Below, in pieces: positions 1 to 64,000 of a DNA stretch of 64,000 nt. Both the position numbers and the translations under genes were made by a program. Where the stretch lies: IMG/VR virus record IMGVR_UViG_3300020732_000008, positions 39,933 through 103,932 of that record; one strand, written 5' to 3'. The notes beneath the pieces were generated by a model. It was not told where the DNA came from. It searched no databases and worked only from the letters and a program-made list of their open reading frames with translations. Position 1 is the first letter of the stretch. The number at the start of each line of letters is the position of its first letter. The stretch is from a virus.

Positions 1-255
1 ACCATCGGGAGCGTTCCAACGAATATTTTGAGTGCCGTCTTCATTTTTAGTAACAAAGATATCAAATGGGGTTACTAACATGTATCCACTGATCAAAACA
101 TCTAAAAAGGGTATGCAGGCCTTCATACCGGGATCACCGGTAGAAAGCTCTAGCTCGCCCTTCTTCCACCAACCAGGAACAAAGTTCTTTGCTGGTTGGG
201 GTACACCTACGGACGAGTTAATGCCGGTGGATGGCACAAATCTAATAAGCTTCAT
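1..255 (-). CDS. Partial phage protein, C-terminus outside window
   Basis: The frame opens with ATG at 255 and runs off the left edge, giving the first 85 residues. The central part reads as a Trp-rich segment followed by KACIPFLDVLISGYML and then a short acidic turn. This layout resembles a small protein family I recall from virion regions of T4-like and marine phages, whose function is unknown to me. It is the last visible member of the minus-strand fibre cluster. Family assignment is recall only. Confidence 0.6.
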   Translation of the reverse strand, partial: MKLIRFVPSTGINSSVGVPQPAKNFVPGWWKKGELELSTGDPGMKACIPFLDVLISGYMLVTPFDIFVTKNEDGTQNIRWNAPDG

Positions 256-295
256 ATGTTCCTTCTTATACTCCGAATTATTAAAAGATTATATA

Positions 296-580
296 TTACG
301 CCTTAGGAAGACCTGTAACTGGATCTAAAGTTTGAGGAGAAGCTAAGTTTGCATTAGGGTTTGTAAAGACCCCCGTAGCAGCATCGTAGGTCCAGCCCAT
401 TTGAGCTTGCCCATTCTCGATCTGTACGAAGGTAGGCTGCGCCATGAAACGTGCAGCATCTACACCCTGAAGATTCATAACCTGATTTACAACGCCATCA
501 ATAATGAGGGCTATAAAGTAAGGTTGTGTAGGAATCGCCACAGGTTGAGGTACTGGTGGTAGTGGGGGGAGCGTTGTCAT
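296..580 (-). CDS. Small fibre-associated protein
   Basis: A 94-residue protein with a Pro-rich N-terminus (PPLPPVPQPV), a central hydrophobic segment (ALIIDGVVNQVM) and a C-terminal WTYDAATGVFTNP motif. The 'GWTYD..TG.F' ending is common in small proteins next to phage tail-fibre genes. It sits directly after the Cys-rich fibre gene and may be an accessory or assembly partner of it, but nothing in the sequence proves this. Confidence 0.6.
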   Translation of the reverse strand: MTTLPPLPPVPQPVAIPTQPYFIALIIDGVVNQVMNLQGVDAARFMAQPTFVQIENGQAQMGWTYDAATGVFTNPNANLASPQTLDPVTGLPKA

Positions 581-592
581 TGCTGACCTTTC

Positions 593-1747
593 TTAGTAAT
601 TTGGAGTAGCGCTGTAGTCATCCAGGGAATTACCCTGGTTGTATGAAGAAGGTGAAAGAACTATACCATAGGTGGTTGATACGGTGGCTCCTGTAGCCGT
701 GTAGACAAGGTCAGATCCTACCTGTGTTACCAGATTATCAGAGTAAACCTTTATGTCTATATTCTTATTATTTTGGTTGGCTGTAACTGAAAAGGCCTTG
801 ATAACTGAGGCTACGGTCCACTGATACAGCTGGCTTACCGCATTAGCTATAGACTGCAGTACCTGGACAGTAACTGGGTAACAGGTCTGGCAATTACAGG
901 AATAGTTAGTTCCAGCAACATAGGAACAGCTATTGCAACCAGAATAATAGGTGTTTCCGCTAACGCAGCTATTGCAACCTGAATAGTAGGGAGTTCCTGC
1001 GTTTGTATTACAGGTCTGATCTGAGTTACAACTGTTGCATCCCGCATAGTAGGTGTTTTGATAGCAAGGTCCGGCAGCGTTAACGTAGTTATAACAACCG
1101 TATCCACCACCAGAACCACATCCATAACAGCATATTTGAGCCGCATTTCCAGGTACACAGTACTGGTTAGTACCACAGGGGCTGTGGGTACAGTACTGGT
1201 TACCAGCGTATGTGCAGTATTGGTTTCCAGCGTTAGTTCCACATACGGAGCTATTGCAATATGAATTAGATCCACAAGGGTTACTATTACAAGCAGTGTA
1301 TCCGTTATTACAGGTCTGACAGTTACAGCTAGTAGAGCTTTGACTTGATGTTACAGCAAACCAGTTTCCGCTATCTGTAGCCCACAAAACTAGTCCTGTT
1401 CCATCTCCGGCACTATCAATAGTTTGGGTTACTGAGGCTGCTCCCTGACCAATGCTTTGAGTGGCGATAGGGTATGTTGAAGGGTTGTCAGTAGTAGTAG
1501 CAGCGCCGGTTTTAACAAACCAGTTGCCTCTAAGAGCGGTCCAGGGTTGTCCGCTATCAGCGGTGCCTAAACCGGTAGTGGTATCTGCACGAGTAAACGT
1601 ATCAGAGATTAAGGCAGCAAACCAAAGTCTCCAAGTGGTTCCTACCTTTACAAAGCCCTGGCTTACAGTTCTCCAAGAATTACCGACTTTTACATTGACG
1701 CCTGAAATTGTGCGCCAGGTACCATTTATGTTTACCTTACCAGTCAT
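593..1747 (-). CDS. Tail-fibre protein with 26-cysteine insert
   Basis: A 384-residue fibre-like protein. Residues 1-45 hold three imperfect repeats of the type VKVG-x2-WRTVS. Residues 48-135 and 290-384 look like the two halves of a jelly-roll (lectin/LamG-like) domain (DTFTRADTTTGLG; FSVTANQNNKNIDIKVYSD). Between them, residues 141-289 form an insert carrying all 26 cysteines of the protein. It starts and ends with the same SCNCQTC heptad and contains repeated YYSGCNSC-type units. The start overlaps the upstream stop as TAATG. It is presumably a surface-exposed virion part; disulfide or metal binding is inference. Confidence 0.85.
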   Translation of the reverse strand: MTGKVNINGTWRTISGVNVKVGNSWRTVSQGFVKVGTTWRLWFAALISDTFTRADTTTGLGTADSGQPWTALRGNWFVKTGAATTTDNPSTYPIATQSIGQGAASVTQTIDSAGDGTGLVLWATDSGNWFAVTSSQSSTSCNCQTCNNGYTACNSNPCGSNSYCNSSVCGTNAGNQYCTYAGNQYCTHSPCGTNQYCVPGNAAQICCYGCGSGGGYGCYNYVNAAGPCYQNTYYAGCNSCNSDQTCNTNAGTPYYSGCNSCVSGNTYYSGCNSCSYVAGTNYSCNCQTCYPVTVQVLQSIANAVSQLYQWTVASVIKAFSVTANQNNKNIDIKVYSDNLVTQVGSDLVYTATGATVSTTYGIVLSPSSYNQGNSLDDYSATPNY

Positions 1748-1983
1748 TACACGTATACCAACCAGACGTCGCCATCTTGACCCTGGCTATTTGTAGGGGT
1801 TGCAATAGAGGATGTAGTGTTTCTTACAACATTGAGGGAGCTGTTTGAGGTTGTTACTTGTCCGTTAGAAACGGCCACAGCACCGAGTGATGTGGCGGTA
1901 ATTCCTAGAGAAGCTGCACTAATCTGTGCAGATCCAAACGATACCCATTGATTTGTAGATGCATTCCATTTAGCGATAGTCAT
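1747..1983 (-). CDS. Small virion-appendage protein
   Basis: A 78-residue protein, Ser/Thr/Ala-rich and largely beta-prone, that ends in GQDGDVWLVYV. The same 'DGDVW' element occurs in the upstream 193-residue protein. It is coupled at both ends by one-base stop/start overlaps to neighbouring fibre genes, so it is probably translated with them. Function is not recognised. Confidence 0.65.
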   Translation of the reverse strand: MTIAKWNASTNQWVSFGSAQISAASLGITATSLGAVAVSNGQVTTSNSSLNVVRNTTSSIATPTNSQGQDGDVWLVYV

Positions 1984-2564
1984 TAGTTAACTCCGTAGAC
2001 TAATGCGGTTCCTGACATGGAGCCGGTAGACAATACAAGGTTTACAGAAGAAATTGCTACAGAAGATTTATAGAGACCGGCTGCCATAATAGCTGTTCCG
2101 TTATTTCCCTCTAAACGTCCCATCTGCCAAGATGTAGTATCCTGAGTATCTTGAAGAGTTATGATCAATCCGTTAGTAGTCACTCCAGAAGATAGTGGTA
2201 CTTGAAACAGAGCAGATGTGATAGTTGATCCACCAATAATGGCTCCAGCATAATCAGAGGAGCCGGTGCCGCCATCACTATTTAAAGTGATAGTAAGGTT
2301 AGCGGCAGCACTAGCGGTTAGTCCTTGAATTACGATACATACATCTTTATATGATGGGTTTACTGCAAGGTTAACAGTTCCTCCGCTTAGGGTGACCTGA
2401 GACATTAGGTTCTTTCCAGCATTGTTTAACGGGCTGGCATTCATCCACACATCGCCATCAGATGGGTTTGAAGGGGTATTGGTTCCTACAAACAGTCTGC
2501 TGCTTGCATTAGTGTCTGTAAATCTAAGGGGACTTGAGGGTACCCCGTTTTTTGCTACTGCCAT
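1983..2564 (-). CDS. Fibre/appendage structural protein
   Basis: A 193-residue beta-rich protein with an N-terminal FVGTNTPSNPSDGDVWMN segment, a motif often seen at the base of phage fibre proteins, followed by a Ser/Thr/Gly-rich sandwich-like region. It lacks cysteines apart from one in DVCIVIQG. It is translationally coupled to the next small gene. A virion role is inferred from composition and position. Confidence 0.65.
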   Translation of the reverse strand: MAVAKNGVPSSPLRFTDTNASSRLFVGTNTPSNPSDGDVWMNASPLNNAGKNLMSQVTLSGGTVNLAVNPSYKDVCIVIQGLTASAAANLTITLNSDGGTGSSDYAGAIIGGSTITSALFQVPLSSGVTTNGLIITLQDTQDTTSWQMGRLEGNNGTAIMAAGLYKSSVAISSVNLVLSTGSMSGTALVYGVN

Positions 2565-2575
2565 TTACTTACTCC

Positions 2576-2917
2576 TTAGGAGAGCTCTGAGCCAAAAGCC
2601 TGGAATGCCAAGCCGGTGCTGGTGCTATACGCACCGATTAGATCGTTAGGAGCTAAGGTAATTCCAAGGGTATAGGTGATAGTTTCACCGGCTGCTACGG
2701 AAGCACCGTAAGCGATGTATTGCTTTGTTGAGAGGGTAGCCCCACCCTGACGTACGGCAATGTTATACGTGGCAGTGTTACTGCTGGTATTGCATACAGT
2801 TATTGTTGAGATTACTGAGCCGAGGACGTTGCTGTTAACTGAGTAGATTACCGACTCATTTGTACCTACGCCTGATGTGGGATTAACCTGCCCCAGGATT
2901 TTATAAGCTGTTGCCAA
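2576..2917 (-). CDS. Conserved-type phage structural protein
   Basis: 113 residues starting MATAYKILGQVNPTSG, then VCNTSSNTATYNIAVRQGG, KQYIAYG and ending in LAFQAFGSE. This pattern matches a small virion protein I recall from many cyanophage- and pelagiphage-like genomes, predicted to be a beta-sandwich. The start overlaps the 3' end of the upstream glycosyltransferase gene by 17 bases, so the two are co-transcribed and probably co-translated. Confidence 0.7.
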   Translation of the reverse strand: MATAYKILGQVNPTSGVGTNESVIYSVNSNVLGSVISTITVCNTSSNTATYNIAVRQGGATLSTKQYIAYGASVAAGETITYTLGITLAPNDLIGAYSTSTGLAFQAFGSELS

Positions 2918-4004
2918 CTGAAGGCTCCTTTAAATAGAAAGCAAGATTTTGTTGAAGACGTACTTCATTTGGTTGCAATTCTACAGCCTTAGTGCCATAT
3001 TTAATGGCTCTTTCTAAGAGAACTTTAGCCTCTTCAAGATCAGATTCAGTGGTAGATAGGTAATAGCAGGATATGGCAGCATAATCCCAAGGCTGTGGTC
3101 CCCACGCCCATGACTCACATAGGAAATCCAAAGGCTTTTCTTCAATAGATAAAGCTAAAGTAGATGCTTCTAGGCATTCTTCCCAACGCTTTTCTTCATA
3201 GTAAAGCTTAGCCAATTCCACATAAGCTTCACGACGTGCAGGGTCTTCTTCTACAGCTGCCTTAAACCACTTGATCATTTCCTCTAAATCTGGGGAAACC
3301 ATATTAGCTATGTAACGCATAGCTGCAGCACGCTCTGGCTTCCATTGAGCATGGGGCATAGATAGGTATCGTTTAAACTCCTCAATTGCTTGAGGATATT
3401 GGGTGTGAAAGAAAAGCTCACGGGCATAGTAGAAAGAACTCCGCTCATCATTGGGAGCTTCTTGAACTGTAAGAGCTAAAAGAGGCAGGTACTGTCCACG
3501 TGATTTAGATGCATCAGCACGGTGGTGTATCTCAAGATCAATATACTCTGCCGTCTCTTCAATGCGGTCTGGGACTAGGATCTCGTGTACGGCATTCTTC
3601 CAACGATACCCATGACGTGTGTGGATGTGATCCCCACCAAAGGTTAATCCCGGGGTACCATCTGGATTAAAGTTCCAAGTGTACTGGTAACGAGGTCGTG
3701 TGACCTTGGTCTTTTCAAGAGCCTTACGCCATCCAGGCATAAGCATCTCATCCATATCGACGGATACACAATAGTCAATGTTGTCTGGAAGTAGGGCTAG
3801 GGCCGCATTACGGGCGTCATCAAACCGCCAAGGCTTAACGCTGATTGTGTGGCACACAATACCAAGGGACTTAGCTAGCTCTACGGTTTTATCTGTAGAT
3901 CCAGTATCAACTATCATAAGATAGTCAGCGTCCTTATTGTGCTGAGCCCAACGAGCTACATGCTGCTCTTCATTAAGGGCAATAGTGTATACAGCTATTT
4001 TCAT
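2901..4004 (-). CDS. Family 2 glycosyltransferase with TPR-like tail
   Basis: 367 residues. The N-terminal 200 are a GT-A fold glycosyltransferase: IALNEEQ near residue 8, VDTGSTDKT near 32 (nucleotide-sugar binding), VDMDEM near 82 (DxD-type metal site) and the late VHEILV and HHRADASKSRGQY segments. Residues 205-360 are helical repeats resembling TPRs (AYVELAKLYYEEKRWEEC). Such enzymes transfer sugars to proteins or lipids. Its position among fibre genes suggests it may decorate virion fibres, possibly the Thr-rich collagen-like ones; this is inference. Host surface modification is an alternative. Confidence 0.85.
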   Translation of the reverse strand: MKIAVYTIALNEEQHVARWAQHNKDADYLMIVDTGSTDKTVELAKSLGIVCHTISVKPWRFDDARNAALALLPDNIDYCVSVDMDEMLMPGWRKALEKTKVTRPRYQYTWNFNPDGTPGLTFGGDHIHTRHGYRWKNAVHEILVPDRIEETAEYIDLEIHHRADASKSRGQYLPLLALTVQEAPNDERSSFYYARELFFHTQYPQAIEEFKRYLSMPHAQWKPERAAAMRYIANMVSPDLEEMIKWFKAAVEEDPARREAYVELAKLYYEEKRWEECLEASTLALSIEEKPLDFLCESWAWGPQPWDYAAISCYYLSTTESDLEEAKVLLERAIKYGTKAVELQPNEVRLQQNLAFYLKEPSVGNSL

Positions 4005-4019
4005 AGCTTAAGTATAGCG

Positions 4020-4442
4020 TTAGTTAGTACCAGCTAAGTTAGACATAACTTGACGGCCATAGATTGTGGTTCCACCGTCAGGGCTAAGGAACTCATAGAT
4101 GCTACGAGCAGTAGTAGCCTGTCCCGGAGCAGTTCCAGCGTGCCAAGTAATTCCCGTCCAAGTAACTGTATAGGTAGATGGGTTAGAAATCTCTAAGTAC
4201 CACTTATGGGCGTATGTTGATGGCATAGTTGCAACATTCCAAGATAGGGTTGCATTACCAGAAAGAACAACCTTTGAGTACCCGCTACCAGCATTTGTGC
4301 TTCCAGCGATATTCTGATTAGGTGCTCCTAAAGAGACAGTGCCAGAGACTCCAGTTGTATATGAACCTGTGTAAGTTGTTCCAGCGTTAATGTATGCAAG
4401 AGTATTCTTTTGCATAGGCTGTGGATATTCTGTAATAGGCAT
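4020..4442 (-). CDS. Fibre appendage protein, paralogue of 5004-5480
   Basis: 140 residues, beta-rich. The C-terminal half (WYLEISNPSTYTVTW, ITWHAGTAPG, SPDGGTTIYGR) is patterned like the C-terminal half of the protein at 5004-5480 (WRVTVAPTSYTLTF, VVWDGGSAPA, SFDGVTINGK), so the two look like divergent copies of one domain. It follows the next appendage gene by a one-base overlap. Receptor binding is possible but not shown. Confidence 0.65.
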   Translation of the reverse strand: MPITEYPQPMQKNTLAYINAGTTYTGSYTTGVSGTVSLGAPNQNIAGSTNAGSGYSKVVLSGNATLSWNVATMPSTYAHKWYLEISNPSTYTVTWTGITWHAGTAPGQATTARSIYEFLSPDGGTTIYGRQVMSNLAGTN

Positions 4443-4993
4443 TAGTTCTGTGCCACTACCCTTCCTAGAAATAAAACGCCGTCAGTAGTAAATATCTCAA
4501 CAAGGAGATAGCTTTGAACTGCAGAGGGTGGATTTCCACCATTTTCCCATCTAATTTGGGGAGTAAAGGGTACATATCCATTATACTGAGCTTGAAAGAC
4601 GATAGAGTTTCCAGCAGCGTTTGGTATAAACTCAACGTAAAAACTAGAGCCTACTTGAGCAGCAATTACCCCTCCAAGTCCAACTCCCGCACTGGCAGCA
4701 TCTGTCTGTCCTAGATTATTTGCCTGCACTTGTCCATAGATGTTGGCTGGAGTGGTACCTGCGTAAGGAAAAAGATCGTTACCGACAGGATGGAGTGGGT
4801 ATGCCGTTACATCTATGCTCGCATAAAAAGTAGACGTTGACGGTTTAAAAATTCTAATATAAGGAGTTGTCCAAGCGCTAAAGTAAACACCAGAGGCGGG
4901 ATTAGTAAAAGTTGTCTTAACAATAGATGCGGTTGCAGTGTTGTACGCTGTATTAGCGCCAACAAGTACCGCTGGGGTTGAGGTAAGTGTCAT
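4442..4993 (-). CDS. Fibre appendage protein
   Basis: 183 residues with an alternating beta pattern, many aromatics (YVEFIPNAAG; YNGYVPFTPQIRWENGG) and no cysteine. The C-terminus (VEIFTTDGVLFLGRVVAQ) again has the 'TDG..+.GR' ending seen in neighbouring appendage proteins. The run of small genes from 4020 to 5767 looks like a set of exchangeable adhesin modules. Exact role unknown. Confidence 0.6.
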   Translation of the reverse strand: MTLTSTPAVLVGANTAYNTATASIVKTTFTNPASGVYFSAWTTPYIRIFKPSTSTFYASIDVTAYPLHPVGNDLFPYAGTTPANIYGQVQANNLGQTDAASAGVGLGGVIAAQVGSSFYVEFIPNAAGNSIVFQAQYNGYVPFTPQIRWENGGNPPSAVQSYLLVEIFTTDGVLFLGRVVAQN

Positions 4994-5003
4994 AGTCTAT
5001 TCC

Positions 5004-5480
5004 TTAGAATGAGTAAAGTAGCTTGCCATTGATAGTAACCCCATCAAAACTGGTAAATAGAAGAGTAGGAGCACCGCTTCCAATGCTCGCCGGTGCTGAT
5101 CCACCATCCCACACAACGTTATTAAATGTAAGGGTGTACGATGTTGGAGCTACAGTGACTCTCCATACTGTTGGCTGGTACATGGTCACACCGTAGGCGT
5201 CTACATACGTACCAGGCATTCCCACAAAGTTAACCGTTAAGTTTGATGTTAAATTAAGCAAACTAATAAAAGCACCATCAGTAGGATTTATTGTAAGGGT
5301 AGAAGTTGTAGCAATTGCAGCCTTTTGCTTACCACCAAGAGTTGTAGCTACATTGTAATTTCCCCAACTTCCAGCGGCTGGACTGGTCAGGTTAAATACT
5401 TGAACACGAGAAAGGTGAGCACTATTCTGGACAATATCCTGGGACTGTCCAAGTACCTGTGGCACTGAGGTGACTGACAT
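5004..5480 (-). CDS. Fibre appendage protein, paralogue of 4020-4442
   Basis: 158 residues. An N-terminal region (VPQVLGQSQDIVQNS) is followed by a beta domain with NLTSNLTVNFVGMPG, TVWRVTVAPTSYTLTF and GVTINGKLLYSF. The C-terminal half shares its motif order with the 4020-4442 product. It overlaps the upstream start by one base. A virion surface role is inferred from the neighbours. Confidence 0.6.
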   Translation of the reverse strand: MSVTSVPQVLGQSQDIVQNSAHLSRVQVFNLTSPAAGSWGNYNVATTLGGKQKAAIATTSTLTINPTDGAFISLLNLTSNLTVNFVGMPGTYVDAYGVTMYQPTVWRVTVAPTSYTLTFNNVVWDGGSAPASIGSGAPTLLFTSFDGVTINGKLLYSF

Positions 5481-5767
5481 TACTTCCTCTTTCTAAACAA
5501 AGACTTACGCTGAGGTACTTCTTCTACTTCAATAACTTCTTCGGCTTCATCAAAGCCGGTACCGTTCCATAGTGTACGAGAGACACCCGTAAGGGTATCT
5601 GGATACCAAACACCGTTTTCAAATGTCCACCCTACCGTTGGGCGTGGTTCTGCATCTGTTACATCCACCTGAGTTAGGTGGGCTACATCTGGACCGAGAT
5701 CTTGACCGAGTGTGGCGACAACCAGGTGTTTAACCTGGTTGCCGTCCATTAGAGCTATATATGCCAT
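5480..5767 (-). CDS. Small fibre-associated protein
   Basis: 95 residues: an N-terminal domain (MAYIALMDGNQVKHLVVA, then VGWTFENGVWYPDTLTG) and a charged tail that turns acidic (DEAEEVIEVEEV) and then basic (RKSLFRKRK). The WTFENGVWYP element resembles the WTYD element of the 296-580 product, so both may belong to one family of small fibre accessory proteins. Function unknown. Confidence 0.6.
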   Translation of the reverse strand: MAYIALMDGNQVKHLVVATLGQDLGPDVAHLTQVDVTDAEPRPTVGWTFENGVWYPDTLTGVSRTLWNGTGFDEAEEVIEVEEVPQRKSLFRKRK

Positions 5768-5781
5768 CCTAAGAGTTTACC

Positions 5782-8700
5782 TTAGAATGTTTGCTTATCG
5801 AACCAACGAATGATCGCTAGACCGTCTGATCCATTACCACCGTTAGAGTTGTAACCGAGGTATGCAAGGCCTGACATATCGAGATCGACGATATCGCCGG
5901 CATCGAAGTAGTCACCTTCCCATGTTACGTCAAACAAGTAAGCGTTAGATGGTGCAGCTAGAGTTGTCCAGCCACCAACCTGTGTGTAGGTACCGTTAAC
6001 GCCGAGGTAGTTAGTTGTGTTAACTGCGGTGAAGACGATATCAACGAGAGGACGATCTTCACGAATAATCGTGTTGGTCTGATCCTTCCAACGGATTGTT
6101 GGACGTACACGCTTTGTTGTTCCTGAGAACACTGGGCTGTTGATCGTTGAAGTTGGAGACGAGGTCAAACGAGCTGCAAGCGTTGGGATGGTGATAACTG
6201 TACGAGGCAAGATCTGGAATGTCTGAGACATTGTTGTGACCTTGAAGTTACCGTCATCCTGTACTGTGATACGAAGACCGTTAGAACCTGAAACAATCGC
6301 TGCAGATGAGCTTGGCTCAATATCTGTGGCGTTATAAAGTGGGATCCACTTGTAGTACTCAGGTGAAGCGGCTTCGTATGAAACAGCGAGGTTTGCAGGG
6401 AAGTGCAAGATTGGCTGATCTGGAGCCTGACCAAAGTTGGTCGAACCTCCACCGCCACCGGCACCGGTGTTAGCAATAGCGTCGATACCACGGGCAAAGT
6501 AGTTACCCATAGCTGAACCCCAAGAGGTAATAGTTGACTGGGTTAGGTCGACGATGAAGTTACCGCCACCCTTACCGCCGCCAGCTACTCCACGACCTGG
6601 AACCATCTGTCCATTGAACTGCGCACCAGTAGGTGTTGTAAGGTTGGTAGCACCACCTTGGATGTTGGCGTTAGTACCTGATACAGACCAAGTAGACCAA
6701 CCAGCTCCACCGCCTCCGCCACCAAGGGCGACGCCGACAAGTGAACCAGAGTTAAGACCTGAGATAACGGTACCTTGTCCACCATCACCAGCGTAGCCAG
6801 GGATTACGGTGTTGTTGTTACCGGTATTCATAATGGCGAATCCGCCGTTGTTACCACGCTGAGGGAATGAAGGTTGAGTGTAAGCAGCGGTTGTCTGCCA
6901 TCCACCTGTCCAGTTCATTGTGGTTGAAGCTGATGTTGACTGCAAGAAGCTCTGACCATTCTGACCAGGTGTGAGAGATCCTCCACCACCGCCAGCAAGA
7001 GCAAGAGCTGCTGAAGTTGAGTTGTAAGCTGCGTGACCGCCGTTGTTAGCACCCTGAATACCAAACATCCAGTAGATGTTGTTAGAGTTGTAGGTACCTC
7101 CACCTCCGCCGCCTTCTGCTGCAAGAGTCCATCCGGAGATCAAACGGGAAGCACCAGTCTGACCTTCGTAGTAGATCGTTGCACCGTCAGGGCGCTTTGG
7201 AAGCGTTGCGGTTGCTGAAGCTTCAAGTACAGGGTAGAGCATGTTGTACTGAATGTTGTTCACAGTAGCTGACTGAGCACCGTTAAGTACGGAGAAACCT
7301 ACACGAGCGTAAGCAGCTGCGGCCACTGGCTGGTAACCGGATGTAGTTGCTACTGGAGCCACTGCACCGTTTACACCAACACGAGCACCGTAGTTAGCGG
7401 CTGGCATTTCAGTTGCGTTAGCAGCATATCCTGTGTAACCAAGGAACATGTTTGGACCAACAGAACGTGAAAGAACGTTGTAATCAGCATCAAGCCATTC
7501 AATAAATGCGTTGATTGGACGATACTGGTTAGCAAGACCAGAGCCATAAACCCACATAGAAGCTGAGTAAGTGGTACCTGCGGTAACACGTACTGGACGG
7601 TGAGCGGTTTCAATGTTGCCAGTCGTGGCTGTGTATGAGTTAAGAACCATAGAGGTTTCAAAGCCATAAACAGGAGGCTGCCATGTTGTTGGGGTTCCAC
7701 CAAGTTCAAGCTGAACGTTGTCGACCCAGAAGGTTGTGCTTGGCTGCTGGAACAAGATAACTGGATATACGAACTGAGGTGTTGAACCGTAGGCGTATGT
7801 TCCGTTTGAGAGTGTTGCAGCAATTGCTGGGGTTGTAAAGGTTGTTGATACACGACGCCATCCTGCAGGAATAAACTGCGATCCGGTTGGTGTACCAAAG
7901 GTGATCGATGTAGAGGCTGGAAGGGCTGCTGTAAGAGCAGTTCCGATTACGATCTGAGTTGAGTTAACGATAGAAGAAATCGCTACACCAGATGCAAGAC
8001 CAGTTACTGAAGAGGATACAGTCATACCAGCAATAAGGTTAGCTGTGCTTGTCAAGGTGATTGTTGTTGCACCCTGAGCGTTTGTTCCTGAAGAAGATGT
8101 GGTTACTGAAGCACCATATCCTGTAAGAGGAGCAGGCTGACCTTGACGTACGAAGAAGCCGTTTGCCTGACCAGCATCGATAGAAGAGGTAGTTCCTGAG
8201 GTTGTACCACCAAGGTAGTTAGCGTTAACTGCTGCGTTGTAAGAGTTACCAACAGAACGAAGCTGGAACAAAACCGGTGTAGTTGTTGTAACAGTGGCGT
8301 TTGAGTAGATGTACGCAGACAAGGTGTAGGTCTGACCTGGGATATAAGGGATACCTGTAGAACCGGTAGTTGTGACACCACCAGTTGAAACAGTTGTACC
8401 TGTAAAGGAGGTGAAGTTAACCCATGAAGGTGAGGCTGTAGAAACACCAGAACCGGTAACGACGTTAAGTGAGTTCTGCCCTACAGTTCCCGCATAAGAA
8501 GCAACAACTGGGGTAGAAGACATCGTTGTAGCAATTGTCTGGTTAAGGGTTACAACGTTACCTGAAATGTTGACGATGAAGGTACCAGTTGAGAGGTAAC
8601 CTGCAGCAACAAGGAACATGTCAGGCAAGAGGTTAGCTGTGCTAGCCAAGGTTAGCTGGTAAGAACCAGAGTTACCTGTACCTGTTGTTGTAAGAACCGA

Positions 8701-9645
8701 ACCAACCTGTTCCGCTAACTTAGCAGGAAGACCTGAGTTAGTTAAAGCGAAGGTAGCAAATGCTGTACCGTTTTGCTGAATCAAGCTGTTTGAGATAAGT
8801 GTTGTATCTTCAAGCTGAGCAAGACGAGGTGGGAGAAGGTTGTTAGAAAGGTTTGCACTCTGATTAGAAGAGTAGCTGTTGTTAGTAAATGTATTCGTAC
8901 CAGAAAGTGCGTCAATACCAACCTGGTTTGTCTGATAGAACAAGATCTGGCCCTGCTGGATGGTTGAATCACCGTTGTCGAAACGAACGATGCCTGAAAC
9001 AGCACCTGAGTTAGCCACTGTCAAGTTAACAATGTTACCGACTACAGAAGAAACCTGGGTGTTAGATCCAAGACCTGAGGTTGTTGTTGCAACTTCAGGA
9101 GAAGCAGTTGTAACTGCTGATCCACCGTAGACGTACTGTCCAACAACGATACCGTTAGCGTTAGGGAATACTTCGATAGAAGATTGTCCCGAGATACCTG
9201 TAGCACCACGGTAGAGAACTTCTGGATCCCAACCAAGAACGTTAAGGTCAAAGTCTGGGTTAGTGAGGTAGTTCCATACTGTTACAGAACCAAATGTGGT
9301 TGTACCACCGTTAGTTCCTGGAAGAGTAGAGGTTGTATCAGATGCGGCGGTAAGTGCGCCGAGGCCACCTTGTCCACCTGCACCGATTAGAATTGGGTAA
9401 GCAGTACCTGGTGTTACAGAAAGATTCTGAACTACGACGGCACCACCGGCGCCACCACCACCTGCTGAGTACTGTGATCCACCACCGCCACCGCCACCGG
9501 CACCAACAAGGATGACCTGTGCGGAGCTTACACCTGCTGGAGCTGTCCAGGTGCCACTAGTGGTAAAAACCTGCTCCTTGATATTGACGCGACCAGAGTT
9601 GTCGTTAGGAAAGACAACGAGATCTTTATATGAAGAAATTGCCAT
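5782..9645 (-). CDS. Giant glycine-rich tail-fibre protein
   Basis: 1287 residues, the longest protein here. The N-terminus has FTTSGTWTAPAGVSSAQVILVGAGGGGGGG, a glycine-rich fold common at phage and bacterial adhesin surfaces; similar polyglycine segments return near residues 850-1060. Between them lie several carbohydrate-binding-like beta domains (for example ITFGTPTGSQFIPAGW, TTFWVDNVQLELGG) and Gly/Ser/Thr repeats of the type 'TTITLTSTANLIAGMTVSS'. The C-terminus ends GYNSNGGNGSDGLAIIRWFD. It is probably a main receptor-binding fibre. The same 'AG.G...AI..W' C-terminus suggests trimerising tips, which is inference. Confidence 0.8.
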   Translation of the reverse strand: MAISSYKDLVVFPNDNSGRVNIKEQVFTTSGTWTAPAGVSSAQVILVGAGGGGGGGSQYSAGGGGAGGAVVVQNLSVTPGTAYPILIGAGGQGGLGALTAASDTTSTLPGTNGGTTTFGSVTVWNYLTNPDFDLNVLGWDPEVLYRGATGISGQSSIEVFPNANGIVVGQYVYGGSAVTTASPEVATTTSGLGSNTQVSSVVGNIVNLTVANSGAVSGIVRFDNGDSTIQQGQILFYQTNQVGIDALSGTNTFTNNSYSSNQSANLSNNLLPPRLAQLEDTTLISNSLIQQNGTAFATFALTNSGLPAKLAEQVGSVLTTTGTGNSGSYQLTLASTANLLPDMFLVAAGYLSTGTFIVNISGNVVTLNQTIATTMSSTPVVASYAGTVGQNSLNVVTGSGVSTASPSWVNFTSFTGTTVSTGGVTTTGSTGIPYIPGQTYTLSAYIYSNATVTTTTPVLFQLRSVGNSYNAAVNANYLGGTTSGTTSSIDAGQANGFFVRQGQPAPLTGYGASVTTSSSGTNAQGATTITLTSTANLIAGMTVSSSVTGLASGVAISSIVNSTQIVIGTALTAALPASTSITFGTPTGSQFIPAGWRRVSTTFTTPAIAATLSNGTYAYGSTPQFVYPVILFQQPSTTFWVDNVQLELGGTPTTWQPPVYGFETSMVLNSYTATTGNIETAHRPVRVTAGTTYSASMWVYGSGLANQYRPINAFIEWLDADYNVLSRSVGPNMFLGYTGYAANATEMPAANYGARVGVNGAVAPVATTSGYQPVAAAAYARVGFSVLNGAQSATVNNIQYNMLYPVLEASATATLPKRPDGATIYYEGQTGASRLISGWTLAAEGGGGGGTYNSNNIYWMFGIQGANNGGHAAYNSTSAALALAGGGGGSLTPGQNGQSFLQSTSASTTMNWTGGWQTTAAYTQPSFPQRGNNGGFAIMNTGNNNTVIPGYAGDGGQGTVISGLNSGSLVGVALGGGGGGAGWSTWSVSGTNANIQGGATNLTTPTGAQFNGQMVPGRGVAGGGKGGGNFIVDLTQSTITSWGSAMGNYFARGIDAIANTGAGGGGGSTNFGQAPDQPILHFPANLAVSYEAASPEYYKWIPLYNATDIEPSSSAAIVSGSNGLRITVQDDGNFKVTTMSQTFQILPRTVITIPTLAARLTSSPTSTINSPVFSGTTKRVRPTIRWKDQTNTIIREDRPLVDIVFTAVNTTNYLGVNGTYTQVGGWTTLAAPSNAYLFDVTWEGDYFDAGDIVDLDMSGLAYLGYNSNGGNGSDGLAIIRWFDKQTF

Positions 9646-9677
9646 TAGTTAGCTACCTGTCCTTAGGTCCTGAGTTA

Positions 9678-9980
9678 TTACTGGTATACGCCAGAGATGA
9701 AGAAATCTACTGCTGATGCAGCATCTGCTGTTACTACTACCAAGTCGCTTGGGTTAGCAACAAGACGTGCATCAAAGTTAACTGTTCCGTTTGCTGGAAC
9801 TTGAAGATTTGTGCAGAAAGAATATCCGCCAACTGTAAGTGTTACGTAGCGGGTATTGGCTGTCTTGTTTGACAAGACAACGTTAGTGATGATTGCGGCT
9901 GTAGATGCTGTGATGCTTACGCCAGAGTCGGTAGTACCTGCGGTACCACGACGAATAAGTGTTACTGTAGGTGTAGCCAT
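9678..9980 (-). CDS. Small virion structural protein
   Basis: 100 residues, with MATPTVTLIRRGTAGTTDSGVSI followed by a beta-sandwich pattern (VLSNKTANTRYVTLTVGG, VPANGTVNFDARLVANPSD). It resembles small phage virion proteins predicted to attach to fibre bases. It overlaps the next upstream gene by one base. Function inferred from composition and location only. Confidence 0.65.
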   Translation of the reverse strand: MATPTVTLIRRGTAGTTDSGVSITASTAAIITNVVLSNKTANTRYVTLTVGGYSFCTNLQVPANGTVNFDARLVANPSDLVVVTADAASAVDFFISGVYQ

Positions 9981-10318
9981 TATGCTAGAACTCCCATGTA
10001 TGCGTAGGTTTGGATATTACTTGCTGTTGAAGATACCGCAGCAACCTGAGTGGCTCCTGCAGAGTTTACTGCTGATACTTGAGTAGTTCCAGCGGTGTTA
10101 ACGAGACCAACCTGAGTTGTTCCTGTTGTTGTAATAGTAGATACCTGGTTTGATGTGGCTGCCACAATGTCATTGACACCCAAAACAGAACCGAGGGTTA
10201 CTAAAGCGTTTGCGTAGTATGCGTAGTCCGATGCTGAGCTGACTCCACCAGCAAGGGTGGTTGTCATGTCCGCAGTTAGCGCATTGATCTGCGTTTGCAG
10301 TGTTGCGTAGCTTGTCAT
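9980..10318 (-). CDS. Virion protein with TTQV repeat
   Basis: 112 residues. The C-terminal half has a short tandem motif, TTQVGLVNTAG / TTQVSAVNSAG / ATQVAAVSSTA, which would give a regular rod-like segment; similar repeats occur in phage fibre shafts. The N-terminus (YATLQTQINALTADMTTTL) is helical. It sits between the two largest fibre genes and is probably a connector or short fibre. Confidence 0.65.
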   Translation of the reverse strand: MTSYATLQTQINALTADMTTTLAGGVSSASDYAYYANALVTLGSVLGVNDIVAATSNQVSTITTTGTTQVGLVNTAGTTQVSAVNSAGATQVAAVSSTASNIQTYAYMGVLA

Positions 10319-10394
10319 TGTGGGGATTACCTGCTTTCCAAGGTTTCTAGAAGTATATCAGATTTGACAAACCTGGATACTTTAAGTAAGGAGA

Positions 10395-13300
10395 TTATGC
10401 CTGGGCTTCCGTCCAGGACAAACGAGCTGAGATTTGTGATGACGATGCACCGATGTTGGTAGCCAAAATCACCAATACGTCAGGACCGTTAGGGAATCCT
10501 GGGGTAGAGACGTTTCCGTTACCAGACATGTATGAGTTTCCGATGTCTTTTGCACCAATAAGAGAGTACACAGAAGAGTTGTAGTTTGAAGCTCCACCAC
10601 CGTTTTCAGAGAAGAACGAGAAGATAGAGTCACCGCCCTGGGCTACTGCTGATGCGGTCTGGATAGCTCCTTGACCATAGCCATTATCGAAGAAGATAGC
10701 TTGAGCCAAAGAGGACTGACCAACAGAGTCACGGGTCCAGTCGTTAGGTAGACCTGTATAACCAACCTGAGGTGTGAAGGTAATAGTTCCAGACACTGTG
10801 GTTGTATTAGCTACGCTTAGGTATACCACTGAACCACTGATAGCTGTGATATACGCACCAGATCCAATACCTGTACCAGACACAGTCATACCAACCTGAA
10901 GGCCTGTAGTACCACCGGTATTCAGAGCTGCGTCAGAGATAGTGATCGTGCTCTGACCTGAGGTTCCTGCAACTGTAGAACGGGTAGCAGCAAGCTGAGC
11001 AGTGGTAAGGGTGTTATAGCTAATAGACGATGGGTTCAAGATAACGTCGATACGGTATGAGCCGTTAGTCTGGACACCCACAGATTGAAGCTGGAGGGCC
11101 ATGCGGTTGATCAACTCACGAATACCGAAGTTACGTGCTTGAGCGTTATCCACTGTAGGGGCTACACGGATTGCGATCAATGGACGGGTAACACCGGCCG
11201 CAATCTGCTGATACTTAGTCATACCAGCTGTAAAGATTGGGAGCAAGTCAGCCTGGTATCCGCCATCCATAACTACTGAAGAACCCCAGTGCTGGATGAT
11301 AGGTGCGCAGTTCTGAGTAATAGGTAGGACTGAAACCTGTGCGTTTCCACCAGTTCCTGTAAATGAAGAGTCAGCAGCAAATGTTACTGGGTTCAATGTA
11401 CCTGAGTATGTAAATGGCTGGTCGGGGTATGTCATGGTTACTGAGGCACGACGTTGTGAGATCGTAATTGGATAAGCATTAAGAGTTGTATTCAACGCAC
11501 CAATAGATGAGATCTGCATGATTTCAAGGTTAGTATCATCCTTAACTACGATATAACCTGGATTTGCCCATTCCCAAATAGCATCAGCTTGAACGTACAT
11601 AGTCGTATCGTTAGGTGCTAATTGAGACCCGATTACACCAGAACCTCCAGCAACCATCTTGCCGTATGTAATCGGTGAGTTATCTACTTCGTAACGAGCT
11701 GGCAGGTTACCTGACTTCTGGTAAGCAAGCTGGTTAACGTTAGAGTTAACAATACGGTGTACGTAAATGATATTTCCACGTGGACCACGAACACCGAAAC
11801 GAATAGTTCCAGCACCATACCAAGAGTAATCGATGTAGATCATCTGCATGCGCTTTGGATCGAGGTTATAGCCAGAAGGACCAGTACCATCGCACTTGTC
11901 CATGTTCCAGTTAGCTTGAGGAATACGGATATTCTGTGTGATTGTTGCACGAGCACCGGTCTGTGAAACACCCTTATAAGCTGGGGCAATGTAAAGCTGG
12001 GTATCTGAAGAGATAGCAGTAACAAGGTAAGAAGAACCCTTGATTACAATCTTTTGACCGGCCACGATCTGCTTACGGAACTGAGTTCCTACACCAGTGA
12101 TTAGTGGGCTGTACTGTGTCAAGTTAAGACGGCCGCTTAGTACCTTCTCTGAGTGGCGACGGTTAACATAAATCTCTTGTCCATCATAGGCAAAGTAGAA
12201 ACCGTTTTGCTCATCAAACATTCCAGAACGAGTCTCTGCACCCCACCAGTTAATCGCATGTGCGTATGAGGACTGTCCATTAGGTGTCAAATCACTAAAT
12301 GATACGGCCTGTGTAAGGGTAACTTTATATTGGAACACGTTCGAGTTTGTTACAGCAGTAACTGTAAACGTTCCGTTATAAGGATTGTAACCATTTGAGT
12401 TTAAAGTCTGAATATTTTCAATGTATACAACAGCACCTGCTTGCAACCCATGATCTTCCATAGTTGTTACGGTGACTGTCTGGAGTCCTACAGAGCCCGC
12501 ACCCATTGAGATTGCATCAATATTAAAGGTGGGGGTTAACTTTGCACCAGTAGAGAACTGGACTGCTTTACCCGCTTGGTAACGGAAATAACGACGTGTC
12601 TGACGAATAGCCTGAAGACCTGGTACGTTATTGTAAGTTGTAATAGCAACACCGGCATCGTATGGGCGGTGAATAACGTAACCGTCTGACTTAGTAATGA
12701 TACGTCCAGTAGATGGAACAGATACTGAGCCATACTGCTGGTATGCAGTGAATACCAAGGTGTTTACCGTTGGTACCTGCTTGATTACATAGTCACCATC
12801 AAAGGAGTTAGTTCCAGAAATAGAGATGGTTGCACCAGGATAGATTCCATGAGGGTACTGGAATGTTACTGTAATAGTAGAAGGTGTTCCGTTGTCTGTT
12901 GAAGCAGACCATGGATTCATTGTATTTGGTGCTACTAATGCCTGACCAAGGGGAAGGGTTCCTAGTCCAGCAAAGTTACCGCCTGGGATGTGTGCACCAT
13001 CAAATACGTCTCCACCGTAGACTACAGAGTCATTCTGGAAGATAGTTTCACCAGATACAACTCCACGACCACGATATGTAAAGGTGTAGATAGTAGGTGC
13101 TGAAAGAACTTGGAAGGTTCCTTCTACACGATAGTTTTGAGTTTCTTGAACGTTTATTACCTGACCTACTGAAAGGCCGTGAGGAACCGAGGTTGTTACT
13201 GTGATAATTGAGCGGGGAGAAGTTCCATCACCATAAATGGATGTTGCTGCAATAGAGTTACCGCCGTTAGGCTTAGCAAAATAGCTAGGGTAGTTAGATG

Positions 13301-13721
13301 TAAGAAAGATTGATTCCCATTTAGAAGGCTGAACTGAATATTCAAAGTCGGTATCGATCAAGGACTGCGGTGTAGAAACACGCTGCTTCTGAGCACCATC
13401 AGTTAGAGTCTCATCCGGAATGGTAGTCTGAGCGTATTCATCGACATATACCTGGATATTGTCAGTAGACAACATTGTTACGCCACTAAACTTAGCTGGG
13501 TTTAGAACAATTACGGTAGAAAGAATACCCGTTCCATTATCAACCGAGGTTACTGAGGTATAAGAGGTGCTAGGATCTGAGAAGTTGTAAAGAGTAACGT
13601 TACGTGTTACGTTAGTAATGAGCATGATGCGCTCAGGACGAATCCAACGCTCGTTAATTGTAAGGGTATAAGTAGACGGATTAAAAGTATAATCTGTCTC
13701 CTGCAATACATTTCTTGACAT
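10395..13721 (-). CDS. Large virion protein, cyanophage T4-like type
   Basis: 1108 residues. The middle part carries a highly patterned stretch: YFRYQAGKAVQFSTGA, GMFDEQNGFYFAYDGQEIYV, GSSYLVTAISSDTQLYIAP, WNMDKCDGTGPSGYNLD, MQMIYIDYSWYGAGTIRFGV and NLPARYEV. I recall this set from large virion structural proteins of T4-like cyanophages. Several repeats of the type 'VTTSVPHGLSVGQVINV' (HGL/GI elements) occur near residues 175-440. It is probably a baseplate- or tail-associated fibre component. An in-frame gap-free start is preceded by a good ribosome site near 13735. Confidence 0.75.
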   Translation of the reverse strand: MSRNVLQETDYTFNPSTYTLTINERWIRPERIMLITNVTRNVTLYNFSDPSTSYTSVTSVDNGTGILSTVIVLNPAKFSGVTMLSTDNIQVYVDEYAQTTIPDETLTDGAQKQRVSTPQSLIDTDFEYSVQPSKWESIFLTSNYPSYFAKPNGGNSIAATSIYGDGTSPRSIITVTTSVPHGLSVGQVINVQETQNYRVEGTFQVLSAPTIYTFTYRGRGVVSGETIFQNDSVVYGGDVFDGAHIPGGNFAGLGTLPLGQALVAPNTMNPWSASTDNGTPSTITVTFQYPHGIYPGATISISGTNSFDGDYVIKQVPTVNTLVFTAYQQYGSVSVPSTGRIITKSDGYVIHRPYDAGVAITTYNNVPGLQAIRQTRRYFRYQAGKAVQFSTGAKLTPTFNIDAISMGAGSVGLQTVTVTTMEDHGLQAGAVVYIENIQTLNSNGYNPYNGTFTVTAVTNSNVFQYKVTLTQAVSFSDLTPNGQSSYAHAINWWGAETRSGMFDEQNGFYFAYDGQEIYVNRRHSEKVLSGRLNLTQYSPLITGVGTQFRKQIVAGQKIVIKGSSYLVTAISSDTQLYIAPAYKGVSQTGARATITQNIRIPQANWNMDKCDGTGPSGYNLDPKRMQMIYIDYSWYGAGTIRFGVRGPRGNIIYVHRIVNSNVNQLAYQKSGNLPARYEVDNSPITYGKMVAGGSGVIGSQLAPNDTTMYVQADAIWEWANPGYIVVKDDTNLEIMQISSIGALNTTLNAYPITISQRRASVTMTYPDQPFTYSGTLNPVTFAADSSFTGTGGNAQVSVLPITQNCAPIIQHWGSSVVMDGGYQADLLPIFTAGMTKYQQIAAGVTRPLIAIRVAPTVDNAQARNFGIRELINRMALQLQSVGVQTNGSYRIDVILNPSSISYNTLTTAQLAATRSTVAGTSGQSTITISDAALNTGGTTGLQVGMTVSGTGIGSGAYITAISGSVVYLSVANTTTVSGTITFTPQVGYTGLPNDWTRDSVGQSSLAQAIFFDNGYGQGAIQTASAVAQGGDSIFSFFSENGGGASNYNSSVYSLIGAKDIGNSYMSGNGNVSTPGFPNGPDVLVILATNIGASSSQISARLSWTEAQA

Positions 13722-13734
13722 TTAGTAGACCTTC

Positions 13735-14145
13735 CTAGATCAGGTAAATCGGCGGTATAACAGAGGTTGCGGTTGTTACATAAGTTGTGTTAATGTTCTT
13801 AGGGAAGTAAAATCCAATACCCATTCTAGCATCTGCAATGACCTGTGCGTTCAAAGCAGTATCACCAGGCGTTCCAGCAGGACCAGTTACTCCGGGGGCT
13901 CCTGTAGGTCCAGTCGCTCCTGCAGCTCCTGCAGCTCCTGCAGCGCCAGTAGGTCCTGTTGGACCCGTTACTGAGGCACCCGCAGGTCCTGAAGCATAAG
14001 GTAGAGAATTCCAAGTAGTGACTCCGTCACCAATTTTAAATTTAGATGTATCTGTTTCTAGGGCTAACTCACCCTGGGCTAATAGAGTATTAGCAGCAGT
14101 CCATTGTGCGGCTGTTCCACGACGTAACTGTAGCTGAATAGACAT
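13735..14145 (-). CDS. Short fibre, MTD-like N-terminus plus collagen repeats
   Basis: 136 residues. The first 50 (QLQLRRGTAAQWTAANTLLA, GELALETDTSKFKIGDG) match the attachment domain found at the start of many phage fibres (major-tropism-determinant N-terminal type). A block of Gly-X-Y triplets follows ([13 protein letters not shown]...), then a short unique tail. It is the first of four consecutive genes in this fibre block, three with collagen-like triplets. Probable role: virion-attached trimeric short fibre. Confidence 0.75.
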   Translation of the reverse strand: MSIQLQLRRGTAAQWTAANTLLAQGELALETDTSKFKIGDGVTTWNSLPYASGPAGASVTGPTGPTGAAGAAGAAGATGPTGAPGVTGPAGTPGDTALNAQVIADARMGIGFYFPKNINTTYVTTATSVIPPIYLI

Positions 14146-14477
14146 CAGACTCCTCCGAAGTTAATAGCGGCAACTCCGCCGTAATTTGTTGTGGGCCCAC
14201 CACCATCTACATTGATAATGCTAGCACCTTGGGCACCCGTTGGTCCTGTTGGACCTGGAATAGTTGAAGCAGCACCTGTCGGACCTGCGATACCTGTAGC
14301 ACCTGTAGGTCCTTGAGGACCGGTAGGGCCAGGAACTGTAGACGCAGCACCAGTTGGACCTGTAGGTCCGGAGGTTGTTGATACAGAGATCCAGGCTACA
14401 CCTGTCCATTGCCAAGTACGAGTTCCGTATGTATAGCTTTGTCCAGGGGTAGGAGAAGCTGGGAAATTAATAGCCAT
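14145..14477 (-). CDS. Short collagen-like fibre protein
   Basis: 110 residues. The N-terminus (FPASPTPGQSYTYGTRTWQWTGVAWI) is the 'NFPxSPTxGQ.Y....+.W.W.G..W' domain common at the start of phage fibre proteins. It is followed by about 14 Gly-X-Y triplets ([20 protein letters not shown]) and a short Gly-rich tip. It overlaps the next gene by one base. Confidence 0.75.
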   Translation of the reverse strand: MAINFPASPTPGQSYTYGTRTWQWTGVAWISVSTTSGPTGPTGAASTVPGPTGPQGPTGATGIAGPTGAASTIPGPTGPTGAQGASIINVDGGGPTTNYGGVAAINFGGV

Positions 14478-14479
14478 TG

Positions 14480-16075
14480 TTACCTCACGTAGATTTCTAC
14501 TCGTGCTGAACGGTTAATACCTGTGTATGTCTGGCAGCAGTTGATCTGATCACCGGCTGAGTAGTTACCGAATGAGCTATCCATACCAATACCGCCACCA
14601 ACGTCATCGGATCCTGGAGCACCACCACTTGCTAGAGTAGCTGGGCTAGTATACGGCCCCTCACTGTTCTCATTCCAGATAAAGCCCCAACGAATACGGT
14701 CGTATGTTGGATAAGAAGAGTTGTAATAGTTTTGACCGTTAAATCCATAAAAGTGAATGTCAGCTTGAGTAGAGAATATGCCCTGTGTTTGACCAGTTCC
14801 TGGAAATGTCAATGCATCTTGAACAAAGTATCCACCGTAGTTATACGGACTGCGACTAACGTAGCTTCCTATGCTTCCACCATTAGTTGGATCAAAAGAG
14901 CTAAACATATTTAATGGAGATATTCTTGTACCGGCATAGAAGTTCTTTTGTTCCCAAGTCCAGTTTCCGTTATATCCACCTGGTAGAGAACCACCAGGTG
15001 TAGTGATATCTGGCCAAACTGCAAGCATGTCTTGAGCCTGGAAGTAGTTAAAGACATCGTACTTGGCGTCCGCATTAGCACGAGTTAAATCCGTAGGGTT
15101 AAGGGTATTAGCTGTAGTCCAATAAGAGGCTGAGTAATTAAAGGTGGTTCCACGAGTGGCCTTCATAGCCATCATCCATCCACCACCGTCAGCTTGTGGA
15201 TCCATCAAACAGTAGACCTGTTGAGCTTGACCGTTTAGCCAGATCCAGTAAACACCGTTTGTAGTGTAACCGTAATCTCGTTGGAGCTGTTGAGCTGAGA
15301 ACCCTGGGGTTGCAGAAGTCAATCCATCGCCAGCAATGTTGTATCCCTGATACCTAGTGGCTAATGCGTTGTAGTTCTGTAACACATCTGATGCACTTAG
15401 TGCGTAGTTTCCATAGTAGTGAAAGTTTCCAAAATATCCACGGAAGTAACCCTGGTCATCCGCAGCACCACTAGAACCAGCACCCATAGATATTGTATTG
15501 TTACTACCACTTGATGAGTATGATACGTTGCTCTGAGTAGCGACCAATACTCCATTTATGTAGAGATTTTGTGTTTGCAGTGCGTAGTTAAAAGTGAGCA
15601 CTACGTAATACCAGACACCTGCTGTAAAAACTCCGGAGTAAAGTCGGTTTACATACGTTGTGCCTTGCCACACTTTACCAAAGAACGTTTGTGCAATAGA
15701 GGCTACCGGTGGCATTCTCCAGCCACTGGTATTAGACATCATTAAAATATTTCCGCTTTGTGTTTGAGGCATTACCCAAACTCCCATAGACCAGGAATTT
15801 GTTGCACTACCTGAATAAGGTAGGGGCGTGTTTATAGTGATTGCGCCACTTACGCCGTTGGTAAACCAAGACCCACCTCCCTTAGTGGTCCACGTTGCGC
15901 TGCTCTGTGTAGCCGTTGCATTGTATGCAGAGCCACCAGAAGCTAGGTTAATCCAAGAATTAAAAACCCCGTTATTTCCTGAAGCAGGGGTGGGCCCATC
16001 TAGGTGGCAAAGTAAACCAGTTTTAACTAAATGATTTACACCACCTGGAGTAAGAGCTGCGGCACTAAAGGACAT
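14480..16075 (-). CDS. Adhesin with LamG-like and fibrinogen-like domains
   Basis: 531 residues. Residues 15-235 look like a LamG/concanavalin-type jelly roll (LLCHLDG, WSMGVWVMPQ, WYYVVLTFNYALQTQNLYING). Residues 255-531 resemble a fibrinogen C-terminal or intelectin-like domain: NGVYWIWLNGQAQQVYCLMD, GGGWMMAMKATRG, then YDRIRWGFIWNE and a C-terminal GGGIGMDSSFGNY with paired cysteines (NCCQTY). Such domains bind glycans in other organisms. It lies directly between collagen-like fibres and is a strong candidate receptor-binding protein. Domain assignments are by motif recognition. Confidence 0.75.
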   Translation of the reverse strand: MSFSAAALTPGGVNHLVKTGLLCHLDGPTPASGNNGVFNSWINLASGGSAYNATATQSSATWTTKGGGSWFTNGVSGAITINTPLPYSGSATNSWSMGVWVMPQTQSGNILMMSNTSGWRMPPVASIAQTFFGKVWQGTTYVNRLYSGVFTAGVWYYVVLTFNYALQTQNLYINGVLVATQSNVSYSSSGSNNTISMGAGSSGAADDQGYFRGYFGNFHYYGNYALSASDVLQNYNALATRYQGYNIAGDGLTSATPGFSAQQLQRDYGYTTNGVYWIWLNGQAQQVYCLMDPQADGGGWMMAMKATRGTTFNYSASYWTTANTLNPTDLTRANADAKYDVFNYFQAQDMLAVWPDITTPGGSLPGGYNGNWTWEQKNFYAGTRISPLNMFSSFDPTNGGSIGSYVSRSPYNYGGYFVQDALTFPGTGQTQGIFSTQADIHFYGFNGQNYYNSSYPTYDRIRWGFIWNENSEGPYTSPATLASGGAPGSDDVGGGIGMDSSFGNYSAGDQINCCQTYTGINRSARVEIYVR

Positions 16076-19000
16076 TAGAGAATGTCACCCATTACTACCC
16101 AAGTATCAACTGCAACTTTGTGAAGAACTGCTGCGCTGTACTGGGTTCTAGTCTTAGGCTGTGTTGGGCTAGATCCTGCAGACTGAAGAGTCGTTGTAAG
16201 AGGGAACTGAGCAGAGAGGGTTACGGTTCCTGTTCCAGCTTGAACAATAGTCAGGGTTGTACCAACTGGGTAGGGTGTAGACGAGTTAGTTGGTATGTTT
16301 ACCTGAGTAGCTGTAGAAGTATTCATGTAAACAAACGCCGAGGAATCGGATAAGACTGGCACGTATTGATTAGCCGTCTGAGTATTGACGTTAGTCAAGA
16401 TAGACTTATTAGATAAGGTCTGAGCAGCAGAAGCTGTCACAGCAACTGTAGTGTCTAGTGTGATCTGACCAGTTACAGGGTTAGCAATGATTCCGTTGCC
16501 AAAGTCTGTATAGCCAGCAATCTTTTCAAACAAGATAGGTGTTGTACCAAAGACGCCTGTAGACGACATCTTACACTGCCAGCTTGTTCCACCATAAGTG
16601 TTTCCAAGGTTAACCTGAACAATAGATGCTGCCATCTTTGATGGAGTATCAGCGTCATTGTCTCGAATGAGTACAGTCTGTACTCCAGTAGCTCCAGGAG
16701 TAATACAAAGCCAGATACCATTTTGAACTGGATTTGTTTGATCCTTAAGAAGTACACGATCATTATATTGAACCGTGTATCCATCAACAACGAGTGGGCC
16801 CGTAGCGGTTAGTACAAACTGATCAGCGGCTGTAAGTGGGTCGTTTCCATAACCAAAACCACCAACTGTGTAAACTCCAGGATAGTTAACTGCATTAGAT
16901 GCAGACTGAACGCTCTGGTGTACTTGGTATTGAACCCATTCTGGGGCAAACTGTCCATAGCCACCGTAGGACATTAGCAGTTGTCCTGCTTGTCCAGCAC
17001 CAGGAGACTGTACTACCGCATTAAATGGGATTATATCTGTTCCAATAGTTCCTACAGCATCTGTATAGGTTGTAAAGGATTGTCCACCGTTATAGTTTCC
17101 CTGAAGAACTTGAATAATTGCAGCAGCAAGTTTAGGAAGAGTATCAGAATCGTTATCACGAGCCATGATTGTTGAGGTACTAGATGTGCCCAACTGAGTT
17201 ACTACATAGACTCCGTTTTGACTTTGATCGGCCTGATCTTTTACAAGTACACGGCAGTCATAGATAAGTGGGAATCCATCAATAGTGGGTACGCCATAAG
17301 CGGTGAATGTTAGTGTCTGAACACTTAGAGGATAATCATTTGTGGTGTTTCCTGAAAGATTAGAGGTAACACTCAAAGGACCCGTAGTTGCAACAAATAC
17401 AGGCTCTTTAATATTAAGCTGAACGAATTCAGGTCCACCATTAACGATGTTTCCATAAGACATCAAGAAGTTACCAGCAGTTGTAGAACCTACGGTTGTT
17501 TGCTGTACAGAGCCTGAGGAAGATCCAAATAGAATTTCACCCGGTGTTAAGCCGCCAAGAGCAGGTCCCGCAGCTCCAGTTGGTCCAGTAGCTCCTGGAG
17601 CTCCAGAAGCGCCTGTCGCACCGGTTGCACCGGTCGGTCCCCAGTAACCTGAAGGGGCAAGTTCTGCCCAAGCGTTAGTTCCACCCATTGAGGTGGTCCA
17701 GGTGTACTCAACACCTGTGTTGTCATCAATCCAGTGATCACCAACAGCAGGTGCTGTTGGAGCTGTTAGAGAGAATGTGTATTTACCAGGGCCGCTTGCA
17801 CCGGTAGCACCGGTTGCACCGGTAGCTCCAACACCTGTTGGACCTGTAGGACCAACTAAACCGGTTGCACCAGTTGGACCAGTAGCACCTACACCAGTAG
17901 CACCAGTAGCACCAGTGGAACCCGTTGGGCCTACACCACCTGTAGCACCTACAGGTCCTATAGAGCCTGTAGGGCCTTGTACTCCAGTAGGGCCAGTAGC
18001 ACCTGTAGGTCCAACTTGTCCCGTTGCACCGGTAGGTCCAAGGCTTCCAGTAACTGTAAAGTTAATATTATCGACACCGATAACAATGCTGTTTAATGTT
18101 CCAGAACCTTCTTGGTACTGAATAGCATTAAGACCAGCACGTGTGCTACCGATTTGAACGTAAAGGTAGTCGCCTGCTTCAACCTGCATTGCAACATGGT
18201 TGTCGTAGTCCGAAGCACGAGTAAGGATTGTTGGATTACCCTGTGAATCAGAAAGACGTGTTACTACATAGATGCCGTTCTGACGAGCATCAGATTGGGT
18301 ATTAATAAGAACACGATCAAGAACATTTGGGGTAAATCCGTCAACAATAAATGGGTACATGGTTGCTGCAGCGATTGTTAATGTAGCACCAACACCAAAT
18401 CCACCATCAGCACCTTGAGTACCGCCTGTATAGGTAGCAACATATGGCTGAGTAGATTCAAGACGTACAGAGTTGTGTGCGTTAGCTTGACCAGCAGGTC
18501 CCATTGGACCTGTATCACCCTTAGGGCCTGTAGATCCAGTTGTACCAGCTAAACCTTGCGCACCAGTATCACCCTTAGGTCCTGTTGGACCGGTAGCACC
18601 CGTTGCACCGGCAACGCCTGCTCCTGTAGCACCTGTCGCACCAGTAGGTCCTGGAACTGTTGAAGCAGCACCGGTGGCACCTGTAGGTCCAATTAATCCA
18701 ATTGGTCCTTGAGATCCTGTGGGTCCTGTGGCACCAGTAGATCCAGTTGCGCCCACATTTCCTTGAGCTCCAGTTGCCCCAGTTGGGCCTTGTAATCCTG
18801 TTGCTCCTGTAGAACCCGTAGGTCCAACAGCTCCTGTTTCACCCGTCGCTCCTGTGGCACCTGTTGCTCCTGTCGCCCCTGATAATCCTGTTGCACCAGT
18901 TGGTCCTGCAGAACCAGTTGGTCCAACAATGTTTTGAATGTCATGCCAAGCGCCGCTGTTCCAAATCCAAAGAGCACCAGCAACTACATATGCGTCGCCA

Positions 19001-19662
19001 TTATTTGCTGTTGGATGTGCAGCGATAAGCTGTGAATAAAAATCATACGCACCAAGTACGTTAATACCCTGTCCTTGTGCACCAGTAGCACCGGTAGGAC
19101 CTACGGGACCTGTCTGTCCTTGAATACCTTGCGCACCAGTAGGACCAGTGTTTCCTGTCGCACCTGTAGAACCAGTAGCTCCAGTTAAACCGGTTGCTCC
19201 TGTCGCTCCAGTTGCGCCCGTGGCACCAGTTGCTCCAGAATTACCGACTGATCCTGTTGGACCAACCGGACCTGTAACACCCTGAATGCCTTGTGCACCG
19301 GTAGCACCGGTTGCACCTGTAGCTCCAACAGAACCTGTTGGACCTTGAGCTCCCGTTGCACCATTAGGTCCTTGTGGACCTTGTGCTCCGGTTGGACCCT
19401 GAACACCTTGTTGACCTGTTGGGCCAGTAGATCCTGTCGGACCTGCATAACCTGGCGCACCAGTAGGACCGGTAGCACCGGACGCTCCAGTTGCACCGGT
19501 AGGACCTGTTACTGACGCTCCGGTAGCACCAGTAGCACCCGCTGCTCCTGTAGGACCTGTTGGGCCTTGTGGACCCGTGTATCCACGTGGTCCGGTAGAA
19601 CCGGCGTTGCTGTTATTGCCGTAGCCGCTTAAATCGGGAAAGTCAAAGTTGTCATTGCTCAC
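16075..19662 (-). CDS. Long collagen-like tail fibre
   Basis: 1195 residues. Long runs of Gly-X-Y triplets (mostly GPTGATG, GATGPTG, GPQGPTG) occupy roughly residues 20-210, 250-400 and 540-700. They are interrupted by globular inserts that are themselves repeats: '[20 protein letters not shown]', '[20 protein letters not shown]' and '[19 protein letters not shown]'. The C-terminus is a beta-rich head ([18 protein letters not shown]). The triplets predict a trimeric collagen helix acting as fibre shaft. It overlaps its neighbours by 1-4 bases. Confidence 0.85.
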
Positions 19663-20753
19663 TGAGGGTCTCCATAAGGGATAGATACCTGGTACTTAGT
19701 AAATACTTTTCCTTCAAAGTAAGTCTTAGTCTTACCTGATGAATCTTTAAACTGTAAATCCCAATACGAGGTGTGTGGAAGATCTGCAGTGTCTGCACCC
19801 GTTAAGTACATTGTGAGGGTGTCTGTAATTCCGCCATTAGCACCTGATGCAGACTTGCTGAATGTTGGAGTAGCAAGAATAAGAGGTCCAATGGTGTTGT
19901 CTGGAAAATCAGTAAACATGCGGATTTGTGCAAATGGCGTAAAGGTTGAGATATCTGCAGCAAATGTCCAGCTATGCTCATAGTCATCACCAGAGTAAAG
20001 AGATAGATCCAGTTCTTGTACGGGACCAGATGGTGTGGCATCTCCGTAATTTGGCATCTCCAAGTATACACGCTGTGGCAATGAGCCATCGTCCACTTCT
20101 TGAGGAATATAGATCGGGACATAACGGTTTGTGCGTGGTGCAACACGTCGTAGATCAAATACGGTTACAGCATGCATACCAATATCCAAAAGCTGGCATA
20201 GCTCTTTGTACTGCTCACGACGCTGGTAGATAATCTCCATAAGTTGGCGATAACGCTGTGAGCGAGGGATTGTCACACCGTCTGGTGAGGAGATATCGAT
20301 ATCAAAAGATGCATCTGTAGCAAGGGTATAGAGAGCTTGAATAGAAGCCAACAGAGCAATTGGATACTCATTTACATGGCTAATGTTCTGGATTGTTGGC
20401 TTGACCCCATTAACGGTAGTCATAAACTTACTGTGCTGTTCAAAGGCATCCCAGATGTAATGGTTAACTTCAACATCTGTAAAGTATTTGTAAGATAGAC
20501 CGGAGATAACCACAGTCTGAGTGGATGTAGGTATGTAAGGAAGAACTACAAGTCCTGTTACTTCTTCTACTGTGCAATCGTTAGATACCTCAGTACCATT
20601 GATGGTTACTGAAAGGCTTTGAGCATTAACTGGGGCTACCGTCAGTTGAAAACGGCTATCGTGCCCATTACCAGCAAAGGATTCTGTAAATGAACGGGCA
20701 ATATCACCAAGCTCTGCTCTAACTCGGTTAGAGAGACTAACTATATTTGCCAC
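19659..20753 (-). CDS. Virion connector or baseplate protein, BppU-like C-terminus
   Basis: 364 residues. The N-terminal 200 are mostly helical ([37 protein letters not shown]), typical of head-tail adaptors or structural proteins just after the capsid genes. The C-terminal 130 ([60 protein letters not shown]) match the pattern of the baseplate upper protein N-terminal (BppU-like) domain, which anchors fibres. So it may join the virion to the collagen-like fibres encoded next; this is inference. Confidence 0.65.
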
Positions 20754-20810
20754 TAATCCTCCAAAGTTTGATGTTCATATAATCCCAGTATTACATAGGA
20801 TACGTCTGCA

Positions 20811-20852
20811 TAAAAAAGACCCCACTCCTACAGGAGGGCGTAGTAGGAGTGA
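20811..20852 (-). terminator. Rho-independent terminator after 20870 gene
   Basis: On the minus strand CACTCCTAC (20843-20851) pairs with GTAGGAGTG (20823-20831) and is followed by a run of six T. It separates the capsid block from the fibre block. Confidence 0.85.
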
Positions 20853-20869
20853 GGAACCTGTGTTGCAGC

Positions 20870-21235
20870 TTAGAGTCGGCTGTCTAGGTAGCCTTTTTCT
20901 CGTAGATGCGTTGCTACATTGCTAGGGACTTTATACTTTCCACCAGCTTTGAATGAGTAGTGATTGCCTACTCCCACTGTTACGAAATCAAGATCTTCGA
21001 TGACACGAATAACTTCGCTCTCATCGGCAGATGTAACTCCGAGATCTTCAACTTCGTCAATTACTGTTGCAATTGGTCCCTTAGTGAGATCAAGGGTTTC
21101 TGTCGCTAGTTTATGCTGCGCTTCCGCAGTTGCCATAGACATCTGTTCTGCACGCTTCTGAAGTTCTTCAGCGTTTGACTTTAATAGTTCTTCACGTTGA
21201 CGTCCTGTGACGTCTGTAACTTTAGCTTTTGCCAC
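20870..21235 (-). CDS. Head-associated protein, putative decoration or completion protein
   Basis: 121 residues, with a charged helical N-terminal half (RQREELLKSNAEELQKRAEQM) and a compact C-terminal part, VTVGVGNHYSFKAGGKYKVPSNVATHLREKGYL. The 'KYKVP..VA.HL...GYL' ending is common in small proteins encoded just after phage major capsid genes. Role not established. Confidence 0.65.
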   Translation of the reverse strand: MAKAKVTDVTGRQREELLKSNAEELQKRAEQMSMATAEAQHKLATETLDLTKGPIATVIDEVEDLGVTSADESEVIRVIEDLDFVTVGVGNHYSFKAGGKYKVPSNVATHLREKGYLDSRL

Positions 21236-21299
21236 GATTATTATTCTCCTTGGGTTGTTAGGGTGGGGGAGGGCTTCAAGGTCCTCCCCCGATTACTAT

Positions 21300-22376
21300 T
21301 TAGTTGGTTTCTGCAATGATTACAGACTGGTCAGTGATAAGACCAAGACCGTAGATTGCGTACCAAGCAAGTGCGTGCTCACGACCGAAGTCCAAGATAC
21401 CACCATCACGAAGCTCAACAGGAAGTGAGATAGCGTGACCAAATGCGTTATCACCAATGAAGATTGCTGAATAACGATCTGCAGCACCGTTACCGGTTGT
21501 GGTTGTAGGAGATGTGTATCCTCCACCAGTTGGGTAAACGATTGATCCTGAAGCTACCGCTGTGTCGGTTGTGTAACCTGCACCTGCGCCGCCTGGGACC
21601 TTCTTGATCTGGGTTGTCTCAATGAAGACTGTGTCGTACAAACGACCGATCTCACCGAGCATGAAGTTTCCTGGAGCAGCGTACTTTGTGACTTCAATAA
21701 ATTCTGGATTGTCACGGAGCTTACGGCTCTGGTGTGGGTGAACGAAAGCAACATAGGTCTCACCGAGGCGAGGAATGTTCTTTGTTGAGAGGGTCTCTAC
21801 TGCGTCCTTAACGGTTGCAGTTGTAAGAGAGAAGTTACCGGTCATAGATGCACGGGATGATCCCTGTGTACCGTAGTCGTACCAGTTGTTAACTGTACCG
21901 GCAGATGAACGGTCGTAACCGTAGATGACAGAAGATGCTGCCATGAGTGTGTCGCGTGCCTGGCCATCAAGATAGAGAGCCATGTTACGACCAAGAAGAC
22001 GTGAAGCAGAAGCCATAACGTCATCGAATGAGGCGTTGAGAAGAAGCTCTGATACTGCGATTGCGTATCCGTGCTCTGCAACGGTGATTGAGAACTGCTG
22101 TGCAGTCAAAGCGTTAGTTGACATACGGACACCTTCAACAAGAGCTGAAGCGAAACCGAGGTTGTTGTAACGCATGAAGTTAATCTGGAGACCAGGTGCA
22201 ACGTTCAATTCTGTCTTCTTAACAGCGAACTGTTCGAAGCGAAGGATTGGCATTGACTGGAAAAGGATTTCCTTTGACCAGATTGTCTGAATTGCTTGTG
22301 TAAGCTGGCTATTAGCGCCAGAATACGCTGTTGGGGCAGCGGCTAGATTGCCGGTACCTGTTACGGCTGATGCCAT
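21300..22376 (-). CDS. Major capsid protein (HK97 fold, N4 gp56-like)
   Basis: 358 residues. Position after the scaffold gene and layout fit the N4-gp56-type capsid family: N-terminal arm, then INFMRYNNLGFASALVEGVRM, a long helix with VAEHGYAIAVSELLLNASFDDVM, RNMALYLDGQARDTLM, and C-terminal GETYVAFVHPHQSRKLRDNPEF and IGDNAFGHAISL. It forms the icosahedral shell. Strong Shine-Dalgarno AAGGAG precedes ATG at 22376. No separate prohead protease gene was recognised nearby. Confidence 0.85.
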   Translation of the reverse strand: MASAVTGTGNLAAAPTAYSGANSQLTQAIQTIWSKEILFQSMPILRFEQFAVKKTELNVAPGLQINFMRYNNLGFASALVEGVRMSTNALTAQQFSITVAEHGYAIAVSELLLNASFDDVMASASRLLGRNMALYLDGQARDTLMAASSVIYGYDRSSAGTVNNWYDYGTQGSSRASMTGNFSLTTATVKDAVETLSTKNIPRLGETYVAFVHPHQSRKLRDNPEFIEVTKYAAPGNFMLGEIGRLYDTVFIETTQIKKVPGGAGAGYTTDTAVASGSIVYPTGGGYTSPTTTTGNGAADRYSAIFIGDNAFGHAISLPVELRDGGILDFGREHALAWYAIYGLGLITDQSVIIAETN

Positions 22377-22426
22377 GTCGGTATTACTCCTTAGTTAGTT
22401 AATTAATTAACGGTGGATCAAACTAC

Positions 22427-23203
22427 TTATCCGAATATTCCCTTGTTACCGTTATTGACGTTAGGTAGTAGTCGTGAACGATACTTTGCGTACTCGGTAA
22501 CCGACATTGCAGCGATATTTTCTGCAGTGAACTGTTGTTGATCCGAATTGGTGTCGAGGGGTCCGGAGGCAGGAGCTGTAAGGCTCGTGCCCTTCATTTC
22601 TCTACGGGCAGACTGTAAGGACTGCTGCGTATTTGCAAGGATACTGGATGTACGTTCCTTAAGTCCTGCAATGCTTGATTCAATCTCATCAGGAGTATTT
22701 CCTGCGATCAAGTCAACCAATTCAGGAAGAATGTTTTCTCTCTCTTGGGAGACGCGAGCTGAACGATACTCTTGGAGTTCAGCATATTGACGTTCCTTAT
22801 TTAAAAGGGTCAAGGACTGCTCACGAGCGGTTCGTTCTTGCTCTAGCTTGTCTGCCCATTCTTTTTCTTTTGATTCAAGAAGTTGACGAAGATCCATCTC
22901 CGACTCAGCCTTCTTACGGGCTTCATCTTCTGCAGCTTGGCGAGCACGCTCGACTTCTGCTAGACGCTCTTCACGTTCCTTCTTTAGGGTCGCTACTTCA
23001 TCCTTTAGCGATCCAATAGTTTCGTAAACTTTATTCTTCTCAGTCTCACGTGCTTTACGGACGTCTTCCTCAGTAAATGTACGAGTTGATTGAGTTGGAG
23101 TTGTTGAAACTGGCGTTGTCAATGTTTCTGTATGTGTAGGGACATCTGCTAGAAATGCCTCCTGCGCTACAGGGGTATCGACTACGTTAGTTGATTCAGT
23201 CAT
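22427..23203 (-). CDS. Scaffolding protein
   Basis: 258 residues. A Thr/Pro-rich N-terminus is followed by RTFTEEDVRKARETEKNKVYE and a long charged coiled coil (about residues 45-165; alternating Glu/Lys/Arg with leucines), then a helical C-terminus with FTAENIAAMSVTEYAKYRSRL. This is the usual look of a phage internal scaffold encoded between portal and capsid. It should direct prohead assembly and be lost on maturation. Confidence 0.85.
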   Translation of the reverse strand: MTESTNVVDTPVAQEAFLADVPTHTETLTTPVSTTPTQSTRTFTEEDVRKARETEKNKVYETIGSLKDEVATLKKEREERLAEVERARQAAEDEARKKAESEMDLRQLLESKEKEWADKLEQERTAREQSLTLLNKERQYAELQEYRSARVSQERENILPELVDLIAGNTPDEIESSIAGLKERTSSILANTQQSLQSARREMKGTSLTAPASGPLDTNSDQQQFTAENIAAMSVTEYAKYRSRLLPNVNNGNKGIFG

Positions 23204-23313
23204 GCTTATTCCTTAGGTTTGAGAGGTCGTTGTCCGAATTAATGCCACGATGACCTGCGGATTAGTTGAGTAAGTACAGGATTCCAAAAGTAACTACATT
23301 TGTCAGCCTATAC

Positions 23314-25032
23314 TTATAATCCCCCACCTGGTGAGTCCTGATCGTCAGGATTCCTGCGTTGGGGAAGCTTTGTGCCATAGGCTTTTGTGACGAGTTCTTC
23401 AGCAAGAGCTTGAACTGTTTGTGCCTCGAATGGCGTAACAACTCCGGCCTGTCCATCTGGACCTGGACCAACTCCTGCACCAGCTTCGCCTGTGCCTGGA
23501 CCTGGTTCAACGTCAGCTGTTGAAGGCTGGAAACCAGTAAGTGATGTAATAGCTGAAACTATCTGAGCTTCCATAAGCTGCAGTACACCCTTAGCCTTAG
23601 AATCCTCAATAAGTTCAATACGAATTTCTTCAAGCTTCTCATCTGGGAAGGCCTCACCAAGAGCACGAAGAGCACCCTTACGGCTTTCAAGATTAAGCTT
23701 CATCATTGCTGAGATCTCGTTCAATAGAACAAGCTTGTCAAGAGGTAGTGGATCTAACCAGTGAACTGATGACTGGTAGCTAATTGGATCATTAGGATCA
23801 AGTTGCGATAGCTGATCAGGCTTAATTGGACCATTAAATGATGGGTCCCATGTAAAACGCTCTGGCTCTTTAAATGCGACTGTACGTAGGATCAAGTCGT
23901 TAATACGCTTGATTCCTTCTCCATATTGAACTGTCTTTTGGTTATAGCGGTTCATCAATGGCTGGTACTGAATAGAAAGTGCAACACCTGAAGTATTAGA
24001 AATAGGTTGTACCTGACCAAGAGCGGTCTCAGGAACACCAATCATTTCGTGCATTGAGCGCTTTAGGATCTCTAGATACTGAATAGCTCCCTGTAATCCC
24101 TGTCCGCCACCTTCTAGGTTAAAGACGTTAGCATCTTTAGGGAGGTTACCCCAAACTTTCTTAGGTCCCTTTTCAAGGTTAGATGCTTTAGCACCGGTGA
24201 TAACTGTCACAGGAGAAGCGTGGTACTGAATGATGTCAGCAATATCAGTTGCAACTTCATTGTAGTTACGGTTCAATACGATAATGTCGTGACCATCAGA
24301 TAGGCCCCATGGGGATCCAGAGATGCGTACGTTAGCAATATGAATAATAGGTACAACGCCAATAGGATTAGGACGTGAATCGATAAGCTCATCATTGATA
24401 TATTCCTCAATGCGCTCATCTGTAAGAATTTCGGTATATGTGTAAACCTGACGTGTACCCTCTAGAGACGTACCCCAAAAGCGATACTTAAGCTTAAAAC
24501 GAATTAAACGTGAGCGATCATGCGGGTGAAACTCTGGAAAGCAGAATGATGCGTTAAGTGGAAGGACACGTACTTTACCTGGGGTAACCATTCCAGTAAC
24601 AGGGTTTTCATACGCCTCTTCATAGGCAACCTTTACAAAGCAATCTCCTGAGACTCCGCCTTGCTGTCCCATCTCCCACATGATGGAGTGCTTATCGTTG
24701 TCGTCTTCCCATACACGCTTAAGAATGTCTGGAACGATTCCTTCAGTCTCATACGGACTACGGAAGTGCGCTGCACGACCAAATGTAAAGTTAATGATGT
24801 AATCCGTGAATGCACGGTAATAGTTGTAAACCATCTGCGCATCGCCAAGCTCACGACGATAGGCCCAGTGATGGCCAAGATACATAGCCCAGTTAAGTGA
24901 ATAACGATTTAAGCGTGGACCGTGTACTTCGAATTCTTCATCAGCAAGCTCAACCAGTCCGAGAGGTGAAATAGAGATTGTTAAGTCAGAAGACGCTGCT
25001 CTATAACTGGGAGGTGAAAAATCGATAGACAA
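23314..25032 (-). CDS. Portal protein
   Basis: 572 residues. SPP1/HK97-type portal features: YRAFTDYIINFTFGR near residue 70, GVSGDCFVKVAYEEAY, EYINDELIDSRPNPIGVVPIIHI, GLSDGHDIIVLNRNYNEVATDIADII, the SMHEMIGVPETALGQVQPISNTSGVALSIQY segment that follows the wing/stem, and a Pro/Gly-rich C-terminal tail. It forms the dodecameric DNA entry pore and docks the terminase. It follows the terminase in the usual order, separated by one small gene. Confidence 0.9.
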   Translation of the reverse strand: MSIDFSPPSYRAASSDLTISISPLGLVELADEEFEVHGPRLNRYSLNWAMYLGHHWAYRRELGDAQMVYNYYRAFTDYIINFTFGRAAHFRSPYETEGIVPDILKRVWEDDNDKHSIMWEMGQQGGVSGDCFVKVAYEEAYENPVTGMVTPGKVRVLPLNASFCFPEFHPHDRSRLIRFKLKYRFWGTSLEGTRQVYTYTEILTDERIEEYINDELIDSRPNPIGVVPIIHIANVRISGSPWGLSDGHDIIVLNRNYNEVATDIADIIQYHASPVTVITGAKASNLEKGPKKVWGNLPKDANVFNLEGGGQGLQGAIQYLEILKRSMHEMIGVPETALGQVQPISNTSGVALSIQYQPLMNRYNQKTVQYGEGIKRINDLILRTVAFKEPERFTWDPSFNGPIKPDQLSQLDPNDPISYQSSVHWLDPLPLDKLVLLNEISAMMKLNLESRKGALRALGEAFPDEKLEEIRIELIEDSKAKGVLQLMEAQIVSAITSLTGFQPSTADVEPGPGTGEAGAGVGPGPDGQAGVVTPFEAQTVQALAEELVTKAYGTKLPQRRNPDDQDSPGGGL

Positions 25033-25052
25033 GTGATCTCGTTTCTATAAAA

Positions 25053-25095
25053 AGAAAAGGTCCCCTACCCCCCTTACGAGGAGTAGAGCACCTTA
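25053..25095 (-). terminator. Possible terminator before portal gene
   Basis: On the minus strand an imperfect GC-rich hairpin (GTGCTCTACTCC against GGGGTAGGGGAC) is followed by TTTTCTTTTT. The stem has mismatches, so it may only attenuate. Confidence 0.45.
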
Positions 25096-25107
25096 AGTAT
25101 AACCTAC

Positions 25108-25512
25108 TTAGTCGTTAACTTCGGCAGGGTTGATTCGCTTGTAGCTTGAACCGCTGCGGATGACTTCTTCAATCTTTGTTTCTGCATAATCCTGGAAGTT
25201 TCCTTGAGAGAACTCAGAAAGGAAATCAGGTGCTTCAACCCATGAAGCTGAGCCAACGTGGGCACGCTCTGACATGGTTTCTGCAGCAGGCTTTTCAAAG
25301 ACGTTCATATTGTGGTTAGGACGACCAGCTGGTGTGTCATAACCCTGTGTTAGACCGAGTTCGAAATCGTTTGGAACATCGGTGTCTGTTGCAATTCCCT
25401 CTTCAAAGCGAAGAGGTCCACGAAGACCTGTCTGAGCTGGGCTGATCTTACGCTCGTAGGCAGGTGATCCCTTTTCAGGGAACTGTGGAGTTGGGGCAAT
25501 ATTTGATGCCAT
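25108..25512 (-). CDS. Hypothetical virion-module protein
   Basis: 134 residues, polar and probably flexible: MASNIAPTPQFPEKGSPAYERKI, ISPAQTGLRGPLRFEEG, then RPNHNMNVFEKPAAETMSERAHVGSASW and a helical end (SEFSQGNFQDYAETKIEEVIRSG). It lies between terminase and portal with a clear AGGAG ribosome site. I do not recognise the family; a capsid-associated role is possible from position. Confidence 0.7.
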   Translation of the reverse strand: MASNIAPTPQFPEKGSPAYERKISPAQTGLRGPLRFEEGIATDTDVPNDFELGLTQGYDTPAGRPNHNMNVFEKPAAETMSERAHVGSASWVEAPDFLSEFSQGNFQDYAETKIEEVIRSGSSYKRINPAEVND

Positions 25513-25548
25513 TGTATTTTCTCCTATAGGGTTGAGATTGAGGGCCTC

Positions 25549-25573
25549 AGGTATAAGTATCAGACTTACACCT
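25549..25573 (-). promoter_or_regulatory. Small inverted repeat upstream of 25108 gene
   Basis: AGGT-x-TAAGT (25549-25558) mirrors ACTTA-x-ACCT (25564-25573) around a 5-nt centre, in the 89-bp gap after the terminase gene. It could be an operator or an mRNA hairpin; no T-run follows. Confidence 0.35.
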
Positions 25574-25601
25574 CTAATTTTTGTGCTAAACCCACCAATA
25601 T

Positions 25602-27287
25602 TTATCTACCAAAGAATGGGGACGCACTTACCTCTACGGTAGGCATAACCATCTCTTGGGTTAATGAGCAGGCTAGGGACAGTGAGTCCACATAGTCATC
25701 ATGGGCATGGGCTTCATCTGGAGCAGCAACCAAGAAGTTAGGGCCCCTATATTGGACCTCAGCGTCTGTCATCTGTTGATAGAAGCGCTTCCAAGTACGT
25801 AACCGACGAGTTTTAGCGTGTGCAGGCCAGGAAATCAACTGACGTTGAATCAATGCCTGTAGATGCTTCCAACGCTTAGATTGTTCCTGTGGGCTAGAAG
25901 ACATGGCTACAACTTCAGCTCTAGGTAGCAAGATCTTTAAACGACCGGCTACAGCATCTCCTACGCCGTTTGTATCCACAGCCACAGCATAGACGTCATA
26001 ACTTTCTAGGAAGTTAACGATCTGGAAGTATTGCTCTTCCCAGTCATCTCCTTGCATCTCTAACCAGTTAAGGACACGGTGGTCGTAGTAACCATATTCA
26101 TCCGGCCTATCCCAGTCAACCCAGACTACAGTAACAACTGTTGAGTCCATCTTACGTGCCGGATCGATACCTACAACAACGGGGGTCTTATGGTGAGACT
26201 TAACAAGCTCTGCAGAAGTATCGCCTAGATCATCCATAGCGGATGAGGTTACGAACATTCCACGTTCCAATAACCACTTACAGTTATATGACATCTGGAA
26301 TTCATCAGATTCTTCACCTAAGCGAAGTTTCTCTTTCTTAATAAACTTCTCATAGTTAGGGTTGTACTTAACTACATCTCTCCAGTCCCACTGGAAATGG
26401 TTCTGACGACCTTTACGGCCTTCGCTTTGACGACGCTTATTAAGCTGGATGGCACGGTAGAAGTTGTTCTTAGAGCTTGTAGGTGTACCAGTTTTAACCA
26501 TAGTAGCGTTGTAATACGCACCCATAGGTGAAATAGACTTGGCAACAATAAAGTCATCTGCTTCTTGACACTCATCAATAATCATGAGATGGAAAGACTT
26601 AGACTCAATCTTAGCTCTTGGGTTAGCGGTCATCATCATTACTGATGATCCGGAGTTCTTAAGTTTAATGTTTCTGGTTACACCGGGTGTTTTAGATACG
26701 CTGTCGTCAATCTCAGCATCACCAAGGATGGCAATAGCATTCTCACTAGTTAACCGTGAAACTGTACGGGAGTACAGGGTTTCAGCCTGTGCTTGTACAG
26801 GGGCAAACATTCCTACCCATAGTCCTTCTCTAAACTTACCCAATAGCTCAGGATACATACGAGCAAGACGTGGAAGAAGAACCATAAGAGTTGCCACGGT
26901 ATCTGCAACGGTTTCAGACTTTCCAGACTGACGAGCAGCTAGAGCAGTAATCTCCTCGCCATCGTTAATGATGACGGACTCAATAATACGTCTAGCTAGT
27001 GGTTTTTGGTAAGGGTGGAGATCGTGCCCAACAAGGAGCACCATAAAGTCCATAACCTTGTCAATAAGCTGTAGTACGAATTCTTTAGAGAGTTCATCTA
27101 ACTCTTCCTCATCTTCTTGATGTAGTTCTTCAAAGTCCTCATCTCCTTCCGATGAGTCCGCCAAAGCCTGTAGCTCTGGAGGTAATAACTCTTCTTCATC
27201 ATCAAAGTCTTCAAACTCAAAGTCATCTCTCACTATGTGTGGTTCTCTCATGGATCGTATTAATAATGGCCATAAGTGCTTCTGCAC
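25602..27287 (-). CDS. terL: Terminase large subunit
   Basis: 561 residues. An unusually acidic N-terminus (residues 20-68, mostly Asp/Glu) precedes the ATPase: LAARQSGKSET near 117 (Walker A), LMIIDECQEADDF near 235 (Walker B/catalytic Glu) and KTGTPTSSKNN (coupling motif). The nuclease half has VVGIDPARKMDST, YAVAVDTNGVGDAV and HAHDDYVDSLSLA, supplying the acidic RNase H-like triad. It packages DNA into the prohead through the portal. The frame starts at a GTG; an ATG 36 bases later (27251) is an alternative that shortens the overlap with the upstream gene. Confidence 0.92.
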   Translation of the reverse strand: MQKHLWPLLIRSMREPHIVRDDFEFEDFDDEEELLPPELQALADSSEGDEDFEELHQEDEEELDELSKEFVLQLIDKVMDFMVLLVGHDLHPYQKPLARRIIESVIINDGEEITALAARQSGKSETVADTVATLMVLLPRLARMYPELLGKFREGLWVGMFAPVQAQAETLYSRTVSRLTSENAIAILGDAEIDDSVSKTPGVTRNIKLKNSGSSVMMMTANPRAKIESKSFHLMIIDECQEADDFIVAKSISPMGAYYNATMVKTGTPTSSKNNFYRAIQLNKRRQSEGRKGRQNHFQWDWRDVVKYNPNYEKFIKKEKLRLGEESDEFQMSYNCKWLLERGMFVTSSAMDDLGDTSAELVKSHHKTPVVVGIDPARKMDSTVVTVVWVDWDRPDEYGYYDHRVLNWLEMQGDDWEEQYFQIVNFLESYDVYAVAVDTNGVGDAVAGRLKILLPRAEVVAMSSSPQEQSKRWKHLQALIQRQLISWPAHAKTRRLRTWKRFYQQMTDAEVQYRGPNFLVAAPDEAHAHDDYVDSLSLACSLTQEMVMPTVEVSASPFFGR

Positions 27288-27462
27288 CTAGTCGTGCCTC
27301 TTCTAGATAGGCTGCTTGTGGATCTCTCTGCCAGGCAGATAAGTTACGACTGGTTGAGTAGACGGCGTTTTCAGACCATCCAAGTAATTCATCAGTAGGT
27401 AGGCGTGAAGCACGCTTCTCTATTCTTGACTTAACTCGTTCATTTCTGTTTCGTCTAAACAT
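27223..27462 (-). CDS. Small protein before terminase, possible small terminase
   Basis: 79 residues, basic N-terminus (MFRRNRNERVKSRIEKRAS) then helical (DELLGWSENAVYSTSRNLSAW; EARLGAEALMAIINTIHER). It overlaps both neighbours, so it is tightly coupled to terminase expression. Size, basic character and position would suit a small terminase subunit or packaging accessory, but there is no diagnostic motif. Confidence 0.65.
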   Translation of the reverse strand: MFRRNRNERVKSRIEKRASRLPTDELLGWSENAVYSTSRNLSAWQRDPQAAYLEEARLGAEALMAIINTIHERTTHSER

Positions 27463-27755
27463 TCAATTTCTCCAGATCGTATAGTTTCCCAGCTAGGATC
27501 ATCTGCTTTTAAACCACGACCGTTAATGGCATAGGTTAAAGCTTGACTCTCAGTATACCCTGTTTTTTTCCATACACCGATGACAAGAGCTTGTTTAGTG
27601 AATGGGAGTCTTACAGAGGTTCCATACCCTCTTCTAAACTCTCCATCTATCTCTTGGCTATAGGCACGCTCCATAAGACCTCTTGGCTTTACTGGGTAAG
27701 TAAGGCGATGAAAATAAATCGGTCCTAAGTCTTTAGTCGTTGCTATAGTGACCAC
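27420..27755 (-). CDS. Hypothetical protein upstream of terminase
   Basis: 111 residues: IYFHRLTYPVKPRGLMERAY, RRGYGTSVRLPFTKQALVIGVWKKTGYTESQALTYAINGRG, and an acidic end (IECLDETEMNELSQE). A helix-turn-helix-like segment (TKQALVIGVWKKTGYTESQALTYAI) could fit DNA binding, which would make it another small-terminase candidate. Family not recognised. Confidence 0.65.
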   Translation of the reverse strand: MVTIATTKDLGPIYFHRLTYPVKPRGLMERAYSQEIDGEFRRGYGTSVRLPFTKQALVIGVWKKTGYTESQALTYAINGRGLKADDPSWETIRSGEIECLDETEMNELSQE

Positions 27756-28500
27756 CCAACCCCTCGTTAAGGATAGGCGCTCTGTAACCGCTCTTTCGGT
27801 ATTCCTTAAACGCCCTATCGTAAGCTTTACTAAACTCTTTTTGTCTCTTCTTTTCAGCCTTCATAGAGGCAAGGTTATATTGAGAAGCCTGTTGGGTTCT
27901 AGCAAGAAGAGCGACCTGTTGACGAATCTCAAGGGGGAAGTCAGAAGTATCTGCTGGACCACGAGGCTTTGCATCGAGGAATGTTGATATGACCTCACCC
28001 TTACTTACGTTAGAGTGAAATAGATCCCACTCGTCCTCATCTACTTCGTAGTAGTTGTAAACAGTGCCATCTCTAAACATAACAGTTAAAACTTGACGTT
28101 GTTTTGAGTATCCAGCTGCAAGAGTTCTTGGTCGTTCTGGATTAGACGTGCTTGTAGGCATTTCATAATCGCCACGACCGAGATCAGCAGGACCATAGAG
28201 TAGCTCTCCATTTAAGCCTGCTTCACCAAATGCAGGAGAAACATAGTAGTCGTTTCCTGAAGTTGCACCATAATTGGCTGCCTTCTCACTGTCGATCGCT
28301 AATTCATCGGCAACATCTAGTGAGTACTCTTCCATAGGCTTATCGATGACATGTCGGCCTTTAATACGTCCAGCAAGTAAATCTGAGGGTATACCCCTGT
28401 TTACAGCTTCTTGATAACGTTCAGTTTCAGTCTTAGGACGGTTCTTATTACGAAGCTGTCGTTCTAACCTACGTTGAAGCTCTTCTTCTCTACTGGCCAC
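27733..28500 (-). CDS. KTSC-domain protein
   Basis: 255 residues. The centre (near 120-175: RTLAAGYSKQRQVLTVMFRDG, VYNYYEVDEDEWDLFHS) matches the KTSC domain, a small RNA/nucleic-acid-linked module found in phages and fused to several enzymes. The N-terminus is a charged helix (MASREEELQRRLERQLRNKN) and the C-terminus is basic and helical. It overlaps the genes on both sides. Function in phages is not known to me. Confidence 0.75.
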   Translation of the reverse strand: MASREEELQRRLERQLRNKNRPKTETERYQEAVNRGIPSDLLAGRIKGRHVIDKPMEEYSLDVADELAIDSEKAANYGATSGNDYYVSPAFGEAGLNGELLYGPADLGRGDYEMPTSTSNPERPRTLAAGYSKQRQVLTVMFRDGTVYNYYEVDEDEWDLFHSNVSKGEVISTFLDAKPRGPADTSDFPLEIRQQVALLARTQQASQYNLASMKAEKKRQKEFSKAYDRAFKEYRKSGYRAPILNEGLGGHYSND

Positions 28501-28753
28501 AGATATGTACTTCTAACTTTGTCTCGGGTAGTTTCTCTCCGCAATCATTGCAGACATACCAACGTAATTCATTAAATTTATTTTGTGCTGTTGAACCTAG
28601 AGGAATGCTAGAACCATCGCCATCATCTTGACGATCGTATTCATGAATAACTTTAGGTTGAGCTAAGACCTCTGGTGGAAATGGACCATTAGGTCTATGT
28701 GCTTTAGAAGGAACTGGATGTCCTTGTTTTGTGACTATTCTCTCAATTCTCAT
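28490..28753 (-). CDS. Small zinc-ribbon protein
   Basis: 87 residues. The C-terminus has CNDCGEKLPETKLEVHIC, a CxxC...HxC arrangement likely to bind one zinc. The N-terminal half is Pro-rich and extended (PSKAHRPNGPFPPEVLAQPK). It overlaps the neighbours by about 11 bases each. Confidence 0.65.
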   Translation of the reverse strand: MRIERIVTKQGHPVPSKAHRPNGPFPPEVLAQPKVIHEYDRQDDGDGSSIPLGSTAQNKFNELRWYVCNDCGEKLPETKLEVHICGQ

Positions 28754-28943
28754 TGGTAGCAGCCTTCTTAGCTGCTGTCTTAGGCTTTTCTTCTTTAGGT
28801 GCGTCTAAACGTGGCAATGTGCCATCTACAGCGTCTTTACGTAAGAACCAGGGGAGATCCATATCACAGAAGATCTGTGGACGTGCTCCACGTGTTTCTA
28901 CCAACCAAATAGCCTCATTTGTACAATTTAAGCATTTTGCCAT
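28743..28943 (-). CDS. Small Cys-containing protein with Lys/Ala tail
   Basis: 66 residues. CLNCTNEAIWLVETRG and FCDMDLPWFLR form a likely three- or four-ligand zinc site, followed by a basic Lys/Ala tail (EEKPKTAAKKAATNEN). It is the first gene of this minus-strand run, facing away from the plus-strand lysozyme-like gene; the 198 bp between them should hold promoters for both, but no clear -35/-10 pair was found. Confidence 0.65.
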   Translation of the reverse strand: MAKCLNCTNEAIWLVETRGARPQIFCDMDLPWFLRKDAVDGTLPRLDAPKEEKPKTAAKKAATNEN

Positions 28944-29141
28944 TTATTTACCTTCCGTCAATGTTGCGAGTAGTCTGTAACTACTGCTAGTCTAATACTA
29001 ATGCAGTAGAGATACAGCATTCATAATCCAGTAAGTATAACGGGGTTGCAAGTAGGTTCGGTAGACATAGACCTTACCGCCGGTTGGCAAGTGACAGTTG
29101 TCCATCGGTCTCAACTTGGCCCTCTAGACCCAGGGGATAAT

Positions 29142-29624
29142 GTGAATTATAGTGCAAAAATTAAGTTATTCAGCGCAGTACTAAGCTGCCTGTTATTTCT
29201 AGGGCACAGTGGTGCCTGGGCATTAAGAGCCCCAATAATTCCAATTAAATATGCAGCGGACTCCTGTAAGCCCGCATTCTTGACCTTAAAGACCTATGAC
29301 AAAGCCTCACTTGTGAGACTACTTGAGTGGGCCGGATTTAAGGGTAGGGCTCTAAATAACGCCATTAATGTCGTTTACCATGAGTCACGTGGAAACACTC
29401 TTGATCACAACACCAATGCTAGGACTGGAGATAACTCTTATGGGTTGTTTCAGATCAACATGCTAGGTGAGATGGGTGTTCAACGTAAGGTTTGGCTAAA
29501 GCTCACCTCATACTCTCAATTATTTGATCCCATTACTAACGTAAGGGTTGCATTTCAATTGAGCAAAGGTGGAAAAGACTTCAGTGACTGGCCTTCTTCG
29601 GACTTAATACCTGCACAGATATAA
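29142..29624 (+). CDS. Secreted lysozyme/transglycosylase-like protein
   Basis: 160 residues from GTG at 29142, chosen because AGGGG lies 6 bases upstream and the next residues form a signal peptide (KIKLFSAVLSCLLFLGHSGAWA). The mature part has an SLT/lysozyme-like core: ALNNAINVVYHESRGNTLDHN (catalytic Glu in HESRG) and GDNSYGLFQINMLGEMG. It should cut peptidoglycan glycan strands outside the membrane. It is the only plus-strand gene in the first 34 kb and carries its own terminator, so it is a separate transcription unit. Confidence 0.8.
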   Translation: MNYSAKIKLFSAVLSCLLFLGHSGAWALRAPIIPIKYAADSCKPAFLTLKTYDKASLVRLLEWAGFKGRALNNAINVVYHESRGNTLDHNTNARTGDNSYGLFQINMLGEMGVQRKVWLKLTSYSQLFDPITNVRVAFQLSKGGKDFSDWPSSDLIPAQI

Positions 29625-29630
29625 CAGAAA

Positions 29631-29655
29631 AGCCCGCCATATGGCGGGCTTTTTT
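29631..29655. terminator. Bidirectional terminator
   Basis: AGCCCGCCAT/ATGGCGGGCT is a perfect 10-bp palindrome flanked by T5 on the plus side and AAAA on the other, between convergent genes ending at 29624 and 29670. Confidence 0.9.
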
Positions 29656-29669
29656 GTTAGTTAGAGCTA

Positions 29670-30353
29670 TTAAGCAAGTGTTACAGCAGAACCGTAGTTT
29701 GCAGTTGTTCCTGCAGCAGGAGTCTGTGTAGCAACGGTAGCAGTTGCACCGAGTGCAGTTGTGGTTGTGAAACCAAGAGCTGAAAGAGCTGCGGCTGCAA
29801 CGGTCTCAGTGTCACCAACAACGTTAGGTACAGCAAGCTGGTAGATGTACTCACGAAGGTTGACTGAAGAACCGATAACGAGATCAGCACCAGCAATTGG
29901 AAGTTCGTACTCAACTGTTCCGTTATTAGCAAGAGTTGCACCTGAAGCGTTATTTTCAGTTGTAACTGTTCCTACAACGAGGCCAGCTGCAACGATCTTA
30001 GTTGATGCTGCTGAAAGTGAAAGACCAACGACTTCTGGAGCTGTTACATAGCCAGCACCTGGCTCTGTTACAGGAGAAGTAAATGCTGGGTATCCGCTTG
30101 TACCTGAAGTTGCAATGCTGTTAATTCCTGGATTTACGTTCCATGTAAGACCATTAAGGTTTACTGTGGTTGGATCTGAAGAAAGCTTTGCAGATGCGAG
30201 AGTTCCGTAGACTGTCCAACCATGATTCTGGGATGGGCTAACAGAAACTGTCTGTGAAGGTGATGTCTGGCGTACATCGTCTGGCTGAATTGGTAGGTTT
30301 CCCCACTCAAATGCAACTTGGACGTTACCAGAGCTATCTACTGGGTTTGTCAT
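29670..30353 (-). CDS. Virion-type protein with two PASTA repeats
   Basis: 227 residues. The N-terminal 105 are Ser/Thr/Pro-rich with SPSQTVSVSPSQNHGW and GLTWNVNPG. Two PASTA-like modules follow: VGLSLSAASTKIVAAGLVVG...IAGADLVIGSSVNL (about 108-167) and VPNVVGDTETVAAAALSALGF...TPAAGTTANYGSAVTL (about 174-226). PASTA domains are best known from kinases and penicillin-binding proteins of Gram-positives, where they bind muropeptides or beta-lactams. Here they may help the virion hold the cell wall; inference. Confidence 0.75.
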   Translation of the reverse strand: MTNPVDSSGNVQVAFEWGNLPIQPDDVRQTSPSQTVSVSPSQNHGWTVYGTLASAKLSSDPTTVNLNGLTWNVNPGINSIATSGTSGYPAFTSPVTEPGAGYVTAPEVVGLSLSAASTKIVAAGLVVGTVTTENNASGATLANNGTVEYELPIAGADLVIGSSVNLREYIYQLAVPNVVGDTETVAAAALSALGFTTTTALGATATVATQTPAAGTTANYGSAVTLA

Positions 30354-30443
30354 TTATTACCTTTTCTCTAGAGAGGTTTAAAGCCCCATGCGCTTAGGGA
30401 CAGGACTAGTTTAAGTTAGCGATACTAGAAACGTCTCGCTTTA

Positions 30444-30587
30444 CTATTCTTCATCATTTCTAGCATTTTTAGTGCTTTGGCTACTTTCGATAGCCTGTTT
30501 ATTAGCTGCAAGCTCTCTACGAGCTTTAGCTTCTTCTTTAGACCAGTCGATGGCTCCGCCACCCTGATTAGGTTGAGGATGTGTCAT
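30444..30587 (-). CDS. Short polar protein
   Basis: 47 residues beginning MTHPQPNQGGGAIDWSKEEA and ending in a charged, Ser/Asn-rich tail. Its start overlaps the stop of the HNH gene by 4 bases, the spacing used throughout this operon, which supports it being translated. A helix with Lys/Glu/Ala is the only visible feature. Confidence 0.55.
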   Translation of the reverse strand: MTHPQPNQGGGAIDWSKEEAKARRELAANKQAIESSQSTKNARNDEE

Positions 30588-30877
30588 TTTTTATGTGCTC
30601 TTCTCTTATTCTCTTTTGCAGTGTTCTTACCGTGCTTTAGAGGTCGGAGATTACTGCTTGAGTCATTATCGTGGTTATTATCTTTGTGATCTACGTCTGT
30701 ATCTCTAGATAGCTTTCCATGCTTCTTTTCGTACTTAGCACGGGCAGCATTCTCGGAAGTGGTGTGCCACTTACCTTTTGAATCTTTATAGTGTTTTACG
30801 ATAATCTTGCGACCACCATTAGCAGCAGAGCCCTTGTACTCTTTACCACCAGCTACTTCTTTTTTCTTAGTAGCCAT
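30584..30877 (-). CDS. HNH endonuclease-like protein
   Basis: 97 residues, very basic. The C-terminus has DTDVDHKDNNHDNDSSSNLRPL followed by KHGKNTAKENKRR, the D-H...N...N-LR core of HNH nucleases. In many phages a small HNH protein assists terminase in DNA packaging; homing activity is the other option. It lies in a run of very basic small proteins on the way to the terminase genes. Confidence 0.7.
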   Translation of the reverse strand: MATKKKEVAGGKEYKGSAANGGRKIIVKHYKDSKGKWHTTSENAARAKYEKKHGKLSRDTDVDHKDNNHDNDSSSNLRPLKHGKNTAKENKRRAHKK

Positions 30878-31041
30878 TATTTGCCCTTATTTTTAGACAT
30901 AGCCATATTGTCTATAAGGTTAGGGTATGGACGACCGGCAGCTTTAGCACGTGCCTTAGCAGCTGACTTCTTCTTAGAAGACAGCTTCTTATGCTTGCCA
31001 CCATCTGGATCTTTCTTATCCCATACTTCTTTCTTAGCCAT
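30877..31041 (-). CDS. Small basic Lys/Ala-rich protein
   Basis: 54 residues with SKKKSAAKARAKAAGRPYPNL and a C-terminal DNMAMSKNKGK. It shares start/stop bases with both neighbours (TAATG at 31041; ATG of the HNH gene at 30877). It is probably nucleic-acid binding or virion-internal by charge alone. Confidence 0.65.
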   Translation of the reverse strand: MAKKEVWDKKDPDGGKHKKLSSKKKSAAKARAKAAGRPYPNLIDNMAMSKNKGK

Positions 31042-31316
31042 TAGCAGTCACAATCCCATGCACGTAGAGATTTATTAATACGGCTGTTTGGATCATTAGC
31101 GGCTTTGCTTCCAGTATTTTTAGCCTTCATACCTTTCATACGGGCACAGAAAGACTTATGACGCTTGTTCTTATGATCTTTGCTAGGAGCCTTTAGATCA
31201 TGTCCCTCTTTCTTAGCAGAGGCACGTCCCTTGGCGTTTAACCCACCATTAGGGTTCTGACCTTCTTTACGTGTCCAAGCAGCAGACTTATGATGCTCTT
31301 TTTTCTTAGTAGTCAT
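31041..31316 (-). CDS. DUF6321-like small basic protein
   Basis: 91 residues: SAAWTRKEGQNPNGGLNAKGR, then KSFCARMKGMKAKN and ANDPNSRINKSLRAWDC. This motif order is that of a small family common in cyanophages and other marine phages (DUF6321 as I recall). Function is unknown. It is highly basic and rich in conserved Gly/Asn, compatible with packing against DNA. Confidence 0.75.
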   Translation of the reverse strand: MTTKKKEHHKSAAWTRKEGQNPNGGLNAKGRASAKKEGHDLKAPSKDHKNKRHKSFCARMKGMKAKNTGSKAANDPNSRINKSLRAWDCDC

Positions 31317-31516
31317 TAAAATAAATCCTTACGACTTTTCTCTGGATGATCTGACGTATTAACGCATGTATGATTGTACGATTCTTTTTTACCAGCACGA
31401 ATAGCTCCGGCACCACCAAGACGGGTTACGTGGTGTGCACAGTCTAGGCACGTCCAAGAGTGACTGGTAAGGCCATTGACCTTACCGTTCACCTTGTATT
31501 CAATGCGCTTAGCCAT
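31316..31516 (-). CDS. Small zinc-finger-like protein
   Basis: 66 residues with WTCLDCAHHVTRLGG and YNHTCVNTSDHPEKS, giving CxxC...HH...HxC ligands for one zinc. Overlaps the next gene by one base. Role unknown. Confidence 0.65.
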   Translation of the reverse strand: MAKRIEYKVNGKVNGLTSHSWTCLDCAHHVTRLGGAGAIRAGKKESYNHTCVNTSDHPEKSRKDLF

Positions 31517-33016
31517 TTATTTTTCTACTGGTGTGAACTTACCTGTTGCACCAGATGTAATCTGATCAACAATATTAGAAGTAGAAGCTCTAACGCCACG
31601 TTGACGCCCTGTACGAGGGGATCTTAAGCGTTGCTGAGCTGGAGCTGCACCAGGAACTGTTGTAGCAGCTACAACTGGACGATCATTAGGGCTCTTCCAG
31701 ATTGAACGGTTGCCCTTTTTCCAGTCTTGAATCATCATAGATGTATAGGTCTTATGATCAATAGCATTGGCTGGAGGAGCTGATGGGACAGCAAATTTAC
31801 GTGTTCCCATATTTGCTCCACCGGCATCACGGCCCAGCTGAGTAATACCAAAGCCCTTTGGATGCCACTTAACTTCTTTAAATCCAGTTTTAACATCGCC
31901 AGTTGGCACGTAAGCTTTTCTGGTTACTTTGCTATCGTAAATCTGAGAAGTTAGGTCTTTATGAACGGTATGAACATTAAGGCCCGTGCTCTTTAACCAA
32001 CCACGTACGTGGCTGATGTCATGGCCGGTGTGGTGTGCGATCTCTGCAATCTTGGTATCAGCAAGTCCCTTATTCTCACGTGCTTCACCTGCGGTATTTT
32101 CACCCAGGTAATAGTTAAGAGAAGGAACCTTTTTCTCAGCTTCAGCTTTAACTTCATTGATTCCATGAATGTGCTCTTGAGCTTCTGCAGGAGTAATGTG
32201 TCCACCACGTAGGGCTGACATTACTTCATGGCGCTTAGCGTTTGATCCCTTACCAATAACCTTGCCACCTTGAGCAGCAAGAGAGTTTCCAGAGGGTCTT
32301 ACGAGCTGATTCTGAGCCTCTAGTGGTGTGAGCTGCTTGTTTTTAAGCTTTTCAATAGTGTTAGGACGATTTACTTCACGTCCTGCAGACATCATCTCTG
32401 AACGTGTCTTAGAGTTAAGGCCTGCTGTCTTTGTCTCTACTGCAGCTTCACGAGCTTTTACACCAAAGTAAACCGTACGACGTGCGTTGGCTTGTTTTCC
32501 TGATCCACCAGGAACAGTGGTCTGTCCAGCGATAGATCCAATATTAGCGACTTTATCTGCAGTAGCTTTTTCACTTGCAATCTTTTCCATGGATTTTCCA
32601 CCCACATCTACAGTTTGATTACCTGTAGCTGTTGTGGTTACTCCTGTTACAAATTTACGACTCTTAGCAACACGTCGTTGCTCTAAACGTTCTGAACGGC
32701 TAAGTGGTACACGAACGTTACCTCCAGCATTAGGAGCAGCAAATCCCTTACTAGGAGTTACTGGCCTCTGACGCTTACCAACAACTCCGGTACGTGCTGG
32801 AGCTCCTCCAGGACCGGTACCTGTAAGAGGTACAGCTGCAGTATTGATTGCAGCATTAGCTCGTTGATTGGGTACGGCGTTACCTGTTGGTGCAGGTGAA
32901 GAAGACCCTGGCAATTCTGAGATCTGTGCATTTAACTCAGAAACTTTACCTGGAGTTAAATCTTCATGAGTTAGATCTGCTCCAGGCTTTCTAAACTGAC
33001 GTCCTTGTGTTGTCAT
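31517..33016 (-). CDS. Long low-complexity basic protein
   Basis: 499 residues, rich in Ala, Lys, Gly, Thr and Arg and mostly predicted disordered. Two ordered islands are visible: a helical pair near 250-285 (AKRHEVMSALRGGHITPAEAQEHIHG; a related 'KNKQLTPLEAQNQL' occurs just before) and a helix-turn-helix-like segment near 320-345 (DTKIAEIAHHTGHDISHVRGWL). Composition suits an internal virion or DNA-binding protein. Not recognised as a known family. Confidence 0.65.
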   Translation of the reverse strand: MTTQGRQFRKPGADLTHEDLTPGKVSELNAQISELPGSSSPAPTGNAVPNQRANAAINTAAVPLTGTGPGGAPARTGVVGKRQRPVTPSKGFAAPNAGGNVRVPLSRSERLEQRRVAKSRKFVTGVTTTATGNQTVDVGGKSMEKIASEKATADKVANIGSIAGQTTVPGGSGKQANARRTVYFGVKAREAAVETKTAGLNSKTRSEMMSAGREVNRPNTIEKLKNKQLTPLEAQNQLVRPSGNSLAAQGGKVIGKGSNAKRHEVMSALRGGHITPAEAQEHIHGINEVKAEAEKKVPSLNYYLGENTAGEARENKGLADTKIAEIAHHTGHDISHVRGWLKSTGLNVHTVHKDLTSQIYDSKVTRKAYVPTGDVKTGFKEVKWHPKGFGITQLGRDAGGANMGTRKFAVPSAPPANAIDHKTYTSMMIQDWKKGNRSIWKSPNDRPVVAATTVPGAAPAQQRLRSPRTGRQRGVRASTSNIVDQITSGATGKFTPVEK

Positions 33017-33681
33017 TATGAGTTACCCAATCCTGCATCGTCTTTTACTTGATCTGAAGTTCCAGAGCTACTAGTAGACGTAATAGGTGATGGTCCACTT
33101 GAAGCCGGAGTTGATGGTGAGCTTCCTTCAGGTGTTGACTGTGTGAAGGTACTTGTTCTACTTCCCATACCAGCGGTTGTTGCTCGTGCAGAGCGAGAAG
33201 CTTTAGATGTGCTAGGGAGTCCTGAAGCAGTATGCATTGCTAGGAATGAATCCATATCACCACCGGAACCGGTGTGACGTTGAAAGGATCGTTGATATCC
33301 TGGGCTCTGCTGTAATGCCATTTCATGAGAGATAGCGTTGTTCTTAACCATAGAAACTGCGGTTTGCTTATTAAGAGGTCCACCACTTGGGTTAGTTCCT
33401 GGCTGTGACGTGCGTAGTGCGGTCCAATCAGCTTCTGTTTTTAAAACAGCTTCTCGGTCCAAACGACGTGCACCAGATACTCTGATGTTCTCGTTAGCTT
33501 GGTGAGTAATTCGATCTCGTCGATTCTGCTCACGGAAAGATTCATTGGCAACCATCTGTCGTTGCCGTGACATACCTAGGGCTGCTTCACCTAGTTTTCC
33601 TAAAATGTTACCTGCAATAGCTCCGCCTCTACTACCCTTTGCTACAGGTAGGTTTACGTTGCCGTTAAAGTTTCTCGCCAT
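33016..33681 (-). CDS. Hypothetical low-complexity protein
   Basis: 221 residues. An N-terminal small hydrophobic helix (GGAIAGNILGKLGEAALGM) precedes an Arg/Gln-rich helical part (SRQRQMVANESFREQNRRDRI) and a Ser/Thr/Pro tail. It overlaps the next downstream gene by one base. Possibly virion-internal; no family recognised. Confidence 0.6.
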   Translation of the reverse strand: MARNFNGNVNLPVAKGSRGGAIAGNILGKLGEAALGMSRQRQMVANESFREQNRRDRITHQANENIRVSGARRLDREAVLKTEADWTALRTSQPGTNPSGGPLNKQTAVSMVKNNAISHEMALQQSPGYQRSFQRHTGSGGDMDSFLAMHTASGLPSTSKASRSARATTAGMGSRTSTFTQSTPEGSSPSTPASSGPSPITSTSSSGTSDQVKDDAGLGNS

Positions 33682-33871
33682 CTAGTTCAGCCTCCGGCTG
33701 GTATATGCGCACTGCCCTCGCATTACGGGAATGTAATACTGACGCATGTTTATTGTAATGATGATTGCAGAAATATAAATCCCCAACACTGAGGTAAATG
33801 TGTACAAATGCTCGTGCAGAGCACGAATCACATTGCTGTCGCTGCGGCCCCTGCGCTTCCAGCTCCACCGG
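33665..33871 (-). CDS. DUF7455-like zinc protein
   Basis: 68 residues from ATG at 33871, preferred over an upstream in-frame start because AAGGA sits 6 bases before it and the size then fits the family. Core: QQCDSCSARAFVHIYLSVGDLYFCNHHYNKHASVL, that is CxxC...CxxH, resembling a small zinc protein (DUF7455) widespread in actinobacteria. This is one of the host-range clues in the window. The upstream gene overlaps it by 44 bases. Confidence 0.75.
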   Translation of the reverse strand, partial: PVELEAQGPQRQQCDSCSARAFVHIYLSVGDLYFCNHHYNKHASVLHSRNARAVRIYQPEAELDGEKL

Positions 33872-34094
33872 CATCAGTTCCTTCGCCAAAGCTTCCATCT
33901 TGATCCCCTGCTCCGGGCATTGACGACCCATTAGCTCCTTCAGATCCGACCATGCCGTCTGGAGAGCCAATGTCCCCACCGAGACCTGAATAGATTAGAT
34001 TGTTGTATGGTTGAACCAGTGGTCCAAAGCTTACGCCGCCTGTGGCAAAGGGCATAGAAGCACCCAAAGTAAACTGGTGCTTATTCTTTTTCAT
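33828..34094 (-). CDS. Glycine-rich hypothetical protein
   Basis: 88 residues. A short ordered N-terminus (NKHQFTLGASMPFATGGVSFGP) is followed by a Gly/Ser/Ala/Asp-rich tail that looks disordered. It precedes and overlaps the DUF7455-like gene. Role unknown. Confidence 0.55.
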   Translation of the reverse strand: MKKNKHQFTLGASMPFATGGVSFGPLVQPYNNLIYSGLGGDIGSPDGMVGSEGANGSSMPGAGDQDGSFGEGTDAGGAGSAGAAATAM

Positions 34095-34129
34095 GTCTTA
34101 TTTTCTCAGACAGAACTTACGCTGTAAGG

Positions 34130-34699
34130 TTAAGCGTATTGTACGTAAACCCGTGTCTCTCCACCAGAGTAGACGTCATATTCTTTTGCAGCATCAATGG
34201 CAATAGCCATTTCTTTCTTTGCTTTTTCAACAGTTCTTAGATCCTTCTTATACAAAGATCCTGCGGCATAGTCTCCACCGCTACCTGATGAGGTTACACC
34301 ACGAGCTTCACGATCAAAAGAGTAGTCTTCATCAATCCAAAATACAATTCCCTGCACTGCAACGATGAATGCACCGTCATGTTGTGCGAAGTCTCCGTCA
34401 TCCTTCATATCATAACCGCCATCAACAAAGAGCTGACGCATTGCGGGAATGAAGGTGCGAGCCATCCAAGTATCTAATTCTTCTACAGTCATACGTGACT
34501 TACGAGGTTTTGGGGCTTTCCATGCTTTTTGCATGAGATCCATACCACGACCCATACCACAACCTGCAATAAGGATTCCGTTGTTATCGATTACTTTATC
34601 ATTTGCCATTTGAAGGCGTTTGTAATCACCGACTGTGGATTGGGTATCAGCACCCATTACAACCCAGCCATCACCTTGTACTGCAGCAATTGTTGTCAA
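34130..34699 (-). CDS. HslV/proteasome-beta-like Ntn hydrolase
   Basis: 189 residues from TTG at 34699, chosen because AAAGGA lies 6 bases upstream and the protein then starts Met-Thr-Thr-Ile-Ala, as HslV does: removing Met exposes the Thr nucleophile. Counting that Thr as 1, Asp17 (MGADTQ) and Lys34 (ANDKVI; Lys33 in the family) are present, followed by AGCGMGRG, a Ser-containing SGSGGDYAAGSLY loop and DVYSGGE near the end, matching the active-site set of proteasome beta/HslV proteins. It could be a self-compartmentalising protease, perhaps for virion maturation or host protein turnover. No ATPase partner is adjacent. Confidence 0.8.
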   Translation of the reverse strand: MTTIAAVQGDGWVVMGADTQSTVGDYKRLQMANDKVIDNNGILIAGCGMGRGMDLMQKAWKAPKPRKSRMTVEELDTWMARTFIPAMRQLFVDGGYDMKDDGDFAQHDGAFIVAVQGIVFWIDEDYSFDREARGVTSSGSGGDYAAGSLYKKDLRTVEKAKKEMAIAIDAAKEYDVYSGGETRVYVQYA

Positions 34700-34786
34700 T
34701 TCAGTTCCTTTAGGTTGTAGTGTGCCCGTCACGCAATAATTACTACCAAGAGACAAATAATGGGACTTGTAAATACACCACGGGCT

Positions 34787-34803
34787 GTCTGCACCCCGCA
34801 GAC
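34787..34803 (-). repeat. Hairpin 3' of tRNA-Gln
   Basis: GTCTGC (34787-34792) and GCAGAC (34798-34803) form a 6-bp stem with ACCCC loop, between the tRNA genes and the HslV-like gene on the minus strand. No T-run, so perhaps a processing or stability element. Confidence 0.4.
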
Positions 34804-34821
34804 CATATCTAAGTGTAGCAG

Positions 34822-34892
34822 CTCCCGAACATGGATTCGAACCACAACTGAGTGCTCCAGAGGCACCTGTACTACCGTTATACGATTCGGGA
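34822..34892 (-). tRNA. tRNA-Gln (CTG)
   Basis: 71 nt fold as a full cloverleaf: acceptor TCCCGAA/TTCGGGA, D-arm GTAT/GTAC, anticodon stem GGTGC/GCACT with loop CTCTGGA (anticodon CTG, T33 present), and T-loop TTCGAAT. Discriminator G; CCA is not encoded. Confidence 0.9.
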
Positions 34893-34914
34893 AGGACCTG
34901 GGGTGATACTCTCG

Positions 34915-34986
34915 CTGGTCATCCTGGAATTGAACCAGGTACCTCCCGATTATAGGTAGGGCGCTCTGCCATTGAGCTAACGACCA
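34915..34986 (-). tRNA. tRNA, apparent anticodon TAT (Ile)
   Basis: 72 nt cloverleaf: acceptor TGGTCGT/ATGACCA, D-arm GCTC/GAGC, T-arm CCTGG/CCAGG with loop TTCAATT. The anticodon stem CCCTA/TCGGG has one mismatch, and the loop CCTATAA places C at position 33, normally T, and TAT at 34-36. It would read AUA codons if functional. Discriminator G; no encoded CCA. Identity less certain than structure. Confidence 0.7.
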
Positions 34987-34992
34987 AAAAGT

Positions 34993-35071
34993 GAAACCTC
35001 AAGCCCAATGCTCATAGGCGCTTTAATCCGTCATCTAATGACAGAACCTTTTGGGCGGTACTTGAGGTTTC
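34993..35071 (-). ncRNA. Candidate structured RNA beside tRNAs
   Basis: An 11-bp perfect stem (GAAACCTCAAG 34993-35003 / CTTGAGGTTTC 35061-35071) closes a 57-nt interior, with a second nested stem CCCAA (35004-35008)/TTGGG (35051-35055) and an internal GTCAT-x3-ATGAC hairpin. It lies between hsp20's terminator and the tRNA pair, on the strand of both. Not a recognisable tRNA. Family unknown. Confidence 0.5.
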
Positions 35072-35075
35072 TGGA

Positions 35076-35119
35076 TAAAATGATTGGGATGGCAACTCGG
35101 AGGTTACCGAATCCCAATC
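35076..35119 (-). terminator. Terminator after hsp20
   Basis: On the minus strand GATTGGGAT and ATCCCAATC, extended by GGTAAC/GTTGCC, form a long hairpin (35082-35119) followed by ATTTTA. Confidence 0.75.
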
Positions 35120-35135
35120 TGATAACTATAACATA

Positions 35136-35618
35136 TTACTTAATAGGGATCGTGCGGGCCTTCAAGTGTTCGGGGACCTCACGTTCAAGAGAAATCTTAA
35201 GAATTCCCTCTTTCAACGAGGCACCTAGAATTTTGACATCATCAGCGACACCAAATTTCTTTTCGAACTCTCTTGCGGCGACACCCTTATGTAGATACGT
35301 TTTATCCAAACTTTCTCGAACGCCGGAGACTGTAATTACAGAATCCTTAAATTCGATCTTAATGTCCTCTTTACTGAAGCCAGCGACCGCAAGTTCGATT
35401 TCATACTTGTCTTTCCCTAGGTCAATGATGTTATAGGGCGGGTAGCTGGAATCCCGGTTAGATTGGGCAATGGACTGCCATTGAACCAGATGTGGTTGAA
35501 TTCCCACTGTCCAGGGCGTAAGGGCCCTCTGAAGGGCTGCGAAGGGGTCTACATAGGTTGCTGTAGGGACCTGCTTGTGATTAATCTCTTCTTTGCCGTA
35601 GATAGCGTGTTGATGCAT
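35136..35618 (-). CDS. Small heat shock protein (Hsp20 family)
   Basis: 160 residues. The alpha-crystallin domain covers about 58-155: YPPYNIIDLGKDKYEIELAVAGFSKEDIKIEF, DSVITVSGVRES, and the diagnostic ASLKEGILKISLERE; a C-terminal IPIK gives the IxI anchor. The N-terminal YVDPFAALQRALTPWTVG resembles IbpA-type proteins. It holds unfolding proteins in solution. Hsp20 genes are common in T4-like cyanophages. It is bounded by its own leader (35619 onwards) and a terminator. Confidence 0.92.
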   Translation of the reverse strand: MHQHAIYGKEEINHKQVPTATYVDPFAALQRALTPWTVGIQPHLVQWQSIAQSNRDSSYPPYNIIDLGKDKYEIELAVAGFSKEDIKIEFKDSVITVSGVRESLDKTYLHKGVAAREFEKKFGVADDVKILGASLKEGILKISLEREVPEHLKARTIPIK

Positions 35619-36047
35619 GATTTATATCTCCTTAGACGATATATGTATGTTTACGGTCCCCAAGACGGGCAACCGCTAGCCAATATTAACATAAGCCACT
35701 GCCTATTTATTCCAAGAGTGACGAGGTGACGACCCCTTGTGTGATTTATAACACTTTCGTTACCTTGGGACATCGGTTACCCGTCATAAAAATAATACAT
35801 TCTTCGTATGAACCCCATTTGACCTCTCAGCACCCGGCGATTCTCAGGATTCACTACCCTCCTCCCCCTCTATTCTTCTTATGACCGATCTATACCCCCC
35901 GAATTTTCACCCATTAGAACATCTGTTCGATCGCCCCTTGGCCACTGCCCCCCATCTTGAGGTCATGCTCACCTGTCTCACCTGGGCGGAGTGTCTGAGT
36001 GGCTCATTTAAGGGTGGGGGTATCTGGTCGGTAAGCGAGACCACCCC
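35619..36047. promoter_or_regulatory. Intergenic control region between divergent units
   Basis: This 429-bp stretch between hsp20 (minus) and the plus-strand block should hold divergent promoters. Visible elements are the hsp20 ribosome site (AAGGAG), AT-rich candidates near 35745-35755 and 35787-35798, and a TTGACC at 35819. A D-arm-like GTGTCTGAGTGG (from 35990) lacks any matching T-arm. No coding sequence is supported here. Confidence 0.4.
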
Positions 36048-36085
36048 CCCACTAGGTAGAAGTCTGCCCTAGTGGGTTTCTCTTT
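36048..36085 (+). terminator. Terminator-like hairpin in 5' region of plus block
   Basis: CCCACTAGG (36048-36056) and CCTAGTGGG (36068-36076) form a perfect 9-bp stem followed by TTTCTCTTT. No gene precedes it, so it may end a small RNA or act as attenuator. Confidence 0.65.
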
Positions 36086-36107
36086 GCGCTCATAATGGCG
36101 TACGGTT

Positions 36108-36181
36108 GAGGGCTATCACGCAATTAGTGGTAGCCCTCTTCAGTATGCCCTTATGGGGCAGAACTGTGGATAGTCCACAGT
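36108..36181 (+). promoter_or_regulatory. Three consecutive hairpins before 36204 gene
   Basis: GAGGGCTA-x-CAC/GTG-x-TAGCCCTC (36108-36138), TGCCC/GGGCA (about 36146-36160) and the palindrome ACTGTGGA-TAG-TCCACAGT (36163-36181) follow each other directly. The last contains TGTGGATA, one base off a DnaA box. They sit just before the ribosome site of the first plus-strand gene. Confidence 0.5.
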
Positions 36182-36203
36182 AATCTCAAGCAAAGGAATA
36201 AAA

Positions 36204-36665
36204 ATGACAACAGCAACCGCAATCCTCGTTTCCCAAAGCAACCGTCAAGGTCGCAAGGGTTCAGAGCAGGCACTAGGTGAAATTGCCGAGGCTTATCGCT
36301 CTGAGCAGGTGTCTGTCCCTAGTCCGTATGACATTACAGGACTCCGTACAGTTACCAAGAAGGATAAGACGGTGATTTATTCACCTGCTCTCAAAATGGC
36401 ACACGCTGCTTATCTCCACGTTAATCTCGGATACCCTGTGGGTAAGGCTCTAAGCCTTGCCAATCAGTATTCAGACGTGGAAGGCACCGACATTTTGGTC
36501 ACCTTCTATGGTAAGGGTACTGACGCCAATGTGCGTGAGGCTATCAACTCTCACCACGCCGTCACTATCCAGAACCGCAAGGATACTGAGGTAGACCGTG
36601 CTTACGCTGCTCTCGAAGCGGCTAAGGCTCGTTTGGAAAAGTTGGGTGTGCTAGTGAGCGCATAA
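36204..36665 (+). CDS. Hypothetical early-region protein
   Basis: 153 residues; AAAGGA ribosome site 7 bases before ATG. Basic N-terminus (SQSNRQGRKGSEQALGE), central YSPALKMAHAAYLHVNLGYPVGKALSLANQY, and a C-terminal Ala/Glu/Lys coiled helix (DRAYAALEAAKARLEKLG). First gene of the plus-strand block behind an array of hairpins and followed by terminators, so probably abundantly and separately expressed. Not recognised. Confidence 0.75.
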   Translation: MTTATAILVSQSNRQGRKGSEQALGEIAEAYRSEQVSVPSPYDITGLRTVTKKDKTVIYSPALKMAHAAYLHVNLGYPVGKALSLANQYSDVEGTDILVTFYGKGTDANVREAINSHHAVTIQNRKDTEVDRAYAALEAAKARLEKLGVLVSA

Positions 36666-36672
36666 AGGAGAA

Positions 36673-36694
36673 TAGGGGGTAGAGAAGCCCCCTA
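36673..36694 (+). repeat. Hairpin after 36204 gene
   Basis: TAGGGGG (36673-36679) and CCCCCTA (36688-36694) form a 7-bp stem with an 8-nt loop right after the stop codon. Confidence 0.6.
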
Positions 36695-36703
36695 CACCTT
36701 CGC

Positions 36704-36736
36704 AAGCCCATCAGTAGAGATACTGGTGGGTTTGAG
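36704..36736 (+). terminator. Terminator-like hairpin
   Basis: AAGCCCATCAGTA (36704-36716) pairs along all 13 positions, two as G-T wobble, with TACTGGTGGGTTT (36721-36733), with loop GAGA. Only a weak T-run, so strength is uncertain. Confidence 0.6.
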
Positions 36737-36802
36737 TGGGTGTTATGCACCCTGTCATTTGAGCGCAAAGAGGATAAATTGTTGTTCTGCCTTCCCTATG
36801 TG

Positions 36803-36851
36803 GTGGCTCAGAGCGGTGGTCAATAGACCTACCCTCTGGGCCACTACTTTT
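36803..36851 (+). terminator. Nested hairpin with T-run
   Basis: GTGGC-x-CAGAG (36803-36813) pairs with CTCTG-x-GCCAC (36834-36844), enclosing GGTC/GACC, and is followed by TACTTTT. No coding gene lies between this and the previous terminator, suggesting a short noncoding transcript or tandem terminators. Confidence 0.55.
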
Positions 36852-36926
36852 ATGCCCTCACACCTGTGTGGCTGTATAACCAGGTCTAGAGGGGGTGGGG
36901 CTCACTCTTATCAGGTATTTAGTGAA

Positions 36927-37111
36927 AGATAGATAGGTACTGAACACCTCGTTATCGGACTGGCTTAATGCATCTCGAGGCGATGTTCTATTCCTGTAGG
37001 TATAACCTATAGATAGGGCTGTAAACGCACTTTCCGTATAACCGCTATTAGGTATCTATCTATCTCTCACTCTCTATCTTATTGAGAGTTATCGGTACCC
37101 CCGATATTTTT
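36927..37111 (+). ncRNA. Candidate structured leader RNA
   Basis: AGATAGATAGGTAC (36927-36940) pairs over 14 positions (one wobble) with GTATCTATCTATCT (37052-37065), closing a domain with nested GAACA-CCTCG/CGAGG-x3-TGTTC (36942-36988) and TAGGT-ATA-ACCTA (36997-37009). Two further hairpins follow: ACTCTC/GAGAGT (37069-37089) and ATCGG/CCGAT plus ATTTTT (37091-37111), the latter terminator-like. It ends 6 bases before the ribosome site of the next gene. No coding frame is supported in 36666-37129. Confidence 0.55.
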
Positions 37112-37129
37112 ACCCCAAAGGAGGCAGTT

Positions 37130-37333
37130 ATGAACTGCATCTATTGTGGCGCTGATGTGCCACAAGATCGTTGGAACCTAGACAAGCATTACTGTATGTC
37201 TAGGGAGTGTGTAGACAAGGCTCTAGCAGAGTCTAGGTCTAACTTCCGCTTTGTGCTTATGCCTAAGCAGGGTTTTGCCTATGTCTACAAAGATTCCCCC
37301 GATTTACTCAATGGTAGGAGTTCAGGCAGATAG
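37130..37333 (+). CDS. Small zinc-finger protein
   Basis: 67 residues from ATG at 37130, chosen for the strong AAAGGAGG 6 bases upstream. MNCIYCGADVPQDRW and HYCMSRECVDKALAES give four cysteines for one zinc, followed by a beta segment (NFRFVLMPKQGFAYVY). Unknown family; one of several Cys-rich small proteins in this region. Confidence 0.7.
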   Translation: MNCIYCGADVPQDRWNLDKHYCMSRECVDKALAESRSNFRFVLMPKQGFAYVYKDSPDLLNGRSSGR

Positions 37334-37359
37334 CCTGACAATTCTCGAAAGGAGTCATC

Positions 37360-37596
37360 ATGTCTATAACAATTACCCTCTCAGCTGAGGATTACTTCCA
37401 CATCGTCAATGTATTACTTGACGAGTGCGGTAGCCAAGAAAGTGAGGCGGTTATCTCCCGTATGTACTCATCTAGGAATGGAAAGTTTTTGCCTTGTGTT
37501 ATATGTAGCAATCCTGAGCAATATCGTGCCTATTATGGTGCCAAGGGTTACTGTATCGACTGTATCCCTGACAGCGAGAGGAAGGTAAACGCATGA
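37360..37596 (+). CDS. Small Cys-containing protein
   Basis: 78 residues; AAAGGAG precedes the ATG. The helical N-terminal half (SAEDYFHIVNVLLDECGS) is followed by CVICSNPEQYRAYYGAKGYCIDC, a CxxC...CxxC zinc knuckle. Stop overlaps the next start (ATGA). Confidence 0.7.
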   Translation: MSITITLSAEDYFHIVNVLLDECGSQESEAVISRMYSSRNGKFLPCVICSNPEQYRAYYGAKGYCIDCIPDSERKVNA

Positions 37597-37691
37597 GCAT
37601 TTTAGACCCCATGCAATCGGGCCTACCCATCACCTTGATGTGGCTAGGCCTTTCCCTATGTATTGGCTATTTGCTCATAGGTAAGAAGTAA
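37593..37691 (+). CDS. 32-residue membrane microprotein
   Basis: Starts in the ATGA overlap with the previous stop. Sequence MSILDPMQSGLPITLMW continues into a hydrophobic LGLSLCIGYLLIG and ends KK, a single transmembrane helix with positive end. Coupling to the upstream gene supports translation. Role unknown. Confidence 0.55.
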   Translation: MSILDPMQSGLPITLMWLGLSLCIGYLLIGKK

Positions 37692-37723
37692 TCAGTACCC
37701 CGCAAAATTTGACCCGTTAAATT

Positions 37724-37750
37724 GCGCATCTCGAGAGAGGTGCGCTTTTT
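37724..37750 (+). terminator. Rho-independent terminator
   Basis: GCGCATCTC and GAGGTGCGC form a 9-bp stem (one wobble) with a short loop, followed by TTTTT. Ends the 37130-37691 unit. Confidence 0.85.
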
Positions 37751-37786
37751 ACTGTGCCAAAAGGTGCAGGAATTAGGGAGGACACA

Positions 37787-37948
37787 ATGAGAAATGGAAC
37801 ACTTTCACCAACAGAAAGTACAAGTTGGGAACCTGTCTATGGAAATTACAAGACAAGTGACCAGTACTGTCCACACTGCACCTCAGGGTGTAACTCGTGT
37901 GGTTACGGTAAAGACAAAACTTGTAATTGCTGCGAGGTCTCAAAATGA
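37787..37948 (+). CDS. Cys-rich microprotein
   Basis: 53 residues from ATG at 37787 with GGGAGG 5-9 bases upstream. The C-terminal half, YCPHCTSGCNSCGYGKDKTCNCC, packs seven cysteines and one His into 23 residues, likely binding two metals. Stop overlaps the next start (ATGA). Confidence 0.65.
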   Translation: MRNGTLSPTESTSWEPVYGNYKTSDQYCPHCTSGCNSCGYGKDKTCNCCEVSK

Positions 37949-38157
37949 TGTGGTACCTCAAGGCTTTGATCCATCGCTATTACATGGGCTATTGGCCAAA
38001 GAAGCCAGTTTCCATTAAAAAGGCGATTAGACGAGCTGAAAAGGGATTAGTGATGTTAGTTGATGAAATGAATATGACTTCATCAATGATGAAGAACTAC
38101 ATTGAGCCGGATATGTTGGCTCAAATTGATAGAACGATTGAAAAGATTCTTGGATGA
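37945..38157 (+). CDS. Small basic helical protein
   Basis: 70 residues from ATG at 37945. Begins MMWYLKALIHRYYMGYW, then SIKKAIRRAEKGLVMLVDEMNM and a Met-rich helix. Aromatic/basic N-terminus suggests membrane or nucleic-acid contact. Coupled to the Cys-rich gene before it; unknown family. Confidence 0.65.
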   Translation: MMWYLKALIHRYYMGYWPKKPVSIKKAIRRAEKGLVMLVDEMNMTSSMMKNYIEPDMLAQIDRTIEKILG

Positions 38158-38162
38158 GTAAG

Positions 38163-38352
38163 GCAGCCAATAAATCCCTCGGATTTGTTGGTTGCATTAT
38201 CTATCCAAAAGATAGATAAAAAGGGGGAACAACACAGGACTGTGGACGCTAGGCGTATTTATACGCATAGGCTAGGCCATTGGAACTCGAAGGAATGTGC
38301 ATTAAAAGCTAGAGGAGCCGATGGTGACCCGAGCCGCCCCCTTCCCTGTGTT
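38163..38352 (+). ncRNA. Structured RNA segment 1
   Basis: First part of a 673-nt gap without a supported gene. Visible stems: GCAGCCAA-x-AAATCC/GGATTT-x-TTGGTTGC (38163-38195); TTATCTATC-CAAAA-GATAGATAA (9 bp, about 38197-38219); AACACAGG (38231-38238)/CCTGTGTT (38345-38352) closing a domain that holds GCGTAT-TT-ATACGC (38253-38266). Stable hairpins at this density are far above what neighbouring coding sequence shows. Confidence 0.5.
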
Positions 38353-38363
38353 ATTCTTAACAG

Positions 38364-38502
38364 GAGAACAGCGAGAGACTATACACAGCAAGGCCCGGCA
38401 TCCTCCCCGTAAGTATTAACCGACCACTTAGTGGAACGAAAGAACACGGTCGCATGCCCCCCCTTAGCCAGTGTATCTTCCACCCTCGCTGTTCTCTTTT
38501 TA
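38364..38502 (+). ncRNA. Structured RNA segment 2 with terminator-like end
   Basis: GAGAACAGCGAG (38364-38375) pairs perfectly with CTCGCTGTTCTC (38485-38496); nested inside are ATACAC/GTGTAT, CGACC/GGTCG and CCACT-T-AGTGG. The closing stem is followed by TTTTTATTT, so this could be a self-terminating 130-nt small RNA. Confidence 0.55.
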
Positions 38503-38816
38503 TTTGACATGATGGAAGGCAGATAATTACGACGACTGCCTGTAAAGTGCACAGCCTTTCTATGTTAGTACCCAGTGATATGGCGAATCATAAGATTGCT
38601 GCTAAATACACGCTTTGTTCTTGTAAACGTCCTGTGAATAAAAGTTATGGAGGATCCATAATATAAGGCAACGCATGCCGTATATTCCCGGAGCGACGCA
38701 GTGAGCATGTACTGTTTACAAATATCACGACAAAGCTAAAGGTATGGATAACGTGGTCCTCACGTGCAATATGTCCTCCGTAATTATCTGTCTCCCACTA
38801 TGTCAAATGACATAGT
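38503..38816 (+). ncRNA. Large multi-branched structured RNA
   Basis: Two long-range helices close a 305-nt domain: TTTGACAT (38503-38510)/ATGTCAAA (38800-38807) and CAGATAATTACG (38520-38531)/CGTAATTATCTG (38779-38790). Inside, GCTTTGT and TTGTAAAC (38612-38628) pair with GTTTACAA and ACAAAGC (38714-38736), enclosing TTATGG/CCATAA and ATATA-x-GGC/GCC-x-TATAT hairpins; ACGTG/CACGT forms another arm (38751-38765). The 3' end can instead form the hairpin ACTATGTCA-AA-TGACATAGT (38797-38816) just before a ribosome site. Family unknown; compare with GOLLD/ROOL-type ornate RNAs. Confidence 0.65.
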
Positions 38817-38830
38817 TAAAGGAGGAGAAG

Positions 38831-39403
38831 ATGGCAACGTATCTGCCTAACAGATTAACCATCGATTCTTTTCATCAACAGTATCCAGAACTGGACTCGG
38901 ACAGGCTTATGTACGGCTACGGTTTAAATCTTGGAGATGTAGTCAAATCAAAGCGTCTTAGGTCATTTGAATGGAGACTTATTGCTATTGGTGGCGACGG
39001 TTGGAACCCTAGGGTTTTGATTGAGATGCCAACAACTGGCTATTCTTCTGATACTTCCAACTATTGGTCGTATGGAATGAATGAGCATGGAGAGAATGTA
39101 ATTCGACGGATTATGTTAGCAAAAAATATATACCGGATAACAAAGGAGAACAATATGTGCCAATGTAAATCATCTTATTGCTATTGCGATAGCGATAAGG
39201 TAACTTACGAGATAAATGCCCACGCTGATACGGTTGAAGTAACCAAAGGTCGTAGAACTATTTCATTGACTCTTGGTGAATGCACTGAATTGGCATCATT
39301 CCTAGCAACAGCAAAGACTGAGCTTAAAACAGCTAAGTTGAGCGCTATTGCTGAACAGCAAGCTGCTCTTGATGAGCAGAAGGCAAAGATTGAAGCCCTC
39401 TGA
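38831..39403 (+). CDS. Hypothetical protein, possibly two products
   Basis: 190 residues; AAAGGAGGAG directly precedes the ATG. Residues 1-108 are an aromatic globular part (RLMYGYGLNLGDVVKSKRLRSFEW; GGDGWNPRVLIEMPTTGYSSD). Residues 109-190 start MCQCKSSYCYCDSDK and end in a coiled coil (AIAEQQAALDEQKAKIEAL). An internal AAAGGAGAA ribosome site at 39142-39150 precedes the in-frame ATG at 39155, so an 82-residue second product is likely. Not recognised. Confidence 0.7.
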   Translation: MATYLPNRLTIDSFHQQYPELDSDRLMYGYGLNLGDVVKSKRLRSFEWRLIAIGGDGWNPRVLIEMPTTGYSSDTSNYWSYGMNEHGENVIRRIMLAKNIYRITKENNMCQCKSSYCYCDSDKVTYEINAHADTVEVTKGRRTISLTLGECTELASFLATAKTELKTAKLSAIAEQQAALDEQKAKIEAL

Positions 39404-39522
39404 TGCGTTGGTGTGAAGTATGTGGCGCCATGCCCATGGCTGATGGATACCGATGTGAGAACATACTTGAACAAGAGGTATGTTTTAACTGCTGCAATTG
39501 TGAAGAACATAGACAGAAATAA
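39403..39522 (+). CDS. 39-residue Cys-rich microprotein
   Basis: Starts in a TGATG overlap with the previous stop. MRWCEVCGAMPMADGYRCEN followed by VCFNCCNCEEHRQK gives CxxC, C and CxxCCxxC, a compact zinc-binding layout. Coupled translation is likely; function unknown. Confidence 0.6.
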   Translation: MRWCEVCGAMPMADGYRCENILEQEVCFNCCNCEEHRQK

Positions 39523-39528
39523 TAAATA

Positions 39529-39575
39529 GCGTTGGCCTGGTGGCTATGACTGAGTTCGATTCTCAGCAACGCACG
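39529..39575 (+). ncRNA. tRNA-like mini-element 1
   Basis: 47 nt: acceptor-like stem GCGTTG (39529-39534)/CAACGC (39567-39572), hairpin GCC-TGGT-GGC (39535-39544), then T-arm CTGAG/CTCAG with canonical loop TTCGATT (39555-39561), ending ACG. There is no anticodon arm. GG of the small loop and TTC of the T-loop could form the usual elbow contact. Confidence 0.7.
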
Positions 39576-39729
39576 GGAGGTAGGTAGTTCCTGAAGATGC
39601 CCCATGAAAAAATGAACGAGAAATCGTTATCGTTTTCCAAGTTGGAAGAGCTTGTATCCATGAACTTTATGGAATGAAGATGACCAGTACTGGTTGGTTA
39701 GGTGTTTAAAGCATCACGCCTATCTCCCG
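39574..39729 (+). ncRNA. Stem-closed domain after mini-element 1
   Basis: CGGGAGGTAGG (39574-39584) pairs over 11 positions (one wobble) with CCTATCTCCCG (39719-39729), closing about 134 nt with AACGA-GAAA-TCGTT, TCCAT/ATGGA and CCAGTACTGG hairpins. It ends 6 bases before AAAGGAG of the 39746 gene. Confidence 0.5.
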
Positions 39730-39745
39730 CTAACAAAGGAGAACA

Positions 39746-40366
39746 ATGATCGAAGCTAAATTAGAAGCAGCAACCCATGCTGATTCGAACCTTTACGTTA
39801 CGGTTTTAACCCGAGGTTGGGTAATTAAACGTAACCATTACTATCGTGAGACTCATGAGTGTGCGTTTAAAGTTACAGAAGTTGATGCACGTTTTGAGTT
39901 GAGCGATGCTAATGTGCATATGTATCCCACTAACTTCAGTCTTACTGGGTTTTGGGCTAACAGTACGGGTCGTAAATGGTTTGAGACTGCGGACAGACTG
40001 TACCGCAATGGTGATTGGAGAAGCGAAAATCGACGTGAGGAATTACTAGAGTTCGAGTATTTTCCTCACGAGATACAAGATGTTATCTTCAAGCATCTAA
40101 CTCACTCTGTTAAGGAGCTATCTGAAAGACTGATTAAACTAGATAGCATCTTAACAACCAATAAGAAGTTTGTATCTAAAGGATATGCAGACCTATCAAG
40201 TGAGCCTCAAGAGGGTGACTTGCCATTCCTGCCATCAATTAAACAAACTCGAATCTCTCCCTTACTTAACAATGACGTTAAAAAATGGAAAGTAGCAAGA
40301 GAGGAGCAAGCATGGAAGCCTTCAGTTCTACAAGAATTGGAAGAGCAATTAATCGTAGAAGTTTAA
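39746..40366 (+). CDS. Hypothetical protein behind tRNA-like leader
   Basis: 206 residues, AAAGGAG before ATG. Mixed alpha/beta N-terminal half (YVTVLTRGWVIKRNHYYRE; FELSDANVHMYPTNFSLTGFW) and helical C-terminal half (DVIFKHLTHSVKELSERLIKLDSILTT). I do not recognise it. It is the first gene downstream of a tRNA-like element and overlaps the next gene by 55 bases. Confidence 0.7.
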   Translation: MIEAKLEAATHADSNLYVTVLTRGWVIKRNHYYRETHECAFKVTEVDARFELSDANVHMYPTNFSLTGFWANSTGRKWFETADRLYRNGDWRSENRREELLEFEYFPHEIQDVIFKHLTHSVKELSERLIKLDSILTTNKKFVSKGYADLSSEPQEGDLPFLPSIKQTRISPLLNNDVKKWKVAREEQAWKPSVLQELEEQLIVEV

Positions 40367-40575
40367 TTAAAAACCTACGACATGCATCTAAATACAGTGC
40401 TAGATGGGATGTAAACGATCTAGGCACAGTAGAAATGCAAGACGGATCAATGAAGAAGTTCGTATTCTTCTGGCCGTATGGATGGGACGACAAGATTGCT
40501 ATCCCAGCAAAGAAATTAGATAAAGTTTTAGAGGCAACCTCTATTGATGATATCTATGAGCTAGAAGGGAGGTAA
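40312..40575 (+). CDS. Hypothetical small protein
   Basis: 87 residues from ATG at 40312 (AGAGGAG just upstream), inside the 3' end of the previous gene. Basic helical start (STRIGRAINRRSLIKNLRHASKY), then RWDVNDLGTVEMQDGSMKKFVFFWPYGWDDKIAIPAK, a small beta domain. Not recognised. Confidence 0.65.
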   Translation: MEAFSSTRIGRAINRRSLIKNLRHASKYSARWDVNDLGTVEMQDGSMKKFVFFWPYGWDDKIAIPAKKLDKVLEATSIDDIYELEGR

Positions 40576-40577
40576 TC

Positions 40578-40718
40578 ATGGACATCACTGTGTATCAATG
40601 GTGGCTAAGCATAGTAATTAACGGTTCAATTGAACTACATGTTCAATTAGGCGTTGCTTTTACTGTTGTTGCCACACTTCTTGCGCTTAGATATCGAAAG
40701 AGACTACGTAAGAAATAG
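40578..40718 (+). CDS. 46-residue membrane microprotein
   Basis: GGGAGG lies 5 bases before ATG, 3 bases after the previous stop. A single long hydrophobic helix (HVQLGVAFTVVATLLALRY) is followed by a basic tail RKRLRKK, so the C-terminus should be cytoplasmic. Role unknown. Confidence 0.6.
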   Translation: MDITVYQWWLSIVINGSIELHVQLGVAFTVVATLLALRYRKRLRKK

Positions 40719-40745
40719 ATTTCACCTAGGAGGGTGATAATGGCA

Positions 40746-40820
40746 GCCAACGTTTGGTAACAATACCTTTTCTTCTCCTTTCTCCAGGTATTGATAGGTT
40801 CGATTCCTATTGTTGGCACG
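40746..40820 (+). ncRNA. tRNA-like element 2 with long pyrimidine loop
   Basis: 75 nt: acceptor GCCAAC (40746-40751)/GTTGGC (40812-40817); D-like hairpin GTT-TGGT-AAC; anticodon-position stem AATACC (40762-40767)/GGTATT (40787-40792) with a 19-nt pyrimidine loop instead of 7; T-arm ATAGG/CCTAT with loop TTCGATT; ends ACG. The long loop contains CTCCTTTCT, identical to part of the anti-Shine-Dalgarno tail expected in 16S rRNA. No usable anticodon can be named. Confidence 0.7.
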
Positions 40821-40821
40821 T

Positions 40822-40994
40822 GGGCAGAGACATAATGATGAAGCAAAGATGTAGGGGGCACCATGGGTGCCAAGATCCTACGTTGATGTGAATTCAAAAC
40901 AAGGCAATCTATATGATGAAGGCATACGTTTAGCTTGACTAAGCATGCCGGCTTTTAGCAATCAAGAACCCTGATTAAATTGGCGTCTCTGCCC
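40822..40994 (+). ncRNA. Stem-closed domain after tRNA-like element 2
   Basis: GGGCAGAGAC (40822-40831) pairs with GTCTCTGCCC (40985-40994). Inside are GTAGG-x-GGCACC/GGTGCC-CCTAC, GGCAT-TTAGC..CTAA-ATGCC and AATCA/TGATT hairpins. Lies just upstream of the whiB ribosome site; no gene in 40719-41015. Confidence 0.55.
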
Positions 40995-41015
40995 CATTTA
41001 TAAAAGGAGAATAAA

Positions 41016-41318
41016 ATGGCTAAAGCATTGATGGGAGCACCAACTAAACTGCCACAACAAAATCCAGATAATTGGAAGTGGCAAGATGATGCTGCCTGTA
41101 AGGATGTGGACTACGACCTGTTCTTTTACGAAGACCAAGAGCGTGGTGATAGAAAGCAAGAAAGGATTACAGCGGCTAAGGCGATATGTAATGCATGCCC
41201 AGTCATTAATGAATGCCTATCATGGGCTAATTCAGTTGGTGAGTCACACGGTATCTGGGGCGGTCAAACGCCTGAAGAGCGTGGTTGGAGACTCTCCGGC
41301 TATAAAGGTAAGGATTGA
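41016..41318 (+). CDS. WhiB-family iron-sulfur regulator
   Basis: 100 residues, usual WhiB size. Cys28, Cys58, Cys61 and Cys67 (ACK; AICNACPVINECLSW) are the four 4Fe-4S ligands, and GIWGG near 79-83 is the family turn; WQDDAAC opens the domain. WhiB proteins are limited to actinobacteria and their phages and act by binding the primary sigma factor. Here it may shift host transcription or redox/septation control. AAAAGGAG precedes ATG; transcript leader carries a tRNA-like element. Confidence 0.92.
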   Translation: MAKALMGAPTKLPQQNPDNWKWQDDAACKDVDYDLFFYEDQERGDRKQERITAAKAICNACPVINECLSWANSVGESHGIWGGQTPEERGWRLSGYKGKD

Positions 41319-41716
41319 TTGGTTGATCACCAATCATGTTGGACTTGAGGCGGGAGCTTTGTAAGCGAAAACCTCTCTTCCCAACGCAGTAAATATGATC
41401 GTGTAAAGGCCGCCATTATTATATGGCCCCTACGGTTGAGACTAAGACAGGTTCGCAAGTAACTAGGTCTGCATATTGAGGCCACATTAATCTATAAAAC
41501 ACATTTGAATGATATCTATTAAGATGTGTAAACGATGCGTGGATATACATATTACGCTACGAAAACTACTGCTCGATCTAATATACCGTGTGTTCTAGAG
41601 CACCTCGATGGGGATTCTAGGTAATCCGGTGGGCGACACGCCCATACAACCAAAGAAAGCAAGTTACTACATGTCTGTGCATCGGTGTGGTAACTTGCTT
41701 TCTTCTTTTAAAAAGG
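41317..41716 (+). ncRNA. Structured noncoding region before 41725 gene
   Basis: GATTGGT/ACCAATC hairpin right at the whiB stop (41317-41335); nested GTTGG-GAGG-GCTT..AAGC-CCTC-CCAAC (about 41338-41378); CCAT/ATGG; GCGT-ATAT/ATAT-ACGC (about 41536-41558); GGATT/AATCC and TGGGCG/CGCCCA; finally AAGAAAGCAAGTTAC pairs over 15 bp with GTAACTTGCTTTCTT, ending at the ribosome site. No coding frame is supported here. Confidence 0.5.
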
Positions 41717-41724
41717 AGAAGACT

Positions 41725-41901
41725 ATGGATGAAGAAGACATCGACGCATTGTGTGAAGTTGCTAATGTGATTCTTGATCAAGCAATGGAAGACGATGTTC
41801 TTTTAAACTTATTCAATGGCAAATGGTCAAAGAATAAGATTGTTGGCTTTGAGATAAATGCATTGGCAAGACATCACCTTATTGACTTTAGAGAAGAATA
41901 A
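41725..41901 (+). CDS. Small acidic protein
   Basis: 58 residues from ATG at 41725, with AAAAAGGAG upstream. Mostly helical and acidic (DEEDIDALCEVANVILDQAMEDDVLLNLF), then KIVGFEINALARHHL. Unknown family; sits between two structured RNA regions. Confidence 0.65.
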   Translation: MDEEDIDALCEVANVILDQAMEDDVLLNLFNGKWSKNKIVGFEINALARHHLIDFREE

Positions 41902-41907
41902 GGTGTA

Positions 41908-41950
41908 GCGTGACCGGCTGACTTCAAGGTTCAAGTCCTTGACACGCACG
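41908..41950 (+). ncRNA. tRNA-like mini-element 3
   Basis: 43 nt: GCGTG (41908-41912)/CACGC (41943-41947), T-arm CAAGG/CCTTG with canonical loop TTCAAGT (41930-41936), ending ACG. The linker (ACCGGCTGACTT) keeps GG but forms no clear stem. A GAGT-CAACACC/GGTGTTG-ACTC hairpin (41951-41979) follows at once. Confidence 0.6.
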
Positions 41951-42001
41951 GAGTTACAACACCACAAGGGTGTTGACTCTAAGAGAAAAGGAAGGCAAAC
42001 A

Positions 42002-43378
42002 ATGAATACAGCGGTGTTTGTAGAAACATACGAACCAACCATGGGAGAAGACAAGCGTCAGATCCTCATGGTCCCAATCAATGATGGTGAACTCCGTGTT
42101 TTCACCCGTATGACTGATGGACAGAAAGGCTTGTCTAATAAGTGGAACGAGGTAGACACAGTAACCCTCAATGATATGGAACGTATTACGAATAAGCCAG
42201 TAGGCATTCGCATCACAGATAATGATCGTGCTGACCTCAATGACAAGGGATATTCCCCTGTTCTTGCAGTCAAAGCAGTCAACGCTAACAATCGCTCAAC
42301 ACCTTACGGTGACCATGAGTACGATGTTACATCTGTTATCGGAGAGCTTATGGCGCACGTTCGTGCACAAGACAGTGTGGTCGAGTCAATGGTAATTGAT
42401 AACCGCATGAAGTCTGACACACCGCCGTTCATGATTCAGCAAGACGCTGTTCCAACACAAACATCGGCGCCTGCTACTGATGACCGTGAAATGGTCCTCT
42501 CTTTAGCCTCGATTCCACCATTGGAACTAGCCTCCAAGTACATTAATCGCACAATCTTCGGTCTCAAAGACTTCGATGTCTTTGATCGTTGCCGTGCGTA
42601 CAATGAGGATGCACTTATCTATGGCCCAACCGGTCCTGGTAAGACAACCGCAGTTATTGCTTGGGCTGCTGAACGACGCCTTCGTCTAGCGCAGGTATCT
42701 GGCAATGCTGCATTGGAGCCAAGCCAACTCATCGGTAAGTATATTCCCGATGGCAATGGCAACTTCGTGTGGATTGACGGTCCAGTGACTGACGTCGTGC
42801 GTAACGGTGGAGTTCTTATTCTTGATGAAGTTAACTTTATCAGTCCTAAGATCTATACAGTCTTGTACTCCCTACTTGACAGCCGTCGTGCTCTTATCTT
42901 GCTTGACCACAAGGGTGAAGTTATCGAAGCCCATCGTGATCTAACAATCTTTGCGACAATGAACCCATCTTACATTGGCACAGTGCCATTGAACTTTGCG
43001 TTCCGTAATCGCTTCGGTGTTCAGATTGCTTGGGACTATGACGATAAGGTCGAGGCTAAGCTCATTAAGAATGAAGCTATCCTCGTGCTTATCCGTCAGT
43101 TGCGTAATGAAGCAGCTCGTGGTGAGATTGAAACACCTATCTCAACCAACATGGCAATGGAACTAGAACGTTTCATGACTCAGTTTAACTACGAGTTTGC
43201 CATTGAGAACTTCATTGCTCACTTTGACCTTGAGGAGCAGGAAAAGATCCGCCTCGTATTCCAAACTCATGAAGCTAATCTTCGTGAGAGCTTCGAGAAC
43301 CTAGTTCCTGAAGTTGTGGAAAAGGAAGCGGATGTAGTATCGGAAGCTGAGAAGTTTCTACAGTCTCAATCCAATTAA
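42002..43378 (+). CDS. AAA+ ATPase, MoxR/CobS-like
   Basis: 458 residues from ATG at 42002 (GGAAGG upstream). An N-terminal 170-residue region of unknown fold precedes the ATPase: IYGPTGPGKTT near 207-216 (Walker A), VLILDEVNF near 271-279 (Walker B), then FATMNPSYIGT (sensor 1) and NFAFRNRFGVQI (arginine finger region). Followed 10 bases later by a VWA-domain gene, the classic MoxR/CobS-VWA pairing. Annotated phage relatives are often called CobS (cobaltochelatase), but a chelatase role is not shown; protein remodelling is equally possible. Confidence 0.88.
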   Translation: MNTAVFVETYEPTMGEDKRQILMVPINDGELRVFTRMTDGQKGLSNKWNEVDTVTLNDMERITNKPVGIRITDNDRADLNDKGYSPVLAVKAVNANNRSTPYGDHEYDVTSVIGELMAHVRAQDSVVESMVIDNRMKSDTPPFMIQQDAVPTQTSAPATDDREMVLSLASIPPLELASKYINRTIFGLKDFDVFDRCRAYNEDALIYGPTGPGKTTAVIAWAAERRLRLAQVSGNAALEPSQLIGKYIPDGNGNFVWIDGPVTDVVRNGGVLILDEVNFISPKIYTVLYSLLDSRRALILLDHKGEVIEAHRDLTIFATMNPSYIGTVPLNFAFRNRFGVQIAWDYDDKVEAKLIKNEAILVLIRQLRNEAARGEIETPISTNMAMELERFMTQFNYEFAIENFIAHFDLEEQEKIRLVFQTHEANLRESFENLVPEVVEKEADVVSEAEKFLQSQSN

Positions 43379-43388
43379 GGAGTAAGAC

Positions 43389-45392
43389 ATGGGATACAAA
43401 GACAAAATAGATACAGACTATCGTGGTAAGGCTCGCACTGCAAAGGAGCAGTTGCGAGCTTTGCGTCTTGGTGCAATCGCAAGAGTGTATCAAGGTGCCG
43501 ATCGTATCCTTACTGGTGATCCTGTCGTTGTGAATGTAGTGGATGATGGTCCTGCCCCAGCGTGGTCAGATGGCGCATCCATTACACTCAACGCAGCCAT
43601 GATTAAGGATCTTGATCTTGAGACTATTGCACAAATCAATGGCCTCAACTATCACGAGCTCTCGCACCACCTCTACACTCCAAGAAAAGGTACACCATTG
43701 GTGCAGTGGATAATCGAAAAAGGTTATTTCCAAGCATTCAATGTGCTTGAGGACCAGCGTATCGACAGTCTGTTGTGCGCTCGTTACCCAAGCATCATGC
43801 CTTATCTAACTGCAACAGTCCTGCGTTGGCTAGCTGAATCAGAGAAGGAAGCATCCATGGCATACATTACATGCCGTGGTCGTCGCTATCTTCCTGTTGA
43901 ACTACGCCAGCAGTTCAGAGATATGTTCTATAAACCAGAACTAATCCCTGCAATCTGTCGCATCGTCGATGAGTATCGTACGCTTGCATTCCCTAGGGAT
44001 TACATTCGTGCTCAAGAACTCGTCGAAGAGTTCCATAACGAAGTTATGGAGAAGTTAGATGCCCCATCATCTGGTGGTCCATCTCAATGTGGTCACCGTG
44101 TGCCGATAGCTAAGGGTCGTCCTGAGCCTGGAAAGATTCAGGAACGTGACGCCAAGCGTGCAGGTAACATGGGTGATCTTGAGGATGACCTAACTGATGA
44201 AGAGATCAAAGCCATGGTTAAAGCCATGGAAGACGCTATGGCTGAAGAGGATGTCATGTCCCAAGGTGACGGTAACGTTACTGATGAGGAAGAACAACTA
44301 GCCGATGCTGAACCTGAAGATGGAGGTACACCTGAAGATGGAGGTACACCTGAAGGTAGTACTGAAGCAGGACAACAACCATCTGGTGCTGACCAAATCA
44401 AAAACCGTCAGCGTAGAGTAGCTAACTCAACGCCGAAAGTTGGTAAGGGTCACATTGAAAGTGATGGTGGTTTGCCTGATGACATCAGCACAACAATTCA
44501 AAACGCCCTCAATGATATCTATGGTCGCAAAGATGTGATCATGGATGTTAAGCGCAAGCAACGCATCATCATTAACGGTGGTGTGGACGATAGTTATGAG
44601 GAGACGGGTGTACACGGTAAGTTTGATGAAACCGATGTACCACAGTCAGAAATCATTACCTATCGTAAGTTTGCCAAGGAACTGCAACGTCTTCGTGACG
44701 ATGCTGAGCCTATGTGGGAGAAGGAAATGCCGTCAGGCCGCCTCAATGTACAGCGAGTAATTCGTGGTTGTGAGATTGAGACTGCGTTTGATCGGTGGAC
44801 AGAGCAGGACGACAGCTGCGATATTGAAGCTGTCATCTGTATAGATCGCTCTGGTTCTATGACCTCTAACCGTAATGATGAGCGTGCGTCTCTAGCCTCA
44901 TGGGTTATCAAGCGTGCCTTAGAAAGTATCGGTGCCCCCGTTACTGTCTACGCATTCGATGATAAGACAGAGGTTGCCTATGCTCGTAATGATGAGGCTA
45001 AGCCTACCAAGTTCAAGTTCATCTTTGGTAATGGTGGCACTGATCCATACGAGTCTCTTGTTATGGCTGAGAAGGTGTTAATGGCATCACAGAAGAAAAA
45101 TAAGATGCTGTTCATCATCACCGATGGTGTCTTCAACACAAACAAAAATGACGACGTCATCAAGCGCATGTCACAACGTGGCATCTTAACGTCAATGGTA
45201 CTCATCATGCGTACCAATGAGTATGAGAATGCCATGACTTCTAACAAGCAAGCGATTGCTGAAGGTAGTACACCTCGTTGGGAGTTCAAACATGAGGCTG
45301 AAATCTTCGGTCAAGTAGATAGTGGTAAAGATCTACTCAACCTAGCTAAGACAATCGTTGTCGGAGCTATCAAGAAGCGATCAAGGAGATAA
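43389..45392 (+). CDS. VWA-domain protein with HExxH region, CobT-like
   Basis: 667 residues. N-terminal part has NYHELSHHLYT (HExxH, residues 89-93) and NVLEDQRIDS near 119, as in metallopeptidase-like domains of VWA partners. A very acidic linker (about 250-345) contains the direct repeat PEDGG-TPEDGG-TPEG. The C-terminal VWA domain has a MIDAS motif ICIDRSGSMTS near 486, then TDGVF and a Thr/Asp-bearing segment. Works with the preceding AAA+ protein as substrate-recognising partner. Metal protease activity is possible but untested. Confidence 0.85.
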   Translation: MGYKDKIDTDYRGKARTAKEQLRALRLGAIARVYQGADRILTGDPVVVNVVDDGPAPAWSDGASITLNAAMIKDLDLETIAQINGLNYHELSHHLYTPRKGTPLVQWIIEKGYFQAFNVLEDQRIDSLLCARYPSIMPYLTATVLRWLAESEKEASMAYITCRGRRYLPVELRQQFRDMFYKPELIPAICRIVDEYRTLAFPRDYIRAQELVEEFHNEVMEKLDAPSSGGPSQCGHRVPIAKGRPEPGKIQERDAKRAGNMGDLEDDLTDEEIKAMVKAMEDAMAEEDVMSQGDGNVTDEEEQLADAEPEDGGTPEDGGTPEGSTEAGQQPSGADQIKNRQRRVANSTPKVGKGHIESDGGLPDDISTTIQNALNDIYGRKDVIMDVKRKQRIIINGGVDDSYEETGVHGKFDETDVPQSEIITYRKFAKELQRLRDDAEPMWEKEMPSGRLNVQRVIRGCEIETAFDRWTEQDDSCDIEAVICIDRSGSMTSNRNDERASLASWVIKRALESIGAPVTVYAFDDKTEVAYARNDEAKPTKFKFIFGNGGTDPYESLVMAEKVLMASQKKNKMLFIITDGVFNTNKNDDVIKRMSQRGILTSMVLIMRTNEYENAMTSNKQAIAEGSTPRWEFKHEAEIFGQVDSGKDLLNLAKTIVVGAIKKRSRR

Positions 45393-45393
45393 C

Positions 45394-46173
45394 ATGGCTA
45401 GAAAGGCAACTAACTATCGTTACGAGAGGCCTGAGAATCGTAGATGGTATTGTCGTTTTTATACATGGGAACAAGCAGTAGATTATTTGAGCACAGGCCG
45501 CAACAAAAATTTGCGGCCTATGTATCACATGAGCCTACATGTTCGTCGTATAGAACCTGACAATCCAGACTCATCGATAGGTATTGGTTACTACAATTCC
45601 TGGTCTTTAAGAAACGGTATAACACTGGATCAGCTCGATGTCGTTATCTATCACAAAAACGGCACGGCTACGGTCACCAACAACACCTATTGGTCATCTG
45701 CTAGAAATGTAGCTCTTGCGTATGCCAACCTTGTTGCATATTCAAAACGACAAGGCGTACTAAAGTTACGACAAGATACAGATTTACCCAAGAAAGCATA
45801 CACCAGACCATGTGGTACATGTATGGGCATGAAAACCCATATGTATAGATCCTTTGGTACTGGAGAGGTAGTTACCGAGAAATGTCCAGACTGTATCGAT
45901 GGGTACAAACGCACTAAAGAGGGTTGGTTTGCAACCTCTATCCCCAATATCAATAGGCTAATTAGAATGTACTCTGGCAATACTACGTACATTAACTTTA
46001 TGCCAGCATCATTTGATATTGATATATCAACCGGCAGGTTGATAAGTGTGGAAGAAGGTGGTCGAGTTGAGATAACAGACTACCGAGAAGACCACCATAA
46101 AGCTGAGTCCAATACATGGGCTGAGATGGCTAAACGAGTTAAGGAAGGAGTTATAGATGTACGTGATCTTTGA
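45394..46173 (+). CDS. Hypothetical protein with CxxC zinc motif
   Basis: 259 residues from ATG at 45394 (AAGGAG upstream), directly after the VWA gene. WYCRFYTWEQAVDYLSTGRN, then YHMSLHVRRIEPD and IGIGYYNSW; central CGTCMGMKTHMYRSFGTGEVVTEKCPDC is a CxxC...CxxC ribbon as in DnaJ-like or phage zinc proteins. Function unknown; position suggests linkage to the AAA+/VWA pair. Confidence 0.7.
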   Translation: MARKATNYRYERPENRRWYCRFYTWEQAVDYLSTGRNKNLRPMYHMSLHVRRIEPDNPDSSIGIGYYNSWSLRNGITLDQLDVVIYHKNGTATVTNNTYWSSARNVALAYANLVAYSKRQGVLKLRQDTDLPKKAYTRPCGTCMGMKTHMYRSFGTGEVVTEKCPDCIDGYKRTKEGWFATSIPNINRLIRMYSGNTTYINFMPASFDIDISTGRLISVEEGGRVEITDYREDHHKAESNTWAEMAKRVKEGVIDVRDL

Positions 46174-46351
46174 TGTGACTACAAACACATTGGTAGGTCC
46201 TTTTGATACTGAGGAATCAGCAGTAGGTTTCAAGGTAGAAGCCGAAGCTGAACTTGATGACTCTAACCAGTCATTAGACATCTATCAGTTGACAGAACCT
46301 ACTGAATGGATGTTAGATAACTTCAGTACGTCAGTGGTTGAGCTAGTGTAG
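46157..46351 (+). CDS. Small hypothetical protein
   Basis: 64 residues. YVIFDVTTNTLVGPFDTEESAVGFKVEAEAEL resembles small phage proteins with a beta-hairpin then helix ('...V.GPF.T...A..W...'). Acidic overall. Overlaps the previous gene by 17 bases; the AAGGAGTT ribosome site is inside it. Confidence 0.65.
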   Translation: MYVIFDVTTNTLVGPFDTEESAVGFKVEAEAELDDSNQSLDIYQLTEPTEWMLDNFSTSVVELV

Positions 46352-46370
46352 CCCAACACAAACATTGACA

Positions 46371-46418
46371 GCGCTGGCCTGGTGGCCATAGCATAGGTTC
46401 GATTCCTAGCAGCGCACG
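46371..46418 (+). ncRNA. tRNA-like mini-element 4
   Basis: 48 nt: GCGCTG (46371-46376)/CAGCGC (46410-46415), hairpin GCC-TGGT-GGC (46377-46386), T-arm TAGG/CCTA with loop TTCGATT (46398-46404), ending ACG. Closely parallels mini-element 1. An 8-bp hairpin TTCTTCAG/CTGAAGAA (46419-46442) follows immediately, then a ribosome site. Confidence 0.7.
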
Positions 46419-46455
46419 TTCTTCAGCGTCGACACTGAAGAATAGAAAGGCAGAC

Positions 46456-46656
46456 ATGTCACAAACTGAATATCTCACAGTCGAGATTACGTATCGGGTC
46501 CACATAGACCAGGATAGATGTCCGGATTTACTTACAAATCCGTACACCTTAGCCATGGGCGTTTGGGATGAACCTACTAAGTCTTACAAACTGCACGAGA
46601 GTCTAAATGACGATGAGTACATCATGCTTACTGGTATAGATGTAATTGCCAAATAA
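46456..46656 (+). CDS. Small hypothetical protein
   Basis: 66 residues, AAAGG before ATG. Beta-rich (TEYLTVEITYRVHIDQDRC; TLAMGVWDEPTKSYKLHESL) and acidic. Unknown family; first gene after mini-element 4. Confidence 0.6.
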   Translation: MSQTEYLTVEITYRVHIDQDRCPDLLTNPYTLAMGVWDEPTKSYKLHESLNDDEYIMLTGIDVIAK

Positions 46657-46661
46657 TAGAT

Positions 46662-46690
46662 CCCCCTTATCCCACGTGCGGATAGGGGGG
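46662..46690 (+). repeat. Strong GC hairpin between small genes
   Basis: CCCCCTTATCC (46662-46672) pairs over 11 positions with GGATAGGGGGG (46680-46690), loop CACGTGC. No T-run follows; may slow decay or block polymerase. Confidence 0.6.
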
Positions 46691-46722
46691 CATCTTATGT
46701 CGCTAACAACAAGGAGAAGAAA

Positions 46723-46908
46723 ATGGACGAATTAGGACAACTAATCAACAGTCTCATTGAGCGTCGTCAAGAGCACTATGAGAGTCTGCTGAATATCAAT
46801 ACATCGAGTGATATGCAGGACTATCTTGAGGGTTGCATTGAAACCCTTGATCTGGTCATTGGTCAGATGCAGCTAATAGAAATCAATAGCGATGCATTGT
46901 CTTCATAA
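46723..46908 (+). CDS. Small helical protein
   Basis: 61 residues, AAGGAG upstream. Two helices (QLINSLIERRQEHYESLLNI; YLEGCIETLDLVIGQMQLIE) suggest a helical hairpin. Overlaps the next start by 17 bases. Unknown role. Confidence 0.6.
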   Translation: MDELGQLINSLIERRQEHYESLLNINTSSDMQDYLEGCIETLDLVIGQMQLIEINSDALSS

Positions 46909-47437
46909 CGTAGCTGTAGAAGCCGAGAGTAAGGAAGAGGCCTTTAAAAAGGTACAGCGCTTCCTATTAGAAGAAAACAATGCACCTTGGTCTGATTGGC
47001 ATGTTGTAGGTGGTGGACGTTGGAGCAACTCCCATTATGAGGATAGCTCTGAAAACGTGCTAGGCTACAAGGACGCTGACTTTAAGAAGTCATTCCAAGA
47101 TAGTTTGACAAATCGTTTAAACGAGTTAGAAAGGATCATGAAGGATATACAACCTCAAAAGATTCTTATTAACGGTAAAAGCTATTTGTCAAAGATGAAG
47201 AAGATAGCTCAATCTCAAGCTCCTTGGGTACCAATGGATCCAAGCGCTAGCCCATTCGTATTTGATAGGCTAATGTGGAGACTAGAGCAAATGAGCAAGA
47301 TCCTCAACAATGAGTGGACATCTGACAGCTATTTCTATGATATAGAAACCTGGACAGCTGACGCATCATCATTCTTAGATCGAGTATCTAAGAACCCAGA
47401 TAAACAATGGTTAGTTCCTGTGGACTTTCACTGCTAA
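46892..47437 (+). CDS. Hypothetical conserved-looking phage protein
   Basis: 181 residues. HNVAVEAESKEEAFKKVQRFL, then WSDWHVVGGGRWS, ILINGKSYL and a Trp-rich C-terminus. The 'V.A.S.EEA...V..FL...N..WSDWHVVGGGRW' opening is one I associate with proteins found in several actinophage-like genomes, without a known function. Confidence 0.65.
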   Translation: MHCLHNVAVEAESKEEAFKKVQRFLLEENNAPWSDWHVVGGGRWSNSHYEDSSENVLGYKDADFKKSFQDSLTNRLNELERIMKDIQPQKILINGKSYLSKMKKIAQSQAPWVPMDPSASPFVFDRLMWRLEQMSKILNNEWTSDSYFYDIETWTADASSFLDRVSKNPDKQWLVPVDFHC

Positions 47438-47461
47438 CCAAAACCCCAATCGGAGGCAACA

Positions 47462-47728
47462 ATGGCAACAAAGCGTCAAGCGATTATCTGGAAGGTAGTT
47501 CTAACCAAGAACACCAATCCAGGTGGTGCATGGTTGGCACAAGCCACATCAAGCACTATCGAAGATGGACAAACAGGCGAATACTTTGAGGCATTCTCTA
47601 ATGCATCAGCTGCAAAGCGGTGGGTTAAAGCTCAAACAGGTCGCAAAACAATCTCGTGGGTCGAGTCAGGTGAAGATGCTAAAGGTAAGCCAACAGCATT
47701 TAACGCTGGCTATGAAGTAAAGGTTTAA
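47462..47728 (+). CDS. Small hypothetical protein
   Basis: 88 residues, GGAGGC before ATG. IIWKVVLTKNTNPGGAWLAQATS, then EYFEAFSNASAAKRWVKAQTGR, an alpha/beta small fold. Its stop overlaps the next start by one base (TAATG). Confidence 0.6.
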   Translation: MATKRQAIIWKVVLTKNTNPGGAWLAQATSSTIEDGQTGEYFEAFSNASAAKRWVKAQTGRKTISWVESGEDAKGKPTAFNAGYEVKV

Positions 47729-48207
47729 TGCAGACCTTTATGCCCTATCCAGATTATGCACTTACTGCTGCAGCGCTTGATACTAAGCGACTTGGTAAAC
47801 AACGGGTAGAAGCATTCCAAATACTCCGGGTAAGGATGAACCTTACCCAGGGTTGGAGGAATCACCCTGCGGTGCTAATGTGGAAGGGATACGAAGGTTC
47901 TTTATGTAACTATGGAATAACTATGTGTGAAGAGTGGATTAGACGAGGTCATCAAGACCATCTTTTACCCCAATTCATTTATTATTCAGAATACTGGGCA
48001 CATGATAGGTTTAATCCACCATGGTGGTTAAACAACCCAACGTTTCATATGTCACATAGATCAAACCTTAAAAGAAAAGATCCTATACACTATAACTTCC
48101 AAGATGTCCCAGATGACTTGCCATACCAATGGCCAGTTATGGAAACAGAGACATTTAGGATTATAGAAAAGAAAGTAGCAAAAAGTGGAAACAAAATTAA
48201 AGTGTAA
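47728..48207 (+). CDS. Pyrimidine-dimer DNA glycosylase-like protein
   Basis: 159 residues: MQTFMPYPDYALTAAALDTKRLGKQRVEAFQIL, WRNHPAVLMWKGYEGSLCNYG, CEEWIRRGHQD. This is the MSMEG_6728/T4 endonuclease V-like family, with the conserved RLGKQR and HP...W motifs. Such enzymes cut at UV-induced thymine dimers or at apurinic sites in base excision repair. A useful gene for a phage in sunlit water. Confidence 0.85.
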   Translation: MQTFMPYPDYALTAAALDTKRLGKQRVEAFQILRVRMNLTQGWRNHPAVLMWKGYEGSLCNYGITMCEEWIRRGHQDHLLPQFIYYSEYWAHDRFNPPWWLNNPTFHMSHRSNLKRKDPIHYNFQDVPDDLPYQWPVMETETFRIIEKKVAKSGNKIKV

Positions 48208-48289
48208 TATCTGTAAAGATCAAGGCTTCATCTATTACGGAAACTCAGAAGAGTTTGATGTAGAGAAGTGTGAATGCCAAAAGGACTAG
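48185..48289 (+). CDS. 34-residue zinc-finger microprotein
   Basis: GTG start within the end of the glycosylase gene. METKLKCNICKDQGFIYYG ... VEKCECQKD has CxxC and CxC ligands. Ribosome site is weak, so translation may depend on coupling. Confidence 0.5.
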   Translation: METKLKCNICKDQGFIYYGNSEEFDVEKCECQKD

Positions 48290-48299
48290 AACAGCAATT

Positions 48300-48346
48300 A
48301 GCCCCCGTCTTAAACCCGTCTTCTCTCGGGTTTAATAGCGGGGGCT
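48300..48346. terminator. Bidirectional terminator between convergent blocks
   Basis: AGCCCCCG (48300-48307)/CGGGGGCT (48339-48346) encloses TTAAACCCG/CGGGTTTAA. A long hairpin where plus and minus blocks converge; no strong T-run. Confidence 0.7.
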
Positions 48347-48386
48347 AAATGTTTGTGTTGGGCGGGCGGTGTATTAGGACCTTAGG

Positions 48387-48521
48387 TTACTTGACATCCT
48401 CGTCATCTTCTTCGTCCCAAAGGTCATCAAAATCGTCCTCATCAAAATCGAAGTCATCATCATCAAAATCATCAAAGTCTTCGCTCTCGAAGCCGTCCTT
48501 ATCGAACTCTGCGTTTGCCAT
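48387..48521 (-). CDS. 44-residue acidic microprotein after RNR
   Basis: ATG at 48521 with AGGGG upstream, 8 bases after the reductase stop. Over half the residues are Asp or Glu, arranged as DDFDDFDDDDFDFDEDDFDD with regular Phe. Could mimic DNA or bind a basic partner. Confidence 0.65.
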   Translation of the reverse strand: MANAEFDKDGFESEDFDDFDDDDFDFDEDDFDDLWDEEDDEDVK

Positions 48522-48529
48522 AACTACCC

Positions 48530-50554
48530 CTATCCTATCTTGATTTCACACACATCGGTTGTGCAATAAGCCTCACCGCTTCCCTCTATCGCATTGCCTT
48601 GATAGATAGGAGACAGATCGATGGTCTTAATCTTACCAATATATGCCTCGTACTCTGCACGAGAGATCTCAGTGTAGGGCTGTTGAGGGTAAACGTCATT
48701 GCCTTTAGGCAAGAAACTGACGGTCTTGAGTCGGCCCTCATACATATGAAGAACTGTCCCAATATCCTTGGCTTCCTTGTCCTTATCAAAGGAAAGAGTT
48801 ACAGAAACCGAATTATCAGCCCAATACTGCTGGGCTAGTGCTGCCAGGTTGGCCTTCTCAAAGATAGAGACTTCCTGCTCTGGGCGTACAGCCACAGATT
48901 TAACCGGGAAGTAGACAACGGCGGTATTCTCAGGATCAGTTACAGAATCCTCTACCTTGTACTTTGCTGCCTTAAACAACTTAAGCATAGGATCAGACTT
49001 AGCAAAGCGAATAGAGCGAAGAATGTACTCTCCACCGATAGGCCAGTGAACTCCAGGAGTCTCACCAGCTAGAATCGATACTGTGCCGGAAGGCTTAATT
49101 GAGGTGGTCTTAATAGACTCACGTACACATAGCCATTCTGAGTAAATGTGATCCCACTTCTGGACCTCGCTGTAACCGGCATCTAACCATTCACGTAACT
49201 TGGGTAGTCCTTTGGTATCAGCAAAGGCAGCCAACCCAGATACAGAACAACCAATACGACGATTACGCTGCATGATGGCGTTGGTTTGAGGCCAATGGGT
49301 AGGAATGAGGGTTACAGTCTTGGCATACAAATAGGCAAACTTAAGAGTACGAAGGTAATCCTTCAGGTCTGTGTGACGATTGATGTACGTTTCAACAAGG
49401 GTACAACATTCGTATGATTCTAGGGTCTGCTCTGCACAAGGGTTGTAGCCGGCAGCTCTATAGTCTTTGTTGTTGACCGGATCATTTAGACGTCCGTACT
49501 TACGAGATACATCTAGCCAGATAAAGCCAGGCTCACCATTTAGGGCAATAGCCTCTGTAAATGGAGAGTAATCCATACCTACAGTCGCTTCGATAGAGTT
49601 ATTAGACATCCATCCCCAACCAGAGTTCTCACCCGTTGGGTCGTAGGCATTGCGCTCTGGGAATACAGAGGAATTCTTTAAATTAAAGAAGTCTTTATCA
49701 TCTGGTTGTCCCATAGCCAGCTCAGCTGAACGACGGACGTTTCCAGAAACGACACATACGCCGATTAGGTTAGCTACGTCTACGATGTCCTTTGTAGTGA
49801 GCTTATCCCCGGCACGACCTGAGAAGATCTTACTAATATTCTTATGAAGCTTTTCTAGTGGTGCAGATCCCGCTGCTGTTCCTCCGAACGTTTTGATTGG
49901 AGTGCCCGCTGGACGGATCGCTTCGTAGCTAAATAGTGGTACTTCCGAATCTGGTCGGAGGTAAGCATTGATGAGGAGTTGGACGGATTCGACCCATCCT
50001 TCTCGGCTGTCTGGGATGCTGTGTTCATAAGATCCTTTTGGTTCATAGATAGTGAAATCCTTACTTGCTCCTTTAGTATCAAATCCCACACCTACTCCCA
50101 ACATTGAGGCTTCCATAAGGAAGACAAATGGAGAGGCTGGATCGATCCTGCTCATATCTGACGTGCTGACAAACGCACAGTTCTGCAACGCTGCAGAGTT
50201 CTTCTGTTCCATAACGAAAGGAGTACCCATCATCCAGAGACCACGTCCTGGTGGGGTCCACTTAAGGTTGAACATTCGGTCAAATGCTTCTTGGGCAGAT
50301 GACTGGGCTTGCTGACCGTTCCATGGGAGACGGTTGTCTTTACAGTGATCCTTCTCGATGGAATACATGCCCTCGATGACTCGTTTGCAAACGTCTGCCC
50401 AGGTCTCTTTATTCCCGTCTTCCTTAATACGGCTGTAGGTACGCATAAAAGTAATCTCACCCACCGAGTTGCCACCGGCATCCGTATAACCCCAAGGTAC
50501 TGGCTTGCCCTTATAAGAATTTAGAAAATCTTCATTTAGACGAAAAGAAAACAC
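48530..50554 (-). CDS. nrdJ: Adenosylcobalamin-dependent ribonucleotide reductase (class II)
   Basis: 674 residues, monomeric RTPR type. LQNCAFVST (Cys126) and NPCAEQTLESYECC (Cys373 region) are the paired and radical-site cysteines; TTSIKPSGTVSILAGETPGVHW is a family signature; the C-terminal AYCTTDVC carries the redox-shuttle cysteines. It reduces ribonucleoside triphosphates to dNTPs for phage DNA synthesis, needs B12 and works without oxygen. First in its unit, with an acidic microprotein behind it. Confidence 0.93.
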   Translation of the reverse strand: MFSFRLNEDFLNSYKGKPVPWGYTDAGGNSVGEITFMRTYSRIKEDGNKETWADVCKRVIEGMYSIEKDHCKDNRLPWNGQQAQSSAQEAFDRMFNLKWTPPGRGLWMMGTPFVMEQKNSAALQNCAFVSTSDMSRIDPASPFVFLMEASMLGVGVGFDTKGASKDFTIYEPKGSYEHSIPDSREGWVESVQLLINAYLRPDSEVPLFSYEAIRPAGTPIKTFGGTAAGSAPLEKLHKNISKIFSGRAGDKLTTKDIVDVANLIGVCVVSGNVRRSAELAMGQPDDKDFFNLKNSSVFPERNAYDPTGENSGWGWMSNNSIEATVGMDYSPFTEAIALNGEPGFIWLDVSRKYGRLNDPVNNKDYRAAGYNPCAEQTLESYECCTLVETYINRHTDLKDYLRTLKFAYLYAKTVTLIPTHWPQTNAIMQRNRRIGCSVSGLAAFADTKGLPKLREWLDAGYSEVQKWDHIYSEWLCVRESIKTTSIKPSGTVSILAGETPGVHWPIGGEYILRSIRFAKSDPMLKLFKAAKYKVEDSVTDPENTAVVYFPVKSVAVRPEQEVSIFEKANLAALAQQYWADNSVSVTLSFDKDKEAKDIGTVLHMYEGRLKTVSFLPKGNDVYPQQPYTEISRAEYEAYIGKIKTIDLSPIYQGNAIEGSGEAYCTTDVCEIKIG

Positions 50555-50603
50555 GTAGACCCCATTTCATGTATTTATTGACTGTTATCAGGTATAGCTA
50601 AGA

Positions 50604-52067
50604 TTAAAGATCTAATCCCTCTTGGATTATCTTAGTGGTTTGATCCTCATCAAGTCCACCGTTAGGAAGCTCCCTGAGGGTGTTAGCTTTATCACCAAAG
50701 AGGGCGGACATTACACCGCCGGAGGTTTGACGCTCTACTGTCATGCGTACGAACTCCTTATTCTCTTCAAGTTCCTTCATCTTAGCAACAACTTTAAAGA
50801 GTCTGTCAATCTCTTTTGATGTGTTAGGATCCGGATAACCACCGTTCAATTCTTCGGTAAAACGTGCAAAAGCCACTCTTTGGCCCTGCATTTCGATAAC
50901 TGCGTTCAATAAACCCTTAAGTTGGTCTTTAGTCTTGACCTCAATTGGGATATTAAATGAGCAGCTGTTATCAGGTTTAAATGCTGGGCAATTGCCCGAT
51001 ACAAAGCAGGTATTGCATTGACGCAAGGAGTTGGAATTGCTTCCAATGACGTTAACATCCTTTATAACATCGTTGCCAAAGTCATCTTTTTCAATAATCT
51101 TCTTGGAAGATACCGAGAAAACGGGCAGATTTACGACCTCATTTGAGTCACGTACGGTTAAATTATTCCGCACTTGAGTAGGCCTGTTATCAACTTCTCT
51201 ACCCTCTGTTTCCGAGTATCCCGGGTCATCTATACCACCACTGTTATCAGCTAACTTCAACTGTTCTCTCCTTGTTAGGTGTTCTTCCAGCTTCAGATAG
51301 GAATAGATGGCGAGCTTTGTTACCTCGTTGGCATCATCAGCCATTATCTTGTCAAAGTCTAATCCGGCCTGTTCAACGACGCCCTTATAACGTGGGCGGG
51401 CCTCATCCTTCATCTTTGCCTGATAACGCACAAGCTTGGTTCCATCCCAAACCACAGTTTCTCCACGCATCATCGGTGAGACCCAAGCAAGGCTGCTGGC
51501 GGTCTGTACAGGGACGTTACGGAGGTTGGAAGGGTTGGCACACGCAATGCCATGAAAAGTGGTCCCATGAGCGCTCTGAAGGCTTCTTACACGGGCAGCT
51601 AGAGTTACGTCCTGATCGATTGTGCGTCCCAAGATCCCCACGTGTGGGTACTTCTGGGCAAGCTTCATAAGCTCTGGGTAGCCCTTATGCCAGATAGGGA
51701 GAAAGCGGTCAACCCCGAACTCTTCCCAGAAGAGCTCTCGTTGTTTATCCACAAACTCAGGGTCAATGACATCCAATTCTGATGCCATAAAAATATTAGA
51801 TTCGTTTAATGCGACCCAGTCCTGGTAGTCAGCGGCGTAATCCTCTAGATCCAGGGCAGATAGCTTTGCTTCACGTGCCTGGGTTCCGCCCCCGTCCACG
51901 AATACACGGACGTCGTCAGGGTACTTCTCCTCTAAAAGGTAGTCCTTAGTTACCGGCAAGCCCCGCTTAGCTAGGCGCCAGTAATTTACACCAATATTCT
52001 TGACACCAGCTTCTATAAGAATATTCCTATGGCTGGGGACTTCTCCCCCAAGAAATACGATCTCCAA
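50604..52067 (-). CDS. TGT/DpdA-like TIM-barrel protein with Cys-rich C-terminus
   Basis: 487 residues. Residues 1-230 follow the layout of tRNA-guanine transglycosylase paralogues: VFVDGGGTQARE, NIFMASELDVIDPEFVDKQRELF, FLPIWHKGYPELMKLAQKYPHVGILG, FHGIACANPSNLRNVPVQTASSLAW. The catalytic-looking 'VDS' stretch of DpdA is replaced by TASS. The C-terminal half has CNTCFVSGNCPAFKPDNSC (four Cys) and a helical end. May act in base exchange or have lost catalysis; no deazaguanine synthesis genes are seen here. Confidence 0.55.
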   Translation of the reverse strand: MEIVFLGGEVPSHRNILIEAGVKNIGVNYWRLAKRGLPVTKDYLLEEKYPDDVRVFVDGGGTQAREAKLSALDLEDYAADYQDWVALNESNIFMASELDVIDPEFVDKQRELFWEEFGVDRFLPIWHKGYPELMKLAQKYPHVGILGRTIDQDVTLAARVRSLQSAHGTTFHGIACANPSNLRNVPVQTASSLAWVSPMMRGETVVWDGTKLVRYQAKMKDEARPRYKGVVEQAGLDFDKIMADDANEVTKLAIYSYLKLEEHLTRREQLKLADNSGGIDDPGYSETEGREVDNRPTQVRNNLTVRDSNEVVNLPVFSVSSKKIIEKDDFGNDVIKDVNVIGSNSNSLRQCNTCFVSGNCPAFKPDNSCSFNIPIEVKTKDQLKGLLNAVIEMQGQRVAFARFTEELNGGYPDPNTSKEIDRLFKVVAKMKELEENKEFVRMTVERQTSGGVMSALFGDKANTLRELPNGGLDEDQTTKIIQEGLDL

Positions 52068-52068
52068 G

Positions 52069-52530
52069 TTATTCCCACCTGTCTAATGGTCCGTCTAGTA
52101 TGATTTTTGCTACTAACTTCTTTTGTGCGTCAATCTCATTCTGGATTTCACTCCAAGGTTTAATTCCTCGCTTTGTTCTTACGAACTTTGGGGAGGTAAA
52201 CAGGAGGGCAGGTATGCCTATGGCAATCGCCGCCTTACAGCGGTCAACGTCTGGGTCTACAAGCCAATCTACACGTCCCTGGGCTTGAAGGAGCTTTAGA
52301 TGGCGTATCTTGAGGTCTTCACCCTCAAAAGCTGAATTATTACTGAGAATGTCCCCCCAGTTAGTAAGAAGATTATTACGAAGAAAGTTTTCAGCTTCTT
52401 CACGTGTTCCGTCAGTAGACAGCACAACACGGGTCGTTGCGGAGAAAGTGCGATAGAGCTTTAAGCCCTGTTGAATTGGATCACCATTCTCAGTTCTTAA
52501 AACCCCATCCATTGAGATGAGGACGGTCAT
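52069..52530 (-). CDS. HAD-like protein with altered nucleophile
   Basis: 153 residues. VLISMDGVLRTENGDPIQQG matches HAD motif I, where DxD is usual; the first Asp (nucleophile) is Ser here. RVVLSTDGTREEAENFL is motif II, VDWLVDPDVDRCKAAIAIGIPALLF motif IV-like. So it keeps the fold but may not be a phosphatase. Adjacent to TGT-like and nucleotidyltransferase genes with 1-2 base spacing, suggesting one pathway. Confidence 0.7.
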   Translation of the reverse strand: MTVLISMDGVLRTENGDPIQQGLKLYRTFSATTRVVLSTDGTREEAENFLRNNLLTNWGDILSNNSAFEGEDLKIRHLKLLQAQGRVDWLVDPDVDRCKAAIAIGIPALLFTSPKFVRTKRGIKPWSEIQNEIDAQKKLVAKIILDGPLDRWE

Positions 52531-53438
52531 TATGCCTTCTTTGTTGCTGCTCTACGGATTAGTGTCTCAGTGTCAGGAAGGTTTACTCCGTATGTAGAGA
52601 GCTCTGCTTCCTTCTTCATTTCGTCTTTATATTCTTTTATTTCTTTAAGAGCATGCACAGCACCTGAGCGCTTACCTGCTTGCCAACGATAATTATTGAA
52701 ATCTGCGTATCCTGCGCCTACTTGACTAAAGGCTAGTTTGCGTCCCCCATGAATATCATCATAGAATGCAACAGCTTGGTCAACAACCAAGGCTAACTTA
52801 CGCTCGGCGTTAAGACGATAAGCATTGTTAGAAGCGCCGTGTAATTCTCGTAGTGCTTGGGAGTAACGATTCAGTAGCTCAACTGCCGTTTCGTAGTCCC
52901 TATCTACCTTTTGTTCCCACGCACGTGTATAAGGAATAGAGGGTGTGATGTCAGGTTCTACGACCCAACTGTCGGTGTCCAGGCTGTAAGCAGCATATGG
53001 ATTTAGGTCCCGAATATCAGATTGGGGATTGACATAGTAGGTTAATTCAAACCCATGCCAGCGCTTAGTCGCTGGCATGATGTCAGCGTTAAAGTCCTCA
53101 TTAAACATGTGGGCGATCTCTTCATTAGAAAGACCCATATATTCGGTGTTATATTTTCTAAAAGACATGTAATCAATACCAACTAGGCAGTCAAGATCAC
53201 CCGGATCACGTGAGGCCGACCATTGGTATGAGATGCCAGAGCCTGCTAACCACATCTTGGTCCAACGCTCTGGGCTTACGTATCTCTTTGCAAGATACGT
53301 CATAAGAATTCGCATAATGCCGTTACGTACGGCTGGACGTAGCTGATTACCCATAAATAAACGGGCATCCAAATGGGTTTCAGGCGTGCTGAAATAGGAC
53401 GTGTCGCTTGGTTCGATGCGTACCTCTGAGAATCCCAT
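52530..53438 (-). CDS. Nucleotidyltransferase-fold protein
   Basis: 302 residues. WLAGSGISYQWSASRDPGDLDCLVG near 68-92 has the GS...DxD signature of the pol-beta-like nucleotidyltransferase fold, and a later D (TPSIPY region) may complete the site. The C-terminal half is helical. It may add nucleotides to RNA or a small molecule; tRNA end repair is a possibility. Overlaps the HAD-like start by one base. Confidence 0.7.
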   Translation of the reverse strand: MGFSEVRIEPSDTSYFSTPETHLDARLFMGNQLRPAVRNGIMRILMTYLAKRYVSPERWTKMWLAGSGISYQWSASRDPGDLDCLVGIDYMSFRKYNTEYMGLSNEEIAHMFNEDFNADIMPATKRWHGFELTYYVNPQSDIRDLNPYAAYSLDTDSWVVEPDITPSIPYTRAWEQKVDRDYETAVELLNRYSQALRELHGASNNAYRLNAERKLALVVDQAVAFYDDIHGGRKLAFSQVGAGYADFNNYRWQAGKRSGAVHALKEIKEYKDEMKKEAELSTYGVNLPDTETLIRRAATKKA

Positions 53439-53488
53439 GTTCCTATTTTCCGTCTATTGAAGGTGTATGTCTGCGTAAATACAAAGTG

Positions 53489-53521
53489 AAAGGGGTAGAC
53501 CTTAAAAGATCTACCCCCTTT
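53489..53521 (-). terminator. Terminator after 53540 gene
   Basis: On the minus strand AAAGGGGGTAGA and TCTACCCCTTT form a hairpin of about 9-11 bp, then CACTTTGT. Confidence 0.7.
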
Positions 53522-53539
53522 AGCTAACAATGCTCCAGA

Positions 53540-53866
53540 TTATGAAGTAGGTGAGTCAGTCGCACCGGATTCTGGAGGTGTAGCTACCGCATTCAACTTC
53601 ATTGCTGTGTATTCAGCGGCAGCCTGTGCAGCAAGATCAAATACGATCTCTTGTGCATAGCGGCGTACCTCAATTAGAGTTGCGTCACGGTTTGTTGAAA
53701 CGTTTGTAAGTGCAGCAGCGCTGCGCTCAATGTACATGTTTCCTTCAACGTCAACAAGAACTACAAAGCCGTAGTTAATCTGTGGACCTTCTGGCTTTGG
53801 CTGCTGATCATCGGTAGTTCCATCAGCATTAACGATTGTTGCATCGCTTACATTTTCTTCTGTCAT
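53540..53866 (-). CDS. Hypothetical small protein
   Basis: 108 residues. Acidic, Thr/Pro-rich ends flank an ordered core (INYGFVVLVDVEGNMYIERS; VRRYAQEIVFDLAAQAAAEYTAMKL). Not recognised. Ends its own unit at a terminator. Confidence 0.65.
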   Translation of the reverse strand: MTEENVSDATIVNADGTTDDQQPKPEGPQINYGFVVLVDVEGNMYIERSAAALTNVSTNRDATLIEVRRYAQEIVFDLAAQAAAEYTAMKLNAVATPPESGATDSPTS

Positions 53867-53875
53867 TTTTTATTC

Positions 53876-54448
53876 CTATTCATATAGTCCGGACTGTTCT
53901 CGTGCCTTTGTTACCATGAACGTCTTTGCTGGGCAGAAGTCGCAGAGAAAGGTATAAGTCGTTGGTGTCAAAGACAACCCCAACTCTTTTCTATCAGCTG
54001 CAGTCTTTGGTATCAGCTTTTTATTAGCTGCTTTCCAATCTGGACAACGACCCTTAGGGCGTAGATGTTCAGAGAAACACTTCATGGCGTCATCATAAAA
54101 GATGGCCTTAGTTAGGTAGTAATCAGGGTCGATATCAGCGAGACCTCCACCAACACGAGTACGAAGATTCTTAATGATCTCTTTACGTACTTTCTCCTGC
54201 GACCATAGCTTTACACCAATGTCGGATAGGAAACCGTTGTGTGGAATACCGGCACTCTCATGCTTTTCAATCATGATTTGCAGTAGGTGATCATCATCGG
54301 GATGTCCCTTAAAATCAGGGAGCTCTTCGATTGTGTCACAGTTATAGCAATACAGTAGACGGATCTTAGGACCTTCGTCCTTAATCTGTACGTACTCTCC
54401 ACCCGCATCTGCAGGGGTGCCGCCTTGCCCTAGGATTGGAATACTCAT
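53876..54448 (-). CDS. Zinc-binding hypothetical protein
   Basis: 190 residues. LLYCYNCDTIEELPDF and FLCDFCPAKTFM supply two CxxC pairs at opposite ends, so one zinc may join N- and C-termini. The middle is helical with KCFSEHLRPKGRCPDW. The pattern occurs in actinophage proteins of unknown function as I recall. Confidence 0.7.
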   Translation of the reverse strand: MSIPILGQGGTPADAGGEYVQIKDEGPKIRLLYCYNCDTIEELPDFKGHPDDDHLLQIMIEKHESAGIPHNGFLSDIGVKLWSQEKVRKEIIKNLRTRVGGGLADIDPDYYLTKAIFYDDAMKCFSEHLRPKGRCPDWKAANKKLIPKTAADRKELGLSLTPTTYTFLCDFCPAKTFMVTKAREQSGLYE

Positions 54449-54462
54449 AGGGATATCCTACC

Positions 54463-55551
54463 CTACTTTTTATCAGGCCTTGGCGGTGGGAGCATAGCTC
54501 CGGTCTCAAAGATGCTGCGACGATTAGGAGGGGCAGCGACGCCCAGCTCTCCGGTGGCACGGGTTTGTACCTGAGCAGGACCCACTGTGGGTAGATCTAC
54601 GACCGTAAACTCACGGCCATTAACAATTCTCTTTGTGCCCTTTGGCTTTTTAGGGGCTGCTGGAGCAGCAGCAGCTGCACCTTCAGTTACTGGGCTTTCT
54701 TCTTTCTTACGAGCAGCTGAAGCAGCTAAACGAGCAGCTGAGCCATAGTTACGCTCTACAGAGGTGTCCTTGTTACGTTCTGATACATCTGGACGTACGG
54801 TTACACGAGTTCCAAGTGGTTCTCTAGAGAACGGAGTATCTGAAAGATCATCTACGCCCTGTGTACGGACGTTTTGCGTAGCAGGTCCTGATCTACGAAC
54901 CTCATTCTTACGAATACTTGCCTGTGCTTTACGAGTGTTGGATCTAAACTTTTTTGTATCCAGGTTACCGCTTTCATCAAGAGAGCGAAGTAGAAGTTTA
55001 TGAGCCCTGGTTAGGCTTTCCCCGTTAGCTTGACGAGCCTTAGCATTGTCTACAAGCTTATTTACATTCTGCTCATGTTCTGCAAGATTCCCAGTATTTT
55101 CTGTGGGGATAACTCTTTGAGCAATTCTATTTACTTCTTTCTTACGTCCAGCAGTCTTTCCCTGAACTGTAAGGCGTCCAACGTTATCAGTTTGACCATT
55201 TTCAAGCTTGATAATCTCTGCATCACGTCGTCCTGCGATTGGTTCTGCAGCAAAACCGGGACGGGTCTCTGCTTCACTCTCGATCTTATAACCAGCATAA
55301 GACACAGGTGTTGTAACTGCGGTTTCACGTGACAGGCGGGCTTTATCTTCTAATGCTTTTACTGCGGCCGCATGGTGGGTAGCACACAGTGGTACACGTT
55401 TAATTTCAGACTCTTCTTGCTGACCACCGCCAACTTGTGCAATGTAATGAGTCGCTGGCTTTGAACAGTTGCCGGATTTACATGCTAAGCCCGTACCGAC
55501 ATGACCACTGCCGACAGGTTTTTGGGTCCATGGGGATTTTTTCTTACTCAT
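54463..55551 (-). CDS. Long basic low-complexity protein
   Basis: 362 residues, Arg/Lys/Ala/Thr-rich and largely disordered. The N-terminus has CKSGNCSKPATHYIAQV and VPLCATHHAAAV, a likely zinc site. A Pro/Ala stretch (AAAAPAAPKKPKG) precedes the end. Composition parallels the 31517-33016 product; probably virion-internal or DNA-binding. Not recognised. Confidence 0.6.
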   Translation of the reverse strand: MSKKKSPWTQKPVGSGHVGTGLACKSGNCSKPATHYIAQVGGGQQEESEIKRVPLCATHHAAAVKALEDKARLSRETAVTTPVSYAGYKIESEAETRPGFAAEPIAGRRDAEIIKLENGQTDNVGRLTVQGKTAGRKKEVNRIAQRVIPTENTGNLAEHEQNVNKLVDNAKARQANGESLTRAHKLLLRSLDESGNLDTKKFRSNTRKAQASIRKNEVRRSGPATQNVRTQGVDDLSDTPFSREPLGTRVTVRPDVSERNKDTSVERNYGSAARLAASAARKKEESPVTEGAAAAAPAAPKKPKGTKRIVNGREFTVVDLPTVGPAQVQTRATGELGVAAPPNRRSIFETGAMLPPPRPDKK

Positions 55552-55739
55552 GCTTTATACCCGTTGGTCCCTCTCATGCGGTTACGGCTATCTCCAATGA
55601 AAGGCACATCTGGAGGCAGCGAGGCTCTGAACTCAGACAATCTCTGAATCTCGTTCTTTGTTTTCTCAAAGCTAGCACGTTGTCTAGCTGCGTTCTCCGG
55701 TGATGGCCTACTTAACTTGCCACGACGTATCGGATCCAT
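55548..55739 (-). CDS. Small basic protein
   Basis: 63 residues, basic (MDPIRRGKLSRPSPENAARQRASFEK), overlapping the next gene by 4 bases. Unknown role; one of a run of basic virion-like small proteins. Confidence 0.6.
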   Translation of the reverse strand: MDPIRRGKLSRPSPENAARQRASFEKTKNEIQRLSEFRASLPPDVPFIGDSRNRMRGTNGYKA

Positions 55740-55748
55740 GGTTCTACC

Positions 55749-56021
55749 TTATTCGGTAGCACCCATCTTGTCGTAGTAGTCATTGCGTCCACGAGAACGG
55801 AGAGGAGTTGCACCGGTTGACATAGGCTCAACCTTTACAGGAGCCTCTTTATCAATAAAGTCATAGTTCATGTAAGGATTAAGAGCTGCACGGTTAGCCT
55901 TAACAATCTCTTCACCCATACCAGGATCTACCTCAGTATTAGGACGTACCTTACGATACTTTCCATCTGTTGTTCCTTCAGCCAATGAAGCTGTTAGTGA
56001 ACGGGAGTTATTCTGTGTCAT
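55749..56021 (-). CDS. Small hypothetical protein
   Basis: 90 residues: RSLTASLAEGTTDGKYRKVRPN, NPYMNYDFIDKEAPVKVEPM, RSRGRNDYYDKMG. Polar, probably extended; resembles virion-internal peptides. Overlaps its upstream neighbour by one base. Confidence 0.6.
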   Translation of the reverse strand: MTQNNSRSLTASLAEGTTDGKYRKVRPNTEVDPGMGEEIVKANRAALNPYMNYDFIDKEAPVKVEPMSTGATPLRSRGRNDYYDKMGATE

Positions 56022-56215
56022 TAGTTGTCCATACCTTTGTTCGAAGCTACATGTTTAATATCATTAACGGCAGCAACTTCTGCAGCCTTCTTATGTGGTG
56101 CTAAAGCTTCCATAGCTGATTTGTGCTCTTTGACTGACGCCTCTGTGGCACGGAAAGCTTTTCTAGATTGACGCTTAGAGCTACTTGGCTTTAACACTCT
56201 TTTTAACCTTTCCAT
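56021..56215 (-). CDS. Small basic protein
   Basis: 64 residues if the ATG at 56215 is used; an upstream GTG at 56266 is possible but overlaps the previous gene more. Basic start (MERLKRVLKPSSSKRQSRKAFR) and helical end. Unknown. Confidence 0.55.
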   Translation of the reverse strand: MERLKRVLKPSSSKRQSRKAFRATEASVKEHKSAMEALAPHKKAAEVAAVNDIKHVASNKGMDN

Positions 56216-56363
56216 CTGCAGTCTTCTTCTGTGGCTTACCTTCTTGGCGTACCTTTTGCTTAGCACGCTCTACATCCTCTAGCTTTTTCTTTACTAGAGG
56301 CTGGATAGACATAGGAACGGGCTGCCCGGTTAGGGGATTAGCCATAAGTGCCTTTTTTGCCAT
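56181..56363 (-). CDS. Small Lys-rich protein
   Basis: 60 residues: MAKKALMANPLTGQPVPMSI followed by a Lys/Gln-rich helix (KKKLEDVERAKQKVRQEGKPQKK). Overlaps the next gene. Unknown role. Confidence 0.6.
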   Translation of the reverse strand: MAKKALMANPLTGQPVPMSIQPLVKKKLEDVERAKQKVRQEGKPQKKTADGKVKKSVKAK

Positions 56364-56405
56364 AGGAATAGTGTCCCTTACTTAAACTAGATTGTCTTTA
56401 CAAAA

Positions 56406-56582
56406 TTAACGGCGCTTGCCGGACATCATGCTCTTAGCTGCCTTTGAGTAGCGGGTATTTCTGCAGTCTCCGCACTCGCTGGTATTTCCGGCCCACATAT
56501 GCTCTAGTGGAGTCATATGAGTACCACAACCAGGACAAGCAACTGATCCCTGATATATTGTCTCTGTTGAGATCTCTTCCAT
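56406..56582 (-). CDS. Small zinc-ribbon protein
   Basis: 58 residues from ATG at 56582 (TAATG overlap with upstream stop). SVACPGCGTHMTPLEHMWAGNTSECGDC is a CxxC...CxxC ribbon, followed by a basic tail. Resembles zinc ribbons of transcription-related or virion proteins; role unknown. Confidence 0.7.
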   Translation of the reverse strand: MEEISTETIYQGSVACPGCGTHMTPLEHMWAGNTSECGDCRNTRYSKAAKSMMSGKRR

Positions 56583-56950
56583 TACCAAAAACCACCGCTC
56601 TGAGCATTGCGCTCTGTACCTTGGTAGCCAGCTTGACCACCAGTAAAGTCTACTCTTGTTGGTGGCTGATCGTGATTGACGTTAATAACGTCCATAAGGC
56701 TGATTGCTCTGGTTCGGTATCCAAAGCGAGGCGGTAGCAACGTCTGGTTGGGAATTCTAGGACGTACGACACGCTGTACATCTTCTCTTGGCATCGTGAC
56801 CACGGCTAGAGCTTGTGAAGTCAAAGCCTCCATGGTGTTAGCAAATGGGCCCATGTAGTCATAACGAATACCTAGGTCAGCTTGCTCATTTTCTTTACCA
56901 ACGATGTTACGACCCTTGGTGTGGTCATATACGCTATCAGCGGAGTTCAT
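56582..56950 (-). CDS. Hypothetical virion-like protein
   Basis: 122 residues from ATG at 56950 (TAATG overlap). YDYMGPFANTMEALTSQALAVV, RVVRPRIPNQTLLPPRFGYRTR. Pro/Arg-rich with Gly end; position among similar small proteins suggests a structural role. Confidence 0.6.
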   Translation of the reverse strand: MNSADSVYDHTKGRNIVGKENEQADLGIRYDYMGPFANTMEALTSQALAVVTMPREDVQRVVRPRIPNQTLLPPRFGYRTRAISLMDVINVNHDQPPTRVDFTGGQAGYQGTERNAQSGGFW

Positions 56951-57489
56951 TACCAAGGAGCTTTCAAGTGTGCGAACTGTGCGTTCTTCTGTGGATTAAA
57001 TTCACCCGGAATGTTAGCGGAGACGTTAGCCTTGCCATCATTAACAAGGTGTGGTGCTGGTGCAAGCTTAAATGTTGGAGCTTGACGATTTTGTCTTAGA
57101 ACCATTCCACCCTCTACATTTGTAGGAGTAAATCGACGATTCACACCACGATCAGGTCCAAGACCTTGAGGCCATAAATACTGTGCGGCATCAATGCGCT
57201 CGCCTTTGTGAACACCACGTTGATAACCACGCTGGTTTTGTCGGTTCTTTAATGAATCTAATACTACGTCTGAAGTTGAGTAGGGCTTACCCTTATCATC
57301 ACGACGTGATCGCATCGTGCCAAGGTAGCCGTCAGGATATTCTGCTTCAGGTACACGACCAACACCAAGGCGTAGGTAATCCATGTCGCTTCGAGGAACG
57401 ACAGGGGTACCTCCACCACCGGTGGTGGTATAGGCGCCTACATAACCGTTAGCACCGAGGTACTGCCAGTTTTGATGGGCTTGTGGCAT
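56950..57489 (-). CDS. Hypothetical virion-like protein
   Basis: 179 residues, Gly/Asn/Arg/Tyr-rich (WQYLGANGYVGAYTTTGGGGTP; RGYQRGVHKGERIDAAQYLWPQG). Low predicted order. First gene of the 54-57 kb run, with AAGGAG before ATG. Not recognised. Confidence 0.6.
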   Translation of the reverse strand: MPQAHQNWQYLGANGYVGAYTTTGGGGTPVVPRSDMDYLRLGVGRVPEAEYPDGYLGTMRSRRDDKGKPYSTSDVVLDSLKNRQNQRGYQRGVHKGERIDAAQYLWPQGLGPDRGVNRRFTPTNVEGGMVLRQNRQAPTFKLAPAPHLVNDGKANVSANIPGEFNPQKNAQFAHLKAPW

Positions 57490-57533
57490 TTCATCTCCTT
57501 AGCAGACAATGAGATAAGTTTACGGGTAAATAC

Positions 57534-57558
57534 AAAAACCCGGGCTATTAACCCGGGT
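57534..57558 (-). terminator. Terminator after 57574 gene
   Basis: On the minus strand ACCCGGG and CCCGGGT pair (7 bp) around a short loop and are followed by TTTTT. Confidence 0.85.
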
Positions 57559-57573
57559 AATTGTCTGCTTAAA

Positions 57574-57876
57574 TTACTTAGTTGCGTCCAAAGCAGCCTT
57601 AGCTACAGCTGCCTGAGCATCTGTTACAGCTGCGGTAGCAACTGAAGAGATAGCTGAGGTTGTTACTGCATCTAGGTGTTCCTTTTTAGCAAGATCGTTA
57701 ACTACACCCTTAGGGTTGAACTTAGCGATCAAAGGTCCAACTACACCGATTGCTGCTGCCCATAGGACATGCTTTAGGTGGTGGTTACCTGTCTGATAGA
57801 TACCGATAGCAGCTGCTGCAGTTGCATAAACATAATGCTCAACAAGAAGCTTTTCTGATGGTGTGATCTTTGCCAT
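57574..57876 (-). CDS. Holin-like membrane protein
   Basis: 100 residues. Two hydrophobic segments (YVYATAAAAIGIYQTG and VLWAAAIGVVGPLIAKF) are followed by an Ala-rich amphipathic C-terminus. Position after the lytic genes fits a holin, but the family is diverse and this is inferred from topology and context. Confidence 0.6.
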   Translation of the reverse strand: MAKITPSEKLLVEHYVYATAAAAIGIYQTGNHHLKHVLWAAAIGVVGPLIAKFNPKGVVNDLAKKEHLDAVTTSAISSVATAAVTDAQAAVAKAALDATK

Positions 57877-57879
57877 TTA

Positions 57880-58113
57880 TTATTCCTTTACCTGTTCTAC
57901 GTTGTTGACGTATGGAGTAACGATGTGCGAGTCTGCTTGCACATTCGGCTTTGATGAACTGAAGTTAGGCGATGCCGCTCCAGCTAACCCTGCCGACAGT
58001 GCTAATCCTACATGCTTTGGATCGGTTGCAAAACCAGAGGATGCCCAAGCCGAGATCGTAGCCATACTAGAAATACCCATAGATATGGGGCTTTTGAAGT
58101 TAAACTTAATCAT
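57880..58113 (-). CDS. Small membrane/secreted protein of lysis cassette
   Basis: 77 residues from ATG at 58113 (ATGA overlap with the lysin stop). SPISMGISSMATISAWASSGF and HVGLALSAGLAGAAS are weakly hydrophobic helices, followed by a polar tail. Could be a second holin or regulator. Confidence 0.55.
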   Translation of the reverse strand: MIKFNFKSPISMGISSMATISAWASSGFATDPKHVGLALSAGLAGAASPNFSSSKPNVQADSHIVTPYVNNVEQVKE

Positions 58114-58982
58114 GTTCCGGCCTTTGCACACATAGACAAGTAGGTGTTAGGTCCAACTATACCCTCTTTTTTCTCTACTGCCAACCCTGGATACTTAGAC
58201 TGGTAGAGGGGGATCAAGGCTATCTCTTCAGCCGTTAAAACACTAGACACTAAATTAGCTGGGAGTAGACCGGCATTAGCGAGCGCCCTAGCGACCAAAA
58301 GTTCTGCTGTTCCCTTTGAACCCGGCTTTTTAAACACCGCTGAACCTGGAAAGGGAGGGGCAACAATAACCGTAGTCTTAGCAGGAGGCGTTGTTGTCGC
58401 CGTGTGATTGACAGCGGCAACTCCACCACCGGCAACAGCGGTGGCTCCAGCAACACCAACAGCTAAAGGCTTGTTTACATTCGCTTTATTAGCAGCCGGT
58501 TTAACTGCCCCTGGATATGCGGGACGAACGATTGCTAGTACATAAAGATATGGACGGTGTACACGGAAGACACCATCTCCATTTGCAGGATTACCCGTAG
58601 ACTTATCTGGTCCAGTGTTGAATCCAATACAAGTCAATCCATCACGAGAGGCTGCTTCTATAATCTCTACGTGATCAGCAACGCCGTTGCCAGACCATGA
58701 ATAGAACACTAAGTCTCCTGGTTGTCCGCTGTATTTATCTACAACTTGGCCCTTCTTTTGAAACCAAGTAAGACCTGCGGGACAATAGGCAAATCCTTTT
58801 TCAGTCTGTGCAGATACTATCGCTGACAAACCAACCTGTGCAAAGCACCAGCTAACGCCCATGGCGCAATAGCTCTCGTTAGGAATTCCGTACCATGCTC
58901 CGTATGGGTTCTCATTGTTAGGTCCTTCAATAAATCCCACCTGTTGTTGTGCAATATTAACTACGTCTAATCCGCTGCTCAC
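58110..58982 (-). CDS. CHAP-type endolysin
   Basis: 290 residues. Residues 8-155 are a CHAP/NlpC-like peptidase: ESYCAMGVSWCFAQVG (Cys nucleophile), PGDLVFYSWSGNGVADHVEII (His) and CIGFNTGPDKS. Residues 158-215 are an Ala/Val/Thr-rich linker with a possible hydrophobic helix. The C-terminal part (LLVARALANAGLLPANLVS; YPGLAVEKKEGIVGPNTYLSMC) looks like a peptidoglycan-binding module. It should cut the cell wall cross-links at lysis. Confidence 0.82.
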   Translation of the reverse strand: MSSGLDVVNIAQQQVGFIEGPNNENPYGAWYGIPNESYCAMGVSWCFAQVGLSAIVSAQTEKGFAYCPAGLTWFQKKGQVVDKYSGQPGDLVFYSWSGNGVADHVEIIEAASRDGLTCIGFNTGPDKSTGNPANGDGVFRVHRPYLYVLAIVRPAYPGAVKPAANKANVNKPLAVGVAGATAVAGGGVAAVNHTATTTPPAKTTVIVAPPFPGSAVFKKPGSKGTAELLVARALANAGLLPANLVSSVLTAEEIALIPLYQSKYPGLAVEKKEGIVGPNTYLSMCAKAGT

Positions 58983-59464
58983 TGATAGATTAACCTTTCA
59001 GCTAAGTCTCCTGGTGTAACAAGATTATTAGGTTTATGGCTTAGTTCGAACTCAGCCTTTGCATAGCACTCAGCGACTAACTCAGAGCAAATATAACCCA
59101 TGCGTTTAGCTAGGGAGTTCCAAAGCTTTTGAGGAGGTAAACGAAGACCCAAGATCCTAAAGAAAATGACTGCGATGTCAAAGAAGCCGTATGGTTTACC
59201 CACTAAGGTTTTTGCATAGGCAACGATCTGGTCACGCTTTGTCTGATCTAGACTCCCCTCATGCTGATTCCAAGCAATGATTGGATATTCAGAGACGTCG
59301 CTAAGTGCCACCCCAGTTGGGTTGGCTTCGACGATCTTGCCATCTCCAACGTAGATAACCGCATGGTTCCATCGGCTAGACGTACCTACCCGGATGAGCC
59401 TACCTACTAGGCCCGAGGTCTTTACTACGCCGTAATCTCCTGGACGTGGTTCATACTTTGCCAT
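58979..59464 (-). CDS. Permuted NlpC/P60 (YiiX-like) cysteine peptidase
   Basis: 161 residues: PRPGDYGVVKTSGLVGRLIRV, RWNHAVIYVGDGKIVEANPTG (His first) and MGYICSELVAECYAKA (Cys late), the permuted order seen in YiiX/DUF830-type amidases. Acts on peptidoglycan or lipid amide bonds. Starts 4 bases before the lysin start; both belong to the lysis cassette. Confidence 0.75.
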   Translation of the reverse strand: MAKYEPRPGDYGVVKTSGLVGRLIRVGTSSRWNHAVIYVGDGKIVEANPTGVALSDVSEYPIIAWNQHEGSLDQTKRDQIVAYAKTLVGKPYGFFDIAVIFFRILGLRLPPQKLWNSLAKRMGYICSELVAECYAKAEFELSHKPNNLVTPGDLAERLIYQ

Positions 59465-59873
59465 CTTCTTCTGCCTGATTCTCTAGAATATCTTCTAGGT
59501 GCTCTATTTCTTTCTCTTCTAGCTTCTTGACGTCCTTTAATAGGGCACGCATTTCTACTAGCATCTCGTCTATTTGTACCAAGGCTTTACGAGTTGCTCG
59601 AAGTATCTGTGCATCACGTTTAGTCTGCCCGATCATGGCGATACCAATAATAAGTTCTACTGTTACTGCTAGCCATGAGGCTACATTCATCCACTTTACA
59701 TAGGCATGGGTGTCTGTAAACCAAGTAGGTTGAGCCCACCAAACAAAGGTAGCTACAGACCATACCGATACAAAGTACCAGTTACGGATTAATCCCTGGA
59801 TCTTCCAAGAGATCTGCTCACTAAAGTTTAAAAAATCGCCGGTATCAGGGTGGACGTACTTTCTTTTAATCAT
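59451..59873 (-). CDS. Two-helix membrane protein with coiled-coil tail
   Basis: 140 residues. Transmembrane segments WYFVSVWSVATFVWW and VASWLAVTVELIIGIAMIG, then GQTKRDAQILRATRKALVQIDEML and a charged coiled coil. The helix-turn to 'GQTxRDA' is like small membrane proteins linked to low-affinity iron permeases. May be a holin, spanin-like part or exclusion protein. Confidence 0.65.
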   Translation of the reverse strand: MIKRKYVHPDTGDFLNFSEQISWKIQGLIRNWYFVSVWSVATFVWWAQPTWFTDTHAYVKWMNVASWLAVTVELIIGIAMIGQTKRDAQILRATRKALVQIDEMLVEMRALLKDVKKLEEKEIEHLEDILENQAEEDGKV

Positions 59874-59882
59874 GTACTCCCC

Positions 59883-60197
59883 TTAGATAAGCTCGGTCTT
59901 TACCTTCATTACTTCAATTTCAGTTCTAATAAGTTGCTGATGCTCAATTAGGTGATCTACTTTGTTGATCAAACCTGTCTTGCCATCGTTATAAAGCGCA
60001 TATTCAATACGGCTAGTGCGCTTATCCATCTCTGTAAGAACAGAGAGTTCTTCTCTAATATCATCTTTTAAAGAAGATAGATGACTATCAATGACCTTAT
60101 CTACACCGTGTTTAAATAACCACCAGATGCCGGTACAGACTGCACCAAAGGTAAAAATGTAACAGTAAGCTACGTTTGCCCAATCAGAAGTGGTCAT
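59883..60197 (-). CDS. Single-span membrane protein with coiled coil
   Basis: 104 residues from ATG at 60197 (AGGAG 6 bases upstream). One N-terminal transmembrane helix (VAYCYIFTFGAVCTGIWWLF) and a coiled-coil tail (LSSLKDDIREELSVLTEMDKRTSRIEYAL). Layout resembles XhlA/DUF2746-type lysis accessory proteins. Confidence 0.65.
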   Translation of the reverse strand: MTTSDWANVAYCYIFTFGAVCTGIWWLFKHGVDKVIDSHLSSLKDDIREELSVLTEMDKRTSRIEYALYNDGKTGLINKVDHLIEHQQLIRTEIEVMKVKTELI

Positions 60198-60212
60198 AGA
60201 TTCTCCTAAATA

Positions 60213-60247
60213 CAAAACCGGTGTATGCATATTGTGCATGACACCGG
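60213..60247 (-). terminator. Terminator after metallophosphoesterase
   Basis: On the minus strand CCGGTGT and ACACCGG, extended by ATGCA/TGCAT, form a hairpin (60218-60247) followed by TTTTG. Confidence 0.8.
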
Positions 60248-60261
60248 CCTGTATGTCAGGA

Positions 60262-61452
60262 TTAAATCCTGGATTTAAATTCCTGTCCTCTAAACAATGT
60301 TTTTCCATCATCAATATGCACTAACTCAACGTGGAAAGAACCTTCTGGCTTGTATGTAACTACAGAGATTCCCTGTTGCCAGTTCTCATAGTAAGTTACT
60401 GGCTTACCGTCGATTCCAATCGATCCCTTAACACTTGGTACTGCGCCGTCTACACGGCATAGGCAACCAGGTGAAACAGCCATCGATTTAATCTTTCCCA
60501 CACGATCAAATGTGGTACGAGATTGGATCTCTTGACGGTGGATATGACCAAAGATTGTAGATACATGGGGCATCTCGTTGGTATAGCCGGCCGCTGTTGA
60601 GCCGTTAGATCGGACTTTATCGCCATGAATAGCACGAAGCTTTTCATTGATCCAGTGCGCACCAGCTGGATAGGCATCTACATATTCGATATCTAGTTCA
60701 TCTAATCGTAGGAGGTAAGGAAGGGACATGACAGGCCATGACTCGGGGATGTTAGCCCTCTTAAGTCCAAAGGCAGCCATAGCGTTCAAGCTAATGAACT
60801 TCTGCATACGGCGATCATGGTTACCCTCAAGGACAATAACCTTGGCATCAGGAGCAGCGGCTCGTTGATCAGCCAAGAATATGTGACCCTTATCAATAGC
60901 CATCTGTGCAGTGTGTGCAAAGTTAGCTTCTTGCTCATACTTTCCATACATTGGGAGGTCTAGGAAGTCACCCAGGTTTACCACCTGTTGAACACCGACC
61001 TCATGCTCTAGATAGTTAATGATCTGAATAGCTACATCCATAGCAGCTTCATCATGGAATGCGTCCATAGTTCCGTCTTCATATAGACGATAACCGATCT
61101 GTGGATCGGGTAGAACTACAGCTACTTCCCACTCAGTATCAAGAGGAGCTTTCTTAGATTTAGGTGCAGCCTTAATAACTGTAGGTGCAGCTTGTTGCAC
61201 TACAGGCCAGGCTGGTCCCTCTTCCCATTTAGGGTTGATCTGAATGCCGACGAGATCCTTTACCTGCATCTCACCGTCTGCATCTTTAGAGGCGGACTGA
61301 TAAACGCTGATACGACTTAGCGTTCCTACCTCATCAAGATCAATATTATTGCGGTCTAGTAGATCTTTGATAGCGCCGAGGGATGCATGCTTATTGACAT
61401 CTTCTCGTACATTTCGGATCTTATCGCCTAGTCCATCTTGGGGGTTTGACAT
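60262..61452 (-). CDS. Metallophosphoesterase
   Basis: 396 residues from ATG at 61452 (AAGGAG 5 bases upstream). Calcineurin-like motifs in order: LPDPQIG near 116, VVNLGDFLDLP, VLEGNHDRR and FGHIHRQE. The N-terminal 95 residues are helical and unrelated. Mre11/SbcD-like nucleases share these motifs, but no SbcC partner is visible, so substrate is open (DNA, nucleotides or phosphoproteins). Confidence 0.87.
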   Translation of the reverse strand: MSNPQDGLGDKIRNVREDVNKHASLGAIKDLLDRNNIDLDEVGTLSRISVYQSASKDADGEMQVKDLVGIQINPKWEEGPAWPVVQQAAPTVIKAAPKSKKAPLDTEWEVAVVLPDPQIGYRLYEDGTMDAFHDEAAMDVAIQIINYLEHEVGVQQVVNLGDFLDLPMYGKYEQEANFAHTAQMAIDKGHIFLADQRAAAPDAKVIVLEGNHDRRMQKFISLNAMAAFGLKRANIPESWPVMSLPYLLRLDELDIEYVDAYPAGAHWINEKLRAIHGDKVRSNGSTAAGYTNEMPHVSTIFGHIHRQEIQSRTTFDRVGKIKSMAVSPGCLCRVDGAVPSVKGSIGIDGKPVTYYENWQQGISVVTYKPEGSFHVELVHIDDGKTLFRGQEFKSRI

Positions 61453-61682
61453 ATGCACTCCTTCATTCTGTGTTTACGAATTGTCTCTGTTGAGAACTTA
61501 ACGCCGACTGTTCTCAAGAACTCACTGATTTCTTTACCGGTCATAGGAGTATCGTGAAGTAGTGCATCTACTTCCTTTTTATCTTCATCGGATAGAGAGA
61601 GAACCCACCAACCTATTTTGCATAGCTTAGTCTCGAAGATTTGGTTCTCTTCCATGTACTTATCCAAGGCCTGACGGATCAT
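61428..61682 (-). CDS. Small HTH-like protein
   Basis: 84 residues from ATG at 61682 (GGAG upstream). WWVLSLSDEDKKEVDALLHD then GKEISEFLRTVGVKFSTETIRKHRM, a helix-turn-helix-like segment similar to those in phage terminase-small or regulatory proteins. Overlaps the metallophosphoesterase start by 25 bases. Confidence 0.65.
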   Translation of the reverse strand: MIRQALDKYMEENQIFETKLCKIGWWVLSLSDEDKKEVDALLHDTPMTGKEISEFLRTVGVKFSTETIRKHRMKECICQTPKMD

Positions 61683-61707
61683 TTGCCATCTCCATTGCGT
61701 ATAAAAC

Positions 61708-61738
61708 ATAAAAGCCGGTAGAGGACTTCTCTACCGGC
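61708..61738 (-). terminator. Terminator after 61756 gene
   Basis: On the minus strand GCCGGTAGA/TCTACCGGC, perfect 9-bp stem followed by TTTTAT. Confidence 0.88.
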
Positions 61739-61755
61739 CTTTACTATACTACAGA

Positions 61756-62091
61756 TTAGTAGGACATGCCCATTTCACCTTCGAAGTTAGGCTTCTGACG
61801 ACGCATAACTGGAGGAACGATTGGAGCGTTAGCAAGAGTCGAACCAGCTGCTGGCTCGGTCTGCTTCATGTACTTTGAGCCTACGCTGTAAGCTGCGCCC
61901 ATCTGAGAGGTAGGCTTACGAATTGCGGCGCCACCTAGGGTTGGGTCGCCAGCGGCTGCATTGCCACGCTTGACGGACTTTCCACGCTGTGGCTTAGCTG
62001 CGGTGAACTTAACACCGTCTTTGCCCATTGGCTTACGTGGTGCTCCGACCTTTGCCATGCCTGCAAGGGCTTCTTGTTCTGGATTTGCCAT
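61756..62091 (-). CDS. Hypothetical basic protein
   Basis: 111 residues from ATG at 62091 (AAAGGAAG upstream). Ala/Gly/Lys/Pro-rich (MANPEQEALAGMAKVGAPRKP; KPQRGKSVKRGNAAAGDP), ends NFEGEMGMSY. Low order; similar in style to the small basic virion-like proteins. Not recognised. Confidence 0.65.
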   Translation of the reverse strand: MANPEQEALAGMAKVGAPRKPMGKDGVKFTAAKPQRGKSVKRGNAAAGDPTLGGAAIRKPTSQMGAAYSVGSKYMKQTEPAAGSTLANAPIVPPVMRRQKPNFEGEMGMSY

Positions 62092-62141
62092 ATGACTTCC
62101 TTTAAATAGAGTTGAGATCTCGCTATAAGGATACAAGATTA

Positions 62142-62423
62142 TTAATTAATAAAGATGGTAAATACAATGGCAGAGATTTCTCCATCTCTGGAATCCACTG
62201 TGGTAAAGCCTGGAATACACGCTAAACGCATGCCTCTTGGGGCTACATATCCGCTTGCGATGGCGATTGCTTTTACAGCCTGGTTAACTGCTGAGGCTCC
62301 TACGGCACGCACCTTGATCTGCGGTGCTTCATAAAGAGCGTGGGCAATAGCTGAGCCCAGCGATTGGGCGTTTGAACTTGCGCCTACACGCAAAAACTTT
62401 TCTTCTTCTTTCTTTTCAGTCAC
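62142..62423 (-). CDS. SpoVS-family (Alba-like) protein
   Basis: 93 residues, GTG start. FLRVGASSNAQSLGSAIAHAL, VRAVGASAVNQAVKAIAIASGYVAP and CIPGFTTVDSRDGEISAIVF match SpoVS almost throughout its length. SpoVS has an Alba-like nucleic-acid-binding fold and affects sporulation and septation in Bacillus and is found in other non-sporulating bacteria. A phage copy could alter host gene control or division; inference. Its ribosome site lies in a hairpin. Confidence 0.85.
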   Translation of the reverse strand: MTEKKEEEKFLRVGASSNAQSLGSAIAHALYEAPQIKVRAVGASAVNQAVKAIAIASGYVAPRGMRLACIPGFTTVDSRDGEISAIVFTIFIN

Positions 62424-62430
62424 TGTTTGT

Positions 62431-62470
62431 GGTCCTTTAGGGTCGAGTTAATGTAGTGCCCTCAAGGACC
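62431..62470 (-). promoter_or_regulatory. Hairpin that can hide the spoVS ribosome site
   Basis: On the minus strand GGTCCTT-x-AGGG... mirrors ...CCCT-x-AAGGACC (11 bp, one mismatch). The 3' arm contains AAAGGA, the only plausible ribosome site for the gene at 62423. Confidence 0.6.
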
Positions 62471-62475
62471 TAGTA

Positions 62476-63105
62476 TCAGGGTTTTTCTCTATATTTGGGG
62501 TCTAAAAGCTTGTCGATTATCTCTCGTTCATAAGACAGCTCACCAAGACCACAAGCAATGCGAGCCAAGGCATAAGAGTCAGCAGCGTTGTCATTGTCGA
62601 ATTCTACTCCCCACTTCTTATAGGTTTGCATCAGGATCTGATTCTTTTGAACACCCTGAGCTTTACCCGTAACATACTTCTTTACCTGAGTAGGTGCAAC
62701 TACTACTGGATACCTGGCGTCTTGGTTATCCTCATCATAAAACCAGAAGAGAAGCTCTAGCTTGACCATTCCCCCCAGTTCTCCGGCCATATGAGCCATC
62801 TGAGCACCATAGGCATACCCTTCAATGGCAGCGCCCTTAATCTGCTCATGGGACCACTCAAGGTAGTTGCTTAAGAATGAACGAATGTCAGACAGACGTT
62901 CGACACCACGACCTTGGCCTTCATATACCTCGGTGTAGTAGCGACCGTCTGCTGTCATACTCGTTATAGCGAAGCCGCTATAAGACTGATCAATACCTAT
63001 AAAACGTGGCTCTGGGTCATCCCAGGGCAAGCCACCATCATAGATCTTAGGATTGAGTTTCTTCTTCAAGATCCCACTCTTCTCTAAAGGATTTGATTTC
63101 AGCAT
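62476..63105 (-). CDS. RuvC-like Holliday junction resolvase
   Basis: About 209 residues; ATG at 63105 is taken, other starts are possible inside the upstream gene. RFIGIDQSYSGFAI (first Asp), IKGAAIEGYAYGAQM (Glu) and NDNAADSYALARI (DxxxD-type end) give the RuvC/RNase H-fold acidic set; VAPTQVKKYVTGKAQ matches the substrate loop. It should resolve branched DNA before packaging. Confidence 0.85.
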   Translation of the reverse strand: MLKSNPLEKSGILKKKLNPKIYDGGLPWDDPEPRFIGIDQSYSGFAITSMTADGRYYTEVYEGQGRGVERLSDIRSFLSNYLEWSHEQIKGAAIEGYAYGAQMAHMAGELGGMVKLELLFWFYDEDNQDARYPVVVAPTQVKKYVTGKAQGVQKNQILMQTYKKWGVEFDNDNAADSYALARIACGLGELSYEREIIDKLLDPKYREKP

Positions 63106-63295
63106 CACGGATAGAGATAGCGTTAGCCATATAAGCAAGGTCCTCATCTGAGGCAGTGCTCTTTAATGAATTGTAGATAGTAGTAGCTTGCTCCAGATTT
63201 AACTCCAGAAGCTTTAGCTGATCCTTACGACGATTCTTAAGAAAGGCTACCTGCTCAGCTTGACGCTGTGCAATCTTTTCTGATCTTTTACTCAT
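63047..63295 (-). CDS. Small coiled-coil protein
   Basis: 82 residues, nearly all helix: RSEKIAQRQAEQVAFLKNRRKDQLKLLELNLEQ, acidic end (EEWDLEEETQS). Overlaps the RuvC-like gene. Unknown role. Confidence 0.6.
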   Translation of the reverse strand: MSKRSEKIAQRQAEQVAFLKNRRKDQLKLLELNLEQATTIYNSLKSTASDEDLAYMANAISIRDAEIKSFREEWDLEEETQS

Positions 63296-63384
63296 TTGTT
63301 TAACTCATATACTGATAGTAGGGACATGAATATAGCTCCAGTGAGCAGTAAACCTAAGACAACCTTAACCCGTGTGCGGATCAT
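63292..63384 (-). CDS. 30-residue membrane microprotein
   Basis: ATG at 63384 (GGAG upstream) and a stop overlapping the next start (ATGA). MIRTRVK then VVLGLLLTGAIFMSLLSVY, a single transmembrane helix with positive N-terminus. Coupling supports translation. Confidence 0.55.
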   Translation of the reverse strand: MIRTRVKVVLGLLLTGAIFMSLLSVYELNK

Positions 63385-63614
63385 GCTAACTCCTTCTCAA
63401 TGGCTTGAATGGTAGGGCAGGGGTAACGGGCGGGGTATATATCGCCTTCCTCACCACTGTCGCAAGCAACGCAGCATACCTGTGGGTTGTTGGAATTCCA
63501 TGTAAATGGTCTATGTATCGCCACTACTGCGCGAAGGGCAGCAACAGTTACACCTACCACGCTGCAACTATGGTCAAGTTCATCTAACTTTGCCAGCAAT
63601 TCATCGTGGGTCAT
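63381..63614 (-). CDS. Small Cys-containing protein
   Basis: 77 residues. MTHDELLAKLDEL, a helix with ALRAVVAIHRPF, then CCVACDSGEEGDIYPARYPCPTIQAIEKEL. The 'C..C...YPCPTIQAIEK' ending is common among small actinophage and mycobacteriophage proteins as I recall. Function unknown. Confidence 0.7.
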   Translation of the reverse strand: MTHDELLAKLDELDHSCSVVGVTVAALRAVVAIHRPFTWNSNNPQVCCVACDSGEEGDIYPARYPCPTIQAIEKELA

Positions 63615-63808
63615 TTCTCACCCCTAGCGATAGCGGCGGCATTGCGATAAGCCGCAGTGATGTCACACCTTTGGCACAGAATGTTTGATTTATGCTTTGG
63701 ATGATTCTTTTCAGCGTAATCCTCAATCTCTCGCGCTATCTGCTCGCGGAGTTGTTTAATAGCCTCGGGAGCAACTATCTCTAGTCGGCGCAGTTCTGAT
63801 TTGCTCAC
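63611..63808 (-). CDS. Small hypothetical protein
   Basis: 65 residues, GTG start after a TAA. LRRLEIVAPEAIKQLREQIAREIEDYAEKN helical, then NILCQRCDITAAYRNAAAIARGEK. Overlaps the next gene by 4 bases. The AIARGE ending recurs in the partial gene at 63881. Confidence 0.65.
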   Translation of the reverse strand: MSKSELRRLEIVAPEAIKQLREQIAREIEDYAEKNHPKHKSNILCQRCDITAAYRNAAAIARGEK

Positions 63809-63877
63809 TTATCCACCTCGCTTTGTTGAAAACGAATTTGCTTCCTCATCGCTGAGGATTTGCTTAGTTAGGTTCAT
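63809..63877 (-). CDS. Possible 22-residue microprotein
   Basis: ATG at 63877 follows the upstream stop at once; MNLTKQILSDEEANSFSTKR is the bulk of it. Only its packing between genes supports it. Confidence 0.35.
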   Translation of the reverse strand: MNLTKQILSDEEANSFSTKRGG

Positions 63878-63880
63878 AAC

Positions 63881-64000
63881 TCAACCGCTTTTCGATATAA
63901 CAACAACGCCTCGAAAGATGTTGTTGTTCGCACTCATTTTACTTTGTTGCGGTTCGTACTCACCCCTAGCGATAGCGTTCATAACATCATCACGGTCTAA
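63881..64000 (-). CDS. Partial gene, N-terminus outside window
   Basis: The last 39 residues of a protein entering from the right edge: LDRDDVMNAIARGEYEPQQS, then a short basic end and TGA at 63881. Shares an 18-base stretch (AIARGE region) with the 63611 gene. Confidence 0.55.
   Translation of the reverse strand, partial: LDRDDVMNAIARGEYEPQQSKMSANNNIFRGVVVISKSG

What the first reader, a model, noticed from the sequence alone, without database searches (positions are those of the whole stretch)
39529..46442. Four truncated tRNA-like leader elements in one operon region
Seen: elements at 39529-39575, 40746-40820, 41908-41950 and 46371-46418 share a 5-6 bp acceptor-like stem, a canonical 7-nt T-loop (TTCGATT or TTCAAGT) on a 4-5 bp stem, a GG-bearing D-like segment (TGGT tetraloop hairpin in three) and the same 3' ACG. 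Three have no anticodon arm. Each is followed within 0-1 base by another stem and lies upstream of a strong ribosome site. Their stems differ in sequence but keep pairing, which suggests selection for structure. Known tRNA mimics (tmRNA, YrlA, viral TLS) keep the same elbow. Inference: they act as RNase P/Z processing signals, mRNA 5' caps or decoys for tRNA-binding proteins.
Basis: partly seen in the sequence, partly recalled or inferred. Interest (0 to 1): 0.92.

Follow-up and report, generated by a model that had tools for sequence, protein, structure and literature searches.

The report
Truncated tRNA-like signals punctuate phage operons
Four miniature tRNA look-alikes sit between genes of a viral operon in this window, and the same kind of RNA element, unannotated, recurs between genes in many viruses of Streptomyces, Mycobacterium and other bacteria, where it probably marks places at which the host's tRNA-trimming enzymes cut the long viral message.

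Summary
The window's four elements (E1-E4) are the only such elements found, besides two true tRNAs and one weak hit, and shuffled sequence almost never gives them. E3 and E2 have orthologues in related phages with compensatory stem changes.

They are not private to this phage. A covariance model built only from Streptomyces-phage-type elements finds E3 at E = 1.6e-10, its only significant hit in the window. A model built mainly from mycobacteriophage leaders puts E4 and E1 first and second. Streptomyces phages such as Endor2 carry about 7-10 per genome; in Endor2 every intergenic gap of 81 nt or more in the listed operon holds one. Cluster A mycobacteriophages carry a covarying tandem pair in a leader.

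The recurring module is stop codon, tRNA-like minihelix of 11-12 bp, purine-73 and C74, a nearby stem (not in most cluster A leaders tested), ribosome site, start codon. Best explanation: a phage version of organellar and archaeal t-elements, processing signals read by host RNase P and RNase Z that punctuate operon mRNA. Selection for structure is shown; cleavage is inferred. Published L5 RNA data fit but do not prove it. No prior description was found in the papers searched.

The parts
39529..39575 (+). E1: truncated tRNA-like element. Acceptor 39529-39534/39567-39572, D-like GCC-TGGT-GGC hairpin 39535-39544, T-arm 39550-39566 (loop TTCGATT), A73-C74-G 39573-39575
   Evidence: found by covariance model R1 (no window sequence in its training set) at E = 0.011; orthologue in L003 at 3294-3339
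39574..39729 (+). Leader domain after E1, closed by a 12-bp long-range stem that starts 1 nt after A73
   Evidence: fold z = -3.4, none of 200 shuffles as stable
40746..40820 (+). E2: tRNA-like element with 7-bp acceptor, TTTGGTAA D-loop-like segment, extra 7-bp arm with a 19-nt pyrimidine loop, T-arm and ACG
   Evidence: orthologues upstream of whiB in L003, L004, L005, L014 with different but paired acceptors
40820..40995 (+). Structured whiB leader after E2; closing stem CAGAGAC...GTCTCTG with conserved ATAATGA next to it
   Evidence: fold z = -4.25; compensatory changes in relatives by inspection
41908..41950 (+). E3: truncated tRNA-like element of the compact type (5-bp acceptor, D-loop nucleotides without D-stem, 6-bp T-stem), A73-C74-G; directly upstream of the MoxR-like gene
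   Evidence: model R3 (no window sequence in its training set) E = 1.6e-10; orthologues in L003, L004, L005, L014
41951..41979 (+). Hairpin after E3 (5' end of the predicted downstream mRNA)
   Evidence: z = -2.8 and -3.7; a hairpin of different sequence at the same place in L003, L004, L005, L014
46371..46418 (+). E4: truncated tRNA-like element with TGGT hairpin, T-arm, ACG
   Evidence: R1 E = 7.5e-5, best hit in the window; not found at the corresponding place in L003, L004 or L014
46418..46443 (+). Hairpin after E4, followed by ribosome site and ATG 46456
39403..39522 (+). Small ORF ending 6 nt before E1
   Evidence: 70% identical to an ORF upstream of E1 in L003
41016..41318 (+). WhiB-family gene downstream of E2
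   Evidence: Pfam Whib, E = 2.4e-21
42002..43378 (+). AAA ATPase (MoxR-like) gene downstream of E3
   Evidence: Pfam AAA_5, E = 2.1e-19; 52-70% identity in 25 viral loci
43389..45392 (+). VWA/CobT-like gene, partner of the AAA ATPase; no element between the two genes
   Evidence: Pfam VWA_2, E = 1.1e-5, just below the curated cut-off; Gordonia phage homologues
46456..46656 (+). Small gene of unknown function downstream of E4

Best explanation
The four elements belong to a widespread group of phage-encoded t-elements: tRNA acceptor/T-arm minihelices, with or without a D-like segment and without a normal anticodon arm, placed between the stop codon of one gene and the leader of the next. Host tRNA-processing enzymes (RNase P at the 5' side, RNase Z or an equivalent tRNA 3' nuclease after base 73) would cut the polycistronic phage mRNA there. 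The upstream message would gain a trimmed or tRNA-capped 3' end, and the downstream message a new 5' end that lies within a few bases of a stable stem in most genomes studied, protecting its 5' monophosphate. The result is punctuation of operons into separately stable and translatable units. Shown here: the structures, their selection, their placement, the recurring module and the tRNA-like R73-C74. Inferred: that cleavage occurs, by which enzymes, and the effect on stability.
For: Structure under selection: 12 syntenic mycobacteriophage elements give 100% paired cells, 8 of 12 pairs with two-sided change, covariation 0.699 against 0.160 shuffled (rows registered by hand, with N where a 6-bp acceptor lacks a pair). 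Eleven E3-type elements: 99.2%, 8 of 11, 0.729 against 0.171 (partly selected by pairing). Least biased test: 172 distinct matches to a motif that fixes only D-loop and T-loop nucleotides; 166 have a paired acceptor of at least 5 bp at the expected place, against 10 with the 3' strand displaced by 10 nt. Cross-phage recovery of E3, E4 and E1. tRNA-enzyme signature: base 73 is a purine in 163/165 and base 74 is C in 162/165 E3-type elements; acceptor plus T stack is 11-12 bp in the elements inspected. Placement: upstream stop codon within 30 nt, or inside the element, in 151/165; in Endor2 all 8 gaps of 81 nt or more hold one and all gaps of 76 nt or less lack one, within the listed stretch; G018 has 11 hits against 0.35 in shuffles, 10 of them on the - strand. 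A stem follows: first paired base at +1 to +5 after base 73 in 125/135, and at +4 in most G018 elements. Published RNA: L5 makes an abundant stable Pleft RNA of about 500 nt from TSS 51,672 with its 3' boundary at 51,140-51,190, processed to smaller species (PMC5712189), that is +482 to +532; in the related phages D29 and SWU1 base 73 of the element lies at about +522 and +537 from the start site I predict. Precedent: t-elements are cut by RNase P and tRNase Z in Haloferax and define mRNA ends in plant mitochondria (PMC4326828, PMC8003010).
Against: No transcript-end data exist here for this phage or its relatives. The L5 comparison is carried over from SWU1 and D29 because L5 itself was not found in the collections, and the authors of that paper interpret the boundary as termination. 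Cluster A leaders mostly lack the downstream stem, so that part is not universal. Some elements depart from R-C at 73-74 (Lactobacillus phages, G020). Cleavage by RNase P just after a stop codon would leave the upstream mRNA with an unprotected 3' end unless cleavage is mainly at the 3' side. The distribution is patchy: absent from the Gordonia Bendigovirus regions scanned and from most of the more distant MoxR relatives.
Confidence: 0.66

Rival explanations
1. The elements are not cut but act as folded insulators: barriers to 3'-to-5' exonucleases or to ribosomes running on after the stop codon, with the hairpin isolating the next ribosome site.
For: Placement right after stop codons and the hairpin before the ribosome site fit an insulator equally well.
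Against: An insulator needs no T-loop sequence, no D-loop nucleotides, no purine-73 and no C74; these tRNA-specific features are kept across unrelated stems.
Confidence: 0.15
2. The excised elements act in trans, as decoys for tRNA-binding host factors (RNase P, tRNA-modifying enzymes, elongation factor, tRNA-targeting defence).
For: Several copies per genome in some phages, and the tRNA elbow and acceptor end are retained. The published L5 leader region is toxic to its host (PMC5712189).
Against: One copy per gene gap, on the coding strand, with an adjacent stem and ribosome site points to a role in cis; a decoy would not need to sit 6-15 nt after each stop codon. The toxicity was mapped to a region, not to the element.
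Confidence: 0.08
3. They mark transcription control points (terminators or antitermination sites) rather than processing sites.
For: The authors of PMC5712189 interpret the L5 RNA boundary as termination.
Against: No run of T follows the stems inspected; in the window scan no terminator-like site lies at E1-E4. Many consecutive terminators in a single operon would silence distal genes.
Confidence: 0.06
4. They are decaying tRNA genes or integration-site remnants without function.
For: A full tRNA-Met with the same acceptor ends (GCGCTG...CAGCGC-ACG) lies upstream of the syntenic gene in L004, L005 and L014, so a tRNA origin is plausible. tRNA fragments are common at phage attachment sites in general (own knowledge).
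Against: Compensatory changes, arrays of different sequences in one genome, conserved spacing to stop codon and stem, and both acceptor strands kept.
Confidence: 0.02

Closest known systems
t-elements of plant mitochondria and of Haloferax volcanii (upstream of 5S rRNA)
   Same: tRNA-like structures without decoding function that lie between co-transcribed genes and are cut by RNase P and tRNase Z (PMC4326828, PMC8003010)
   Different: Those are organellar or archaeal. Here they are in DNA phages of bacteria, in arrays of up to about ten per operon, with a conserved R73-C74 and usually an adjacent stem. Cleavage is not yet shown. Sequence kinship was not tested.
tRNA punctuation of animal mitochondrial transcripts (own knowledge)
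   Same: tRNA structures separate coding genes and define mRNA ends
   Different: There the tRNAs are functional; here they lack an anticodon arm and cannot decode
RNase P-processed stable phage RNAs: P1/P7 C4 antisense RNA, P4 CI RNA, phi80 M3 RNA (own knowledge)
   Same: Phage RNAs whose ends are made by host RNase P
   Different: Single regulatory RNAs of enterobacterial phages, not repeated intergenic elements
tmRNA tRNA-like domain and viral 3' TLS
   Same: Acceptor/T-arm with reduced or missing anticodon arm
   Different: No tag reading frame reported, not at a genome 3' end; no match to such families among the 4227 Rfam models at the gathering threshold
SAS/ESAS of cluster K mycobacteriophages (PMC3203893)
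   Same: Repeated structured sequence just upstream of start codons in actinophages, function unknown
   Different: ESAS are 17-bp inverted repeats without the tRNA-like core; the TM4 genome gave no match to R2 or R3

Membership tests
Canonical tRNA | Four-arm cloverleaf with anticodon arm, detectable by tRNA models | tested here: not met
   ARAGORN and Rfam RF00005 find only the two tRNAs at 34821-34986; no tRNA match in 38800-47200 at E <= 10
t-element | tRNA-like acceptor/T-arm without decoding capacity, lying between co-directional genes | tested here: met
   (co-transcription itself not measured)
t-element | Cleaved by RNase P and/or RNase Z | not testable with these tools
   Needs RNA-end mapping or in vitro cleavage. 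Published L5 RNA boundary is consistent
t-element | Acceptor plus T stack close to the 12 bp of a tRNA | tested here: met
   11 bp in E1 and E3, 12 in E2, about 11 with one mismatch in E4; 11-12 in the other elements inspected
tmRNA | Match to tmRNA models and tag reading frame | tested here: not met
   ARAGORN and Rfam report none
Attachment-site tRNA fragment | 3' part of a host tRNA next to an integrase gene | tested here: not met
   Elements keep both acceptor strands and occur in series between genes; neighbouring genes in the window are WhiB, AAA ATPase, VWA
ESAS of cluster K mycobacteriophages | 17-bp inverted repeats next to the SAS in TM4 | tested here: not met
   No R2 or R3 match in the TM4 genome; descriptor finds no comparable element in its first 50 kb
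Intrinsic terminator | Stem followed by a T-run | tested here: not met
   No terminator-like site at E1-E4

The most novel reading that the evidence does not exclude
Many actinobacteriophages, and some Lactobacillus and other phages, split their polycistronic mRNAs with genome-encoded miniature tRNAs cut by host tRNA-maturation enzymes: a tRNA-punctuation system in viruses of bacteria that gives each gene its own protected mRNA ends. In about a fifth of the E3-type elements the upstream stop codon is itself part of the element, which could couple processing to translation termination.
Probability: 0.6. Interest if true: 0.92.

Novelty: new variant of a known kind. Interest (0 to 1): 0.87.

Why it matters
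If true, a mode of mRNA processing known from mitochondria and archaea operates in bacteria during phage infection. It would explain how long phage operons yield differentially stable messages. It would give a candidate cause for the unexplained abundant Pleft RNA of mycobacteriophages L5 and D29. It would add an RNA family with no Rfam entry found here, one member of which appears to be annotated as tRNA-Arg in Endor2. It is directly testable with cultured phages and standard RNA-end mapping, and it links phage gene expression to host RNase P and RNase Z. It could also supply compact processing signals for building operons in actinobacteria.

Tried and rejected
E2's 19-nt loop is complementary to the phage ribosome-site consensus (AAAGGAGAA); dropped as a general function because the L004-type E2 orthologues lack it.

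The E2 mini-ORF (MAANVW, 40740-40760) overlapping the acceptor was considered as a translational switch; only weakly matched in L003.

Cluster K ESAS as the same thing: not supported.

Looking for named relatives: Gordonia Bendigovirus homologues of the AAA/VWA pair have no elements in the regions scanned; the L071 and L120 proteins have no close isolate.

WhiB as bait for more loci failed. The first pattern scan was too loose and mostly chance, though it led to G018, L071, L120, the Lactobacillus phages and, through a G018 protein, the cluster A leaders.

The first run of the acceptor test used a wrong register and was redone.

Rfam Plastid-ycf2 hits on the minus strand of E2 and E4 are below the curated cut-off and simply reflect antisense tRNA-like sequence.

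L5 itself was not found under the accessions tried, so D29 and SWU1 were used.
Full report
1. Observation. The window is positions 39933-103932 of a 103.9-kb viral record. A blind descriptor over 64 kb and both strands finds these four, the two true tRNAs and one weak hit. Shuffles average 0.35 hits above a score cut that the six real ones pass, and none of the shuffled hits ends in ACG. ARAGORN and Rfam do not recognise the elements. RNA folding gives the proposed structure for E1, E3 and E4; for E2 the acceptor forms but the minimum-energy fold does not contain the drawn arms, so E2's inner arms rest on comparison rather than on energy. E3 alone is not unusually stable (z = -0.6); its case rests on comparison.

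2. Relatives. A scan with the AAA ATPase next to E3 gave 25 loci at 52-70% identity. The closest, L003, has E1 and E2. E3 lies directly upstream of the ATPase in L003, L004, L005 and L014, with two T-stem pairs changed on both sides; each has a hairpin of different sequence just after it. With five sequences this count alone is weak (63 of 500 shuffles reach the two changed pairs). E2 orthologues upstream of whiB have unrelated but paired acceptors: GCCAACG/TGTTGGC, GTGCATAG/CTATGCAC, GCCTGTG/CACAGGC. More distant relatives G008 and G009 share another element at one locus, GCTGAC/GTCAGC against GCCGAC/GTCGGC. E4 was not found at the corresponding place in L003, L004 or L014. In L004, L005 and L014 a full tRNA-Met with the same GCGCTG...CAGCGC-ACG ends lies upstream of the gene that follows E1 in the window, with one further gene between in L004; a tRNA origin of E1 is plausible but inferred.

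3. The wider family. A pattern scan led to viral contigs with series of such elements: G018 (11 hits on both strands against 0.35 in shuffles, 10 on the - strand, most 7-17 nt after a stop codon), L071, L120, G020, and Lactobacillus phages such as phiPYB5, which have three tandem elements in a 536-nt gap. A G018 protein led to cluster A mycobacteriophages, whose leader of the rightmost gene carries two tandem elements. For the second of the pair, 12 phages give 100% paired cells, two-sided change in 8 of 12 pairs and covariation 0.699 against 0.160 in shuffles and at most 0.155 when slid; the first also keeps pairing through complete changes of sequence. A covariance model from these plus one metagenomic element (R1), with no window sequence, ranks E4 (7.5e-5) and E1 (0.011) first and second in the window with filters off.

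4. The E3 type. E3 and its orthologues suggested a compact motif: acceptor, A-N-Y-G-G-N-A (tRNA D-loop nucleotides without a D-stem), T-arm, acceptor. Of 172 distinct matches, 170 have a T-stem of at least 4 bp and 166 an acceptor of at least 5 bp at the expected place; with the 3' strand taken 10 nt further on, 10 do. The acceptor and the outer T-stem pairs are hardly constrained by the motif, so this is close to unbiased; but many of the phages are related, so the counts are not independent, and the loop nucleotides themselves prove nothing because the motif requires them. The outer pairs swap between GC, CG, AT and TA. The same motif in 257 billion bases of bacterial and archaeal genomes gives only 75 matches, of which 15 are paired; this is mainly a phage feature, with a few copies in bacterial or metagenome-assembled records that may be prophages (not checked). 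A model from eleven elements of Streptomyces-phage type and contig L207 (R3) finds E3 at 1.6e-10 and nothing else significant in the window. It also finds the E3 orthologues in G001, G002, G003 and G011, 7-10 elements per record in the Streptomyces-phage-type records and L207, and none in the other relatives. The Endor2 region has 115 similar phage records, all Streptomyces.

5. The module. In Endor2 the annotated genes and the R3 hits interlock: within the listed stretch all eight gaps of 81 nt or more contain one element and all gaps of 76 nt or less contain none; seven of the elements lie 7-16 nt from the upstream stop codon. Across 165 E3-type elements, 151 have the end of an upstream open frame within 30 nt or inside the element (35 use the element's own TGA as the stop codon); base 73 is a purine in 163 and base 74 is C in 162; a stem begins within five bases after base 73 in 125 of 135 distinct downstream sequences, with median z = -1.4 and 57 at p <= 0.05 where about 7 are expected. 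In G018 the stem starts at +4 in most elements. Six cluster A leaders do not show a significant downstream stem. Purine-73 and C74 are not needed for folding. They are part of what bacterial RNase P RNA contacts in the RCC end of a tRNA (own knowledge), and the two true tRNAs of the window also read G-C there.

6. Mechanism. The acceptor/T-arm minihelix is the known minimal substrate of RNase P, and RNase Z cuts after base 73 of T-arm/acceptor structures (own knowledge). t-elements in Haloferax and in plant mitochondria do this job. I therefore propose processing: at least at the 3' side, leaving an mRNA whose 5' end sits a few nt from a stem, and possibly at the 5' side. Independent published RNA data fit. 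Mycobacteriophage L5 makes a very abundant, stable RNA of about 500 nt from Pleft (TSS 51,672), whose 3' boundary is at 51,140-51,190 and which is processed to smaller species (PMC5712189), that is +482 to +532. In D29 and SWU1 the leader element ends at about +522 and +537 from the start site I predict from the -35/-10 boxes. The authors call the boundary termination, and the passages read do not mention a tRNA-like fold. This is agreement, not proof.

7. What is known. Ten literature searches over open-access papers, and two papers on Streptomyces phages of this group, gave no description of such elements. Subscription papers and preprints are not covered, so priority is not established. One Endor2 element overlaps an annotated tRNA-Arg. 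I file the elements as working like t-elements and probably being phage t-elements; the defining biochemical test, cleavage, has not been done.

Noticed in passing
window 40820-40995; L003, L004, L005, L014 upstream of whiB: A 180-400 nt structured leader before whiB with a conserved CAGAGAC-ATAATGA and compensatory closing stem; could be a riboregulator of its own.
   Followed up: partly
window 40740-40760 and loop 40768-40786: Mini-ORF MAANVW with a strong ribosome site overlaps the E2 acceptor, and the E2 loop is complementary to the phage's ribosome-site consensus. Not conserved in L004-type relatives.
   Followed up: partly
window 41319-41700: Long non-coding stretch with several stems, including a long hairpin AAGAAAGCAAGTTACTAC...GTGGTAACTTGCTTTCTT just before the next ribosome site.
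   Followed up: no
L329 (Endor2 MT711979 44378-44460): Annotated tRNA-Arg overlaps one of the truncated elements and is probably a misannotation; the Sitrop record also lists a tRNA-Arg in the matching region, position not checked.
   Followed up: partly
L151-L162, leader of the rightmost gene of cluster A mycobacteriophages: The upstream element of the tandem pair has an altered T-loop (TTTGATT) and a near-invariant GCATNTGTGC segment, followed within a few bases by the second element.
   Followed up: partly
L203 (phiPYB5) and L040, L052, L061, L073, L124, L132: Three tandem tRNA-like elements plus a hairpin in a 536-nt gap; the third has a long arm with a conserved CAAAATTTACA loop.
   Followed up: partly
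L190-L192 (G020): Elements followed by GCCCA-NN-TGGGC hairpins and lacking the R73-C74 rule: a variant form.
   Followed up: no
L376 and L365 (Gemmatimonadota MAG CP070815): Four E3-type elements (one in L365, three in L376) with A-C-G and following stems in a metagenome-assembled chromosome, possibly a prophage.
   Followed up: no
L181, L182: A homologous element in G008/G009 is enclosed by an outer stem CTTACGG...CCGTAAG, extending the acceptor.
   Followed up: no
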